Assembly: GCA_021788625.1 (NCBI GenBank)
Contig: JAJYKL010000009.1
Coordinates: forward strand, 1 to 64,000
From: Chloroflexota bacterium
GTDB taxonomy: Bacteria > Chloroflexota > Anaerolineae > J036 > Brachytrichaceae
DNA: 64,000 nucleotides
Reading direction: 5' to 3'
The notes below the pieces were generated by a model that was given only the letters and a program-made list of their open reading frames with translations, was not told the origin of the DNA and made no database searches. Positions 1-64,000 of this stretch are shown here, piece after piece. The first letter of the stretch is position 1; every line of letters starts with the position of its first letter. The position numbers and the translations under genes were made by a program.

Positions 1-103
1 CAATGAGTATGCGTGGTGCCATAGTCAGGGCCAATTGTAATGAGGGAAAAGAGAAAGGAGATTTGTGACAGGTGATAACCCTGCGCGCTGTGGTTAAATC
101 AAA

Positions 104-601
104 GTGGATTCTGAAAGTAATGATCCAGTGGATGGCATGAAAAAGACACGAGCCATTGAGTTGCTTGATCGAGCCGGCGTTTCGTATGAATTACGCACGT
201 TTGAGGCGGTCGAATTCACGGCTGACGAGGCGGCCACTAAAATGGCTTTGCCGCCAGATGAAGTCTGGAAGACGCTCGTCGCACGCGGTGAGCGTAAAGG
301 CGTCGTCATGGCCATTGTACCGGGACCGTATAACCTCAGCCTGCGCAAGCTGGCCCAGGCCTTAGGTGATAAACGCGCTGAGATGGTTGATGTGAGTGAG
401 TTAATGCGGTTGACGGGATTTCTGAAGGGGGGTGTTTCGCCCTTGGGTGGCCGGCATGCTTACCCCATCTATGTCGATCAGTTGGTGCACCAATATGAGC
501 GCGTGGCGATTAGCGCCGGCCAGCGCGGTTTGCAGATTCTTATCGCTCCTGCCGATCTGATCCACGTCACTCAGGCAAACCTCGCAGACCTGGTGGAGTA
601 A
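104..601 (+). CDS. ybaK: YbaK/EbsC-family aminoacyl-tRNA deacylase (Cys-tRNA(Pro) deacylase-like)
   Basis: 165-aa ORF; KTRAIELLDRAGVSYELRTFE..DEVWKTLVARGERKGVVMAIVPG..LKGGVSPLG is typical of YbaK/ProX. Confidence 0.85.
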   Translation: MDSESNDPVDGMKKTRAIELLDRAGVSYELRTFEAVEFTADEAATKMALPPDEVWKTLVARGERKGVVMAIVPGPYNLSLRKLAQALGDKRAEMVDVSELMRLTGFLKGGVSPLGGRHAYPIYVDQLVHQYERVAISAGQRGLQILIAPADLIHVTQANLADLVE

Positions 602-602
602 A

Positions 603-1145
603 TCAAGGCGCGACGACCTGGTAGGCGCTTTCCACCGGTGTGCCCTCGCCACTGCCAGACGTCACGGCCGTGACGGCATAGAGGTAAGTGATACCGTGCT
701 GCAGAGCCGTGTCGGTGAACTCGTAGTGACCATCCGTCGTACTCGCAGCCGGAACAATGGCGATACGTCGCCAGGTCGGGTCATCGATTGTTTTGCGCAA
801 GACTTCGTACCACTGTGCGCCGCTTGGGTTGCCAGTCCAACTGACGACAATCGCGTTGCCCTGGACGACGCTGGTCACGTTCACCGGCTGGCCATTGGAG
901 ACCGCAGGTGAAATGACATGCTGGAACAGGAAGGTGACGACACTGCCTGCATCAGGCGGTTGGATATTGATGGATGACAGGGTGGCAGGTGAAAACAATG
1001 CGAGGCACCCGAAGATCACGCAGGCCAGCGTCGCGATGAGTATCAGCGGCCCGATGATAACGATTTTGATTACCGTGAGTACCAGATGGATCGGGAAGAT
1101 TACGATGTGCCAGACCAAATGCAAGATGCCGCGAAAAATATGCAT
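603..1145 (-). CDS. Membrane-anchored protein with fibronectin type III-like domain
   Basis: N-terminal hydrophobic segments, then a VTSVVQGNAIVVSWTGNPSGAQWYEVLRK..YLYAVTAVTSGSGEGTPVE Fn3-like region. Confidence 0.6.
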   Translation of the reverse strand: MHIFRGILHLVWHIVIFPIHLVLTVIKIVIIGPLILIATLACVIFGCLALFSPATLSSINIQPPDAGSVVTFLFQHVISPAVSNGQPVNVTSVVQGNAIVVSWTGNPSGAQWYEVLRKTIDDPTWRRIAIVPAASTTDGHYEFTDTALQHGITYLYAVTAVTSGSGEGTPVESAYQVVAP

Positions 1146-1220
1146 AGCCCGTTACTCCAAACCGCACCTTTACGAGTGTACACCCAGAGACAACCCTTAC
1201 GCTGATGTAGCTTTACAGCT

Positions 1221-1853
1221 CCTGCAGAGTCTATATCCCAGCCATGCTCAGTCGAAGCGCGCATTCGGGATGAGCATCGTACACGCGCCGGGCGTGAGCG
1301 GCGTTCGCGTCGCCGCTCAGGGCGATGTTGTTGAGGATGGCCATCACATGGATGGCGGGCGGGCGCTGTAACCGACAGCCGTTCTCGTGGCAGGTAACGT
1401 CGCGCTGGTTGGGGGTTCCGTTCTCGATCGCCCGGTGCGTCCTAAAGCAGTGGGCGAGGGTGCGGATCGACGGCCTTGGCCAGCACCCGACCGTACGTCA
1501 TGGGATACGGCATCGTCGCCCGTTTGAGCTTAAGCAGCTTCACCAGCCCCTCTGTCCGCGGCCGCGCCCAGTCCGCGAGGACCTCCGGCTTGTCGTGGCC
1601 GGCCAGTTTCGCTAACACCATCAGGTGCAGCACCCGGCTGTAGCACCGCCCCCGCGCGTGCCGCATGTCCTTCAGGCGGCTGAAGTGCGCTACCAGGCTT
1701 CCCACCTCGAACAGGAACGGCTCGTCCCCGTACGCCATGGCGTGGCTTTCCGTGCCATCCTTCGCTCAGGCCTCAGTCGGTTCGGTTTGTGTTCACACCC
1801 CAAGCCTGAACCGATGGGGCCGTTTCGCTTCTCCTGTCAAGCGACTTTGCAGG
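1221..1853 (-). mobile_element. Internally deleted ISAs1-family element (N- and C-terminal transposase remnants joined, catalytic core missing)
   Basis: Minus strand: N-terminal ORF 1442-1738 (MRHARGRCYSRVLHLMVLAKLAGHDKPEVLADWA) followed directly by an ISAs1-like C-terminus (HRAIENGTPNQRDVTCHENGCRL..HVMAILNNIAL). Ends carry imperfect inverted repeat CCTGCAGAGTC (1221-1231) / CCTGCAAAGTC (complement of 1843-1853). Confidence 0.65.
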
Positions 1854-2200
1854 AATGGCGAAGTAGCCTGAGCGTATAGGTCGTGCTCCATGGCTGTCAG
1901 CACGTGCCAGCCGCTTGGTTCATCCGATAGAGTTGCATAGGACCAAGGCTGGACTCATGAACTACCAGGACCAGCCGGATCGTGCGGTGGGGGGGTAAAC
2001 CGTGACGTGGTGAGCAACCCCCATGCCTTTGCATATCAGATCAAATGGGTAGAGAATAGGATCGGCTGTGGGTGGGTTGTCGTTGTATCACTGCTCCCCG
2101 CATCGAATATCCTTGGGGGTATGCTGCGCTGAATGCACAAGGTGTCATACGAAGGTTCGTCATCTTTTGCCTGGGAACAGGCGTATTGGAGGGTAATCCT

Positions 2201-2794
2201 ATGACGTTCGAACTGCCACCACTTCCGTGGGCTGATGCGGCGCTTGAGCCATATACTTCAGCCAAAACAATCAGCTTTCACTACGGTAAACACCATAAGG
2301 TGTATGTAGACAACCTGAACAAGTTGGTCGCTGGCACTGATCTTGATAAAAAGAGCCTCGAAGACATCATAAAGTCGGTAGCCTCGGATAGTAGCAAGAC
2401 AGGTGTGTTCAATAATGCCGCGCAGGTGTGGAACCACACTTTCTTCTGGCAATGCATGAAACCGGGAGGGGGCGGCAAACCATCCGGCGTTCTAGTAGGA
2501 CGCATCGATCGCGACTTCGGCGGGTATGACAAATTCGTCGAGCAATTCAAGGCCGCGGCGGTGGGTCGTTTCGGCAGTGGGTGGGCCTGGCTCATCGATG
2601 ATAATGGGACTTTGAAGATCATCAGTACCCCTAATGCTGATAACCCGCTGGCACACGGACAAAAGTCTCTCCTCACAGTCGACGTGTGGGAGCATGCCTA
2701 TTACCTGGACTTTCAAAATCGCAGGCCGGACTTCGTACAGGCTTTCCTGGATCACCTGGTGAACTGGGACTTCGTCGTGCAGAACCTGGGCTAA
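2201..2794 (+). CDS. sodB: Fe/Mn superoxide dismutase
   Basis: MTFELPPLPWADAALEPYTSAKTISFHYGKHHKVYVDNLNKL..GSGWAWL..VDVWEHAYYLDFQNRRPDFVQAF; Fe/Mn-SOD signatures (DVWEHAYY). Confidence 0.95.
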   Translation: MTFELPPLPWADAALEPYTSAKTISFHYGKHHKVYVDNLNKLVAGTDLDKKSLEDIIKSVASDSSKTGVFNNAAQVWNHTFFWQCMKPGGGGKPSGVLVGRIDRDFGGYDKFVEQFKAAAVGRFGSGWAWLIDDNGTLKIISTPNADNPLAHGQKSLLTVDVWEHAYYLDFQNRRPDFVQAFLDHLVNWDFVVQNLG

Positions 2795-2941
2795 AGAGAA
2801 AGTCTGAGGGGAGTTTGGGAGAGAGCTGAAGATAGGGAGAGTGGGAGCTGCACAGACGACACATATAGTCGTAATATCCTCTCACCTTCTTATCCTCTCT
2901 CCCATGCCCGCCCTCTATGCGTGGTACTCTCTCATGGTGCA

Positions 2942-3355
2942 CTAAGGCCTGATCACTTCCCACTCCGTCAGTCCACGGATCACCAGGTTCATGTGGGTCT
3001 GCTCGAAGCCCGATTCACAGCAAACGACATGGCTCTGGTAGGTTTGCTCCCCTTGTTTCGCGACGAAGTAATATTGTGCGGGTTTAGCCTGTACCAACCA
3101 CACCAGTCCGGCGACACCCGCTAACCTCACTGTGGACTGAGTATCCTGTCCGTGTGTAACAATCGTGGCAATCGGCTGGTCTGGGTTCGTAACCAGGTAA
3201 AAATCCACCTCGTCAACCGAACCTGTAACTTGCACGTGCAGCGTATCCGTTCTGGAGTTGACGTAGGTCATAAACAGGAACCACACCACACTGATCAGCA
3301 CGGCAATCCCTACACCAATGAGTGCGGGTGAGCTGGAATAGGCTGATCGTTTCAT
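2942..3355 (-). CDS. Hypothetical membrane-anchored protein
   Basis: Start chosen at MKRSAYSSSPALIGVGIAVLISVVWFLFM (single TM helix); no family recognised. Confidence 0.5.
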   Translation of the reverse strand: MKRSAYSSSPALIGVGIAVLISVVWFLFMTYVNSRTDTLHVQVTGSVDEVDFYLVTNPDQPIATIVTHGQDTQSTVRLAGVAGLVWLVQAKPAQYYFVAKQGEQTYQSHVVCCESGFEQTHMNLVIRGLTEWEVIRP

Positions 3356-3640
3356 ATGTTCTGCTCCTGCATGGGGATTAGCTGTGTTATAACGCCCCCT
3401 GAACCACCGCGCAACTGAGGGGCTTTCAGAAAGCATTTTTTCCGATGCTCCTGACTGTCCATCAGTAGGGCTTGCTGGAAGATCTGTAAAAGCACCAGTC
3501 AATAACGGTTATGCATGATTGAGTAAAAGCGCACGGCTCGGCATGACTGCGTGGTCTCATACGATGTCCTACCCTGCCCGACGTGAACTGTCGCGATCCG
3601 CATGCAGTAGTGAGCCGGCTGCCCTTGATAAATTTTAAGC

Positions 3641-4176
3641 ATTGATACAGAACCAAAACCGACGCTGATCGAATTTGTTTGCTATAACCAGTGGGCAAAT
3701 CAGCGGCTACTGATCGACTGCGCGAATCTCGATGAAAGCTTGCTGACAACCGGTATTCCGGGCGTATAAGGTCAATTCGTGAAACCTTCAGCCACATCCT
3801 ACGTACGGAGGCCGGCTTTCTGCAGCGGATCCACGGCAGTTGCCCACAACCGGCATTCAATTGGGACGAGAGTCCCAGCCTGGCACAGCTATCAACTTAT
3901 GCGGCCCAGGCTGGCGATGCGTTTATCGATACGATATGGCGCAACCCGCCCACCCAGAATGTGCACGAGCAAGCAAACAGCCTGACCTATGACTACACGG
4001 TACGGCCGTTATACATGGCTCTGAACAATTATGACATCGCACATCGAACCGATACGACACCGTTCCTCAACAGCCGGACGATATCGTTGCCAAAGCAGGA
4101 TACCAGGCGAACCAAGTTGGTGCATCCTAAACTCTATCAAGCCAAACATGGTGGTCTAGAACAGGTGGGCTACTAA
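3641..4176 (+). pseudogene. DinB-family protein, frameshifted
   Basis: Frame a: LIEFVCYNQWANQRLLIDCANLDESLLTTGIPGV then stop at 3767. Frame b: SIRETFSHILRTEAGFLQRI..FNWDESPSLAQLSTYAAQAGDAFI..PLYMALNNYDIAHRTDTT to 4176. The two frames together match a DinB-like layout. Confidence 0.6.
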
Positions 4177-4178
4177 AC

Positions 4179-6215
<2,037 letters not shown>

Positions 6216-6612
6216 CTATCCGCCCACTTCACATGAATCTAGAACATATATTCTAGCATGAGGAGGCATCGTCATAATCGCGCGAACACGAGGATGCCTA
6301 TACTCGCTTCCCGGCGTTTCCATATCTTTTTGCGGCTATGAAGCACTGTATACCCATGCAGGAGCCAGGCCTTTTGAGTCTTGCCCCGTTGTGCCTGGTG
6401 ATCCCCAGTGTTGCAAAATGAGCGAGCGAACTGTTATCTTCTATTATGAAAGTAACCACTTCCCCAATTGCCTTGATTACATGGCCAACCTCGACCGGAA
6501 TGCCATTTACCAGAGATCTCTGGACGAAGGAGTAAGAACCACCTATCCCGGTCTGGCCAATTCAGGAAGAAGCCATGCAGAATGAGGGTCGCATCCTGGC
6601 TACAGCCATGTA

Positions 6613-7134
6613 CTATTTGTGCGTTTCCCCAGCCATCCGACGCGAGAGCTCGATCGTTGCCAAACCCCCCAGGGCGACGAGCACCAACACGACCAACGTC
6701 CAGAACGGGAAGAGGTTGAGGGGCATCGCGATACCGAGCAGTTTGTCCACCGAAAGAACCCCGGCACCCTGCAACACCAGTACCAATGCCAGGGCAGTCA
6801 GGCTCAGGTTATATTCCCATCCGCCTTTGGTACTGAGGAAACCTTTTTGAAAGTGGACATGGACGATCGCCACGAACATGGTGCTTATGATGAGTGCTGC
6901 CGCGAACGGTGTGAGCAAGCCGATCAACACCAGCAGACCACCGACAAACTCGCTCAAGGCCGCCATCCAACCCAGTGCTAGCGGGTGGGCAACGCCAAAT
7001 CGGCTCATCCCCTGGGCAAAGGTAACAATTCCCTGTCCGCCGAACCAGCCGAAGAGCTTTTGTCCACCGTGAATTGCGAAGGTCACACCCAGCACGACGC
7101 GGACAATGAGAAGTGTGTAGTCTGATAGAGTCAT
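6613..7134 (-). CDS. DoxX-family membrane protein
   Basis: LLIVRVVLGVTFAIHGGQKLFGWFGG..FVGGLLVLIGLLTPFAA; DoxX motifs. Confidence 0.85.
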   Translation of the reverse strand: MTLSDYTLLIVRVVLGVTFAIHGGQKLFGWFGGQGIVTFAQGMSRFGVAHPLALGWMAALSEFVGGLLVLIGLLTPFAAALIISTMFVAIVHVHFQKGFLSTKGGWEYNLSLTALALVLVLQGAGVLSVDKLLGIAMPLNLFPFWTLVVLVLVALGGLATIELSRRMAGETHK

Positions 7135-7273
7135 GGCACCTCAACTTACCTTCACGCCAAGGAGGATCACTACTGCGCGCAATTGTACACAACCCAATGG
7201 TGTGTGCCTGGGTGATCGCCATGCTGAGGTGGCCAAATAATGTGTCCCGGGTCCTCTATTACAATCCGGTGCT

Positions 7274-8356
7274 ATGTCGAGCCATGCAATGCGAACTGTG
7301 CCCTGGCAGGGTGTGATTGCAGCCTATCGCGAACGCCTGAGAATCACATCCGCTGTGCCGCCCGTGACCCTGTTGGAAGGCAATACGCCGCTCATCCCCG
7401 CCCATGCCCTGGTGGATGCATTGGGTGGCGGATTCGAACTCTATCTGAAGTATGAAGGGTTGAACCCCACGGGATCCTTTAAGGATCGCGGCATGACGAC
7501 TGCCATTACGCAGGCTGTGTCCGACGGTGCCCAGGCAGTGATCTGTGCCAGCACAGGCAACACCGCCGCGTCAGCGGCCGCATACGCCGCACGCGCGGGC
7601 TTGAAATGTGTGGTGCTGGTGCCGGAGGGGAAGATTGCCGCCGGTAAACTGGCTGGCGCGCTGAGCTATGGTGCGCAGGTGATTTCCGTCCAAGGCTCGT
7701 TCGACGACGGATTGCGTATGGTGCGCGAGGTTTCATTAAGCGCACCCATTGCGCTGGTCAACTCGGTCAACCCAGCACGCCTGCAGGGGCAAAAGACGGC
7801 AGCCTTCGAGATCTGTGACGTACTGGGCTGTGCACCCGACTGGATGTGCCTGCCGGTAGGCAATGCCGGCAACATCACCGCCTACTGGATGGGGTTCACT
7901 GAATACTTTACCGACCACAACATTGAATCCAGGCCGCATCTGCTGGGTGCGCAGGCAGCCGGTGCTGCCCCGATTGTGCTCGGACATATCGTGGAACATC
8001 CTGAGACCGTGGCTACGGCCATTCGCATTGGGAATCCTGCTCGCTGGCATGAGGCTACGGTGGCGCTGGAAGAGTCGGAAGGACATATTTGCGCGGTGAG
8101 CGACGAAGAGATTATGGCCGCCTATCAGATGGTGGCTCGGCGCGAAGGTGTTTTTTGCGAGCCTTCTTCAGCAGCAGGCCTGGCAGGTCTGGTGAAAGGC
8201 TTGAAGGAAGGTTGGTTGGACCTGCAGGGGAAACGCGTCGTATGTGTGCTCACCGGTCATGGATTGAAAGACCCTGATGCGGCCATGCGCCTCTTTACGG
8301 CCCCTCGGGTCATTGAGCCAAAGCTTGATGCACTCCTGAGCGAAATTGGAAACTAG
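7274..8356 (+). CDS. thrC: Threonine synthase
   Basis: PLIPAHALVDALGGGFELYLKYEGLNPTGSFKDRGMTTAITQA; PLP-binding motif SFKDRGM. Confidence 0.93.
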   Translation: MSSHAMRTVPWQGVIAAYRERLRITSAVPPVTLLEGNTPLIPAHALVDALGGGFELYLKYEGLNPTGSFKDRGMTTAITQAVSDGAQAVICASTGNTAASAAAYAARAGLKCVVLVPEGKIAAGKLAGALSYGAQVISVQGSFDDGLRMVREVSLSAPIALVNSVNPARLQGQKTAAFEICDVLGCAPDWMCLPVGNAGNITAYWMGFTEYFTDHNIESRPHLLGAQAAGAAPIVLGHIVEHPETVATAIRIGNPARWHEATVALEESEGHICAVSDEEIMAAYQMVARREGVFCEPSSAAGLAGLVKGLKEGWLDLQGKRVVCVLTGHGLKDPDAAMRLFTAPRVIEPKLDALLSEIGN

Positions 8357-8387
8357 AGCCTGGAGATTGGAGAACAGAGATTGCAGA

Positions 8388-9380
8388 ATGATTAGTGCGC
8401 GAATTCCCGCCACGAGCGCGAATCTAGGTCCTGGGTTCGATTGCATGGGGTTGGCCCTGGACCTGTGGAACCGGTTCGAACTGCATCACGAACCAGGCAA
8501 TGAGTGCGTCTGCGTCGAATCGTATGGTGAGGGCGCGTCTTCCTTACCCAAAGACCGCACGAATCTGGTTGCCCGAACCATGCTTGACGAAATTGGTTAC
8601 CTGGACCTGCAGGGTGCTAGCAGTGCAGCCTCAAATGTGCCACATCATGTGCTGGGCGAAGCAGGACACCTGCCTGCTGCCGAATCCAGCGGGGTGAGTC
8701 AAAAATCGTTCCGCATCGTATGTCACAATGACATCCCTTGCACCAGTGGCCTGGGGTCCAGCTCTACAGCCGTGCTGGCGGGGCTAATTTTTGCACATGG
8801 ATTGCGGCTGGGATATGTAGATCCTAAAACCGTCCTGTTGCGCGCAACCGCCCTGGAAGGGCATGGCGACAACGTGGGGCCAGCCCTGACGGGTGGACTT
8901 ATGCTCATCTCATTCGATGGTAAAACGGTCGTTTCTGAACGGGTGGCATTACCGCCATTAAAGGTGGTTGTGTGCGTGCCAGAATTCAATTTCCCTACCA
9001 GCGAGGCGCGCGCCCGGCTTCCGAAGACCATCGCACGTAGTGACGCTGTATTTAATATTGGACGCGCCATGCTGGTTGCCGAGGCATTGCGCAATGGTGA
9101 TTATGAGCTCCTGGCGCAGGCGATGGCAGATCACCTCCACGAACCACATCGCATTCCGCTTATCCCTGGTGCCTCGGATGCCCGGCAGGCAGCGCTGCAC
9201 CATGGGGCGACTGCCGTCAGCCTGAGCGGCGCAGGGCCTGGCATGCTGGCTTATGCTCGCACTCACCACGACGCGATTGGCCGCGCGATGCTGGACGCAT
9301 TTAAGCAGGCTGGTCTGCGATCCCGATATTGGATACTGGACGCGTCGCCGCGCGGGGCTGAAATCACCATCGCGATGTAG
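8388..9380 (+). CDS. thrB: Homoserine kinase (GHMP family)
   Basis: MISARIPATSANLGPGFDCMGLAL..SGLGSSSTAVLAGL..LSGAGPGMLAY; directly downstream of thrC. Confidence 0.93.
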   Translation: MISARIPATSANLGPGFDCMGLALDLWNRFELHHEPGNECVCVESYGEGASSLPKDRTNLVARTMLDEIGYLDLQGASSAASNVPHHVLGEAGHLPAAESSGVSQKSFRIVCHNDIPCTSGLGSSSTAVLAGLIFAHGLRLGYVDPKTVLLRATALEGHGDNVGPALTGGLMLISFDGKTVVSERVALPPLKVVVCVPEFNFPTSEARARLPKTIARSDAVFNIGRAMLVAEALRNGDYELLAQAMADHLHEPHRIPLIPGASDARQAALHHGATAVSLSGAGPGMLAYARTHHDAIGRAMLDAFKQAGLRSRYWILDASPRGAEITIAM

Positions 9381-9439
9381 AATCGCTGTGACCGTAACGC
9401 CCGGAACTCATGTCTGCAGACTAATGTTAAGGAGCAAGC

Positions 9440-9622
9440 ATGTCAGACGATAACAACAGCCCAGAAAATGTGCTCGCTGAGACGGAGAACTTCGCCATCA
9501 TCCAGTTCCATGATGAAGACGAAACGTTTTTTGACATCGATTTCGGGATCGTCACGGTACACCTGGACGAAGACGAATATGATGAGTTTGTAGAGCTGTT
9601 GAAGCAGCTCAAACAGCGGTAG
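9440..9622 (+). CDS. Small highly acidic protein (60 aa), unknown function
   Basis: AAGGAGC-type RBS upstream; D/E-rich MSDDNNSPENVLAETENFAIIQFHDEDETFFDIDFGIVTVHLDEDEYDEFVELLKQLKQR. Confidence 0.6.
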   Translation: MSDDNNSPENVLAETENFAIIQFHDEDETFFDIDFGIVTVHLDEDEYDEFVELLKQLKQR

Positions 9623-9745
9623 CGCCTGAACTCGTTGACACGATGTCCAACCGGTATCGCTACCGGATGGTCCATCATGTGGCGCTGGTGTACCGGGTTA
9701 ATCTTGCCAGTGACAGGGTTAATCTGTTTTTCACCGTGGTCATTG

Positions 9746-9775
9746 AAAGGCCTTTGGGTATCCAAAGGCCTTTTT
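9746..9775 (+). terminator. Intrinsic terminator (or attenuator) between the acidic small ORF and pyrB
   Basis: AAAGGCCTTTGG-gtat-CCAAAGGCCTTT followed by T-rich tail. Confidence 0.8.
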
Positions 9776-9816
9776 ACTGCCTGTCGCAGGTCAGGGAGGA
9801 ACGATAAACCGTATAT

Positions 9817-10794
9817 ATGAATACACTATATAACCGAGACCTCATCAGTATTGATGATCTCACCAAGGACGAGATCGAGTCCATTTTGGTGCAGGCTGCC
9901 GAATTTGAGCAGCGCCTGGCACGCGGCGAGCGCCACAGTGTGGCTCAGTTATTGCGCGATTACCTCCTGGCTACGATTTTCTACGAACCGAGTACCCGCA
10001 CGCGCCTGTCGTTCGAGAGCGCGATGAACCGTCTGGGTGGGCGGGTGCTCAGCGTGGCTGAGGCGAAAACCTCCTCCAGTGCGGCCAAGGGTGAAACGAT
10101 TTACGACACAGGCCGCATGCTGGAATCGTACGCCGACGTGCTGGTGCAGAGGCACCCGGCCAGCGGCTCGGCGCGTGCCCTGGCGGATGCGGCTGCGGTG
10201 CCAGTGATCAACGCCGGAGACGGCACCGGCGAGCATCCCTCTCAGGCTCTGCTGGACCTCTATACCATCCAGCGTGAAGGAGCCGCTGGGTCCCCAGGCG
10301 CCTCCCGCGGCGGTCTGCGTCCTTTGGACGGTCTGCACGTGGCTATGGTGGGCGACCTGAAGAACGGCCGCACAGTGCATTCGCTTTCCCGGGCCCTCTC
10401 GCACTGGAAGGTGGAGTTTAGCTTTGTTGCACCCCCGGAGCTGGCCATGCCCCAGGACATCGTGGACTTCGTCCGGGAACGCGGCGCCACCGTGAACCAG
10501 GCCACCGATATGGTTCCGGCGTTCAAGACAGCGGACGTTGCCTACATTACACGCATCCAGCAGGAACGCTTCGCCACACCTGAGGACTACATGAAGTACA
10601 AAGGGGTTTACGTCATCACGGCGCAGGTCCTTAAGGACGCCAAGCCGGGCATCGCCATCATGCACCCGCTGCCGCGTGTGGACGAAATCAGCACTGATGT
10701 CGATACACTGGCCAATGCAGCTTACTTTCGCCAGGCGCGCAATGGTGTGTTTATACGCATGGCTCTGCTGGCCATGATCCTTGGCGCTGTGTAG
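9817..10794 (+). CDS. pyrB: Aspartate carbamoyltransferase catalytic subunit
   Basis: FYEPSTRTRLSFESAMNRLGG..EHPSQALLDLYTI..MHPLPRVDEI. Confidence 0.93.
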   Translation: MNTLYNRDLISIDDLTKDEIESILVQAAEFEQRLARGERHSVAQLLRDYLLATIFYEPSTRTRLSFESAMNRLGGRVLSVAEAKTSSSAAKGETIYDTGRMLESYADVLVQRHPASGSARALADAAAVPVINAGDGTGEHPSQALLDLYTIQREGAAGSPGASRGGLRPLDGLHVAMVGDLKNGRTVHSLSRALSHWKVEFSFVAPPELAMPQDIVDFVRERGATVNQATDMVPAFKTADVAYITRIQQERFATPEDYMKYKGVYVITAQVLKDAKPGIAIMHPLPRVDEISTDVDTLANAAYFRQARNGVFIRMALLAMILGAV

Positions 10795-10882
10795 TGGCCC
10801 AGGACTTGAACGGGCTACTGTGACCGCCCGGCGGGTGATTCCCACTTCCTGGCAGCACGACGGCGCGGTCTGCAACAGAATA

Positions 10883-10962
10883 GAACAGATGTTCGAGATC
10901 CTGACATAGGGGTGTCAGGATGCCCTCCTACAATGCTCATCAAGCATATAGAACAAGTGTTC
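10883..10962. promoter_or_regulatory. Pair of GAAC-RNRY-GTTC sites (LexA/SOS-box-like)
   Basis: GAACAGATGTTC at 10883-10894 and GAACAAGTGTTC at 10951-10962, both upstream of small ORF 10982. Confidence 0.45.
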
Positions 10963-10981
10963 AGCATTACAGGAGGCTGCG

Positions 10982-11191
10982 ATGAATCTTTATGAGTTTG
11001 CCGCCCTTTCGCGCGTGTTATACGAAGAGCGACTGCGTGACGCGGAGCGCCGGACGCAACGCTCCGCAATGGGAACGCAGATTCATTTGCCCATGCAGAG
11101 ACTGGGCAACCTGATCGCCCGTCACATCACCAGACATAAAACGATCGAAGACCGTCCTACTCACCTAAAACTGCTTGACGAGAGGCGATAG
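10982..11191 (+). CDS. Small protein, unknown function
   Basis: 69 aa; GGAGG RBS just upstream of ATG; MNLYEFAALSRVLYEERLRDAERRTQRSAMG..; no family recognised. Confidence 0.45.
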   Translation: MNLYEFAALSRVLYEERLRDAERRTQRSAMGTQIHLPMQRLGNLIARHITRHKTIEDRPTHLKLLDERR

Positions 11192-11306
11192 ATGTGAGGA
11201 TGTGCTGGTGCAAGAGTTGGGAGCAGGGTGGGGGCTGATGGCGTCGACCGATCATCCCGGCTATGCCTGGAGAAAGCCAAACTGGCTGCTTAGAGCCTAT
11301 CCCAGT

Positions 11307-11339
11307 AGATGTCTGACTTCTCCGAGAAGTCAGACATCT
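11307..11339. repeat. Perfect 16-bp inverted repeat between convergent genes
   Basis: AGATGTCTGACTTCTC-c-GAGAAGTCAGACATCT, nested in an outer imperfect arm GAGCCTAT/ATAGGTTC. Confidence 0.85.
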
Positions 11340-11361
11340 GGGCACCTATCGGTATAGGTTC

Positions 11362-12225
11362 TTAGCTCAACATGATGGCGGCGCCAAAGCGACCCGTCCT
11401 GCCCTTCTCTGCCCGGTGAGAGAACCATTCGGCCGTATTGCTGGCCGTGCACATCTGTGCACTTTCGATCTGATATACGCCTGCCGTACGCAACTGCGAC
11501 TCTGCAGCACGCCACAAGTCCACGTGGGGTTTGATGCGCGCATCCTCACGTGTCTTCGCGAAAGGATCCGGAGTTTGCATCGAGCCGTCCACACTATGTG
11601 TTGCAGGTTCGTGATCGCTCGCGGAGATGTGTGGATAAATGATGGTTGGGTCAGGCACGGCGGCCTGGATGCGAGCTGCAACGTCCGGACCCACCTCGAA
11701 CCTGTCGGGACCAATGGAGGGGCCGATGCAGGCGCGAATGTCAACTGGTTGGCATCCGAACGCCTTTTGCATGGCCTGCACGGTGGCAGGCAGCACCCCC
11801 GAAGTGATGCCCACCCAGCCGGCATGTGCGATACCAGCTACTCCACGTTGCGGGTCATAGAACAGTACCGGCAAACAATCGGCAAAGCGCAAGGTGAGCG
11901 CCAAACTACGCGTGTTCGTAATCATCGCATCAGCATGCACATCATCCTGGCCCAGATCGGCCTTGCTTACCACACGCACGGTATTCGAGTGAACCAGCCA
12001 GGAGGTGAGCGATTGCTCCGGTAGCAGTCCCAACGCCTCAAACATACGGCGGCGGTTCTCTCGCACGGGCCCCAGTGCGTCGCCGGTGCTGCGGCTGAGG
12101 TTCAGGGAGCTATAGATGCCCTCACTCACACCACCCAGGCGAGTGAACACACCATGCAGGAGGCCATCATCCTGCAACGAGCTGAACTGGTAATACCGCA
12201 ATGCCTTATAACTTTTTTGAATCAT
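11362..12225 (-). CDS. pgeF: Peptidoglycan editing factor PgeF / YfiH-family (multicopper polyphenol oxidase-like)
   Basis: GVFTRLGGVSEGIYSSLNLSRSTGD..ADCLPVLFYDPQRGVAGIAHAGWVG..FSHRAEKGRTGRFGAAIML. Confidence 0.9.
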   Translation of the reverse strand: MIQKSYKALRYYQFSSLQDDGLLHGVFTRLGGVSEGIYSSLNLSRSTGDALGPVRENRRRMFEALGLLPEQSLTSWLVHSNTVRVVSKADLGQDDVHADAMITNTRSLALTLRFADCLPVLFYDPQRGVAGIAHAGWVGITSGVLPATVQAMQKAFGCQPVDIRACIGPSIGPDRFEVGPDVAARIQAAVPDPTIIYPHISASDHEPATHSVDGSMQTPDPFAKTREDARIKPHVDLWRAAESQLRTAGVYQIESAQMCTASNTAEWFSHRAEKGRTGRFGAAIMLS

Positions 12226-12275
12226 ATGTACAGCCGGATCCATTCCAGGTACTGAACAACGTGAATGTATGCCGA

Positions 12276-13013
12276 TCAATGCTCCAGCCGTGGATCATGC
12301 GTATAGAAAAACCATTGCGTACCGGTCAGGGTGGCGTACTTGAGCGGCAACGTTGTGCCGGCGCGCGCCTCGTCGGGTACGTAAGCCCACTTCCCAGCCA
12401 GTCGCTCGATCAAGAGACGTGTCTCCGCGGGCACTGTAGAAAGCGAACCCGCGTCTGCGATATCCACCAGCACCACAAGCCAGCGGTCCTTATCTTCCTC
12501 GTACGCGACAACGCGCGTGTTATAAGTCACCCTCACCCAGCTCTGGCCTGCCGTGCGCCAACCCAACGACACGGGGAAAGCCTCGATGCGTTCCTGTAAA
12601 GGCACCCCGCGTTCCAAAATGAGTATGGTTTTGCCATGTTTAGCCCAGGTCGCCGCGGCGGTATATAAAATGCTGCTTGCCGTAGCCCAGTCAGCGGGGT
12701 GATTGTGCGCGAACGCGCTCGCTCCATCAAATAGAATCACGATCCCTCTGGAATCCTGCTGGTTTTCTGCTAGCATGTCGTTCAGACATTCTTCGAAGGC
12801 ATCCCAGTTGTGGCCGAAATAGCTGGGAAAGTGGAGCGCAGCAGCGAAAGTTGACAGGAAGCTCGCCTTGTCGTGCACAGTCGATCCATCAACGCAGAAG
12901 CACTGCCAGCCCGCCTGTTCAGCCTCACAGCACAGTTCACCGCACGCTGCACGAATCGTGAGTTCGTGCAGTCCGGGCTGACTTGCTGCCAATAAAGCCT
13001 GGAAATAGGTCAT
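12276..13013 (-). CDS. Barstar-family RNase inhibitor with about 100-aa C-terminal extension
   Basis: FCVDGSTVHDKASFLSTFAAALHFPSYFGHNWDAFEECLNDM matches the barstar core; the remainder is unassigned. Confidence 0.85.
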   Translation of the reverse strand: MTYFQALLAASQPGLHELTIRAACGELCCEAEQAGWQCFCVDGSTVHDKASFLSTFAAALHFPSYFGHNWDAFEECLNDMLAENQQDSRGIVILFDGASAFAHNHPADWATASSILYTAAATWAKHGKTILILERGVPLQERIEAFPVSLGWRTAGQSWVRVTYNTRVVAYEEDKDRWLVVLVDIADAGSLSTVPAETRLLIERLAGKWAYVPDEARAGTTLPLKYATLTGTQWFFYTHDPRLEH

Positions 13014-13615
13014 GGCTGAACCACTCGCACAAAAGTGACGTAATGGTCTTCGGTATAGTAGATCTCGCTATTTGAGCCGGTGATGATTCGGCGTGCGCCA
13101 CGGTCGCGCGAGCCTGGCGTGACGACGGTGTACTCGTGGTAATAACCACCAGGTTTATGAGGCAGGACACCCTCGCGATTCTGAAAAACCACACCATCCT
13201 GCCGGTATGGGAAAGGCCCACCCTGGTCAATCAGATCCAGGGTGTGCTGTGCCTCGGGCGGCAGATCACCCGGCGTTACCACACGGAAGCCGTCGATGGT
13301 GGCTGGAAGCACGGTGCCAGCCAGGCTGGTGCCACCTGGCGTTCCGGCGGATTCGTGGGTGACTCGAGGTGTATGGGTGACGCGTACCTGATTGGAGCGT
13401 GGCACTTTTGGAGTTCGCGATGGGCGCAGCGCACGCGTCGAGTCTGTGTTCTGAGCAAATGGCGTGCCGCTCGATTGTGCGGCCGGCTCAAGCGTCGCCG
13501 TGACGACGGATACCAGACTGCCACATCCTGAAAGCCATAAGCTGAGGAAGGACACGATGATGAGTAGCGATAGTGGCTTATGAAGCACAAGCCGGGCAAG
13601 AGAGTGACTCCGCAT
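13010..13615 (-). CDS. Lipoprotein guanyl-specific ribonuclease (N1/T1, RNase Sa-like)
   Basis: Lipobox LSGC; LPPEAQHTLDLIDQGGPFPYRQDGVVFQNREGVLP..YYHEYTVVTPGSRDRGARRIITG..YYTEDHYVTF with Glu/Arg/His catalytic positions kept; overlaps the barstar gene at ATGA. Confidence 0.9.
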   Translation of the reverse strand: MRSHSLARLVLHKPLSLLIIVSFLSLWLSGCGSLVSVVTATLEPAAQSSGTPFAQNTDSTRALRPSRTPKVPRSNQVRVTHTPRVTHESAGTPGGTSLAGTVLPATIDGFRVVTPGDLPPEAQHTLDLIDQGGPFPYRQDGVVFQNREGVLPHKPGGYYHEYTVVTPGSRDRGARRIITGSNSEIYYTEDHYVTFVRVVQP

Positions 13616-14033
13616 TGGATGATTGTAATTTACGCACCGCCTGCACACAGGTCACATCCACTAACTGCGGCACTGATGAGAAAATGAGATATAGCCAGGG
13701 GTTTGTCAGGGCGGACCGTTTGGAGCTGGTTACAGGTTGGTGGTGGCATCAGCGCACCAGGCACAATGACCTGCACCGCGAATTAACTGGCGTAACGCAA
13801 CACTCTGCGGACGTACCGAAACAGCGTGATAGAGATATGTATAAACCTTGTCAAGCAACCTATTCTGGCGTAATCCCTACAAATCTGCGAAGCCCGCTAT
13901 CGGGTATGATCGGAGTACAGATGCCTCCACTCGAAACAGGCAAATCAGCTATCTCACACGCAAGCTTACAGCTCGCGGAAATAGCTCCACCGGGTAACGC
14001 TTAACCGGTCATAAACCACAAAAGGATAAATCC

Positions 14034-17000
14034 ATGGACGAGCGCATCATTCGTACCAAGATCGAGCAAATCCACCGGCGTGCCATCCAGCAAAGCTGGC
14101 CGATTGGACTCTGGCAGGCACGCACAGCTGATTACTTGGCGCCTGGACTGTATCACTATGACACGGACTGGAGCGCCATTATGGGAGAGACCATCTGGCC
14201 AGCGGCGAAGACGCTCTTCATTCGTGCGCAGGTTGTGGTTCCGACTATTACCAGGCGTATACCCAGCCACTCCGGCCAACTCCTGTATCTGTATTTCGAC
14301 GAAGAAGGGCTGGAAGGTTTACTCTCTGTCAATGACCGCCCCTATGCTGGCATTGATGCCAACCATCCGCGTGTCCTCGTTACGGATGCCCTGGCTGCTA
14401 CGGCTGAACCGGTGGACCTGGAAGCCGAATTCATGTGCGTAGGGCAGGCGCTCTCACGTCCGGAGCGACTTAAGGACACAGCCCGACTGCGCGAGGTCGC
14501 ATTCATCCAGGTCGACACTGATATCGAGGCACTTTACTACGATCTTTGGTTCACCTGGGACGCGAGCAAACAGGCGCGTGATGAGCGTCGCCGCTTGCGG
14601 CTGCACGCCGCGCTTGAAGATGCGCTCCTGGCGATTGACCTGACGGCACCGGATGAGTCGTTCCGGCAGGACGCAGCTCGCGCACTAACCCTGCTGCGCG
14701 AGCAGGTGAATGCCATCGCCCCAGACCCCGAAGGTGGACGCATTTTCCTCACCGGGCACTCGCATATCGACACAGCGTGGCTATGGCCATTACGCGAGAC
14801 GGTGCGCAAGTGCGGGCGTACCTTTGCCACCGTGTGCCGATTACTGGAACGCTACCCCGACTTCCACTTTACATGCAGCCAGCCGCAACTCTACGCCTAC
14901 ACCCGCCAACACTTCCCCGCGGTTTATAAAGAGATCAAGCACTGGGTGCAGGCCGGGCGATGGGAATGCACCAGCGGTATGTGGGTCGAATCTGACTGCA
15001 ACATACCGTCGGGAGAAGCACTCATCCGGCAGTTCCTGCTGGGAATGCAGCTTTTCCGCGAGGAATTTGGCGTGCGACCCAAAACCTGCTGGCTGCCCGA
15101 CGTATTCGGCTACCCGGCGTCGATGCCACAAATCCTAAAAGGCTGTGGGCTGGAGAACTTTTATACCAATAAACTGCACTGGCAGGCGCGCAATCCATTC
15201 CCGGCGCATCTGTTTTGGTGGGAAGGAGTGGATGGCACACGCATGCTGGCCCACATCCCACGCTTGAAAAGCATGTATAACGGCTGGCCAAACCCCGAGG
15301 AGCTGAACATCGCGTGGGACAACTTCAATCAAAAAGCACTCTATCCCGAAACGCTTTTTCCGTTCGGATATGGTGACGGTGGAGGTGGCCCCACAGAGGC
15401 TATGCTGGAATTTGCCTTCCGCGCAGCCCATTTTCCAGGGGTCGCAACCAGCCGCCAGGGACTGGAGGAGCGTTATTTTGACGACGTTCACGCAGCCAAT
15501 CCCGAACTACCGGTGTGGTCAGGGGAGCTATACCTGGAAACACACCGCGGCACGTATACCACGCAGAGCGCCATCAAGCGCGCCAATCGCAAGAATGAGT
15601 TGCTTTTGCGCGAGACGGAAGTCTTTGGTAGCCTGGCGAACCTGCACGGGACGCCAATCGACGTAAGCCCCCTGCGTCCACTTTGGGAAACGCTGCTGCT
15701 GCTGCAGTTTCACGATATCCTGCCGGGCAGTTCGATCGGCGAGGTGTATCACGAGGCACTGGCCGATCATGCGCGCATTGATGCCAAGGCACGCGATGTG
15801 CGAGATAGGGCGCTCAAGGCTTTGAGCTCGGGTATCAAGCGTGCCCCAGGTGCGCCGGATGGCACGACACTGGTCGCCTTTAACAGCCTGTCCTGGTCGC
15901 GCAACGATGTCGTGACGGCAAACATCCCCGATACGCAAGCTGCCATTGAACTGGTGCAGGCCAATGGTCGCTGTGTACCGGCGCAAGCGGTGGATCATCA
16001 GAACGGCCAGTCTGCCATCGTATTCGTGCCTGAGGACGTGCCGGCGCTGGGGTACACCACGCTGCACGTACGCCCCAGACTCTCACCCGCATCCACCACA
16101 ACCTTGAGCGGCAATGCGTTGAGGGTGACGGAGCGACAGGTTGAGAATTCCTTCTTCCTGATCGAACTCGACGAAGATGGCGCGATCACCCGGCTATACG
16201 ACAAGCGCTATGAACGCGAGGTTGTACCACACGGCTCGCGCGCCAACAGGTTGCAGTTGTTCCAGGATGGGCCTGAACCGGAAGCAGCGTGGAACGTGCA
16301 CGCGACCTTCGACCGGCGCGAATACGAATGGGAGCCAGGCAGTCAAGTGACCGTCGTCGAGCAAGGGCCCGTGCGCGCTGTGGTGCGGATCACACGCAGG
16401 TATCGAGACAGCCGCATTGAGCAGGATATGATCGTCTATGACCAGATGCCGCGCATCGATTTTGTCACCCGTGCCGACTGGCAGGCACGGCAGGTGATGC
16501 TGAAGGTTGCCTTTCCGGTCGAGGTGCTCTCGTCGAGGGCGACGTTTGAAATACAGTTTGGCGCTGTCGAACGACCCACCCACCGTAATACATCATGGGA
16601 AAAGGAAAAATTCGAGGTGTGTGCCCATCGCTGGGCTGATCTATCCGAAGCGGATGGGGGTGTCAGCCTGTTGAACGATAGCAAATATGGTTACGACGTT
16701 CTGGGTCACGTCCTGCGCCTGACTTTATTGCGTGGCGCCCAGTGGCCGGATCCGGATGCTGATCGTGGTCAGCACGAGTTCACCTACGCCATACTGCCTC
16801 ATACCGGTGACTGGCGGACAGCAGAGACAGTGCGGCGTGCCTACGAGCTGAACGTTCCCATAACCTGTATTGCCCTGCCCGCGTCGGAGACGGCTCAGGG
16901 AGGCGAACTGCCGGCAGAACAGTCTTTCTTCGCAGTTGAAGGACCGGCCATTCTGGAGACCCTGAAGCCGGCTGAAGACAGCCGTGGCTGGATCCTGCGC

Positions 17001-17198
17001 CTGTATGAACCGCATGGTGGACGAGGACGTGTGCGTGTCCAGGTACCGGCTGTGGTACATACCGCAAGCGAGTGCAACATGATCGAAGAAGTGGATAGTC
17101 GAGTGGCACGGGATGGCGCCGACAATGTGACCTTTTTGAATGGCGTCCTGGAGTTCACGATCCACCCGTTCGAAGTCAGAACATTCAAATTGGGGTGA
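14034..17198 (+). CDS. Glycoside hydrolase family 38 alpha-mannosidase
   Basis: 1054 aa; TGHSHIDTAWLWPLRETVRKCGRTFATV..WVESDCNIPSGEALIRQFL..CWLPDVFGYPASMPQILKGCG. Confidence 0.93.
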   Translation: MDERIIRTKIEQIHRRAIQQSWPIGLWQARTADYLAPGLYHYDTDWSAIMGETIWPAAKTLFIRAQVVVPTITRRIPSHSGQLLYLYFDEEGLEGLLSVNDRPYAGIDANHPRVLVTDALAATAEPVDLEAEFMCVGQALSRPERLKDTARLREVAFIQVDTDIEALYYDLWFTWDASKQARDERRRLRLHAALEDALLAIDLTAPDESFRQDAARALTLLREQVNAIAPDPEGGRIFLTGHSHIDTAWLWPLRETVRKCGRTFATVCRLLERYPDFHFTCSQPQLYAYTRQHFPAVYKEIKHWVQAGRWECTSGMWVESDCNIPSGEALIRQFLLGMQLFREEFGVRPKTCWLPDVFGYPASMPQILKGCGLENFYTNKLHWQARNPFPAHLFWWEGVDGTRMLAHIPRLKSMYNGWPNPEELNIAWDNFNQKALYPETLFPFGYGDGGGGPTEAMLEFAFRAAHFPGVATSRQGLEERYFDDVHAANPELPVWSGELYLETHRGTYTTQSAIKRANRKNELLLRETEVFGSLANLHGTPIDVSPLRPLWETLLLLQFHDILPGSSIGEVYHEALADHARIDAKARDVRDRALKALSSGIKRAPGAPDGTTLVAFNSLSWSRNDVVTANIPDTQAAIELVQANGRCVPAQAVDHQNGQSAIVFVPEDVPALGYTTLHVRPRLSPASTTTLSGNALRVTERQVENSFFLIELDEDGAITRLYDKRYEREVVPHGSRANRLQLFQDGPEPEAAWNVHATFDRREYEWEPGSQVTVVEQGPVRAVVRITRRYRDSRIEQDMIVYDQMPRIDFVTRADWQARQVMLKVAFPVEVLSSRATFEIQFGAVERPTHRNTSWEKEKFEVCAHRWADLSEADGGVSLLNDSKYGYDVLGHVLRLTLLRGAQWPDPDADRGQHEFTYAILPHTGDWRTAETVRRAYELNVPITCIALPASETAQGGELPAEQSFFAVEGPAILETLKPAEDSRGWILRLYEPHGGRGRVRVQVPAVVHTASECNMIEEVDSRVARDGADNVTFLNGVLEFTIHPFEVRTFKLG

Positions 17199-17219
17199 GG
17201 CGCGAAAGACGAAAGATAG

Positions 17220-17293
17220 TACCCCCGGCAGGACTTGAACCCACAACACCCGCCTTAGGACGGCGGTGTTCTATCCAGTTGAACTACGGGGGC
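17220..17293 (-). tRNA. tRNA-Arg(CCT)
   Basis: Reverse complement folds as a cloverleaf: acceptor GCCCCCG/CGGGGGT, D-arm GTTC..GAAC, anticodon arm CCGCC-GTCCTAA-GGCGG (anticodon CCT), T-loop TTCAAGT. Confidence 0.93.
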
Positions 17294-17385
17294 AAATCAA
17301 CTCGCGTGTGTATTTTAGCGCATTAAACGCTTTTGCGGCCACGAAGGAATATGCACGGGGAAGGCACCCGGAGCGCGGAAGATGG

Positions 17386-19047
17386 TTACGGAGTGGCTGT
17401 CGCGCAAGGTGTGGTGTCGTTAAGGTAGTTTTGTCGTTCCTGGCAGGTGAGCTGGCGCGTGACGCGTGACCGAGCCAGGGTTAGCAGGTCCTGGTAATCA
17501 GAGGGGAGGTTTGTGTTGGATTGTACGGCCCACACACGCGCTGCACCGTCCCGGTCTATGGATATTGCCATTTGACCATATGGAGAGAAGTACACCGCTA
17601 AGGCATCGGCAGTGTCTTTGAGCGCTGCAGCCACGGGCAGAGGCCATGTAGTGGAGCGTGCATTCCACACTGTCAATGCATCCCGATCGTCGTGACTCAC
17701 CAGATACCGGCCATTCGGTGAAAATCGGGGGATAAAGCTGGCTTCGTTGGGCAGGCGTCCGATAACCTGCCAGGTTTTTACGTCCCACAATATGTCACCC
17801 GTCAGGAGCTGGCCGCCACTGGATGAGAACTGGACGTTTCTGGCTGACACGCCAGGGACCGTGCGGATGACCTGTCCGGTGGCAGCATTTAGAATACGCA
17901 CCTCGTCTGAGAATGAAGCCACCAGTTGGGTGCCATCAGGATAGAATTGGGCATTCATCCACGCATTTTGGGTTATCGGGTTCATCACGGTAAAGAGCGG
18001 CTTCGCTGATTGCCCATCCCATACGGTTAGTCCCCGGTCACTTGTCGCCAGGATGCGCTGATCGTCGGTAGACCACTCCACCTGATTGATGCGGCCCAGG
18101 GTACTCGTCAAGATTATGGAGTTGGAAATGCCGTTGGTGTACCAGATACGCAGCGCACCGCTGGCATCGCCTGTTACCAAACGATCACCCAGCGATGAGA
18201 AGCGCGCCACTGTGAGGTCTGCACCTTGTCCAGAGAAAACAGCGACAGGGGCGCCGGTATCGGCACGCCACAAGACCGCGGTCTGATTCGACGAAAGAGT
18301 CAGGATATAACGGCCATCCGGAGAAAACTGTGCTGAAAATGCCTGGCCTGCCTGGTGTATCGGGAAGGCCAGGGTGCCGTTTGAGGCATTCCACACGCGC
18401 GTCGTGCCGGACGAGTCGGTAGTGACAATCCATTCGCCGTTAGGCGAAAACGCGGCAGTTTTGATCTGAGCGTCCGGTACTGACAACATCAGCCTGACTT
18501 GCGATGCAGTCAAAGCGCGCCGCAACGCGTCCTCAGCTTCCGCGGTGTGATAAGCCTGGTTGGCCGCCAAAGCAATCAGGATGCCGGCTTCGGGGTCCGT
18601 GGACAGCGCGGTGAGTGCTGCATAGGCTAACATTCGTGAGCGTGTTTGTTCAGCGATGTCACGTCCGAATTGCCGTCGTTGCAGGGTGCCGGAGATCTCG
18701 CCGGGCGAGGTAAAAAAGGAACGTCGCGGCGGTTGAAATGCCTGCTGAGGTGCCTGCAAGGTTGCCGTCAGGCTATCCACCTGTGCAGCCAGCGAGGTGA
18801 CCTGTGCCTCAGCCGTATTCTGCATGGCGATAGCCTTCTTCGCCTCTTGGGAGGCAGTCTGACTTTGATCACTCATCACTTTAGCGATGATGACCGAAAC
18901 GATGGCAATGAGCACGAGAGCAGCAATGGTAATCTGTATAAGGCGCTTTTGAACAGGTGGTTTGATTTCCTCCTCAAACTCGCTATATCCCGTCCCGTCC
19001 TCCCTGCTATAGGACGTGTCGCTATAAGGCCTCATCAGTCCATGCAT
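17386..19047 (-). CDS. Membrane-anchored WD40-repeat protein
   Basis: N-terminal TM (RLIQITIAALVLIAIVSVIIAKV); repeated FSPNGEWIVTTDSSGTTRVWNA / FSPDGRYILTLSSNQTAVLWRA motifs. Confidence 0.85.
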   Translation of the reverse strand: MHGLMRPYSDTSYSREDGTGYSEFEEEIKPPVQKRLIQITIAALVLIAIVSVIIAKVMSDQSQTASQEAKKAIAMQNTAEAQVTSLAAQVDSLTATLQAPQQAFQPPRRSFFTSPGEISGTLQRRQFGRDIAEQTRSRMLAYAALTALSTDPEAGILIALAANQAYHTAEAEDALRRALTASQVRLMLSVPDAQIKTAAFSPNGEWIVTTDSSGTTRVWNASNGTLAFPIHQAGQAFSAQFSPDGRYILTLSSNQTAVLWRADTGAPVAVFSGQGADLTVARFSSLGDRLVTGDASGALRIWYTNGISNSIILTSTLGRINQVEWSTDDQRILATSDRGLTVWDGQSAKPLFTVMNPITQNAWMNAQFYPDGTQLVASFSDEVRILNAATGQVIRTVPGVSARNVQFSSSGGQLLTGDILWDVKTWQVIGRLPNEASFIPRFSPNGRYLVSHDDRDALTVWNARSTTWPLPVAAALKDTADALAVYFSPYGQMAISIDRDGAARVWAVQSNTNLPSDYQDLLTLARSRVTRQLTCQERQNYLNDTTPCATATP

Positions 19048-19091
19048 AACACTTGCAGGTTAGGACAACCTGATGGCAACCTGTGTAATTC

Positions 19092-19886
19092 CTACCCCTT
19101 GTCGTGGGCGTCAGGTGGCTTGGCAGTTAAGGATGGATTGACATAGTTGACCCAGGTAGCTGCTCTGGCAAGATTCCAGTCGGCCAGTATGCCTTCGACG
19201 ATTTGTTTGTGTCCCTGTGCGGTGAAGGCGTCGTGCGTCGTGAACAGGTTCTGGACGCGCAATGCTGCCTGCCAGGTCTCTGAATAGGTTTTGGCGAATG
19301 TTTGTAGAAAGCGCGTGATGCGCCGGGATTCGTGCGGAGTGACGATGAGGTACTGTTGCGTACCCCAGGCCAGGATATACCGGAAAATCATAAAGCGCAT
19401 TTTGAACAGCGGGTCGAAAGAGAATTGCGCGTAGTGATCCTTGCCTGCATTGGCAGAACGCACCTCGCGCGCCATTTCCTCCATATAGATGGCATCATAC
19501 GGAGCGTATCCCTCCTGCTGCATTATGGTATTGATGATGATATCGTCCACCATGGTGCCCAGAACGATAAGGGACTGCTTTTCACTCTCGTTGATACTGT
19601 CTGTTGGCTCCAGCAGGCCGTAACCGCGCGCATAAAGTAAGCGGCTGCGTGTAAGCTCGTGCACCACTGCTCGCTCCAGAACAGGCGATTTGAGATCCAG
19701 CCCCTGACGGACATAAATTACTATTTCGGCAGAACGAGGTTGTAGGACTGCTGGCATTCCAGAGGGAGGCAAAGTGGTAACTTGAACCACTTTGACCTGA
19801 ATGGCTGCTTCGCGAGATACCTTACCGGCGTAAGCAATGGCCTTAACCGGGAGCTCCGATCGAATGTCAAGTTCGTCAACTGTCAT
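19092..19886 (-). CDS. Hypothetical protein
   Basis: 264-aa ORF without overlapping alternative; contains VVHELTRSRLL; no family recognised. Confidence 0.6.
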   Translation of the reverse strand: MTVDELDIRSELPVKAIAYAGKVSREAAIQVKVVQVTTLPPSGMPAVLQPRSAEIVIYVRQGLDLKSPVLERAVVHELTRSRLLYARGYGLLEPTDSINESEKQSLIVLGTMVDDIIINTIMQQEGYAPYDAIYMEEMAREVRSANAGKDHYAQFSFDPLFKMRFMIFRYILAWGTQQYLIVTPHESRRITRFLQTFAKTYSETWQAALRVQNLFTTHDAFTAQGHKQIVEGILADWNLARAATWVNYVNPSLTAKPPDAHDKG

Positions 19887-19939
19887 GGTTCAACCTCAAG
19901 TCATTCCTGATGTATGCAACGCATGGTTTGCGAGAAGAT

Positions 19940-21097
19940 TTAGCCTGCCTGTTCTTGCTCAATCAACCTGGCTATGCGACGGCAGAAGTCAATATTACCG
20001 TCGGGTGGGACCTGGTCTGCCACACCCAGGATAAACGGGGTGCCCTGCCAGGCACGCAACACCCGCCGGACATGCGCCTGCATATCGCCCCAGGTATAAG
20101 GTGGTGCGAACAGGACGCCCGGCACACCACCCCACAGGATCAAGTGGCAATCGCGTGCCACATCGCGCATGGATTCTACGGGCAAGTCTCCGGCTGGTTG
20201 AGGCGTTAAGGCTTCCACCGCATCAAATCCTGAGGCTGCCAGCTTTGGCAGCAGTCCCCGCACGGTACCATCCAGGTGTACGGCAACGCGAACGCCAGCG
20301 GCATGCAGGCGCTCCAGACGCCTCCGATGCGGCCCTGCCATATATGCGTCGTACAGGCCGCCAAGATTGCTGCTGGAGAGGTTGTCGGCAAAATGGATTA
20401 GAGGCGGAGCTTCTGCACACACCGCTGCCAGGACCGGCGCCTCCTGCTCCTCCATCAAGTCAAGTGCCTCCTGCATCGCCTCTGGGAAGTCGGCCAGCAG
20501 GTATACGCCATTACTCACCCCTGCCCACTCATATAGGAGAGCGGTAAGCGGACTACGCGGGAGAGCGACGGAGGGTAAGCCGTCATAACGTTCCCACAGA
20601 CTGCGCCGGATCGAATAGTCGTCCAGACAGTCAGGAACCAGGCGGCGGTGGTGCAGCAGAAACAGGAATGTGCGCAGGTCATCCAGAGTTTGAATAGGAT
20701 AGCGCGTGATGGCAGTAGAGCAACTTTGTGGTAGATATGTTTGCTCTTCGCGTAAGTCGCCAAGGGATGTATGCCACGTGTGAAAGGTCGTGTTGCCAGC
20801 AACCAAGATGTCTTCATGGATGGCATCGTCGTACAGCGGACGGCCAAGCCAGAATTTCTGGTACCAGTAGTAGGGTAGAGTTCCAAGGTCTTGACAAAGG
20901 CGTAGATAGCCTTCTTCTGTGCTCCAGCTGGGGTTGGCTGTCCCAGCCTGTTGCTGGCCCGAAATCCAATAACTGATGTCAGCCGTCCAGACCACACCGT
21001 GATCCGATACGCCGTTCAATAAGGCATAAAGTGAATTCAACATTGTCGTGCGGTTATGATCGTACAGTCTCTCTGGCGCCTCTTGATAATCCCTCAC
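19940..21097 (-). CDS. Uroporphyrinogen decarboxylase-like (URO-D/MtaA superfamily) protein
   Basis: VRVAVHLDGTVRGLLPKLAASGFDAVEALTPQPAGDLPVESMRDVARDCHLILWGGVPG resembles the URO-D TIM-barrel C-terminal half. Confidence 0.65.
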   Translation of the reverse strand: MRDYQEAPERLYDHNRTTMLNSLYALLNGVSDHGVVWTADISYWISGQQQAGTANPSWSTEEGYLRLCQDLGTLPYYWYQKFWLGRPLYDDAIHEDILVAGNTTFHTWHTSLGDLREEQTYLPQSCSTAITRYPIQTLDDLRTFLFLLHHRRLVPDCLDDYSIRRSLWERYDGLPSVALPRSPLTALLYEWAGVSNGVYLLADFPEAMQEALDLMEEQEAPVLAAVCAEAPPLIHFADNLSSSNLGGLYDAYMAGPHRRRLERLHAAGVRVAVHLDGTVRGLLPKLAASGFDAVEALTPQPAGDLPVESMRDVARDCHLILWGGVPGVLFAPPYTWGDMQAHVRRVLRAWQGTPFILGVADQVPPDGNIDFCRRIARLIEQEQAG

Positions 21098-21137
21098 GTG
21101 TTCACCTGGACAGGCGCCATCAACTATCCAGCGTCCA

Positions 21138-21365
21138 GTGTCCGGACAGTTACATTGGGCGATTGAGTGCGAGTGTCATTATCGTCGCGATGTCACACTG
21201 CACGTGGACAACGGCCAGTTGGAGACGGGCCGCCTCGCGCAGGTGATGGCCTGCCTGAACAACCCGGCACTCGGTCTGACCATCGGACGGGGGCAGGCCC
21301 TACTGCCGGAGGTCCACCGGCATTGTGATGCCTACGCCGCCCGGCGCAAGGGGGGAGATCAGTAG
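21138..21365 (+). mobile_element. ISAs1-family transposase C-terminal remnant
   Basis: HWAIECECHYRRDVTLHVDNGQLETGRLAQVMACLNNPALGL matches the ISAs1 C-terminal signature; no N-terminus or core in frame. Confidence 0.7.
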
Positions 21366-21520
21366 TGAGACGGGCACACTGAGCGGCGACGAGCGCAGCT
21401 CCTACTACGCCTACGCCTGCAACCCGACACTGTGGTTTCTCGACTGGCCGGTCAGTAGGACGGTCCACTACGGGATGGTGGGGGAGCCGGCGAACGGACC
21501 CGTGCTGCAGACGCAGCAGA

Positions 21521-21677
21521 ACTTCCTCGAACAGGAAGGTTTCGTCCCCGTACGCCACAGCGTGGTTTTCTGTGCTATCTCTCGCCTAGGCCTCAGACGG
21601 TTCGGTCTGTGTGTTCATACCCCAAGCCTGATCCGATGAGGGCTGTTTCGCTTTTCCTGTCGAGCGACTTTGCAGGG
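21521..21677 (-). mobile_element. 5'-end fragment of the same IS type as 1221-1853
   Basis: About 150 bp closely similar to 1702-1853 (CGAACAGGAA..CGTCCCCGTACGCCA..AGGCCTCAG.CGGTTCGGT..CCCCAAGCCTGA.CCGATG..CTGTC.AGCGACTTTGCAGG). Confidence 0.7.
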
Positions 21678-21738
21678 TCCGTACCTTGAGTGGCTAGGGA
21701 CTTGCGCAGCCCATCCTTTGGCGTAAAAATAAGTTGTT

Positions 21739-22707
21739 ATGAACGTAGTTGCATTGGCAGGAGGGGTCGGCGGAGCCAAACTGGCCTCCGGTTTGTCACG
21801 CGCGGTAGACGCAGAGCAGCTCACTGTCATCGTCAACACGGCTGACGACTTCACATTGTATGGCCTGCAAATCAGTCCGGACCTGGACACCGTAATGTAC
21901 ACTCTGGCCGGTCTGGCCAACCCGGACACAGGCTGGGGCATGCATGGTGACACGTGGCAGGCTATCGACATGCTGAAGAATTACGGAATGGAGCCCTGGT
22001 TTCATCTGGGTGACCGCGACTTGGCCACTCATCTGCTGCGTACACAGTGGATTGATGAAGGCATCCCTTTGAGCGTGGTGACGCGCCAGCTGGCCAGGCG
22101 GTTGAAGGTGACATCAACCATTTTGCCAATGAGCGATGATCCCGTGCACACCCTCGTGGATAGCGATCGTGGACCATTGCCGTTCCAGGAGTATTTCGTC
22201 CGGTACCAGTGGCAACCGGTCGTGCAGGCGCTGGTATTTGAGGGCGCCTCCGAGGCGGAGCCTGCGCCCACCATGCTGCGCCGCCTTGAGACAGCCGATA
22301 CTATCGTGATTTGCCCTTCCAACCCCTACTTGAGCATCGACCCGATCCTCTCCCTGCGTGGCGTGCACGATGTGCTGTTGAACGCCACAGCGCCGATTAT
22401 TGCAGTGTCGCCTATTGTGGGAGGCGAGGCAGTCAAAGGCCCCGCCGCCAAGTTAATGAAGGAGCTGGGCATCGAAGCAAGTGCTGTTGAAGTGGCTCGC
22501 CATTACGCCGAGTTCCTCAATGGCTTTGTTCTCGATTCGCGCGACGCCGCCCTGCGCCCGCAAATCGAGGCCATGGGTATGGGCGTACTCGTCACCAATA
22601 CGATCATGCAATCACTCGACGATCGCGCACGACTGGCCTGTGAGGTGATCTCGTTCGCTGACCAGTTGCGTCCAGAAAAACTGGGCGGCTGTAAACTGGA
22701 TGCATGA
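21739..22707 (+). CDS. cofD: 2-phospho-L-lactate transferase (F420 biosynthesis)
   Basis: MNVVALAGGVGGAKLASGLSRAVDAEQLTVIVNTADDFTLYGLQISPDLDTVMYTLAGLANPDTGWG; CofD signature. Confidence 0.93.
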   Translation: MNVVALAGGVGGAKLASGLSRAVDAEQLTVIVNTADDFTLYGLQISPDLDTVMYTLAGLANPDTGWGMHGDTWQAIDMLKNYGMEPWFHLGDRDLATHLLRTQWIDEGIPLSVVTRQLARRLKVTSTILPMSDDPVHTLVDSDRGPLPFQEYFVRYQWQPVVQALVFEGASEAEPAPTMLRRLETADTIVICPSNPYLSIDPILSLRGVHDVLLNATAPIIAVSPIVGGEAVKGPAAKLMKELGIEASAVEVARHYAEFLNGFVLDSRDAALRPQIEAMGMGVLVTNTIMQSLDDRARLACEVISFADQLRPEKLGGCKLDA

Positions 22708-23309
22708 TTGCCCTGGTGCCAGTGAAAGCATTATCACGCGCCAAAACGCGTCTGGCCGGCGCTTTGGACCAGACAGCTCGTGCGCGGTTGATCCATGACA
22801 CGCTTCGGCGCACATTGCAGACCTTGCAGCAGGTTGAGGCCATCGGTGAGGTGGTTGTCATTACGCGCGATGATGAGGTCAATCGCTGGGCCATTGGATG
22901 GGGTGCGCACGTCATTCGCGAGCGTGGAGAAGGCCTGAATGAGGCGCTGCGCGAAGCCCGCGATGCATTTACTGGCGCTCCCGCCTTACTGGCCGTTCCG
23001 GCCGATCTGGGATGGCCGGCAGCCGAAGATATTCAAACCATGATCGAGTTGGCAGGCGCAACACCCGAGCTCGGCGCGCCCTGTGTGGTCATTGCACCTG
23101 ATCGGCATGAAAGTGGCACCAACGCACTCTTACTGCGGCCACCTGGTGTGATCGACTTCGCCTTTGGTCCCCAAAGTGCCGCGCGCCATGCCGCCCTGGC
23201 CCATGAGAAAGGCGTGCACGCCATTCTGTACCACTCAGCCTCTCTCAGCCTTGATGTCGATGAACCTGAGGATTTGCTGCTCTATGAGGCAGCACCCTAT
23301 ATTCTGTAA
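22704..23309 (+). CDS. cofC: 2-phospho-L-lactate guanylyltransferase
   Basis: MIALVPVKALSRAKTRLAGALDQTARARLIHDTL..; overlaps cofD at ATGA. Confidence 0.9.
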   Translation: MIALVPVKALSRAKTRLAGALDQTARARLIHDTLRRTLQTLQQVEAIGEVVVITRDDEVNRWAIGWGAHVIRERGEGLNEALREARDAFTGAPALLAVPADLGWPAAEDIQTMIELAGATPELGAPCVVIAPDRHESGTNALLLRPPGVIDFAFGPQSAARHAALAHEKGVHAILYHSASLSLDVDEPEDLLLYEAAPYIL

Positions 23310-23364
23310 AGGTTGATGGCCGCTTGTCTATAACGTGAGGGAGGCAGTCGACCCGCTCAAACCC

Positions 23365-23793
23365 TCAATCCCTGCCGTGCCACTCTGCGCCGATTTTAAC
23401 GACACTCACAGGCACGATCTCGATCAACACACGTGGACCTTTGAAGAGCCAGGCCACCAGTGCATCGAGTTCATTTGCGGGTACATATCGCGCCGCGATC
23501 TGCCGAACTTGATCGTGGATATCGCTCTCCTGCAGGCGAACGATACCTTTCACCGATACACCCCGGTAAGGATGGTCGGCGTCTATCGAGGCGCCCACCT
23601 TTGGATCGCGCAGCATGTTACGGTACTTGATGCGTTCAATCTCCGTACTGGCATACAGCCTGCCACGTTGCTGCAAATACCACACCGGTGTCACCTGGGG
23701 ATATCCATCTGCTCCCAGTGTTGCCAGGCGCATCAGCAGCGGACGCTCAAGGAACTCCAGCGTCTCTTGATCGAACAGCATTTGCGTGATCAT
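23365..23793 (-). CDS. Pyridoxamine 5'-phosphate oxidase-like / putative F420-dependent family protein
   Basis: LLMRLATLGADGYPQVTPVWYLQQRGRLYASTEIERIKYRNMLRDPKVG; split beta-barrel signature. Confidence 0.8.
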   Translation of the reverse strand: MITQMLFDQETLEFLERPLLMRLATLGADGYPQVTPVWYLQQRGRLYASTEIERIKYRNMLRDPKVGASIDADHPYRGVSVKGIVRLQESDIHDQVRQIAARYVPANELDALVAWLFKGPRVLIEIVPVSVVKIGAEWHGRD

Positions 23794-23803
23794 GTGTCCC
23801 GCA

Positions 23804-24418
23804 TCATTCCGTTGTGCGTGTCAACGCCTCGCGATAGGCCTCAGGCGTATCGATGTCACCAAATGCATAATCTCGACTAACCACCAGGCACGTGAGACGG
23901 GTGCGATTCGCAGTTAGGAGGTCACGCACGTTGCCACCAGCAGGCAATGCCAATACATTGTCCCACCAGCGCCTGCCGATTACGACCGGGTGACCGCGCC
24001 GGCCGTCAATGCCGAAACGTGGCGCGATCAGGTCGCCGCAGCCTCGCTCAAAAGCAACCGCCAGGCGCTCGATCAAATGCAGTGGGATGAGCGGTTGGTC
24101 TCCTAACACGACCATCACAGCGGTGGCAGACCCTGGTAAAAGGTACCGGATGCCGGTTTTGATGGACGACAACATCTCACCGGTCTGGTAATCTGGATTA
24201 TGCACAAATGCGATGGGAAAAGGCGACAGCCCACCCAGTGCCTCCTCCACCTGCGTCGCCTGGTGGCCAGTGACGATGACGATAGGCCGGGCGGCCGAGT
24301 GTGCCACGGATGTCACGACGGTTGAGATAACGGTGCCCCTGCCGAAAGGCAACAACAGCTTATTCTCGCCGGCATAACGCCGGGACATGCCCGCTGCGAG
24401 CACCATCACCGCTACCAT
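23804..24418 (-). CDS. MobA/MocA-like nucleotidyltransferase
   Basis: VMVLAAGMSRRYAGENKLLLPFG..VLGDQPLIP; NTP_transf_3 motifs. Confidence 0.85.
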   Translation of the reverse strand: MVAVMVLAAGMSRRYAGENKLLLPFGRGTVISTVVTSVAHSAARPIVIVTGHQATQVEEALGGLSPFPIAFVHNPDYQTGEMLSSIKTGIRYLLPGSATAVMVVLGDQPLIPLHLIERLAVAFERGCGDLIAPRFGIDGRRGHPVVIGRRWWDNVLALPAGGNVRDLLTANRTRLTCLVVSRDYAFGDIDTPEAYREALTRTTE

Positions 24419-24533
24419 TAGTGGCGATTGTAACGGGTGTCTGGTTATCGGGCCTGCAAGCTGGTGGTGTGGCCCGTTTATGCTGGTATTTCATGTTTCG
24501 CGGTCTGATGTATGCTAGGCGGCGGAGGATACG

Positions 24534-25955
24534 ATGACACCGAAACCTTTCTATCTGGCCGGCGAGTGGCGCACATCAGACGATGTATTGCCGGTGCGCA
24601 ATAAGTATGACGGAACCGAGTACGCCAGCATCTGCCGGGCTTCGCGCGACGATGTACTTCAGGCTATTGGCGCTGCCACGGAGGCACTGCCCCAGACGCG
24701 CTTCATGCCAGCGTACAAACGTTCAGAGGTACTTGCCCGCATTACCGCACTCATCAGGACGCGCCATGAGGAACTCTCCCGACAGCTCGCTGTGGAGGCA
24801 GGTAAACCGATCCGCACCGCGCGGCAGGAAGTGGACCGTGCCGTTCTCACTTTTACCGTCGCCAGCGAAGAAGCCAAGCGCATCAGCGGCGAACTGCTTC
24901 CCATGGATATAGCCGCTCCAGGCGAAAACCGCGTAGGCCTGGTGAAGCGATTTGCTATCGGTCCCATCAGTGCCATCACGCCGTTCAATTTTCCACTCAA
25001 CCTGGTCGCGCACAAAGTGGCACCTGCCTTGGCAGCGGGCTGCCCGGTGGTGCTTCGTCCGGCATCCGCCACGCCGCTCAGCTCACTGTCATTAGCTGAG
25101 ATGATTCACGAGTCCGGCTACCCTAAGGGTGGTTTTAGCGTGGTGCCCTGCAGCACCGATGCGGCTGAGCCATTGATCAGCGACGAGCGATTGAAACTGC
25201 TCACCTTTACGGGCAGCCCGGCGGTAGGTTGGCCGTTCAAGAACAAGGCAGGGCACAAGCGCATCACCCTGGAACTGGGCGGTAATGCCGGTGTGATCGT
25301 GCATCACGATGCGGATGTTCCATTCGCCATCCAGCGTATTCTGACCTTTGGCTTTGGTTACGCCGGGCAATCCTGCATCAGCGTGCAGCGTGTGTTCGTT
25401 CACTCATCCATCTACGCGGCTTTCCTGGATCAATTGGTTACCCAGGTAAAAGCGTTGCATGTGGGCGACCCGCTGGACGAGACAACGGATGTCGGTCCGA
25501 TGATCGATGAAGCCTCCGCCGCCAAGGTGGAGGAGTGGGTACGCGAAGCAGTGGCGCATGGAGCCACGGTGCTCACCGGCGGTACACGGCGCGGGAACCT
25601 CATGCAACCCACGATTGTCACCGCAGTGCAACATGAGATGAAGGTCTGCACCCAAGAGGTATTCGCACCGTTAGTCACCATCGTGCCCTATGATGACTTT
25701 AAAGACGCCGTGCATGAAGTCGATAACAGTGACTACGGTCTGCAATGTGGGGTCTTCACGCGCGATGTACGTAATATCTGGTATGCCTTCGAGCATATTG
25801 AGGTAGGCGGCGTGATCGCCAACGACGTGTCCACCTACCGCATCGACCATATGCCCTATGGCGGTGTGAAGCTGTCCGGTTTCGGACGCGAAGGTATAAA
25901 GTATGCCATCGAGGAAATGACCGAACCGAAGTTGCTGGTCATGAATATGGCGTAA
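24534..25955 (+). CDS. NAD(P)-dependent aldehyde dehydrogenase
   Basis: ISAITPFNFPLNLVAHKVAPALAAGCPVVLRPA..LTFTGSPAVG..ITLELGGNAGVIV..FGYAGQSCISVQRVFVH; ALDH active-site motifs. Confidence 0.92.
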   Translation: MTPKPFYLAGEWRTSDDVLPVRNKYDGTEYASICRASRDDVLQAIGAATEALPQTRFMPAYKRSEVLARITALIRTRHEELSRQLAVEAGKPIRTARQEVDRAVLTFTVASEEAKRISGELLPMDIAAPGENRVGLVKRFAIGPISAITPFNFPLNLVAHKVAPALAAGCPVVLRPASATPLSSLSLAEMIHESGYPKGGFSVVPCSTDAAEPLISDERLKLLTFTGSPAVGWPFKNKAGHKRITLELGGNAGVIVHHDADVPFAIQRILTFGFGYAGQSCISVQRVFVHSSIYAAFLDQLVTQVKALHVGDPLDETTDVGPMIDEASAAKVEEWVREAVAHGATVLTGGTRRGNLMQPTIVTAVQHEMKVCTQEVFAPLVTIVPYDDFKDAVHEVDNSDYGLQCGVFTRDVRNIWYAFEHIEVGGVIANDVSTYRIDHMPYGGVKLSGFGREGIKYAIEEMTEPKLLVMNMA

Positions 25956-26110
25956 AAGCGAAAGATATCGCATTTCTCGGTCACCATTGACTTTCAGTTC
26001 AGGGTAAATGAGAAATCCGGTTTATAGCTTACGATCACCTCAGTGCAATGAGTAGATGGTCGAAGGCGACCAGGGCAGCTTGGAGTAAACAATAAGGTTC
26101 CGCGCAGTCA

Positions 26111-26382
26111 AGGTGAGCTTGTCGTCCTTCGACCAGCACAGGATGATCCTGCGACCACCACAGGATGATCCTTCGACTGGCTCAGGATGATCATGGTGAG
26201 CCTGTCGTCCTTCGACCAACTCAGGATGATTCTTCGACTGGCTCAGGATGATCCTTCGACCAGCTCAGGATGATCCTTCGACCAACTCACGATGATCATG
26301 GTGAGCCTGCCGTCCTTCGACCAACTCAGGATGATTCTTCGACTGGCTCAGGATGATCATGGTGAGCCTGTCGAACCATGAG
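26111..26382. repeat. Cluster of nine 22-bp tandem units with 17-bp interspersed element
   Basis: TCCTTCGACyrrCTCAGGATGA units at 26125-26190 (x3), 26208-26295 (x4), 26313-26356 (x2), separated by TCATGGTGAGCCTGTCG-type 17-mers. Confidence 0.95.
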
Positions 26383-26575
26383 CCGCATCCTTGTAAAAAG
26401 GAAGTGGCTTTGCCCAGATTCTGGATCGAATGAACCGGGAGGAAGTCGGATGCGATATCCACGTCGCTCCTGTTTCAATGGCATTGAGCAGCAGTAAAAA
26501 GTGTTCCAGTCGTGATCAGGACGGGCTTTTCGTTATATCAAGTTGGCGGTATAACTCTTAGCCGGAGGCGAGTAC

Positions 26576-28840
26576 ATGATTGAAGCGACAACTGTTAAGG
26601 AATATACCTATCAGGAGCGGCTGGATGCGCTCCGTGCAACGAAGCAACAACACACGCTCGAGAAGCAACAGATACAGGGCTCGATGGATTTCGATGACTG
26701 GGCCATCATCTTGCCACCCCTCGAGCGACGCAAGATCGTCAAGACGGTGAGCGGTTCCGGTGTCGAGATGCAAGACGTACTGCTGGATGGCGTTGAGATC
26801 GTCAGCAATGATCCCAACGGCGGTTTCTATGGCCCCAAGGCATGCGGCGAGAACTTCCGCCGGCTGCTGGAGGCGCACCCGGTTTATATCGACCCGCTCA
26901 GCACGATTGCTGGCGCGTACATGGCGAACTTCTTCGCCTATCGCAAGGGCGGTATCCCGACCGGTATGCAGATGCCCGACTTTTTGGCCGATTACACAAC
27001 GTATCAGGGAGGCGCCCCGATCTTCGGTGCTCAACATTTCTGCCAGGATCTGCAGATTGGCCTGGATCTGGGTTGGGAAGGTTTATTGGAGAAAGTACGC
27101 CACTACCGTAACGTAAACGTGCCGGCTGCAACAGACCCTCACGAGCGCCAGCAAAAGGAAAGCATCTACGACGGATTTGAAGCGGTGATTCTGGGTATGC
27201 AGGATTGGATTGGGCGGACTGCCGAAGCCGCACGCCAGATGGCGCGTAAAGAAGCCAACCCGCAATTGCGCAAGAATCTCGAAGAGATGGCCGACATCAA
27301 TGAATGGCTGGTAACAGAGAAGCCGCGCACGTTCCGCGAAGCGGTGCAGTGGATCACCTGGTACCAGATGATCGCGCGCATGTACAACGGTTCGGGCTCA
27401 TTGGGCCGGCTGGACATGCTACTGCAGCCCTACTATGAACACGATATGGCAGCAGGCACCCTCACCGATGAAGAAGCGATGTTTCACATCGCCTGCTACT
27501 ATCTGTGCGAGACTGGTTACATCCAGATCGGCGGTCCCAATGCAAATGGACGGGACGTGACCAGCCCGGTGTCGTATCTGGTCCTGGAGGCAGCGCATCG
27601 CCTGCGTATCCCGGTGAACCTTGGAGTGTGCGTGGGCAGGGATGTACCCAGGCAGCTGGTACGGCGTGCCGTCGAAGTTCTCTGCACCGACAAGACCGGC
27701 GTTCCCAAGTTCCTGGGTATTGACAACACTTCGCAAGGGTTCGCCCGCAATGGATATCCCATCGAACTCGCCCGCACGCGTGCCTACTCCGGTTGTCACT
27801 GGTCGGCTATCCCAGGGCGCGAATATACGTTGAATGATGGTGCCAAAATCAACCTCGCTGCCGTCTTCGAGGTGGCGTTTAAGGAGATGATGGCTGAACC
27901 ATCCGTCAAACCAGGCACGGACGAACTGTGGAAGCGCTTCGAGACTCACTTGCGGCGCAGTGTGGAGTCGACCGCCAGAGGCTTTGATTTCCATATGACG
28001 CACATGATTGATGTCATGCCCGAGCTCGTCCTGGACCTGCTGTGTTACGGACCGATTGAGAAAGGCCTCGATGCTTCGCAAAAGGGTGGCGTCGAATATG
28101 TCAACTGGTGTGTCGACGGCTCAGCGTTAGCCACTGTGGCAGACTCCTTCGCCGCGCTAAAGATCCGGGTGGAGACGGAGCAGCGCATCAACTGGCGCGA
28201 TCTGGCCCATCACATGGAAACTGATTGGGCCGGCCCTGAAGGCGAGCGCGTGAGGTTGATGATGAGAGGAATCCCTCGCTATGGCAGCGGTGGATCCATC
28301 GCCGATGAATATGCCGTGCGTCTCTCCAACCTGTTCACTCAGGTGGTGAAGGAGAAACCCACTCCGGATGGCTTCAACATGATCCCGGGTCTCTTCTCGT
28401 GGGCGGCTCAGATCAGCATGGGCAAAGGCGTGGGAGCAACCCCGAACGGGCGGCACGCCGGTGCGGCAATTTCGCATGGTTGCAACCCGGACCCAGGCTT
28501 CCGCAAAGATGGCGCCCCCACCGCACTGGCAGTCGCCGTAGCTAGCGTTCAGTCAGGTTACGGCAACTCCGCTCCGATGCAAATGGACCTGGACCCCATG
28601 CTTTCAGATGACCGCCACGGCATCGACATGGTCACCAGTCTCATCCAATCGCACTTCGCAATGGGGGGCACGCAAATCAATCTGAACGTACTCGACAAGG
28701 AAAAGGTATTGGAAGCCAACCAGGACCCTGCTAAATATCCCGACCTGATCGTGCGCGTCACTGGGTTCAGCGCCTACTTTGCCAGCCTCTCGCCGGAATT
28801 CCGTCAGATCGTTGTCGACCGGATCGTCGCTGGAGGATAG
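26576..28840 (+). CDS. Glycyl radical enzyme (pyruvate formate-lyase superfamily), substrate unknown
   Basis: C-terminal glycyl radical motif IVRVTGFSAYFASLSPEFRQ (Gly730); candidate active-site Cys407 in YSGCHWSAIPGREYTLNDG. Confidence 0.9.
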   Translation: MIEATTVKEYTYQERLDALRATKQQHTLEKQQIQGSMDFDDWAIILPPLERRKIVKTVSGSGVEMQDVLLDGVEIVSNDPNGGFYGPKACGENFRRLLEAHPVYIDPLSTIAGAYMANFFAYRKGGIPTGMQMPDFLADYTTYQGGAPIFGAQHFCQDLQIGLDLGWEGLLEKVRHYRNVNVPAATDPHERQQKESIYDGFEAVILGMQDWIGRTAEAARQMARKEANPQLRKNLEEMADINEWLVTEKPRTFREAVQWITWYQMIARMYNGSGSLGRLDMLLQPYYEHDMAAGTLTDEEAMFHIACYYLCETGYIQIGGPNANGRDVTSPVSYLVLEAAHRLRIPVNLGVCVGRDVPRQLVRRAVEVLCTDKTGVPKFLGIDNTSQGFARNGYPIELARTRAYSGCHWSAIPGREYTLNDGAKINLAAVFEVAFKEMMAEPSVKPGTDELWKRFETHLRRSVESTARGFDFHMTHMIDVMPELVLDLLCYGPIEKGLDASQKGGVEYVNWCVDGSALATVADSFAALKIRVETEQRINWRDLAHHMETDWAGPEGERVRLMMRGIPRYGSGGSIADEYAVRLSNLFTQVVKEKPTPDGFNMIPGLFSWAAQISMGKGVGATPNGRHAGAAISHGCNPDPGFRKDGAPTALAVAVASVQSGYGNSAPMQMDLDPMLSDDRHGIDMVTSLIQSHFAMGGTQINLNVLDKEKVLEANQDPAKYPDLIVRVTGFSAYFASLSPEFRQIVVDRIVAGG

Positions 28841-28867
28841 CGACTGGAGCTTGTAGATCGGAGATTG

Positions 28868-28941
28868 ACTGACCTCGCCACGGATTACATGGGTTAATGA
28901 GAGCCTGGCGTATCTTATCGATGTAATCCGTGGTAGTCAGT
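28868..28941. repeat. Inverted repeat in the convergent intergenic region
   Basis: ACTGAC-ctcg-CCACGGATTACAT ... ATGTAATCCGTGG-ta-GTCAGT; 13-bp and 6-bp perfect arms. Confidence 0.85.
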
Positions 28942-28985
28942 GATGCAAGCAGTACTCTTTAAATACAATACTCTTATCTCGTTCT

Positions 28986-29306
28986 TTAGTAGCGTTCAAA
29001 GCGCTCAACATCAAGGACGAAGACGGTTGCACCTCCAACCTCGACATGCAGCGTTTGGGCCACCTCACCGCTGGGCTGCTCTGTTGGGATGCTGAGGGTC
29101 GACTTTCGATGACGTCCTGACTTCTGGAGAGTCGTTATGACCTCTCCAACCCGCTCGTCTTCCACGCCTAGCAGCAAGGTCACATTTTCACGACGCAGTA
29201 ATCCGCCAGTCGTTGCAATGCGCGTTACTCGATGACCCGCATCAACCAGTGCGTTGGTAATAGTCGAGACGTCCTCCGCCTGGACAATCGCCATCACCAT
29301 CTTCAT
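28986..29306 (-). CDS. PII-like cyclic-di-AMP receptor (DarA/PstA family)
   Basis: MKMVMAIVQAEDVSTITNALVDAGHRVTRIATTGGLLRRENVTLLLGVEDERV; family-typical. Confidence 0.85.
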   Translation of the reverse strand: MKMVMAIVQAEDVSTITNALVDAGHRVTRIATTGGLLRRENVTLLLGVEDERVGEVITTLQKSGRHRKSTLSIPTEQPSGEVAQTLHVEVGGATVFVLDVERFERY

Positions 29307-29699
29307 TTCATCAACCTCCTGCAAGCGTTATACCCTGGTGAGCCAATCCAGAGCTTTCGGAACCCTTGATGCGTCGTTCAGCCTGCACGACACTTTTTAT
29401 CAGCTCGATCCCCAATTGGGTTTGGTTTGATACCCTCATAACAGGAATCGGACATGCAGGCGTGCCGGGTAGGATCTCGACGTGCATTAATCAACACATT
29501 ACACCAGACATCTCTTTCTGGCGCAACTGAATTTACGTGCTATGAACGTACCGGTTTCTTCAGCACATCGTGCAGAGCTGCATTACATGGCTAACCTGCA
29601 ATGCATGATACTCAAAGTTTAGTCAACTTTCAGCGTAGGCTCAGCCAGATCAGCTAATCTGTGAAGTGGCGCGTTGGCTTGCCTGATACGACTTTCGTT

Positions 29700-30089
29700 A
29701 TGAACCAAAACCGGAGTCGAACCACTGAGTGGATATCTATTTTATTCACAGTTGCCCTGTGCATGGTCACGGGGCTTTCCCTATTCATACCTAAGGAAAA
29801 AGTAATTGTGGTCACCGAACCTTCCAGGTGGGGTGTATCGGTCCCCGTACAGATTACACTCACTCCCATACATGGGACAATCTCCAATATCGCTGTTGCA
29901 GATGCCGAAGACCACTCGGTAGCTACGGAGCAGGTAACAACTTCCTTACGCGTCCTCAAATACAAAGGCAGCGTGATCAACACCATAGTCCTGGCAGGCA
30001 TTACGGTCATTTGTCTGGCTATACTCGCCACTGGCATTCCGGGTGTCCTGGCAGCTTTATGGAATACCAGTCACCAGGGACCGGTTTAA
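29700..30089 (+). CDS. Hypothetical membrane protein
   Basis: Two predicted TM segments (WISILFTVALCMVTGLSLF; TIVLAGITVICLAILATGIPGVL). Confidence 0.45.
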   Translation: MNQNRSRTTEWISILFTVALCMVTGLSLFIPKEKVIVVTEPSRWGVSVPVQITLTPIHGTISNIAVADAEDHSVATEQVTTSLRVLKYKGSVINTIVLAGITVICLAILATGIPGVLAALWNTSHQGPV

Positions 30090-30194
30090 ACCAGCATTGT
30101 TATACAATCGATTCACCCGGCGCTAACTCAGCCAGGTGAGATGAACTGAGCATCCAAGAACAGCTGGCGGTCGGATGGACAGGGGAGCACATCG

Positions 30195-31829
30195 GTGATC
30201 GGGCAGTTCGACATTCGTAGAAAAATAATTCACCCACTTTTTGGGCTAACAGCACGCGCTGATGGCTCGGGTTCATCCGCGTGGGTGCAATCCCTTGTGA
30301 TTGGGGTGTGGCTGTTATCGATGCTGGCTGTTTTGATCTTGGTGCCCCTAACAGGTCATAGTGCATTTTTATTGGTATGGCCAGCCACGATGTTGATCAC
30401 CTGGCGCAGTGGCATCAAGGTGGGTATGTTACTGGGCATCATATCCATCGGTCTATTCAGTTTCCTCGCAGCTTCATTCACTGGTCTGGCTCAATTACAC
30501 GGCTTCATGATCGCTGGGAGTGTCTACCTGGTATTTATTGTGATGGTCTCCCTGATCCGTAGCTCTCAGCTCCAATGGCAGCGCGCACTCCAGCGGAGCG
30601 AAGCACGCGAACACCTGCTACAGGAACTGACCGCTGCGTTTTCAAAGGCAACCACGCCGCATCAGGTGGCGCAAGTCATCGTGGATCAGGCAATTGGTGC
30701 CCTGGGTGGAAATAGTGGCTCGGTCACGCGATTCGCCTCGGGCGGAAAGTCGCTCGAATTACTGGCTGGTCTTAATATAAAGGAAGGTTTGAAGGATAAG
30801 CCTTGCGTTGTCCGGTCGGATTCAGCGGATCCCATCAGCGATGTGGTGCGCCTGGGGAAACCGCTCTGGATCGAAAGCAGTGAGGAGTATGCAGAACACT
30901 ACCCACCATCTGAGCAAGGGATCACCCACTTTGCCTCAGAAGGTGCACTGGCTGGCCTGCCACTCATCTCGGGCGAGCAGATCATTGGCGCACTGACCAT
31001 CGGCTTCCCCGCGTCGCGCCACCTGACGTTACGAGAGCGCACCTTTCTACTTCGCATGGCGGATTTGTGTGCCCAGGCATTGGAGCGCGCACGTCTGTAT
31101 GAAGACGAGCAGCAGGCACACCAGCAGGCAGAGCAGGCGAATCAGCTCAAAACGAAATTCCTGGGCATGGTCTCGCACGAACTGCGCACACCCCTGGCCA
31201 GCATCAAAGGCTTCTCCAGCACATTGCTGGCCGACGACGTGACGTGGGAGCCTGAGCAACAACGTGATTTCATCGCCACCATCGACGAGGAGTCCAACAA
31301 ACTGACAGAACTGGTGGATCAGTTACTCGACCTGTCGCGCCTGCAGGCTGGGACGTTGCCAATCCATCCACAACCGCAGTCGCTGGAAAGGTTGTTCGAT
31401 TATGTCCGTTCACAGCTACAGATGCTGGCGTGTGACCATCAGTTGGTGTTCGACATACCGGCAGACTTGCCACCCGTACAGGTTGATACGCGACGTATCG
31501 CCCAGGTTCTAACAAACCTGGTGGAGAATGCTGCCAAGTTCGCCCCGACCGGCACCCACATCACTGTGGCAGCACGCCACTACGAGGGTGGCCGGGAAGT
31601 GTGTATGTCAGTAGCCGATGAAGGGCCTGGCATTCCAGCCGAGGCGCGGAACTACGTTTTTGAACTATTCCATCAGATTGACATGCCTAATCGTAGTACG
31701 CTGCGCGGTGCCGGGCTGGGGTTGGCAATTTGTAAAGGCATTGTCGAAGCACACGAAGGCCACATCTGGGTGCAGGAGCATTCCGGTCCTGGCGCCACCG
31801 TCTCGTTCACCGTCCCCACTGCGTTATGA
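30195..31829 (+). CDS. Sensor histidine kinase (N-terminal TM region, GAF, HisKA, HATPase_c)
   Basis: LGMVSHELRTPLASIKGFS H-box; LVENAAKFAPTGTHI N-box; GLGLAICKGIVEAHEGHIWV G2-box. Confidence 0.92.
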   Translation: MIGQFDIRRKIIHPLFGLTARADGSGSSAWVQSLVIGVWLLSMLAVLILVPLTGHSAFLLVWPATMLITWRSGIKVGMLLGIISIGLFSFLAASFTGLAQLHGFMIAGSVYLVFIVMVSLIRSSQLQWQRALQRSEAREHLLQELTAAFSKATTPHQVAQVIVDQAIGALGGNSGSVTRFASGGKSLELLAGLNIKEGLKDKPCVVRSDSADPISDVVRLGKPLWIESSEEYAEHYPPSEQGITHFASEGALAGLPLISGEQIIGALTIGFPASRHLTLRERTFLLRMADLCAQALERARLYEDEQQAHQQAEQANQLKTKFLGMVSHELRTPLASIKGFSSTLLADDVTWEPEQQRDFIATIDEESNKLTELVDQLLDLSRLQAGTLPIHPQPQSLERLFDYVRSQLQMLACDHQLVFDIPADLPPVQVDTRRIAQVLTNLVENAAKFAPTGTHITVAARHYEGGREVCMSVADEGPGIPAEARNYVFELFHQIDMPNRSTLRGAGLGLAICKGIVEAHEGHIWVQEHSGPGATVSFTVPTAL

Positions 31830-31870
31830 ACAGGTGACCTGCCAATCCAGGCCACAATGATTTCGTTCAA

Positions 31871-32542
31871 CTATTTTCCGTAGCGATCAAGAAATGCCTG
31901 GCGGCTCATCCAGATTTCCGTGCGGTGCAGTGCGAGAAGGCGGCGCTGTTGCAGGCTGGCTGCATTAAATGCCCACATGAGTGCCCAGGAGTAAACGTTT
32001 TCCCATGACACGCCAAATCGTCCAAGCGGGCCGCGGTGAGGTGAGAAGTATTCGAAACCCAGTCGTCTGAATAGCTTCTCGCCGCCGCTATGCTGACTTG
32101 AAAAGACGAGTACGGTCGTGCCACTCACCGCCCGCACATCGCACAATTCTTTATGCTGCTGGATGTAGCATGCGATGCTACGGAACGAGCCCACCACCAG
32201 GCGGGTCATGTTCACTGCCCACACCAGGTCGGGACCGGTAATGGGTATGGGTGGTATTCGTTCGTTCCAAAAGTGCAGCTCGATGACAGGCATACCTGGT
32301 TGAATCGTTTGCTCTGGCAGCTCAATGCGATGCAAACACTGCATCAGACGTAGACGGAAGATACAGTCCGGCTCGTTGGTGAATTCGAATACTCCATACG
32401 CACGGCGCAATAGATAGTCCAAACCACGGATTAGTGCACGCAGCACCTGCGCCATACCGCCGTTCGTATGCAAATCTTCCCGCGGTGGAATACTGTGCTG
32501 CCGTTCTTCGGTAATGGCGCCACCGGCTTCCCATAGCGGCAT
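31871..32542 (-). CDS. Hypothetical protein (possibly YkoP-like)
   Basis: RRAYGVFEFTNEPDCIFRLRL..; stops cleanly against the upstream gene; family assignment tentative. Confidence 0.5.
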   Translation of the reverse strand: MPLWEAGGAITEERQHSIPPREDLHTNGGMAQVLRALIRGLDYLLRRAYGVFEFTNEPDCIFRLRLMQCLHRIELPEQTIQPGMPVIELHFWNERIPPIPITGPDLVWAVNMTRLVVGSFRSIACYIQQHKELCDVRAVSGTTVLVFSSQHSGGEKLFRRLGFEYFSPHRGPLGRFGVSWENVYSWALMWAFNAASLQQRRLLALHRTEIWMSRQAFLDRYGK

Positions 32543-32544
32543 GA

Positions 32545-32928
32545 TCAATGCCCCATCATTAACGCCACGCCGACGGCTACGAACAGCGACCCAATCCACT
32601 GCGCTGACGTGATGGGCTCATGAAACAACCACGCGGCGGCAAGAATTTGCACGCCAAAGATACCCAGACCAGTTGTCACTGTAAAGGCAACGTTCAGCGG
32701 GATGAACCGCAACAGCGCAGTGAGGGTCAGTACAGTAATGAGTCCGGCGACGTTGCCGATGATCTGCCAGAAAAGGAACAGGCGCCAGTTGGCGCTATCG
32801 GCCGAGACCTTGAAGCTGGCATTGGAGATAACTGTAAACAGCACATTCAAACCAACGAGGGCGGTAATCGCGAAACTGCTGCCGCCCGTACGAAACCATT
32901 CGTTCAGCCACACCCTGACCTGTGTCAT
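32545..32928 (-). CDS. Small EamA/DMT-type multidrug-resistance-like membrane protein
   Basis: Four hydrophobic segments; FIPLNVAFTVTTGLGIFGVQILAAAWLFHEPITSAQWIGSLFVAVGVALM. Confidence 0.75.
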   Translation of the reverse strand: MTQVRVWLNEWFRTGGSSFAITALVGLNVLFTVISNASFKVSADSANWRLFLFWQIIGNVAGLITVLTLTALLRFIPLNVAFTVTTGLGIFGVQILAAAWLFHEPITSAQWIGSLFVAVGVALMMGH

Positions 32929-33057
32929 GTCTCTCCTGTCGTGTGCCTGATCGGAACCAGATTAACGGGATTTTTAACCGCAGATTCACATAGAACCGAT
33001 CCCACGTATCCTTACTCTATATTTCATTTCATTATTCATTGCCCCATAGTATTAGTT

Positions 33058-34182
33058 TCAGAATACCGTAACCAGGTCTTGCGCCAGCCCTGTTTCGGCT
33101 GCGCGGTAAGCCGACTCGATGATGTCGATCACATGGCGAGCATGCTCAGCCGTCACGGGCGTGGGTTTTCCGTCGCGGATCCAATCTACGAGCTGCATTA
33201 CATCTTCAAACACGTGTTGCTCGCCAAGAATGCGATGCACTCCCGTGACATGAGGAAGCGTCCACGACAGGCTGCTTCCACCCGGCGACTGATCTGCCAC
33301 CTCTTTGCCTGGATAGTCAAACGGGTGGCCGTTCAGGTTCAGGTTCTGGATCGCGCCGTGTGTACCATAGTAATCCACACCGTTGTTCACACGACCGGCT
33401 GGTGTACCGTAGACGAAGGCAAAAAGCTTCTCTCCAAAGTCCAACAACATCAGCGTGCTGTCGTCTGCGTCCGTGGGGATCATTCTCCCGCGGAACTCGC
33501 GCTCGCGGATGCGAGTGCCGGAAAGCGCTGTGACACGCCGCGCTGGGCCCATTACGGAGGTGAGTGCATGGAGCACGTAAACCGTCATGTCGTAGAGTGG
33601 CCCACCACCTGGTTTGTGGAAGTACCACGATGGATCTACACTGCTCAACACATCTTCACCCTGGCGAAACACTTCGGCTTCATGGTAGGTGCCGAACGCG
33701 GCTCCGCAGACAGCCCAGCATAACGTGCCGATTGCTCCTTCGCCAATCAGCTTTTTAATCTGTTGCACGTGAGGGCGTAAAACCTCTCCGGGTGATGCCA
33801 CGATTCTCAAGCCTTTCGCCCGCGCCAGATCGATCAGTTCTGTGGCTTCGGCGACTGTGGTGGTCATCGTCTTGTTAAAGTGAATGTGTTTACCCGCCTC
33901 GAGTGCCTGCCGGCCTTGTTCAAAATGCAGACCGATAGGCGTGCAGAGGCTGACGGCATCCACCTCTCCCTGGCTCAGGAGCGCCTCGTAAGATGTGAAT
34001 GAACGCGTCACACCAAACCGTGCCGCCGCGGCTTCAGCACGTCCGGGAACTGGGTCGCATATGGCTTGTAGACGCACACGTTCCTGGAGGTCAGGTTGTG
34101 ATAGATGCGGCAGGATGCCGCGTTGGGCGATGGCGCCTGCTCCAACCACGCCCATACGAATGAAGGTTCGAGAGCTGGTCAT
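33058..34182 (-). CDS. Gfo/Idh/MocA-family oxidoreductase
   Basis: IRMGVVGAGAIAQRGILPHL..AICDPVPGRAEAAAARFG..DAVSLCTPIGLHFEQGRQALEAGKHIHFNKTM. Confidence 0.9.
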   Translation of the reverse strand: MTSSRTFIRMGVVGAGAIAQRGILPHLSQPDLQERVRLQAICDPVPGRAEAAAARFGVTRSFTSYEALLSQGEVDAVSLCTPIGLHFEQGRQALEAGKHIHFNKTMTTTVAEATELIDLARAKGLRIVASPGEVLRPHVQQIKKLIGEGAIGTLCWAVCGAAFGTYHEAEVFRQGEDVLSSVDPSWYFHKPGGGPLYDMTVYVLHALTSVMGPARRVTALSGTRIREREFRGRMIPTDADDSTLMLLDFGEKLFAFVYGTPAGRVNNGVDYYGTHGAIQNLNLNGHPFDYPGKEVADQSPGGSSLSWTLPHVTGVHRILGEQHVFEDVMQLVDWIRDGKPTPVTAEHARHVIDIIESAYRAAETGLAQDLVTVF

Positions 34183-34662
34183 GGCCAAGATTGTACGACG
34201 ACCTACCACATCCCTATGGGTTATCGTATAGTCCACGAGGGGACGACATCGGCATTGCCGAATAGTTCGCACAATACCGTTCCATCGGTGCCATGAGAAG
34301 GACCACACTTAAACAAGCGCCTGTTCATCGCCTGTTCATCCACAGGTTATGTGCTCATGACCGCCAACCATAACGGGAGAATGGGCCGATATCAGATGTG
34401 ATATGGGCTCTCACCATCAAGACCTTCGAGATTGACATAGTGATGACCGGTGCGCGGCCCGCCGCTGAGGTGGTCCGCCACGTGCAGGTGTGTTTCGACT
34501 GCAAGCAGGTGCGCGGCATCATGGCGGCGGGGGTGGTACCAACGAGTGGCTGCGGGGGGCGTACCTGTCGGGAGCCGGGCTGATGCTGTGGCAGGAGGAA
34601 CGGGGCGAAGAAAGGCGAAGTGACCACCGCCCCCCAGTTACTGGAAGCTCTTGATATTTGAC

Positions 34663-34691
34663 TTGACAGTGGAGTATGTTTCGAGTAGCAT
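34663..34691 (+). promoter_or_regulatory. Candidate sigma-70-type promoter of the aromatic operon
   Basis: TTGACA (34663-34668), 17-bp spacer, TAGCAT (34686-34691). Confidence 0.5.
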
Positions 34692-34815
34692 GTGTGCCAT
34701 TCAAATGGCTTGCGCACGATCGTATTTCGGCTATTTTGGCTACTATGGCTACTTTACCTGGCGTAAAGGGAGCTTACTCTCACGCAAGCCCAGCTCAGAG
34801 GAAATACCAGAATAG
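34690..34815 (+). CDS. Putative aromatic amino acid leader peptide (attenuator peptide)
   Basis: Read by hand; absent from the ORF track (under 60 aa): MCAIQMACARSYFGYFGYYGYFTWRKGSLLSRKPSSEEIPE*; alternative start ATG at 34705. Confidence 0.7.
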   Translation: MCAIQMACARSYFGYFGYYGYFTWRKGSLLSRKPSSEEIPE

Positions 34816-34833
34816 CTGAGAAAAGAAAACATT

Positions 34834-34871
34834 GAGGGCGCGGAGTGGTAAGCTCCGCGCCCTCTTTTTTT
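34834..34871 (+). terminator. Intrinsic terminator/attenuator hairpin in the leader of aroH
   Basis: GAGGGCGCGGAG-tggtaag-CTCCGCGCCCTC followed by TTTTTTT. Confidence 0.9.
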
Positions 34872-34921
34872 GTTTTCCAGACTTTATGCATATAACACAA
34901 GACCAAGGAGGCACGGTAATC

Positions 34922-35287
34922 ATGTGGGTACGCGGAGTACGCGGTGCGACGATGGTGCGCGATAACACGCGCGAAGCGATCCTGGATGCTACGCGCGAGA
35001 TGCTGCAAGAATTGGTGGAGGCCAATGGCATCCAGGTGGATGAAATCGCCAGTGCATTCTTCAGTACCACGCGCGATCTGAACGCCGACTACCCGGCCCT
35101 GGCCGCACGGCAATTAGGCTGGACTGACGTGGCATTGATGTGTATGCACGAGATGGATGTTCCGCATGGCCTGCCGCGCATCGTGCGTGTGATGCTGCAC
35201 TGGAACACGACGAAGAAATCCGACCAGATTGTGCACGTCTACCTGAATGGAGCAGAAGCACTCCGACCGGACCGGAGCAGAGGCTGA
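34922..35287 (+). CDS. aroH: Chorismate mutase, AroH type
   Basis: [67 protein letters not shown]. Confidence 0.93.
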
Positions 35288-35309
35288 AAGAAGCCAAGGA
35301 GGAGGGCAG

Positions 35310-36335
35310 ATGGTCATTATTATGAAAACTGGGGCGACAGGGAAAGAGATTGATGCGGTGGTGGCGCGTATCGAGTCGATGAGCTTCCGCGCGCACGCAA
35401 TCTATGGCGAGGAACGCACCATCATCGGCGTAGTGGGTAATGATCGGCCACTAGACCGCACAATCTTTGAAACCATGACTGGTGTCGAGACGACCGTGCC
35501 CATCCTCAAGCCATATAAACTGGCCAGCCGCGAGTTCAAGAAGGAGAACAGCATCATCTCGCTCTTCGGAAATGGCACCGGAGTGAAGGTAGGCGGCGAA
35601 GACATCGTGGTGATCGCCGGCCCCTGTTCTGCAGAGAATCGCCAGCAGGTGCTGGAGACTGCTCATGCCGTGAAAGAAGCGGGTGCCAAAGCCTTGCGCG
35701 GCGGGGCGTATAAACCGCGCACATCACCTTATTCGTTCCAGGGCTATGGGGAGGAGGCGCTTAAGTGGCTGGCCGAGGCGCGCGAGCAGACTGGACTGGC
35801 GGTAGTGACCGAGGTCATGGCTGCTGAACAGGTGCCACTCGTCAGCCAGTACGCCAATGTCCTGCAAGTTGGTGCACGCAATATGCAGAACTTCTATCTT
35901 CTAAATGCTGTTGGCATGAGTATGAAACCAGTGCTCCTGAAACGCGGAATGATGAGTACCGTGGAGGAATTGTTGATGGCAGCCGAATACATTCTATCGA
36001 ACGGCAACTATAACGTGATGCTGTGCGAGCGCGGCATTCGCACCTTTGAAACCTCCACCCGCAACACACTCGACATCAATGCTGTACCCGTACTTAAAAA
36101 ATTGAGCCATCTGCCGGTGATCGTCGATCCCAGCCATGCTACCGGCAAGTCCGAATACGTGACGTCTACCAGCCGGGCTGCCATTGCTGCCGGTGCGGAT
36201 GGGCTGATCGTGGAGGTGCACCCCGACCCCAGCTCCGCTCTATCTGATGGTGCCCAGTCTCTGACGCCCGAACAGTTTGGCGACCTGGTGCGCCAGACGC
36301 GCCGGATCGCCCAGGCGATGGACCGACAGATTTGA
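35310..36335 (+). CDS. aroF: 3-deoxy-7-phosphoheptulonate (DAHP) synthase, copy 1
   Basis: N-terminal [22 protein letters not shown] domain; [53 protein letters not shown]. Confidence 0.93.
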
Positions 36336-36348
36336 AGGAGATGCGGTA

Positions 36349-37383
36349 ATGGTCATTATTATGCGCGCGGGAGCGACCGCGCAGGAAATCGGAACCGTTG
36401 TCCAGCAGATCGAGCACGTTGGCATGCGTCCGCACCTGTCACAAGGCGAGGAACGAACCATCATCGGTGTGGTCGGTGATGAGCGGCCCATAGACCGTAC
36501 CGTTTTCGAGCTGCTGCCAGGTGTGGATCGGGTAGTGCCCATTTTGCGGCCATACAAACTCGCCAGCCGGGACTTTAAAAAAGATGACACGGTGATTACG
36601 ATCACCCCAGAAAATGGGAAACCGATCAAAATCGGCAACGTTAAAAACGGCCTGGCAATGATGGCTGGGCCGTGTGCCGTCGAGAGCCGGCAGCAGATCA
36701 TCGAGACAGCTCATAGGGTGAAGGAGGCTGGTGCGAATGTTTTGCGCGGGGGAGCGTATAAGCCGCGCACATCGCCATACTCGTTCCAGGGCTATGGTGA
36801 AGATGCTCTGAAGTGGCTGGCTGAGGCGCGTGAAGAGACGGGTCTGGCCGTGGTGACAGAGGTCATGTCACCAGACCTGGTACCACTGGTCAGCCACTAT
36901 GCCGACATTTTACAGGTAGGCGCGCGCAATATGCAGAACTTCGCACTTCTGAACGCTGTGGGGCTGAGCCGGCGACCGGTGCTCCTGAAGCGCGGCATGA
37001 TGAGCACGATGGAAGAGCTGCTCATGGCGGCAGAATACATCCTTTCCAACGGCAACTACAACGTGATGCTATGCGAGCGTGGCATCCGCACCTTCGAGAC
37101 CTACACCCGTAATACACTGGACATCAATGCGGTGCCGGTTTTGAAGATGCTCAGCCACCTGCCCGTGATTGTGGATCCCAGCCATGCCACTGGCAAGTGG
37201 GAGTACGTCACGGCGGTATCTCGTGCAGCCGTCGCGGCTGGTGCTGACGGTCTGATCGTTGAAGTGCATCCCCATCCGACCGAAGCGCTCTCCGATGGCG
37301 CGCAATCGCTCACACCCGAGAACTATGTCAGCCTCGTCACGCAGGTGAGGCGCGTTGCCCAAGCCGTTGACCGGATCGTATAA
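36349..37383 (+). CDS. aroF: 3-deoxy-7-phosphoheptulonate (DAHP) synthase, copy 2
   Basis: [75 protein letters not shown]; close paralogue of the preceding gene. Confidence 0.93.
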
Positions 37384-37432
37384 GCGTGGGTGTTTCAGTC
37401 TGAAGGTTGCGTTTTATTTTACAATCGCTTCC

Positions 37433-38347
37433 GTGAATCAAGATGACCCGTTACAACCGCCTGTAGAGATTGACAACCTGTGCATCGTTGGGCTGGGATT
37501 GATGGGCGCATCCCTGGCCATGGCCGTGCGTGAGCACGCCAGCCAACCTGGTAGCCCTCTGCGGGTGCGCCATATCACCGGCGTGGCGCGCCGCCAGGAA
37601 ACGGTTCGTCAAGGTCTTGCACGAGGGATTGTAGACGAGGCCGGCACCGATTTCGCTGTTGGAGTGAGTCGCGCAGACGTGGTAGTACTGGCTGCCCCCG
37701 TACGCACCATCCTTTCGCAGTTGCGCACTCAGGCAGATGCCTTCATGGCTGGAGCAACGGTGACAGACCTGGGCAGTACCAAACTGGCCATCGTACAGGC
37801 CATGGACCACCTTCCAGAAGGCGTGCACGCTGTCGGCTCGCATCCCATGTGCGGCAAAGAAGTGACGGGATTGGACGCAGCCGATGCTCATTTGTATCAG
37901 GGAAAACGCTGGATCCTCACACGAACAGCACGCACTTCTGACTCCTCGCTTGACCTGATCCAGCGGCTGGCGCTGACAGCCGGCGCGGTGACGCTGGAGC
38001 TGGACGCGACCCGACACGATAGGCTGGTCGCGTTTGCCAGCCACCTGCCCTATGCTGTGGCCATTTCACTTATTACGGCCACGGAGCAAGCTAGCCTCGA
38101 TGACTCGACCTTATGGCAGGTAACGGCCAGTGGCTTTCGCGATACCAGTCGTGTTGCGGCCAGTGATGTGACCATGATGATGGATATTCTGCTGACCAAT
38201 CGAGAGGCTGTTTGTGGTGCGATCCGCGATTTCCAGTTTGCACTGGACCAGCTTACCGCGTTAATCGAACGTCAAGATGAGGCAGGCTTGCGTGCGTACT
38301 TGACCGCTGCTGCGCAGGCGCGTCAAACGAACGGAGCGCACTGGTAG
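37433..38347 (+). CDS. tyrA: Prephenate dehydrogenase
   Basis: IDNLCIVGLGLMGASLAMAVRE..VTDLGSTKLAIVQAMDHLPEGVHAVGSHPMCGKEVTG; likely GTG start. Confidence 0.9.
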   Translation: MNQDDPLQPPVEIDNLCIVGLGLMGASLAMAVREHASQPGSPLRVRHITGVARRQETVRQGLARGIVDEAGTDFAVGVSRADVVVLAAPVRTILSQLRTQADAFMAGATVTDLGSTKLAIVQAMDHLPEGVHAVGSHPMCGKEVTGLDAADAHLYQGKRWILTRTARTSDSSLDLIQRLALTAGAVTLELDATRHDRLVAFASHLPYAVAISLITATEQASLDDSTLWQVTASGFRDTSRVAASDVTMMMDILLTNREAVCGAIRDFQFALDQLTALIERQDEAGLRAYLTAAAQARQTNGAHW

Positions 38348-38431
38348 AAAGAGATTGAGCATTGGAGAGCAGAAGAATATGCCGCAAAGAACAGGCACTT
38401 ACTAAAGGTTGGCGCGATCTGCTTATGACAC

Positions 38432-39832
38432 ATGATTAAGGAAATATACCCTCCCCGGCAACTAAACGGCGTACTGCGGGTGCCCGGTGATCGCAGCATC
38501 ACGGTGCGTGCCATTCTACTCGGTTCTATTGCCGACGGCACCAGTGTTGTGCGCGAATACCTTGACTGCGACGACACAGGTGCGTCGGTCAATATTATGC
38601 GAGAACTGGGCATTGATATACATGAAGAGCGAGACAACGGCTCGATGTTGCGCATTCACGGAGCCAGCATGCACGGACTGCATGCCGCACGTCAGGAGCT
38701 CTTCTGCAACTCGTCTGGCACAACCATGCGTCTACTGGCTGGGTTGATGGCCGGCCAGACTTTTGCCAGTACGATCGATGGCAGTGAACAACTGCGCAAC
38801 CGGCCCATGCGTCGCATTGTGGAACCCCTGACGCGAATGGGTGCGCTGATCAGCAGCACCAGTGATCATGCTCCGCTCTACATCAAACCAGCCAATCTGC
38901 ATGGCATCGACTACCTGATGCAGGTAGCCAGTGCACAGGTGAAATCAGCGCTGTTATTGGCCGCTCTGTACGCCGATGGAGACGTGATCATCCGCGAAAC
39001 TGCAACCACACGTGACCACACCGAGCGCATGTTATCGGCGATGGGTGTGGCTGTTCGTTATGGTCACCAAAATGGCGACGGATCATCGCACGCTGCACTC
39101 CAGGCTTCTGAAGAGTCGAGGTTGTTGCCGCAAAGTAGCGGGCAAACACCAGTTGTAGATCGGCAAATATCGATCCCGAGCCGTCAATTGCCCGGTGCCT
39201 TGCATCCATTGGATATGACCGTGCCTGCCGATTTCTCCTCCGCTGCGTTTTTTCTGGTCGCTGCGATACTGCACCCCCACTCGCGATTGGAGCTGCCTGG
39301 TACTGGTCTGAACCCCACGCGTACTGGTTTGCTCGAAGCCCTGCGTGCAATGGGTGCTGTCGTAACGGTGCAAAACTCGGGTTTACAGGGTGGGGAACCT
39401 GTTGGCGACTTAGTACCTGTCACGAGCCGTTTGCGAGCGATGGAAGTGAGCGGCGCACTGACATCCTTGATGATCGATGAATTTCCCATCTTCGCCGTGG
39501 CGGCAACTCAGGCTGTGGGGACAACAGTGGTGCGTAATGCCGAGGAGTTGCGTGTGAAAGAGTCGAACCGCATCGACGATTTGGTCGTGGAGCTGCGCAA
39601 GATGGGAGCGCACATCGAAGCCACATCCGATGGTTTTATTGTCGCGGGGCCTGCAACGCTGCGTGGAGCCGTCGTGGACGCCCATGGCGACCATCGCATG
39701 GCCATGTCGTTAGCCGTGGCAGGGCTCATTGCAGAGGGCAAGACGACTCTGACCGGTGCGGAATGTGTCAGCAAGACGTACCCAGGATTCTTTGACGACC
39801 TGGCGGCAATCAGTGCATCCAGCGATAAATGA
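38432..39832 (+). CDS. aroA: 3-phosphoshikimate 1-carboxyvinyltransferase (EPSP synthase)
   Basis: LRVPGDRSITVRAILLGSIADGTS..NSSGTTMRLLAGLMAGQ..RVKESNRIDDLVVELRKMGA..DHRMAMSLAVAGL. Confidence 0.92.
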   Translation: MIKEIYPPRQLNGVLRVPGDRSITVRAILLGSIADGTSVVREYLDCDDTGASVNIMRELGIDIHEERDNGSMLRIHGASMHGLHAARQELFCNSSGTTMRLLAGLMAGQTFASTIDGSEQLRNRPMRRIVEPLTRMGALISSTSDHAPLYIKPANLHGIDYLMQVASAQVKSALLLAALYADGDVIIRETATTRDHTERMLSAMGVAVRYGHQNGDGSSHAALQASEESRLLPQSSGQTPVVDRQISIPSRQLPGALHPLDMTVPADFSSAAFFLVAAILHPHSRLELPGTGLNPTRTGLLEALRAMGAVVTVQNSGLQGGEPVGDLVPVTSRLRAMEVSGALTSLMIDEFPIFAVAATQAVGTTVVRNAEELRVKESNRIDDLVVELRKMGAHIEATSDGFIVAGPATLRGAVVDAHGDHRMAMSLAVAGLIAEGKTTLTGAECVSKTYPGFFDDLAAISASSDK

Positions 39833-40461
39833 TGAGCACACAAAACGAACCACAGTGGTTGATATGGGCGCGAGCATTGCAGGCTCACGCACAGGACGGT
39901 CTGGCTTATTGTAAAGACCCATATGACATCGAACGCTTTAGCGCCGTTCAGCAGATTGCCGCGGAAATCATGGCGACTTATGCAGGCATCGATGCGCAAC
40001 AGGTGCTGGATCTGTTCAAGCAGGAGACAGGTTACGCCACGCCCAAGGTGGATGTGCGCGCCGTGGTTTTCCGTGGCGACGCGTTGTTGCTGGTGCGGGA
40101 GATCTCTGATGGAGGCTGGACACTTCCGGGAGGCTGGGCTGACGTTGGAGAAGCACCCGGAGAGGCAGCAGCGCGGGAAACACTTGAGGAATCTGGTTTC
40201 CAGGTCCGGGCATCAAAGCTGTTGGCTGTATACGACCGCAACCGGCACGGACATCCGGCACTCCCCTCTTATGTGTACAAGCTCTTCTTCCGCTGCGATT
40301 TACTCGGTGGTGTGCCGACGGAAAGTCGGGAGACGGACGCAGTCGGTTTCTTTCGCGAAGGTGAGCTACCCGAACTATCACTGACGCGTGTCACACCGGG
40401 CGAAATCAAACGTATGTTCGAGCATCATCGCCATTCCAACTGGCCGACGGATTTCGACTGA
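39829..40461 (+). CDS. NUDIX hydrolase
   Basis: Nudix box GGWADVGEAPGEAAARETLEESGFQ; overlaps aroA by 4 nt. Confidence 0.92.
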   Translation: MMSTQNEPQWLIWARALQAHAQDGLAYCKDPYDIERFSAVQQIAAEIMATYAGIDAQQVLDLFKQETGYATPKVDVRAVVFRGDALLLVREISDGGWTLPGGWADVGEAPGEAAARETLEESGFQVRASKLLAVYDRNRHGHPALPSYVYKLFFRCDLLGGVPTESRETDAVGFFREGELPELSLTRVTPGEIKRMFEHHRHSNWPTDFD

Positions 40462-41336
40462 TGCGTGTCGGATTGATTGGACATCCGGTGGCGCACAGCG
40501 CTTCACCACGTATGCAGGATGCAGCATTTGCTGCTGTGGGGTTGGACTGGCGCTACGAGTTATGGGACACTCCGCTGGATGAGCTGCCGGAGCGCGTGCG
40601 CATGATTCGCGAGAGAGATGACATCGCCGGTGCGAACGTCACGATCCCGCACAAGCAAAATATCATCCCGCTGCTGGACGACATCTCAACCCATGCGCTT
40701 GCGATCGGCGCCGTGAACACGATAATCAAAACCCGTACAGGCACTGAAAACCCTATCGCACCATCCCGGCAGCGATTGGTTGGCGATAATACCGACTGGC
40801 TTGGGTTTCTGGCAGATCTGCGCTTCCATGATATACAGCCTGAGGCGCTAACCCAGGCGCTGGTGCTGGGAGCTGGTGGGTCGGCACGAGGTATCTGTTA
40901 TGCCCTCGGATGTAGCGGTGCGCAGGTATATGTTCTGAACCGCACTAAAGCTCACGCCGAACAACTCGTTGACTCGCTAAGCTGGCATTTACCGCTGGGT
41001 CGAATACAGGCTGGTCCACTCTCCGCCCAAGCCATCGGTGAGTTGAATGACATTGACCTCATCGTGAACTGCACCTCTGCGGGTATGTCACCCAATGAGA
41101 GCACATCACCCTGGCCGAATGAGGCCAAATTCCCTGTTGGCGCCATCCTTTACGATCTGGTCTACAAACCGCGCCAGACACACCTGATGCACCAGGCCTC
41201 CCAGGCTGGTCTGCGCGTGATTGGCGGACTGGGGATGCTGGCGATGCAAGGCGCTGCCTCGTTCCAGTTTTGGACCCACATACCGGACTCACGTGTGGCA
41301 GTCATCATGAGGAAAGTATTGAATGAGCAAGCATAA
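40461..41336 (+). CDS. aroE: Shikimate dehydrogenase
   Basis: MRVGLIGHPVAHSASPRMQDAAFAAVGLDWRYE..GANVTIPHKQNI..LGAGGSARGICYAL. Confidence 0.93.
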   Translation: MRVGLIGHPVAHSASPRMQDAAFAAVGLDWRYELWDTPLDELPERVRMIRERDDIAGANVTIPHKQNIIPLLDDISTHALAIGAVNTIIKTRTGTENPIAPSRQRLVGDNTDWLGFLADLRFHDIQPEALTQALVLGAGGSARGICYALGCSGAQVYVLNRTKAHAEQLVDSLSWHLPLGRIQAGPLSAQAIGELNDIDLIVNCTSAGMSPNESTSPWPNEAKFPVGAILYDLVYKPRQTHLMHQASQAGLRVIGGLGMLAMQGAASFQFWTHIPDSRVAVIMRKVLNEQA

Positions 41337-41433
41337 TCGAAGTGAGCTCAGTAATCCATGAAAACAGCTCCTAATCATCCGTGATAGAGTGTATCCAAAA
41401 GCAGTGACCCGCTAGAGATGGGAGGTGTAACTT

Positions 41434-42810
41434 ATGACAGAAGTAAAGAAAGTAGCTGGCAAAAACACAGTGCGGAACCTCAGCCAGGAACAACTTCGCA
41501 GCTTCCAACAGGCTTTTGAAGCAGACCCCAAAAACAGGTTGGCGATGAATGCCGTCACTAAAAACCCCGTGAACACGGTGGTGCTGAACCGCAGCGTGGT
41601 GGCGGGTATAAACCACACCTTCTCGAACGTATTGAAGAGTAACGATATTACGGCTCAGAGCCGTAGTGGACGATGCTGGTTATTTGCGGGACTGAACACC
41701 TTCCGAGTTGAAGCGATGAAGCACCTGAACGTGGAAAAGTTCGAGCTTTCGCAGAACTACATGATGTTTTGGGATAAGCTCGAAAAGGCCAACTACTTCC
41801 TGGAGAGCATCCTCAGCACACTGGACGAACCCGCCAATGGACGCCTGATCATGTTCCTGCTGCAAAACCCCATCCAGGATGGGGGCCAGTGGGATATGTT
41901 TGTGAACCTGGTCAAGAAATATGGCGTTGTGCCCAAGTCGTTTATGCCTGAGACGGAATCCAGCAGCAATTCAGGCGCCATGACTTCACTCATTACCGCT
42001 AAATTACGTGAAGATGCCGCCGAGTTACGCCGCATGCATACGCAAGGAGCCGGTGAACAAACACTGCGCGACTGCAAGGTCGATATGATCGCTGTGATCT
42101 ATCGCATGCTGGCCATTCATCTGGGCGAGCCGCCGCGCGATTTTTATTGGCAGTGGCGTGACAAAGATAATACCTTCCACCGCGACGGTAAAATCACTCC
42201 GCATGAGTTTTTTAAGCACTACGTACAAGTGGACCTGGACGATAAGGTCTGCCTGATAAACTGCCCCACGGCGGACAAGCCTTTCAACAAACTTTATACC
42301 GTTGAATACCTGGGTAACGTAAGGGAGGGGCATATTGTGCGCTATTTGAATGTGGATATTGGCACATTCAAGAAAGCCGCCATGGAACAGGTGATAGCTG
42401 GTATGCCGGTGTGGTTTGGCTGCGATGTGGGCAAGATGCTGGAGCGCGACCTGGGTATCCTGGATATGAGTGTCTACGACTACAGTCTGGCCTATGGTAC
42501 CGAGTTCAAGGCGGATAAAGCTGAGCGAGTGGACTACGGTCAAAGTGTGATGACACATGCCATGGTGTTCACCGGCGTGGATGTGAACGCTGAGGGCAAG
42601 CCTACCAAATGGCGGGTGGAGAACAGTTGGGGTGAGCAGGTGGGCGACAAGGGATTCCTGGTGATGAGTGACCACTGGTTCGACGAATACATGTACGAAG
42701 TGGTGGTGGAGAAGCGCTACGTCCCAACCGATCTGCTGGCCATACTCGAGACTGAACCCATCAAACTTCCCCCATGGGACCCGATGGGAAGCCTGGCGCA
42801 TGCCAATTGA
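41434..42810 (+). CDS. pepC: Bleomycin hydrolase / aminopeptidase C (C1B cysteine protease)
   Basis: ITAQSRSGRCWLFAGLNTFR (QxxxGxCW active site); MTHAMVFTGVDV; WRVENSWGEQVGDKGFLVMSDHWFDEYMYEVVV. Confidence 0.92.
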   Translation: MTEVKKVAGKNTVRNLSQEQLRSFQQAFEADPKNRLAMNAVTKNPVNTVVLNRSVVAGINHTFSNVLKSNDITAQSRSGRCWLFAGLNTFRVEAMKHLNVEKFELSQNYMMFWDKLEKANYFLESILSTLDEPANGRLIMFLLQNPIQDGGQWDMFVNLVKKYGVVPKSFMPETESSSNSGAMTSLITAKLREDAAELRRMHTQGAGEQTLRDCKVDMIAVIYRMLAIHLGEPPRDFYWQWRDKDNTFHRDGKITPHEFFKHYVQVDLDDKVCLINCPTADKPFNKLYTVEYLGNVREGHIVRYLNVDIGTFKKAAMEQVIAGMPVWFGCDVGKMLERDLGILDMSVYDYSLAYGTEFKADKAERVDYGQSVMTHAMVFTGVDVNAEGKPTKWRVENSWGEQVGDKGFLVMSDHWFDEYMYEVVVEKRYVPTDLLAILETEPIKLPPWDPMGSLAHAN

Positions 42811-42828
42811 TGCGCGGTCGAAAGCCTT

Positions 42829-44046
42829 ATGCGGTTTCTGACAGCCGGTGAATCTCATGGTCCGGAACTGACGGCCATCCTGGACGGGATGCCAGCCGGG
42901 CTAGCCTTGACGAGTGAGCTCATCGATCACGATCTGGCGCGCCGCCAGCAAGGATATGGTAGCGGTGGGCGCATGAAGATCGAGCATGACCATGCCCGCA
43001 TCACAGCCGGCGTGATGGCCGGCCGCACCACTGGCAGCCCGCTGGCAATCACGATATTGAATGCAGACCACAGCAAGTGGCGAGACCGTGATATTGCCCC
43101 CATGACGATCCCGCGTCCAGGTCATGCTGACCTCACCGGTGCGGTGAAGTATGGCTATCGTGAGCTAAGACTATCGTTGGAGCGCGCTTCAGCACGTGAG
43201 ACTGCCTGCCGTGTCGCCATTGGCGCTATTTGCCGGCTGCTGCTGGCTGAATTCGGCATCGCAGTTGGTGGGTATGTCACAAGGATTGGGACGATTTCTG
43301 CGGAGGGGACTGGAGAAACGGGTGAGCGCCAGATGCTGGTCTCGAATCCTCAATCAGTGGACTCCTTGTATCGATCACGCTTTGATGCAGCGGAGGCCAG
43401 TGACGTTCGCTGTTATGACCCATCTGCAGCAGAGCGGATGCGGGAAGCTATCCGGCAGGTGATGAGCAACAAGGACACGTTAGGTGGAGTGGTGGAAGGC
43501 GTGGCATTGGGCGTGCCGCCTGGTCTTGGCAGCCACGTGCATTGGGACCGAAAGCTCTCCACGCGCCTTGCCGCGGCTGTGATGAGCATTCCCTCCGTGA
43601 AAGGCGTTGAAATCGGTGACGGCTTCTCTGAGACCGTGCACCCCGGCACGCAGGTGCAGGATGAATTGAGCGTGAACACGCAAGGGGTTCTTGAACACTC
43701 AACAAACCATGCCGGCGGACTGGAGGGTGGAATCAGCAACGGTGCGCCCGTTATCGTGCGAGCGGCGTTCAAACCCATTGCCACCACATTAAGCCCGTTG
43801 CGGTCAGTAGACCTGGCGACAGGTGCTGACGTCCACACGGAATATGAGCGTTCAGACTTCTGTCATATACCGCGCGCTGCGCCCATCGTGGAAGCTATGA
43901 TGTGCTTTGTGCTGGCCGATGCACTGGTGGAGAAACTGGGTGGCGACTCGCTGGACGAGATGCGCCCGCGATTCGAATTGCTGCGGCAGCTTCGACTGGA
44001 CCAACTGGGAATGGACAATGTGCCGTGGAGGTTCGGTTATGAGTGA
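42829..44046 (+). CDS. aroC: Chorismate synthase
   Basis: MRFLTAGESHGPELTAILDGMPAGL..RRQQGYGSGGRMKIE..RPGHADLTGAVKYG. Confidence 0.93.
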   Translation: MRFLTAGESHGPELTAILDGMPAGLALTSELIDHDLARRQQGYGSGGRMKIEHDHARITAGVMAGRTTGSPLAITILNADHSKWRDRDIAPMTIPRPGHADLTGAVKYGYRELRLSLERASARETACRVAIGAICRLLLAEFGIAVGGYVTRIGTISAEGTGETGERQMLVSNPQSVDSLYRSRFDAAEASDVRCYDPSAAERMREAIRQVMSNKDTLGGVVEGVALGVPPGLGSHVHWDRKLSTRLAAAVMSIPSVKGVEIGDGFSETVHPGTQVQDELSVNTQGVLEHSTNHAGGLEGGISNGAPVIVRAAFKPIATTLSPLRSVDLATGADVHTEYERSDFCHIPRAAPIVEAMMCFVLADALVEKLGGDSLDEMRPRFELLRQLRLDQLGMDNVPWRFGYE

Positions 44047-45694
44047 GCGCAGGCTCAAGCGCGAGCTGCTGATCCTGGCTGGATTTATGGGCACTGGCAA
44101 ATCCACCGTCGGGCAGCTATGTGCGAAGTCGCTTGGATACGACTTTATCGATGCCGACGCTGAGATTGAACGGCGTGCCGACATGAGCATTGCTCAGATT
44201 TTCGAGCAGCAGGGGGAGGTCGCCTTCCGGAGGATTGAAGCGGATCTGGTGCGGGAACTGGTGATGCGCCGCAGAACGGTGATTGCTACCGGTGGTGGCA
44301 TGATGGTCGAACCCACGAACCGGCACGCGCTGCTGCAGGCAGGCACATGTGTATGCCTGACAGCTTCACCGGAGGTCATTGTACAGAGAGTCGATGCGGA
44401 CACACGCCCCATGCTGCGCGGAGGTGCCGTTCGAGAGCGTGTGGCGAAACTCCTGAAGGAGCGTGAGAGTACATACCAGGAACTGCACTATCAGGTGGAT
44501 ACGTCAAATTGCACACCTGAAGAAACAGCCGCCCAGGTTCTGACACTCTACGGCGCTGAGTGGACGCGCTTTCGCGTAAACACGCCACCAGTATTAGCGG
44601 GTTTGAGCAGAAGCAACTACTACGATATAGTCTTTGGCTGTGATATTCTCGATCAGCTTGGTTCTGCCCTCTCAGGACGTGGCTGGTCGGTGCCGTTCGC
44701 CATTATCAGTGACGAGATCGTCAGTCCGCTGTATGCACAGCGCATACGTGCCAATTTGGAGCACGCTGGCATCAGTGCTTTTATCCATACCATACCCCCC
44801 GGAGAAGCCAATAAAACGCTTGTGACAGTGGAGGATATTTATCGTGACTTCTCGGAGCACGGCCTGGAACGCGGTGGCGTAGTGCTGGCCGTGGGAGGGG
44901 GAATTGTCGGTGATGTGGCAGGTTTTGCAGCGGCCACTTACCTGCGCGGTGTGTCGTTTATACAAGTGCCTACCACCCTCCTGGCCATGGCTGACTCGAG
45001 CATAGGCGGGAAGGTCGGAGTAGATACTGCGTTTGGGAAGAATCTGGTCGGAGCCTTCAAGCAACCAGAGCTGGTCGCCATCGATACCGACTGCCTGAGC
45101 ACGCTCCCCTTTGAGGAGTTGAGCAACGGATATGCCGAGATCATAAAAGCAGCGCTGATCAGCGGCGGCGATAGCTATGCACGAGTCTGTGCGCATAAGC
45201 TGGGACCGAAGTCAGACAATTCCACGCCTTTCGGGCCTGGCGGTGAGGAATGGATCATCGAGGCGCTCCTGGATGCAATCGAATTGAAGCGCCGGGTGGT
45301 TGAAGAAGATCCATTTGAAAAGGGTCGCCGGGCAATACTAAACCTGGGACATACATTTGGTCACGGTATTGAAGCCTGGAGCCATTTCAGCATCAAGCAT
45401 GGACAGGCTGTGGCGCTAGGCATGCTGTGCGCTGCGCGACTGTCTAGTGCACTGGGGCTGTGCGACAAGGCTCTACCTGCACAGGTGAAACAGTTGCTCG
45501 ATGGGTCAGGGTTGCCGGTACGCCTTCCGGCCGCTGACGCAGAAGCCATTTGGGCGCTGATGCAGAGCGACAAGAAACGGCGCGACAACCATCTGCGCTT
45601 CGTACTCATGCATGGTCCGGGTGATGTCATCGTATATGACGGTGTGTCAGCGGTAGATGCCAAGCGTGTCCTTATGACACTGGGTGAAGAGTGA
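44039..45694 (+). CDS. aroKB: Bifunctional shikimate kinase / 3-dehydroquinate synthase fusion
   Basis: N-terminal LILAGFMGTGKSTVGQLCAKSLGYDFIDADAEIE (AroK), C-terminal VLAVGGGIVGDVAGFAAATYLRGVSFIQVPTTLLAMADSSIGGKVGVD (AroB) in one ORF. Confidence 0.93.
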   Translation: MSERRLKRELLILAGFMGTGKSTVGQLCAKSLGYDFIDADAEIERRADMSIAQIFEQQGEVAFRRIEADLVRELVMRRRTVIATGGGMMVEPTNRHALLQAGTCVCLTASPEVIVQRVDADTRPMLRGGAVRERVAKLLKERESTYQELHYQVDTSNCTPEETAAQVLTLYGAEWTRFRVNTPPVLAGLSRSNYYDIVFGCDILDQLGSALSGRGWSVPFAIISDEIVSPLYAQRIRANLEHAGISAFIHTIPPGEANKTLVTVEDIYRDFSEHGLERGGVVLAVGGGIVGDVAGFAAATYLRGVSFIQVPTTLLAMADSSIGGKVGVDTAFGKNLVGAFKQPELVAIDTDCLSTLPFEELSNGYAEIIKAALISGGDSYARVCAHKLGPKSDNSTPFGPGGEEWIIEALLDAIELKRRVVEEDPFEKGRRAILNLGHTFGHGIEAWSHFSIKHGQAVALGMLCAARLSSALGLCDKALPAQVKQLLDGSGLPVRLPAADAEAIWALMQSDKKRRDNHLRFVLMHGPGDVIVYDGVSAVDAKRVLMTLGEE

Positions 45695-45721
45695 GCACGT
45701 CGCGCGAGTTGACAAGGAGAC

Positions 45722-46987
45722 ATGATAAGAATGATCGCACTACGTTTAGGAAAAAACACCTTGGGAATGGTATTTCTGGCTGTCACACTGGCAATCAGCG
45801 CTTGCAGTGGTTTGGGGAGCACCAAACCGACCAGCGCGGTCATTACAGCCCCGGCTGCCAATAGTCAGGTAATGGTTGGCGATGTCGTAACGATCCAGGG
45901 GCAGGCCACCGGATCCAACATTACTCGGGTGGATGTGATTGTGGATTCATCGGTCCAGGGTTCGGTGCAAGCTTCCGATAAGACGCAGGGGGTGTCCTCA
46001 CTGCCCGTTGTGATCACCTGGACCACACAACTGGTGGGCGCACATTATGCACAACTCAACGTGTACGGGCAGAATAATAAGATGATTGCCAAGTCCGATG
46101 CGGTTGTTTTTAACACCAAGGCGGCGCCGGCTACACCTGCACCGACTCTACCGCCAGCTACGCCAACCCGCCTGGCACCCACGAGTTTCCCCACAGCCGC
46201 GCCAATCAGTACCACAACTGAACTCACCCTCACATCTGCTCTCACCGCGACGTCAGCACTCACTCCTGCGGTCACGGTTAATAACGACAGTGGCTTTGTC
46301 AATGTTCGCAGCGGTCCTGACATCACTTATGATCTGATTGGTAAATTGAACCAGGGTGATACGGTTCCACTAAAGGGTAAGAATGCGGACGGTTCCTGGT
46401 GGCAGATCACGTTCGGTAAGGGCAAAGGGGGAGTTGGCTGGGTGCGGGGTGACCTGGTCGTAGCCAATGCCGCGGCGAAGAGTGTACCGGTGGTCTCTGC
46501 ACCACCCAGGCCTACGGCTCCACCCATGACGGACACACCACCTGGACCAACCGCTACACCGCCCAGCGTGGCACAAGCTACCTCAGCCGCTACGGCTTCT
46601 GGTCCAGTGTGCAATGCCAGCTCATCGGACTGGCGTGGCGCCAATCCGAATTACCCATTCTGCGTAAAAGCGGACTTTAATTGGGGGAATAGCGCATGGG
46701 ATTGGACGGTATTTGATAACGGACGCGATGGGAAGATATTTCTTAACTGGAATATATACGGATCCAACATAAACCAGGTGTGGATCCACTTCGTCCACGA
46801 TGCGACGATTTGTTCGTTTGACCGCCCCGCACAGAAAACAGTAAATCAACAGGTGGGCCTTACAGGGCCGTACAATTTTAACGTTATAGACTTTCCCTAT
46901 GGTGGTACATATAGGGTATATCTGGAGATCACTCTCACCGACGGGCGCGTTGTGCAGTGGGGTGAGAAAAAGCTCTGCATCCGTTAG
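45722..46987 (+). CDS. Lipoprotein with Ig-like and SH3b domains
   Basis: Signal/lipobox TLAISACSG; AVITAPAANSQVMVGDVVTIQGQATG; FVNVRSGPDITYDLIGKLNQGDTVPLKGKN SH3b motif; P/T-rich linkers. Confidence 0.75.
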   Translation: MIRMIALRLGKNTLGMVFLAVTLAISACSGLGSTKPTSAVITAPAANSQVMVGDVVTIQGQATGSNITRVDVIVDSSVQGSVQASDKTQGVSSLPVVITWTTQLVGAHYAQLNVYGQNNKMIAKSDAVVFNTKAAPATPAPTLPPATPTRLAPTSFPTAAPISTTTELTLTSALTATSALTPAVTVNNDSGFVNVRSGPDITYDLIGKLNQGDTVPLKGKNADGSWWQITFGKGKGGVGWVRGDLVVANAAAKSVPVVSAPPRPTAPPMTDTPPGPTATPPSVAQATSAATASGPVCNASSSDWRGANPNYPFCVKADFNWGNSAWDWTVFDNGRDGKIFLNWNIYGSNINQVWIHFVHDATICSFDRPAQKTVNQQVGLTGPYNFNVIDFPYGGTYRVYLEITLTDGRVVQWGEKKLCIR

Positions 46988-47043
46988 GTTTGCCAAAAAC
47001 GCACATAAAGTAGCGCGTTACATGGAGGCACAGCATACGGGGC

Positions 47044-47967
47044 ATGCATTGCCCCATGCGTGTAGATCGCAGAATGAGCCTGACGCCAATCCGCCTGAAA
47101 CACCTGGCAGGTGCGGGTGTGGTTTCAGTTCTTGTGGCAACTATACTTTCCGGTTGTGCACTATCTAGCCTAACCCCCAAACCAGCCTCGGGTGTCACCG
47201 CTGAAATCACCGAACCTGTTGATCACGAAGTGATCTTCGAGAGGAGGCAACTATTGGTGAACGGCTTTGCATTAGGGCCTGGAATTTCACTGGCAGAAGT
47301 GGTGATCGACACGGATAGACATACTCTGCTGCTGGCTCATCCTACGACGCAAGACGCTCCGGAAGTCCACATTTCAGGCAGCTATGTACTGCTCAGCACG
47401 GGAGAACATACGGTGCAGCTTTTCGTATATGACCAGAACCGACTGTTACTGGCCCAGTCCGCGAAGGTAATGTTTACTGTGCAAGCAACAGCCACCGTCG
47501 AACCCACAGCATCTGCCGTCATAGAAAGTTCTCCATCCAGTCCAACTGGTACCTTGCCCGTAAACACCGGTATGAAATCCACGCCAACGCCAACCCTGGG
47601 CGGGCTGGAGACACCAACGGCGAGTTTGACGCCGAGTCCTGTTACCATGCCAGTGCCGACTGTGACATCCCAAACCGTTTCTACAGTGACACCAACCCCA
47701 ACACCGACACCTGCAAAACAGCGCGCCATAATTCGGAGATCCACGAAGAATTTGCCATCCGTCGCCTGCACCGTTATTGTGTCAAGAGCTTCTGTACGGA
47801 ACGGACCGGCGAGTGCATATCGATACTTGGGCACGTTATTTTTCCGAAAGAAGGTGCGTGGGTATGGAACCAATCGTAGTGGTCGTTGGATAATGGTTTC
47901 GTTTGAGCACAGCCAATCTGGTCAAGGCTGGATTTTAAGAAAGCAGGTAGCCTGTGCCAGGCATTGA
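47044..47967 (+). CDS. Lipoprotein with Ig-like and SH3b-like domains (paralogue of preceding gene)
   Basis: LVATILSGCALSS lipobox; AEITEPVDHEVIFERRQLLVNGFALG; T/P-rich linker; RASVRNGPASAYRYLGTLFFRKKVRGYGTN. Confidence 0.7.
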   Translation: MHCPMRVDRRMSLTPIRLKHLAGAGVVSVLVATILSGCALSSLTPKPASGVTAEITEPVDHEVIFERRQLLVNGFALGPGISLAEVVIDTDRHTLLLAHPTTQDAPEVHISGSYVLLSTGEHTVQLFVYDQNRLLLAQSAKVMFTVQATATVEPTASAVIESSPSSPTGTLPVNTGMKSTPTPTLGGLETPTASLTPSPVTMPVPTVTSQTVSTVTPTPTPTPAKQRAIIRRSTKNLPSVACTVIVSRASVRNGPASAYRYLGTLFFRKKVRGYGTNRSGRWIMVSFEHSQSGQGWILRKQVACARH

Positions 47968-48187
47968 CCACCAGCGCTTCCTGAAACGTAATGAACACGG
48001 CTTATGGTTGGCATAACGTGCTCGCGGCATGGTGTGCGATACTTTTTGGAGGGTCAGGTACAGTTACAGGCACTTTATGATCGTAACCATACAATAAAGA
48101 GGTGGTAGCATACGTTGAAGACCATCACTTCACTGAAATGAAGTGGGTCAGTCGGCTCTTGTATAATCGAACGACGGGGTGTAACTT

Positions 48188-49111
48188 ATGCAATGGCAAA
48201 CCGCAATTGATGAATTTTTAAAGTTCCTGGAGACAGAACGCAGTTCCTCGGTGAACACGGTATTGGCTTATCGAAATGATTTGAGCCAATTTACGGACTA
48301 CCTCTTACAGGCAATGTCCACTGACAGCGATTGGTCCTCTATCAATCAAGAGGCAATCGTCAACTATGTCGACTCATTGACTCAGCGCGGTTATACCAAA
48401 TCCACGATAGCCCGAAAAATCGCGGCATTGAAGACGTTGTTCCACTGGCTGAACCAGCGCGGACAGATGCACGATGATCCGACGTTGCGCCTTAAGTCGC
48501 CGCGGGTAGACAAACGCACACCGCGCCTGCTGACACAAGAAGAGGTGAACGCCCTCATTGATGCCACAGCGACGGTACCGCAACCGCGTTCGTCGCGTGA
48601 TCGGGCTCTGCTCGAGGTGGTGTATTCAACCGGTATGCGCGTATCAGAAGCCATCAACCTGCGCCTGGAAGATATTGACCTGCAGGCCAATGAGGTCCGT
48701 TGCATGGGCCGGGGTAATCGCCAGCGCCGGGCTCCCTTGCTACCCCGCGCCGTGGAGGCCATCCGCGATTATCTTGCTCATGCACGGGTGGAGCTAATTG
48801 GCAATGTCTCCACTGATTACGTTTTTCTAAACCCACAAGGCACGCGTTTGACGCGCCAGGCGGTCTGGTTGATGACTCGACAGTACTCCAGAGCAGCTGG
48901 AATTGAGGGCGATGTCACACCTCATACGCTGCGCCACTCGCGCGCTGCGCATATGCTGGGTGGTGGTGAGGATGTGCGGCGCGTTCAGGAGTGGTTGGGT
49001 CACGCCAATCTGGCTACCACGCAGATGTACCAGCCGCGCCCAATCGCAAAGGTACAGCACGAGGCGCGCGACCTGGAAATATCACCTATCCAGCCTCAGC
49101 CCGGATCATAA
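48188..49111 (+). CDS. xerD: Tyrosine recombinase XerC/XerD family
   Basis: TGMRVSEAINLRLEDIDLQ..TPHTLRHSRAAHMLGGGEDVRRVQEWLGHANLATTQMY; catalytic R..HxxR..H..Y. Confidence 0.88.
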   Translation: MQWQTAIDEFLKFLETERSSSVNTVLAYRNDLSQFTDYLLQAMSTDSDWSSINQEAIVNYVDSLTQRGYTKSTIARKIAALKTLFHWLNQRGQMHDDPTLRLKSPRVDKRTPRLLTQEEVNALIDATATVPQPRSSRDRALLEVVYSTGMRVSEAINLRLEDIDLQANEVRCMGRGNRQRRAPLLPRAVEAIRDYLAHARVELIGNVSTDYVFLNPQGTRLTRQAVWLMTRQYSRAAGIEGDVTPHTLRHSRAAHMLGGGEDVRRVQEWLGHANLATTQMYQPRPIAKVQHEARDLEISPIQPQPGS

Positions 49112-49235
49112 CGTCCGACCCGGATCGCAGACCCGATCACTTCGTGCAAGAGTTCCCATAACGGCAGCCTGTGAGATGCCCTATAGGCGTTTATTGTATT
49201 GAAAGCGTGCGCTATACTGTTTTTGACTTATCGGT

Positions 49236-49850
49236 ATGAACGAGACGATGGAGCAAACGCATCCTGAACCATCACTCCAGGCCCTGCAGTCAGGCGACAG
49301 GCTGGAGTTCAGCCGTCTGGTAGAGGCTTACTCTGCACCGATCTATCGCCTGGCGCTAAAAATCCTTGGAAACCAGCAGGATGCAGAAGATGTGCTGCAG
49401 GAGACCTTTATCAAAGCGTATCGGCACCTGGGTGAATTTGAGGGCAGAAGCAAAATTTCAACCTGGTTGTATCGTATTGCCTCCAATGAAGCACTGATGC
49501 TGCTACGCCGCAGGCATCCTGAGGCGATCTCGGTAGACGAGGATGTGCAGACGACGGATGGTGAACAGGAACCTGTTGAGATAGCCGATTGGTGTTGCCT
49601 GCCCGAAGAGGAGCTGCTTACAACTGAATCACGTGATTATCTGGATCACGCCATCGACACGCTTTCGCCGAACCTAAAAGTGGTATTCCTTCTGCGTGAT
49701 ATAGAAGGTCTATCGGTGCGCGAAGCGGCTGAAGCACTCCATATCAGTGAGGCGGCCGTTAAGACACGTCTGTTACGAGCCCGCCTGCAATTGCGTGAAG
49801 AGCTCTCGCATTATTATGCAGAACGGTTGGGGGAGGTGAGACGTATATGA
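49236..49850 (+). CDS. ECF-type RNA polymerase sigma factor
   Basis: ILGNQQDAEDVLQETFIKAYRHLGEFEGRSKISTWLYRIASNEALMLLRRR; LSVREAAEALHISEAAVKTRLLRARLQLRE. Confidence 0.92.
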   Translation: MNETMEQTHPEPSLQALQSGDRLEFSRLVEAYSAPIYRLALKILGNQQDAEDVLQETFIKAYRHLGEFEGRSKISTWLYRIASNEALMLLRRRHPEAISVDEDVQTTDGEQEPVEIADWCCLPEEELLTTESRDYLDHAIDTLSPNLKVVFLLRDIEGLSVREAAEALHISEAAVKTRLLRARLQLREELSHYYAERLGEVRRI

Positions 49851-50161
49851 CCCAACAGGAACATGGATGTATACATCCGAACTGCCACGAGTTGCTGGGC
49901 CGGCTATCGGATTATGTGGATGGAGAGCTGGATCAGGCGTTATGCATCGAGATTGAGAAGCATATGGCCGAGTGCGAGCGTTGTCACTTAGTTATCGATA
50001 CGCTACGTAAAACCGTGGAGCTCTACCGATCCATGCCGACGCCACCTCTGCCTGATGACGTGCGCGGGCGCCTGCTATTGCGCCTGAATCTGGAAGATTT
50101 TGTAGTCAAGAGTGATGAGATAAATACTGAAGACAAGAAAGCACCAGCCGGTATGGAGTAA
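49847..50161 (+). CDS. Zinc-finger anti-sigma factor
   Basis: IHPNCHELLGRLSDYVDGELDQALCIEIEKHMAECERCHLVIDTLRKTVELYR (zf-HC2 HxxxCxxC); ATGA overlap with sigma gene. Confidence 0.88.
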   Translation: MTQQEHGCIHPNCHELLGRLSDYVDGELDQALCIEIEKHMAECERCHLVIDTLRKTVELYRSMPTPPLPDDVRGRLLLRLNLEDFVVKSDEINTEDKKAPAGME

Positions 50162-50164
50162 AAA

Positions 50165-50614
50165 ATGGATGCGAAAGTAACCTGGAATCACGATATGAGT
50201 TTTACGGGTGTAGGCGCTGGATCGGAGATACTGGTGCCAATTGGCTCACGCCCGGCTCCAGATCAACCCGCTGAGGGTACCAGCCCAATGGAGATGGTCC
50301 TTATGGCGATGGCTGGTTGCACGGCGATGGATGTGATCTCGATTTTAAAGAAAAAGCGGCAGGATGTGACAGGTTTTGAAGTCCGCGTCCATGGTGATCG
50401 GGCTGAACAGCACCCGCGGGTATACACGCATATCACGCTGGAATATGTGGTGACAGGCCGGCACGTGGAAGAGGCGGCCGTGCAGCGATCCATTCAACTA
50501 TCGTTGGAGAAGTACTGCAGCGTACATGCCATGCTCAGTAAAGCCGTACCCATCGAGCACTCCTACCGCGTTATCGAAGAGGAGCCTGCTGCAGCACATT
50601 CCGCTGGATCCTGA
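50165..50614 (+). CDS. OsmC-family protein
   Basis: PMEMVLMAMAGCTAMDVISILKKKRQDVTGFEVRVHGDRAEQHPRVYTHITLEYVVTG. Confidence 0.9.
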   Translation: MDAKVTWNHDMSFTGVGAGSEILVPIGSRPAPDQPAEGTSPMEMVLMAMAGCTAMDVISILKKKRQDVTGFEVRVHGDRAEQHPRVYTHITLEYVVTGRHVEEAAVQRSIQLSLEKYCSVHAMLSKAVPIEHSYRVIEEEPAAAHSAGS

Positions 50615-50647
50615 TCACGCGGGGCAACCGTTCGTTTTACACGATCG

Positions 50648-51166
50648 CTACGATATTGCTGCCCGGCGCGCAGCGGAGGCCAGCAGGGCGGTAGCGAGAA
50701 CAGCCAATGCAACAGCAATGCCAAAAGGCAGCGAAATATGCGCGGATATGGCGGCGACTCCCAGCGCTGATCCGGCCAGTGCGAGTGATGCCAGACGCAG
50801 CAGGTGCCTGCGTATCAGGGTTGCTTCCTGCCCCACATTCCCAGCCCGTGAAAAACGATGCATCAGCTCGCCCAGGTCCCATGCGCATAATGCAGCGATC
50901 ACGCATAATAACATCCAAAGGTCAGGCATCAGGATAAGTGTGCCGACGGCTGCGGACGCCATATAAAGCCAGGCGAGTTTAGGAGCGTGCACCCACTTAC
51001 GTGTCAGGCTCAATGTCAGCCACAAAATCCCGACGAGAATGGCGATACCGCCCAGGATCGCATGCCCTATCCACATGGTTCCGGCAGCGAGCGAGAGCAC
51101 GGCAACACTTTCACATACGATGAGGCTGAAGGTTAACTGACGCACCTTACACCCGCCTAATCGCAT
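50648..51166 (-). CDS. Hypothetical membrane protein
   Basis: Multiple hydrophobic segments; downstream of and overlapping the DUF58 gene. Confidence 0.55.
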   Translation of the reverse strand: MRLGGCKVRQLTFSLIVCESVAVLSLAAGTMWIGHAILGGIAILVGILWLTLSLTRKWVHAPKLAWLYMASAAVGTLILMPDLWMLLCVIAALCAWDLGELMHRFSRAGNVGQEATLIRRHLLRLASLALAGSALGVAAISAHISLPFGIAVALAVLATALLASAARRAAIS

Positions 51167-52487
51167 GTTCGCGGACTGGCTGCCGCGATAATGCAGCATG
51201 CAGCGCTTCATCGAGCGGCTGGTCCACATGCCAATCGACTACCTGCGCCCCCGCTCGCCGTAGCTGTGAAAGAGCTGAGTGGCGCTCCACCTGACCGATG
51301 CGCAGTGCCACACGCGCGCCTGGCAGGTTACCGACCTGTGACATCTCATACAGGAGTGGATTGGGACTCACTACCAGCAATCCGTATCCGTTGGCGCGTA
51401 ACCGCGTCAGAACAGGCACATCGTCTATACCGGTGAGTGGACCTATGAATACAATTTGTGATCCTGAGGGGAAGAACTGCCAAGGCAGGTGATCCAGAGA
51501 CTCCAGTGCATAGTTGTGACCGGTTGTAGCGCGACCCAATGCTCGCAAGATACGTTCGCGCTGAAAGCGTCCGTAACCAGGGAACACACCTTCGCGGCCA
51601 CGACCATAAATCCACAATCCCACATGGTTGCCTTGCGATAGGAACATCCCTGCCAGCGAGGCCGAAGCTTGAATGGTGTGATCATAAAGCGTGCCTTCCA
51701 CGGTGCGTACATCGTTCTGGCTGCGTGCATCCAGGATGAGACCGATGTCAGCAATGCGCTCCTGTTCAAACTCGTTGGTATAGAGGCCGCGCTCGTGCCG
51801 GGCACTAACACGCCAATTCACCCAGTGTAGCCGGTCGCCCATCTGATAGTCACGCAGGCCAAAGAAGTCAATGCCTGAGCCGCTCTGACGAGAGGGCACG
51901 GGACCCGCGAACCCGCGCGTCCGAGGCGGTCGCAGCACAAATGGACGCAATGTGCGTACCTCAGGACGCACGAGCAGTGTCGCGGCTGCGCTCAATACCT
52001 CGCTATACTGGAATACACCAAAGGATTCACCGATGGTCACCTGGACGGTGCGAAAATCGTACTCGCCGCGTGCCCCGCTCACCTGGTATTGCAGCGTTAG
52101 TTGACCTCCCGATGGAAGCTCTGCCAAAACGCTGGTCTGGCCGTCCAGCAGTTGCAGTCCGGGTGGCACGTGGTCTCGAACGAGCAGCTCTTCACGCAAT
52201 TCACCCTGATTAGTGAGTGTCAGCGTAACCGTCACGGGTTGGCCTGGGGATATACGCGCCTTGCCCAGCGTGCGTACTGCCATCAGGGAGGATGCCTTTC
52301 CTGGAGACGATTCAGGCCGCTTAAGCCATGCCATGCCCAGATAAATGGCAATTGGCAGCCCGAGGGCGATAACAGCACCGTTTAGTGTAGCCAGGCCAAC
52401 CAGTAGCATTACTGCAACCAACCCTAACAACACCAGGGGCCCGGTCTGAATCGTGGAGGATGAAGAGTTTGGCGGGTGAAGCATCAA
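51147..52487 (-). CDS. DUF58 domain protein
   Basis: SGSGIDFFGLRDYQMGDRLHWVNWRVSARHERGLYTNEFEQERIADIGLILDARS; typical DUF58 core. Confidence 0.9.
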   Translation of the reverse strand: MMLHPPNSSSSTIQTGPLVLLGLVAVMLLVGLATLNGAVIALGLPIAIYLGMAWLKRPESSPGKASSLMAVRTLGKARISPGQPVTVTLTLTNQGELREELLVRDHVPPGLQLLDGQTSVLAELPSGGQLTLQYQVSGARGEYDFRTVQVTIGESFGVFQYSEVLSAAATLLVRPEVRTLRPFVLRPPRTRGFAGPVPSRQSGSGIDFFGLRDYQMGDRLHWVNWRVSARHERGLYTNEFEQERIADIGLILDARSQNDVRTVEGTLYDHTIQASASLAGMFLSQGNHVGLWIYGRGREGVFPGYGRFQRERILRALGRATTGHNYALESLDHLPWQFFPSGSQIVFIGPLTGIDDVPVLTRLRANGYGLLVVSPNPLLYEMSQVGNLPGARVALRIGQVERHSALSQLRRAGAQVVDWHVDQPLDEALHAALSRQPVREHAIRRV

Positions 52488-52502
52488 AAGTCAGCCTGAC
52501 AG

Positions 52503-53570
52503 TCAACTTGAGCTGGCGGGGTGTAAGGCGGATGCTTCTGCAGATGCCTGAGTAGATGCCGCTGAGGGGGCAATTGTTGATGCGAGTGATGCTTTGGCGG
52601 TAACCTCAATGACTGGCACCTGTGTAGTCTGAACCACCTCGTCGACGATCGTCTCAGCGGCATGCGCCTGCATCCACAGGTCGGGCTCAAGAATCAACCG
52701 ATGACTGAGTGCAGACCGGGCGAATGCTTTGACATCATCCGGGAGGACGAAGGCACGTCCCTGCATGGCCGCACCGGCACGCGCCAGCTTCAGTAATGCC
52801 AAAGCGCCGCGTGGGCTGGCGCCCACAGCCACCTGCCGGTAACCTCGCGTTCGGCGCGCCAGGTTTACGATGTAATGCTCCACGTCTGGATCCAGGTACA
52901 CTTGCTCCACCAATTGTCGGATGCGAAGCAGCCCCGGTGCGTCCGTAACGGCCACCAGGTCGAAGGCGTCGTGCTGGCGCTCGCGCCGGCGGCGCAGGAT
53001 CTCCTGTTCTTCCTCTTCGCTGGGGTATCCAACAGCCAGCTTCATGATGAAACGGTCCAGCTGCGCTTCGGGCAGGGGGAATGTGCCTTCATACTCAATC
53101 GGGTTTTGGGTGGCAATAACGACGAAAGGTTGGGGCAACGCCATCGTATCGCCTTCCAACGTTACCTGATTCTCCTGCATCGCTTCCAAAAGGGCTGACT
53201 GGGTGCGCGGTGAAGCACGGTTGATCTCATCGGCCAGGACGATATTTGCAAACAGAGGGCCTTTACGAAGCACGAAGTCATTCTGTGCACGGTTGAACAC
53301 ATAACCACCGGTGATGTCGCCAGGGAGCAGGTCGGGAGTGAACTGGATGCGGCGGAAGCTAATACCCAGAGCTGTGGCAAAGCTATTGGCAATCAACGTC
53401 TTGGCCAGACCCGGGTAGTCTTCCAGCAGCACATGCCCGCCTGCCAGCAGGGCAGCCATGATCTGCTGTAGCACGGCCTGTTTACCGACAACTGCTCGTG
53501 ACACCTGTTCAATCACACTCTTTGTAAGGGTGCCTACTTCCTGCACGTCAACGTGTGATGGTTCAATCAT
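52503..53570 (-). CDS. MoxR-family AAA ATPase
   Basis: GGHVLLEDYPGLAKTLIANSFATAL..RIQFTPDLLPGDITGGYVFN..VLADEINRASPRTQSALLEAMQENQVT. Confidence 0.94.
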   Translation of the reverse strand: MIEPSHVDVQEVGTLTKSVIEQVSRAVVGKQAVLQQIMAALLAGGHVLLEDYPGLAKTLIANSFATALGISFRRIQFTPDLLPGDITGGYVFNRAQNDFVLRKGPLFANIVLADEINRASPRTQSALLEAMQENQVTLEGDTMALPQPFVVIATQNPIEYEGTFPLPEAQLDRFIMKLAVGYPSEEEEQEILRRRRERQHDAFDLVAVTDAPGLLRIRQLVEQVYLDPDVEHYIVNLARRTRGYRQVAVGASPRGALALLKLARAGAAMQGRAFVLPDDVKAFARSALSHRLILEPDLWMQAHAAETIVDEVVQTTQVPVIEVTAKASLASTIAPSAASTQASAEASALHPASSS

Positions 53571-53586
53571 GGGCTCGTGATTTCCT

Positions 53587-54297
53587 TTAACCTCGTAAAC
53601 TGGTTACTGGCGCTTTGTTATCGGGGTGTGGTCGGTTGACCTCCAGACCACCGCCGAGTGTTTCCAGGTAGTCGATCACCCGCTCGACCTGACGCAGGTA
53701 GCGCGAGTCGTCAGGTTTTCGCCGCTTGCCTGAGCTGAAGTGCCGGACCACACGGCGCCCATAGCGTTCCCATCGATCAGCCGGCTCGTCCGCCAACCAG
53801 TGTTGCCAATCGACAAGCAGCGAGTTCACTTCCTCAGGGACTTCCAGGGATCGGGCGCGAACACGACGCTCGACGTCATCGACTGTCTGATGATCCTGAT
53901 AGGCGATCTGCTGTACGACCAGCGCCCGCATTTCGAACGCGACACGCTCGCAAGCAAAACGGCTCTCATCCATACGGGCCAATAGGTCCTGACGTTCTTC
54001 CAGGCGCGATCGCTCAACCTGACGGGTGATGGTGCGGGTATTTTTCGCTCCTCGCTGCGACCGTATCGGTGTAATGATGAAGTGCCAGGCCACCCAGACT
54101 GCAATAGCCACCAGGAATGCCCAGTACGTCGATTGTGGGATGCTATTTACGACCAGGCTTATAAGCCATAACCCGAAGCTAAGCGGCAGCACGATATATT
54201 GCCGAACGATGTCACGCAGCAATAGCGTGGACAATGCTGATGCAAGCACCACGATCAAAACAATCACAAGTATGATCTGCCAGCGACGCGCGTTCAT
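53587..54297 (-). CDS. Hypothetical membrane protein of the MoxR/DUF58 operon
   Basis: Two TM segments then a charged cytoplasmic region; position in operon. Confidence 0.6.
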   Translation of the reverse strand: MNARRWQIILVIVLIVVLASALSTLLLRDIVRQYIVLPLSFGLWLISLVVNSIPQSTYWAFLVAIAVWVAWHFIITPIRSQRGAKNTRTITRQVERSRLEERQDLLARMDESRFACERVAFEMRALVVQQIAYQDHQTVDDVERRVRARSLEVPEEVNSLLVDWQHWLADEPADRWERYGRRVVRHFSSGKRRKPDDSRYLRQVERVIDYLETLGGGLEVNRPHPDNKAPVTSLRG

Positions 54298-54302
54298 AGG
54301 TC

Positions 54303-55244
54303 CTATGTTGGCAAGTTCTGCCCCGGCAGGCCTTGCCCAGCTTGGCCATGCCATAACGCATCTTCCTTCGGTGTGCGCAGAACAGTAACGAGCGCGTCCA
54401 GGCTGGTCATGGCATCCTTCTCAGCCTGGGGACCCAGCGGTTCGTGTCCATAACGCACGCGCTCGAAGAGGTCCGTCAGGTTGCGCACAGCTTCCAGGGG
54501 AACGCCTTTACCTTGCAGAGTCTGCTCAAATTCACGTGCCGTCATGGCAGGTTGCCGCTGCAGGCCACGCTCCCGTTGTAGCGTCCGGCTCATCACGCGA
54601 TAGCAGTGCAGCACCACATCACGCAAATCGCCGCCAGAACGCAGGGCGTCCATGGCATCCTGTGCCTGGTCGGCAAGGGCCTCCAGCTCCTTGTCCGAAG
54701 GGGGATGACGTCTTTTCCAGGCTCGCCATATGACGAAAGCCAGCACAGCGCTGATAAGTAAACCCACGGCAAGGCTGATGGCTACTACTGCGGTCTCGGA
54801 TGTGGATGGGTTAAACGTCGCGCCTGGGAAGGTCGGGCCAGTTGCATTGGACGGTGTAGCGGGCAGTTTCGGCTGGCTCTGGTTCTGGGTAACTACGGGC
54901 AACCGCGTATTATTTTCCAGCACCAGCAGTACGGCTATGAGCATCCCCAGGATACTCAGGTTGGCAATGAGTTTCAGCCGGCCCTCGCGTGAGAGCAGGG
55001 CATAGATGATGACCAGCGGAATGCCTGCCACGGCGGCTAGCATGATCAGTTGTATGACGGTGAGCATGGCGCCACTGCTGGGACCTGTAGCCTGGGTCCC
55101 TTGCGACGCGAAAGTCCCACTCGAACTCAGTGAAAAAGGCTGACCAGGGAGCAGTCGCAATCCACCGATGCCGATCGCCAACAACACCAGAGCGACGACC
55201 AACCCCACCACGAGATATACTTCAACGCGTTTACTCGCGTGCAT
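54303..55244 (-). CDS. DUF4129 domain membrane protein
   Basis: DVVLHCYRVMSRTLQRERGLQRQPAMTAREFEQTLQGKGVPLEAVRNLTDLFERVRYGHEPLG. Confidence 0.8.
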   Translation of the reverse strand: MHASKRVEVYLVVGLVVALVLLAIGIGGLRLLPGQPFSLSSSGTFASQGTQATGPSSGAMLTVIQLIMLAAVAGIPLVIIYALLSREGRLKLIANLSILGMLIAVLLVLENNTRLPVVTQNQSQPKLPATPSNATGPTFPGATFNPSTSETAVVAISLAVGLLISAVLAFVIWRAWKRRHPPSDKELEALADQAQDAMDALRSGGDLRDVVLHCYRVMSRTLQRERGLQRQPAMTAREFEQTLQGKGVPLEAVRNLTDLFERVRYGHEPLGPQAEKDAMTSLDALVTVLRTPKEDALWHGQAGQGLPGQNLPT

Positions 55245-55345
55245 CAGGACGAGTATAGGAGCGGACGGCACAACCGTCAACGGGGACCGCTCCGCCATGT
55301 ATACGATAACGATAATCGGGATAGGTTGTTTTGTGGCGAGGGAAG

Positions 55346-56140
55346 ATGATTGAGGTGCGTCGTTTGCAACCAGGTGAGGTGGCTCTTTACCGATCCATGC
55401 GGCTTCGTATGCTCGTTGATTCGCCTACTGCCTTTGGAGAATCGCTGGAACAGGCTGAGCTGAGGCCGGACACCTACTGGACAGATACGGTTGTGCGGGC
55501 TACCACTTCACCTCTGCAGGTGATTTTCATGGCATGGGATGATAGCCGGGGGTGTGGAACAGTTTCGGGGTCAATCATGTTGCCGCCTGTCCTGACTGAT
55601 GACCAGGTGGCCATTCTGTCTCGTGCGGTGACTGGTAAAAGCCCAGGCAATAATGAAATGGTGGCACTTGGAACAGCGCTGACTGAGCTGGCACAGAAGC
55701 TTGCCACACTACAGGAATCCGATCACAGACGGCTGTTCCGTTTCCTGATCCAGATGGGACTCAATTTCGCAGATGCAGCCCGCATCGTACCACCTCCACC
55801 TCCGCCTGGTTGGCACGGCGGGCCGCTGCCATTTGGTGGTCCGCCGCGTGTTACCTGTATCACCGCCCACGTCCGGGGCATGTGGGTTGATCCTGAATAT
55901 CGGCGCAAGGGTGTCGGGCGTATGTTGCTTGACACATTAATTGACTGGGCGCGAGAGCAGCACGCTGAACACATGGAACTGGGCGTGACCGAAGGGAACG
56001 AACCTGCCATTGCGCTTTATAAACGCGTGGGTTTCAAGGATAACGGTCAGCGGATGCCGTCCATGTCCAACCCCAACCTGCGTTTTTGTTTCATGGAGTG
56101 CGACATTCCGAGCGGCGCAACTACTCTGCGCCAGCATTGA
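55346..56140 (+). CDS. GNAT-family N-acetyltransferase with internal insertion
   Basis: HVRGMWVDPEYRRKGVGRMLLDTLIDWAREQHAEHMELGVTEGNEPAIALYKRVGFKDNGQR; GNAT motif A/B. Confidence 0.88.
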   Translation: MIEVRRLQPGEVALYRSMRLRMLVDSPTAFGESLEQAELRPDTYWTDTVVRATTSPLQVIFMAWDDSRGCGTVSGSIMLPPVLTDDQVAILSRAVTGKSPGNNEMVALGTALTELAQKLATLQESDHRRLFRFLIQMGLNFADAARIVPPPPPPGWHGGPLPFGGPPRVTCITAHVRGMWVDPEYRRKGVGRMLLDTLIDWAREQHAEHMELGVTEGNEPAIALYKRVGFKDNGQRMPSMSNPNLRFCFMECDIPSGATTLRQH

Positions 56141-56236
56141 TCTGGCTATAACATATTCCCGTTCCTACTGCTATGCTAATGAGATCCCGTGAACTACGCT
56201 ACACCAATCGAGTGTTCGTGCGATAAAGGTACTGCA

Positions 56237-57460
56237 TTAGTGAGGCCGGAGCAGAGCTTTTATCAGCTTCCAATAAGAGAAACTGTGTGGCGCAGGTTGG
56301 TCGCCCAGCACAATGCGGATCAATAGCAGCTTCAGATCCATTCGGCGTGAAGCAAGCCTCACCAGCACATTGAGCCAAAATGGGTGATGGAATGTACGGC
56401 GCACGCGATGACAGAACTCGAATAGATTCTGGTAGCGCTCGCGCAAGGCGGTGTCATATTCCTCGAAGCGTGCGGTTGAGAAGTCGGCCTGCTGGAACAT
56501 GCGAGCCAGATGTTCCGCAGCGATACGACCCGACTCTAGCGCGTAGTCAATGCCCTCACCACTCAACGGATTGACCAGTCCGGCCGCTTCGCCTACAAAG
56601 AGCGCTTGACCCATGAAGGTGGGGGCGGTGAGAAAGTCAACTCGCAGTGGGAAACCCTTTAGCTTACTGACACGCCGTGCACGTGCAAGAGTGTCGTGCA
56701 GATGTGAGTGGAGGACGAATGACTCGAACGCTTCGGTTGGTGAAGAGATGCCTCGCTGGCTGGCGTGGCCTTCAGCGAAATAGCCTGCGCCCACATTAGC
56801 CGAGCGAGGGCCAGTGGGGAATACCCAGGCATAGCCGGGCAGCCGCACCCCGTCAAAGCGCAGTTGTACCCGGTCGCAGAGCACGTTCAAGTCATCGTAA
56901 TAGGCGCGCGCGGCAACCATCGTTGGCGGCGCCTCTTGAAGTGCACCCATGCTTAGTAGTAGCCGCATGTTTGCACCCGTAGCTATTACCGCAGCGCGGG
57001 CGCTACAGGTCCACGTTTTTCTATCTTGTACACAGGTAAGGGTAACACCTGAGGTTGTGGTGGTGACGCCTGTCACATGCACGGCAGGCTCAAAGGCGGC
57101 ACCGGAAGCGAGAGCATGTTCGAGTAGGAGGTTGTCCAGCTTCAAGCGTGGTAGCACCAGCATGTAGGCATAGCGAGCATCGCGTGCTGCAACAGGAGAG
57201 GATACCGAATGACCGTCTGGCGAATAAATCTCCACACCATTGATGCGGCAGGCGATCTGAGTTAAAGGCGTGAGCAGGCCCATGTCATCCAATATGGCCA
57301 GCGCACGAGGAGTCAGCCCATCACCGCAGGTCTTGTCACGGGGGAAGGTTGCCTTATCCAGTATAAGGACACTCAGATTGTGCCGGCGGAGGTAATAGGC
57401 TGCAGCGGAACCACCCGGTCCAGCCCCGACCACCACGACATCGTACCCTGCATGTGCCAA
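56237..57460 (-). CDS. Geranylgeranyl reductase-family FAD-dependent oxidoreductase
   Basis: YDVVVVGAGPGGSAAAYYLRRHNLSVLILDKATFPRDKTCGDGLTPRAL..FVGEAAGLVNPLSGEGIDYALESGRIAAEHL. Confidence 0.9.
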   Translation of the reverse strand: MAHAGYDVVVVGAGPGGSAAAYYLRRHNLSVLILDKATFPRDKTCGDGLTPRALAILDDMGLLTPLTQIACRINGVEIYSPDGHSVSSPVAARDARYAYMLVLPRLKLDNLLLEHALASGAAFEPAVHVTGVTTTTSGVTLTCVQDRKTWTCSARAAVIATGANMRLLLSMGALQEAPPTMVAARAYYDDLNVLCDRVQLRFDGVRLPGYAWVFPTGPRSANVGAGYFAEGHASQRGISSPTEAFESFVLHSHLHDTLARARRVSKLKGFPLRVDFLTAPTFMGQALFVGEAAGLVNPLSGEGIDYALESGRIAAEHLARMFQQADFSTARFEEYDTALRERYQNLFEFCHRVRRTFHHPFWLNVLVRLASRRMDLKLLLIRIVLGDQPAPHSFSYWKLIKALLRPH

Positions 57461-57461
57461 C

Positions 57462-57980
57462 TTAACTTCTGCCCTGTTGGCCAGGGTCCTGCCCCCGGTA
57501 TGAACGTGACATCATCGCTCCGCCCAGAGCGCCCAGTAGCAAACCAATAATGGGTAGCCCGGCGCCGCAGCACATGATTTGCGTCACAATAGTCGCTTGC
57601 GACAACATATCGAGGGTTAATCCCATCCCGGCAAATTGCTGCAACTGCTCGGCGGTATACATCTGGTGGATGGCCTCGTTGATGCGCTGCATGTAGTCGC
57701 TGCTACTAGACATGATGATCAGCACAGCGATGACTGCTAACGCAGCCAACAAACCGGCAATGAGCCCGGCGAGGGCGCCGGACCGCGATGCCGGCCCACG
57801 CTCAAGGTTGTCCGAGTGTCGAGCAGCCAGGTAGCCAGTGATGATCAGGCCGCCTAGTACGATGACGATACCTAACAGAAAGAGATCTGGTGAGTCTGTC
57901 ACCTGCTGCGCAGCGACGGCCAGTCCCAGCACCAGCCCGCCGATCAATCCCACGCGTAACGCGGCCCGACTCCCTGTCAT
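57462..57980 (-). CDS. Hypothetical membrane protein
   Basis: Four hydrophobic segments, Gly-rich TM helices. Confidence 0.55.
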   Translation of the reverse strand: MTGSRAALRVGLIGGLVLGLAVAAQQVTDSPDLFLLGIVIVLGGLIITGYLAARHSDNLERGPASRSGALAGLIAGLLAALAVIAVLIIMSSSSDYMQRINEAIHQMYTAEQLQQFAGMGLTLDMLSQATIVTQIMCCGAGLPIIGLLLGALGGAMMSRSYRGQDPGQQGRS

Positions 57981-58138
57981 GCAGTGCCTCTTTGTATAAC
58001 CTCTTCATATTCAAACGAGTGGGGTGGCCTGTCTGGCGGAACACCTTCCGGGCGCCGTACCAGGTAACACCCCACTGGCAATGATCCAAGAGCCGATTAT
58101 AAGATGAAGCGAACCGGATGGGTGAAAAGGTGGGAACC

Positions 58139-59533
58139 CTAACGTCTTTGGAACAGATCGTCAATGGCATCAGCCAGTTGCTGCAATGTCGCGACCTGGT
58201 GCACTGCGTCACACAGCGGTGCGTAAGCCGCCATGTCGCTGTCGCCCTCCCCCCATTGATTAGGCGGTTCCGGATTCATCCAGATGATGCGCCGGGCACG
58301 CATCTTTAAATTGTTCACCAGATCCAGGCGCGGATCATTGTAGTTGTTGCGGCCATCGCCGACGAAGATCAGCGTCGTACGGCGATCCACGGTGTCCAGG
58401 TAGTTTTGACAAAATGTGCACAGGCTGTTCCCCAGGTCGGTGTTGTAGTGGCCGGGTGGGAGCTCGTGCAGCACGATCGGAATCGCTTCCTCGGGACGAT
58501 GCTCCACGAATATCAGGCTGATGTCGTGGAGGTCGTCGATGAAGGCAAAGGAACGCGCCTTGGACACCTGATCCTGCATCTCATAGACCATGCGCAGCAT
58601 AAACTCTGTTACGGGCCGCATGGACGTGGACACATCCACGATCACCGTTAACTTGGGTTTCAGGTGGTGCCGTTTGAACCTTAGCTCAAGCGGCACACCG
58701 CCATAGCGCAGGTTGTAACGGATGGTTGATTTGACGTCAAAGTCGCCCTCCCTGGCGTGCCGCATGCGCAGGGCTGCGCGGGAGCGCAGGCGTGCCACCA
58801 GACGGCGTACATGGTTACGCAATTCGTCCATTTCGGCGTCGGTAAGGGACGACAGAGGCCGGTTCATCAGATCATCGATACGCTGGCGGTGGGGGTTATC
58901 GTCGGGTTGTTGGTACATGTTCTGGCCGACGTAACGCGAAACCTGTTCGCGCATTCCCTCGGCGTTTTGCTCGACTGTGTCTTTAACCTCCTGGCGCCCC
59001 TGACTGTTCATGCCTTGCTCCTTAAGCTGCTGCATCAAGGCCTCGATGGCCTCCTGCAGTTGCTGAGGCGTCAAGCCCATCTCGCGCAGCATGCGTTGCA
59101 CCATCCATTGCTGAGCCAGCGGACTCATACGCATGTTGTGCATTGGGTTGGCAATTCCGGCTTGTTTGGAGTATTGATCCATCTGATCCTGGCTGGGCTG
59201 CTCGCCATTAGCCAGCATCCTCATCAGTTGCTGAAGCTGCTGGCGCAATTGCTGCAGGGCACGCTGGAGCTGCTCCTGCTGCTGGGGGCTGAGACCCTGG
59301 GGTTGTTGGGGCGGCTGCCCTTCACTGCCGAAGAAGTATGGGAATAAAAGCTCGAATGCCGGTACATCGGCCGGCTCTTTGATCAGGGTTGCCTTCAGCG
59401 CGTTCTTAAAGAGCTGCCGGTTATAGACACCGATGGCCTCAATGGCGTGCATCGAATCGGCTGATTCCGCCAGTGACACGCGAACACCGCGTGAGCGAAG
59501 TGCGCTAACAAACTCCACCACTCTGGTATCCAT
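58139..59533 (-). CDS. VWA-domain (CoxE-like) protein with Gln-rich linker
   Basis: LTVIVDVSTSMRPVTEFMLRMVYEM (MIDAS DxSxS); N-terminal VSALRSRGVRVSLAESADSMHAI; about 120 residues of Q-rich sequence. Confidence 0.88.
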   Translation of the reverse strand: MDTRVVEFVSALRSRGVRVSLAESADSMHAIEAIGVYNRQLFKNALKATLIKEPADVPAFELLFPYFFGSEGQPPQQPQGLSPQQQEQLQRALQQLRQQLQQLMRMLANGEQPSQDQMDQYSKQAGIANPMHNMRMSPLAQQWMVQRMLREMGLTPQQLQEAIEALMQQLKEQGMNSQGRQEVKDTVEQNAEGMREQVSRYVGQNMYQQPDDNPHRQRIDDLMNRPLSSLTDAEMDELRNHVRRLVARLRSRAALRMRHAREGDFDVKSTIRYNLRYGGVPLELRFKRHHLKPKLTVIVDVSTSMRPVTEFMLRMVYEMQDQVSKARSFAFIDDLHDISLIFVEHRPEEAIPIVLHELPPGHYNTDLGNSLCTFCQNYLDTVDRRTTLIFVGDGRNNYNDPRLDLVNNLKMRARRIIWMNPEPPNQWGEGDSDMAAYAPLCDAVHQVATLQQLADAIDDLFQRR

Positions 59534-59653
59534 TCCACTACTCTCCACCCGCAGGTTCGCATGGCACACTACCTAGACCGAGCTTCGTGCAGCATGCATC
59601 ATGGGTTAACCGTTTCCTGACCAGGGATTGAAAGTCTCTGTTGATCCGTTCTC

Positions 59654-60586
59654 CTAACGTAAACCCATATCGCGGCTGTGACTGCTGCTTCCACTGCTGA
59701 GTGCATGGCGTGCACGCTGGATGTCGCTCTGGTGCTTCAAGATGACCGTCAGTGTATCGTTGAGTGTCTTCTCATCGAGATGCCTGGCGTTGATCGAGAC
59801 CAGTGCCTTGGCCCAATCCACGGTTTCGGCGACACTGGGGGCTTTCTTGAGGTCAAGCTGACGCAGGCGCTGTACGATATCCACCACCTGCTTGACCACC
59901 AGCGGGTTCAGATTCGGGACACGCATTTTTACGATACTTAGTTCCGTGTCCATGGTGGGATAGTCAATGTACAGGTAGAGCGCGCGGCGCTTGAGCGCCT
60001 CGGACAACTCGCGCGTGTTATTGCTGGTGAGCACCACCATCGGTTGGATTTTGGCTTTCACGGTGCCAATCTCCGGGACACTGACCTGGAAGTCACTAAG
60101 GATCTCCAGCAAGAAAGCCTCGAACTCTGCATCGGCGCGATCAATTTCATCAATCAGCAGCACGACAGGCTGGTCACTCATGAGCGCGCGGAGTAAGGGG
60201 CGGGGCAGCAGGAAGCGCATGGAGAAGAAAACATTTTCCTCATTGGCCAGTTTATCGGCGGCGTCGGTCAGGCTGGAGGCGCCTCCCATCACTTCAGAGA
60301 GCTTGTCACGTAGCAGTTGTGTATACAACATCTGCTTGGAATACTCCCACTCATAGAGCGCCTTTGCTTCATCCAGACCTTCGTAGCATTGCAGGCGAAT
60401 GAGATTGCGCCCCGAAGCCCCTGCCCAGGCCTTGGCAAGTTCCGTTTTACCCACGCCGGCTGGTCCTTCGGCGAGGATGGGTTTACCCATGCGCTCCGCC
60501 AGGAACACGGCGGTGGATATCTCGTCGGAGGCGATATATTGCTGACTGCACAATCCGTCGGTGACGTCGGAAACCTGACTAAACAT
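59654..60586 (-). CDS. MoxR-family AAA ATPase (CoxD-like)
   Basis: PILAEGPAGVGKTELAKAWAGASG..VVLLIDEIDRADAEFEAFLLEILSDFQVSVPE. Confidence 0.92.
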   Translation of the reverse strand: MFSQVSDVTDGLCSQQYIASDEISTAVFLAERMGKPILAEGPAGVGKTELAKAWAGASGRNLIRLQCYEGLDEAKALYEWEYSKQMLYTQLLRDKLSEVMGGASSLTDAADKLANEENVFFSMRFLLPRPLLRALMSDQPVVLLIDEIDRADAEFEAFLLEILSDFQVSVPEIGTVKAKIQPMVVLTSNNTRELSEALKRRALYLYIDYPTMDTELSIVKMRVPNLNPLVVKQVVDIVQRLRQLDLKKAPSVAETVDWAKALVSINARHLDEKTLNDTLTVILKHQSDIQRARHALSSGSSSHSRDMGLR

Positions 60587-60848
60587 ATCTATCTCTTTCC
60601 TTGATTATCCAATACCCCCTGACTCGTTACCTATGGATTATCGCAACGCAATATAAGCGTATGCTGAGACGCCAAGACGGCGCTGCCAGCAATTGACTTA
60701 CCCCTGCCGGTTGGCTGTGGTACAATCCGGCGCGGCCTACGGGTCACTAATATTACACATGCGGCCGGATGGATGCAGCCTGTCGCGCTGGACGGATGCC
60801 CGGCGTGATCTGCCACCAAATGATGACCGCAGAGGAAAAAGGAGAAAT

Positions 60849-61694
60849 ATGCCTGCTGTACCCATGAAGTCACTCCTGGAAACAGGTGTGCACTTTGGCC
60901 ATCGCACCAAGCGATGGAATCCCAAGATGAAGCCGTACATCTTCACCGAGCGGAACGGTGTTCACATCATCGACCTGCAACAGACCATTACTGCCATCGA
61001 CACGGCTGCCAACCTGATTCGCGATATCGTTTCCAAGGGCGGCTCGGTTTTGTTTATTGGCACCAAGAGGCAGGCGCAGGAACCGATCTCCTTGCAGGCG
61101 CAACGTGCCGGCCAACCCTTCATCACAGAACGTTTCCTGGGCGGCACCCTCACCAATTGGCGCACCATCAAGTCTCGTCTCGACCGACTGGCCGAGCTGG
61201 AAGCCATGAAAGAACGCGGTGAATTCGAGCGCTTCACCAAGAAAGAAGGTTTGCTGCGCACGCGCGAGATCGACAAATTAAACCGCCGCATGGGGGGTAT
61301 CAAGGCACTGCGACGTTTGCCCGACGCGCTGTTTATCGTGGATGTGTGCCGCGAAGCGAATGCCATCAAAGAGGCGAATAAGTTAAATGTGCCCGTCATT
61401 GCGATGGTGGACACCAACTGCGACCCCGACGGTGTAGACTATGTCATCCCGGCCAACGACGATGCCATCCGTGCGATCAAACTGATCGTGGAGGCGATGG
61501 CAAATGCTGCATTGGAAGGGCTGGCCTTACGTAAGGGCGGTGAAGGAGAAGGCGGTGAGCCAGTTGTGGAGACCGAGCGCCAGCAACTGGGCGAGGAGAC
61601 ACTGGAGCGGATCCGTGCAGGCGAGCTTAAAGTAGAAGACGAATCGGTTTTGCGGTCCTTTGACCCGGGTCTGGACGACAGCGAAGGAGCTTGA
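60849..61694 (+). CDS. rpsB: 30S ribosomal protein S2
   Basis: [56 protein letters not shown]. Confidence 0.96.
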
Positions 61695-61695
61695 C

Positions 61696-62289
61696 ATGGC
61701 AACAGCTGAACAGATTCGTATTTTGCGCGAGCAGACTGGTGCGGGCGTACTGGACTGCAAGAAAGCGCTCGAGATGCATAATGGTGATGCGGAGAAAGCC
61801 GCGAGCTGGCTGCGTGAGCAGGGATTGGCTGCGGCGGCTAAAAAAGCGTCTCGTGAGGCACACGACGGGCGTGTGGAAGCCTATTCGCACCTGGGTGGGC
61901 GCCTGGCCGTACTGGTCGAAGTTAATTGCGAGACGGACTTCGTCGCCCGCACACCTGAATTCAAGACCCTGGCACACGACCTTGCTCTGCAGATTGCCTC
62001 CACCGCACCGGAATACGTCAGTAAAACCGATGTACCCGCCGATGTGATTGAAGCAAAGAAGGCACAGTTTAAGCAGGAAGCCATCGAGGAGGGTAAACGG
62101 CCGGAAATTGCTGAGCGCATTGCCACGGGTAGAATGGACAAATACTATCAGGACGCCTGTCTGATGGAGCAGCCGTTTGTGAAAGACGACAAGGTGAAGG
62201 TGGTGGATTTGGTCAAGAACGCCATTGCCAGTATTGGTGAAAATATCGTTGTACGTAGATTTGTCAGGTACGAAGTGGGCGGGCAGTAG
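61696..62289 (+). CDS. tsf: Elongation factor Ts
   Basis: MATAEQIRILREQTGAGVLDCKKALEMHNGDAEKAASWLREQG..VEVNCETDFVAR. Confidence 0.95.
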   Translation: MATAEQIRILREQTGAGVLDCKKALEMHNGDAEKAASWLREQGLAAAAKKASREAHDGRVEAYSHLGGRLAVLVEVNCETDFVARTPEFKTLAHDLALQIASTAPEYVSKTDVPADVIEAKKAQFKQEAIEEGKRPEIAERIATGRMDKYYQDACLMEQPFVKDDKVKVVDLVKNAIASIGENIVVRRFVRYEVGGQ

Positions 62290-62302
62290 CCCGACCGGAG
62301 AT

Positions 62303-62329
62303 AAAAAGGGCATTCACATGCCCTTTTTT
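62303..62329 (+). terminator. Intrinsic terminator downstream of tsf
   Basis: AAAAAGGGCAT-tcac-ATGCCCTTTTTT. Confidence 0.85.
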
Positions 62330-62372
62330 GTTATATACGATAGGGGCAAGCTGTTGAAGGAGCCAATGAAGC

Positions 62373-63098
62373 ATGAGCACAAACGTACCCAAATATAAAC
62401 GCATACTGTTGAAAATCGGCGGCGAAGCATTTGCAGGGCCGGGCGGTGTAGGAATAGTGCCGCACCTGGCGGATGAGGTGGCAGCCAAGGTCAAGTCTGT
62501 CCGCCAACTGGGAGTGCAAGTGGCTATCGTCCTGGGCGCCGGCAACTGGTGGCGCGGCAAAGATGGCATTGCCCATGGCATGGACCGCTCGACGGCGGAC
62601 CACATCGGAATGCTGGCAACCGTAATGAATGCTTTAGCTTTACGCGACGCCTTTGAACGCATGGGCATGGCGGCGCGGGTGCAGACAGCTTTCGAAATTC
62701 GATCGGTTGCTGAACCGTATATACGCTTGAGGGCAATTCGCCACCTGGAGAAAGATCGGATCGTTATTCTGGGAGCTGGCACGGGCAACCCTTACTTCAC
62801 CACCGATACGGCAGGTGCTTTGCGCGCCATGGAGATTGGCTGCAATATTATGATCAAGGCTACCAAGGTGGATGGAGTCTATAACACCGACCCGCGCCAG
62901 GACCCGAACGCAGAACGTTATGATACTTTAACTTACCTGAACGCACTGAATATGCATGTAGGCGTAATCGACGGAACAGCCATTACCCTTTGCATGGAAA
63001 ACGATATGCCTATACTGGTGCTGGATTTATGGCAACCAAATTGTCTGGAACGAGCTGTGCTGGGTGATAAGATAGGTACGCTTATCTACGGCAGATGA
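62373..63098 (+). CDS. pyrH: Uridylate kinase
   Basis: [64 protein letters not shown]. Confidence 0.95.
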
Positions 63099-63222
63099 AT
63101 TTATGTTATGTGCTGGCATGATTGACCTGTTTGGATGGTGCCATACTTCTGTATGATAGTATTTGGCAGGATTCATGCGGATGGCGGTAGATTTCCGAAT
63201 CTACGATCTGGAGGATATAACC

Positions 63223-63789
63223 ATGGCTGATGAGATCAAGCGGATAGTTAGTGACGCTGAAAAGGTAATGCAAAAAACACTGGAAGCAATGGAAGGCGAC
63301 TTCGCTTCCATTCGCACAGGCCGCGCATCTCCTCATCTGGTAGACAAATTGCAGGTCGATTACCACGGCACGCACGTGCCTCTCCAGCAACTCGCATCGA
63401 TCAGCACGCCTGAAGCACAAAAGTTGATGATACGTCCTTTCGATCCGGGTACCCTGAAGCTGATCGAAAAATCAATCCAGACATCAGACATTAACCTGAC
63501 GCCTATCAACGATGGAAAGGTCATAATGCTCACCATCCCGCCATTAACGCAGGAGCGTCGCAAGGAGCTGGCAAAGGTAGTCAGCAGGCGGGTGGAAGAG
63601 GCTAAGGTCTCACTACGGAATCACCGGCGTGACAGTATGGAGAAGCTAAAAGGTTTGGAAGACGGCGATAAAATCAACGAAGATCAACACAAGAGGGGGA
63701 AGCAAGACCTGGAAGCTTTAATCCATAAGTACTCGGCCAAAGCTGATGAGGCTGGTGGCCGTAAGGAGAAGGAAATTCTGGAGATGTGA
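63223..63789 (+). CDS. frr: Ribosome recycling factor
   Basis: MADEIKRIVSDAEKVMQKTLEAMEGDFASIRTGRASPHLVDKLQVDYHGTHVPLQQLASISTPEAQKLMIRPFD. Confidence 0.95.
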   Translation: MADEIKRIVSDAEKVMQKTLEAMEGDFASIRTGRASPHLVDKLQVDYHGTHVPLQQLASISTPEAQKLMIRPFDPGTLKLIEKSIQTSDINLTPINDGKVIMLTIPPLTQERRKELAKVVSRRVEEAKVSLRNHRRDSMEKLKGLEDGDKINEDQHKRGKQDLEALIHKYSAKADEAGGRKEKEILEM

Positions 63790-63853
63790 AAGTCTCTGGA
63801 TTTTCTAAAGGGCAATCTTGTAGATTGTTCTACCATGATGGTTCGTGAGACTT

Positions 63854-64000
63854 ATGGCTACACCATTTGCGACAGTTAACCAAACTCTGGCTCGCGAGCG
63901 AGCTGCTTCGGTCCAGGCAAGTACCCGGGTGCCATACCACGTTGCCATCATCATGGATGGCAACGGTCGCTGGGCGCGTAAACGGAATTTGCCCCGCATC
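63854..64000 (+). CDS. uppS: Isoprenyl (undecaprenyl) diphosphate synthase, truncated at window edge
   Basis: [39 protein letters not shown]-terminal signature [10 protein letters not shown]. Confidence 0.9.

Follow-up and report, generated by a model that had tools for sequence, protein, structure and literature searches.

A predicted Tyr/Phe leader-peptide attenuator ahead of aroH and DAHP synthase genes in Chloroflexota

Introduction

The attenuators of the trp, phe, and his operons use a leader peptide dense in the regulated amino acid, followed by an intrinsic terminator. Those of Escherichia coli pheL/pheA, pheST, and trpL sense Phe alone or Trp alone. The closest precedent for the locus described here is aroR, the leader of aroF in Corynebacterium glutamicum (Neshat et al. 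2014; PMC11802643, PMC4046766), in which a leader with Phe and Tyr codons precedes a DAHP synthase operon and acts by ribosome-mediated attenuation. This actinobacterial leader has only Phe-Tyr-Phe, and it responds to Phe but not to Tyr (PMC11802643, which also names the three E. coli attenuators). The ilvBNC leader of C. glutamicum serves branched-chain amino acids and is also a leader peptide that lacks a ribosome binding site (Morbach et al. 2000, cited in PMC4046766). T-box riboswitches (RF00230) likewise sense tRNA charging through premature termination, and trpE T-boxes are already known in Dehalococcoides (PMC2494555). A 2010 survey reported leader-peptide attenuation as known only in Proteobacteria and Actinobacteria and added the Firmicutes (PMC2965389), and a later Rfam-based survey raised the possibility that attenuator motifs arose in gamma-proteobacteria (PMC3766115). 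Our searches of open-access papers turned up no description of a leader-peptide attenuator in Chloroflexota, although this does not prove priority.

Here we describe a locus in a Chloroflexota bacterium of the Brachytrichaceae, within a window comprising the first 64,000 nucleotides of contig JAJYKL010000009.1 (assembly GCA_021788625.1). We read it as a transcription attenuator of the ribosome-mediated kind, in which the leader peptide would gauge how much charged tRNA-Tyr and tRNA-Phe is available, and assign this reading a probability of roughly 90%. The reading draws on the leader, promoter motif, terminator, computed mutually exclusive pairings, conservation, and operon content, all seen in the sequence or by comparison. 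The Chloroflexota leaders resemble aroR in function and gene, but hold runs in which about 7 of 10 residues are aromatic, and aroH is usually the first gene. They share with the E. coli systems a leader rich in the regulated amino acids, a terminator, and a predicted competing antiterminator and 1-2-3-4 layout, but they mix Tyr and Phe and place segment 2 within the leader ORF. The ilvBNC leader belongs to another phylum than the window leader.

Results

The leader and its promoter. The following features lie at the 5' end of the transcript:

34663..34691, + strand: sigma-70-type promoter, TTGACA-17-TAGCAT, 10/12 consensus matches, with a predicted transcription start at ~34698
34705..34815, + strand: leader peptide ORF, MACARSYFGYFGYYGYFTWRKGSLLSRKPSSEEIPE and stop, beginning at the ATG that is the relatives' start in alignment
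34723..34761, + strand: run of Tyr/Phe(/Trp) codons at which stalling is predicted

The short aromatic-rich ORF upstream of aroH, translated as MCAIQMACARSYFGYFGYYGYFTWRKGSLLSRKPSSEEIPE, ends at the TAG codon at 34813-34815; sequence and an ORF check confirm that 14 of its residues (SYFGYFGYYGYFTW) include 5 Tyr, 3 Phe, and 1 Trp, as the earlier note on this DNA had reported, with the single Trp at the end of the aromatic run. The density of 7 aromatic residues in 10 amino acids is reached in 0/40 dinucleotide shuffles of the upstream region, which mostly give 2 to 4. The note had begun this ORF at ATG 34690, and here it needs amendment, because that codon overlaps the -10 hexamer TAGCAT (34686-34691), which follows a perfect TTGACA at 34663 after a 17-nt spacer. 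The mRNA would thus start near 34698 and the leader probably at ATG 34705. The predicted transcription start lies downstream of ATG 34690 but upstream of the in-frame ATG 34705, and so does not speak against an attenuator. A start at TTG 34651 was also considered and, like ATG 34690, was rejected as lying in or 5' of the promoter. Of 14 family loci, 13 carry the motif TTGACA-17-TAnnnT at a distance of 12 to 20 nt before the leader ATG. The leader mRNA has no Shine-Dalgarno sequence, and the predicted 5' UTR is only ~7 nt long.

Terminator and competing structures. Four RNA elements are located within and downstream of the leader ORF:

34707..34714, + strand: segment 1 (GGCTTGCG), pairing with 34783-34790 of segment 2
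34752..34768, + strand: small hairpin CTTTAC-CTGGC-GTAAAG, between the run and segment 2, with covariation in 14 sequences
34771..34791, + strand: segment 2, the antiterminator strand within the leader ORF (AGCTTACTCTCACGCAAGCCC), forming 17 bp with 34836-34854
34834..34871, + strand: intrinsic terminator, segments 3 and 4 with a T7 tail, dG about -28 kcal/mol

The terminator that the earlier note had described is present, with a G+C-rich hairpin of 12 to 13 bp (34834-34864) located 18 nt past the leader stop and followed by T7, and aroH starts 51 nt further on. It is stronger than in shuffles, and the RNA fold of the leader region has a z of -5.6 relative to shuffles; the minimum-energy fold also pairs the Tyr codons with the stop-codon region in a long helix that looks incidental. 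The antiterminator strand that had been judged by eye at 34777-34792 proved real but longer, and its partners include both the 5' arm and the loop of the terminator (34836-34854).

Strong intrinsic terminators are common, and this one might simply end another transcript, with the ORF there by chance. The gene 5' of the leader is, however, on the minus strand, so the terminator ends no other upstream gene on the plus strand, and dozens of genomes have a dense leader with a terminator upstream of aroH or DAHP synthase; we give this explanation almost no weight.

The controlled operon. The genes that follow the attenuator are these:

34922..35287, + strand: aroH, type I chorismate mutase, first structural gene (PF07736, E 7.9e-47)
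35310..36335, + strand: DAHP synthase 1 (PF00793/PF18152)
36349..37383, + strand: DAHP synthase 2, a tandem paralogue (PF00793/PF18152)
37355..38347, + strand: prephenate dehydrogenase (tyrA), Tyr branch (PF02153/PF20463)
38432..39832, + strand: EPSP synthase (aroA) (PF00275)
39829-40461, + strand: Nudix gene (PF00293)
40461..41336, + strand: shikimate dehydrogenase (aroE), after the Nudix gene (PF08501)

No trp gene is among the operon genes in the window. At the other leader loci, DAHP synthase lies downstream in nearly all and pheA in 20/70, in a gene-content survey whose queries did not include trp genes. The genes after the leaders include those of the common pathway and the Tyr/Phe branch, coding for chorismate mutase, DAHP synthase, and prephenate dehydrogenase or dehydratase. 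The two DAHP synthases (35310-37383) are 74% identical and the pair is kept in several relatives; perhaps they differ in feedback regulation.

Distribution among Chloroflexota. Upstream regions were collected through AroH searches of relatives, named GTDB genomes, and an even sample of the phylum. By our own tally, 43 of the 61 Chloroflexota aroH loci in the named set have a dense leader and a terminator, with 7 more slightly under the density cut, compared with 0/19 aroH loci from other phyla (Planctomycetes, Desulfobacterota, and Acidobacteria), one of which is dense enough but lacks a terminator. The strict test is passed by 27/86 loci in the even sample, including 12/13 from the window's class; the rest are mostly in families f48, f58, f84, and f87, and most other families lack the leader. 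Judged from the named loci, the second leader-bearing group looks like the Chloroflexia (Chloroflexus, Roseiflexus, and Oscillochloris). Where members of the window's own family have no aroH, the leader can precede DAHP synthase instead (L119, L120, L122, L124, L125, and L128). Nearly all loci with a dense leader have a terminator after it.

For comparison we used 66 distinct aroH-linked leaders, mainly from Chloroflexota and chosen for aromatic density; identical stretches were removed, but near-identical ones were kept and some loci are from the same genomes, so the leaders are not fully independent. A terminator follows each of the 66, at a median of 25 nt past the stop.

Two other groups of loci have related peptides. 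Family f51 (L213, L215, L220, and L226) has a conserved leader-like peptide upstream of aroH (MTGRVRFAGFYFYAYLGPARDRLGMG in L213), but the test used found no intrinsic terminator at its dense runs, and perhaps translational control or Rho acts there. A short ORF ending in NRYDGYYFTGSQLRPASSP lies upstream of aroH in L099 (Singulisphaera, Planctomycetes); it is weak, with 4 of 10, and may be a leader outside Chloroflexota.

Pairing across loci. The earlier note had proposed looking for an alternative antiterminator pairing, and such a 2:3 pairing was found, with a mean z of -2.6 and p<0.05 in 48/66 loci against dinucleotide shuffles of segment 2. In alignments of the window family that were anchored by hand, as were those for the 1:2 helix and small hairpin, 110/119 cells of the 2:3 helix pair versus 38 to 53 in slid controls, and most pairs are invariant. 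The SLL codons AGC TTA CTC, which match the terminator loop, are nearly nucleotide-invariant in this family. The 1:2 helix is paired in 59/64 cells, versus 5 to 29 in slid controls, and at least three of its pairs show compensatory double changes among close relatives (e.g., G-C to A-U and U-A to C-G), but it is weak in the wider set (14/66 loci, mean z -0.7). The small hairpin beside the run has A-U/G-C and C-G/G-C double changes among its 14 sequences and may serve as a spacer or pause signal. The median distance from the end of the run to segment 2 is 14 nt, and that from the end of segment 2 to the stop is 10 nt, which fits a ribosome in the run leaving segment 2 free and one near the stop covering it. 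We note that in L119 and L120 a self-complementary hairpin forms the end of segment 2 at the leader stop (CGCGAG-AAC-CTCGCG in L119), possibly a different protector of termination.

These RNA-level constraints on segment 2 and the small hairpin, together with the strong fold, are also what would be seen if the aromatic run were a by-product of an untranslated T-rich RNA element such as a riboswitch, pause, or protein site. At the gathering score, however, Rfam has no leader or riboswitch in the window, its only match being a tRNA elsewhere, and the "uncatalogued" of the earlier note holds to that extent. Moreover, distant leaders have no sequence in common; what they share is their Tyr/Phe content, in an open frame whose stop precedes the terminator, and an untranslated element is very improbable.

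The switch. Under the attenuator reading, we infer translation of the leader, ribosome stalling, a response to Tyr and Phe, and a dependence on timing, as follows. Transcription would start near 34698 and a ribosome would initiate at ATG 34705. With ample Tyr-tRNA and Phe-tRNA, the ribosome would pass the aromatic codons and cover segment 2 (34771-34791) while the polymerase makes segment 3, which could then pair with segment 4 (34834-34864) and stop transcription before aroH. With either amino acid short, the ribosome would stall in the run and leave segment 2 free; this strand would then pair with 34836-34854 (segment 3 plus the terminator loop), permitting readthrough into aroH and the shikimate and Tyr/Phe genes. 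The 1:2 pairing would be a competing helix that favors termination when segment 1 holds no ribosome.

This was modeled by static folding of the nascent RNA up to 34854 with ribosome-blocked segments. The probability of the 2:3 helix, P(2:3), is 0.84 to 0.98 for most run codons, and about 0 when the ribosome occupies 34762-34801. A static switch fails to account for three of the results: P(2:3) drops to 0.14 to 0.35 at codons 34741-34747, returns to 0.98 with a ribosome on the stop codon at 34813, and is 0.01 with the ribosome absent. Termination must therefore depend either on timing or on the 1:2 helix. When the RNA is folded at full length, the terminator invariably outcompetes 2:3, so the choice must precede transcription of segment 4.

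Which amino acids are sensed. Both Tyr and Phe are present in 66/66 leaders, in agreement with the conservation of the run that the earlier note's proposal called for, and Trp is present in 24/66; the totals are 227 Tyr, 249 Phe, and 29 Trp. Density is itself no evidence, as the leaders were picked for it, but the split among Tyr, Phe, and Trp is. Within the run there are 470 aromatic codons in the leader frame, itself chosen for density, versus 117 and 122 in the two alternative frames. The Tyr codons TAT and TAC are used about equally, and the respective counts of Tyr and Phe range from 7 and 1 in L020 to 2 and 7 in L036. Sensing of both Tyr and Phe is thus supported at the level of leader sequence.

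The earlier note had proposed that one leader senses all three aromatic amino acids, since a Trp codon ends the run in the window, and Trp does occur in a minority of the leaders. As a property of the system this did not hold up: 42/66 leaders have no Trp, the window operon has no trp gene, and a ribosome on the Trp codon gives a P(2:3) of only 0.19 in the folding model. In addition, trpE in the same genome has its own T-box upstream (L142:448-731; RF00230, E 4.8e-21, 92.3 bits versus a cut-off of 93), whose specifier position, GAA-UGG-A, is read as UGG (Trp). Three-way sensing is thus quite unlikely. The trpE T-box is also a positive control for the RF00230 search, which gave no match at the aroH leader. 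Two further T-boxes in this genome precede genes resembling valS (L147) and leuS (L148), and no leaders were found upstream of its pheA and pheS.

It is somewhat more plausible, although still unlikely, that just one of Tyr and Phe matters in vivo, as with aroR, whose Phe-Tyr-Phe leader responds to Phe only (PMC11802643). The Chloroflexota runs are longer than that of aroR, however, and both amino acids are retained in every one of the 66 leaders despite turnover of the surrounding sequence. Family f71 (L182, L195, and L180) has Tyr runs almost without Phe upstream of aroH (SFYYYYRQ, RYGYYYQP, and DRYYYRRP), possibly Tyr-only leaders.

Discussion

The proposal of the earlier note, a leader-peptide attenuator of a shikimate operon, is supported at the sequence level by the terminator, the antiterminator, and the conservation. 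Its novelty is partial: the locus is uncatalogued in Rfam, but the idea has a precedent in C. glutamicum aroR (PMC11802643, PMC4046766). This kind of attenuation is textbook knowledge, and it is the Chloroflexota family that appears undescribed. The boldest reading, which we consider somewhat more likely than not, is a phylum-scale, dual Tyr/Phe attenuator family widespread in two Chloroflexota groups, with turnover of sequence but retention of both amino acids, Tyr sensed by stalling (not seen for aroR), and a Trp T-box at trpE in the same cell.

These observations would place attenuator logic in Chloroflexota and on the genes of entry into the shikimate pathway, where tyrosine is a likely signal. 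A single genome would divide the work between two sensors of tRNA charging, with Trp read by a T-box and Tyr and Phe by a translated leader, and the many fast-diverging leaders are a natural collection from which to learn the rules of attenuator evolution.
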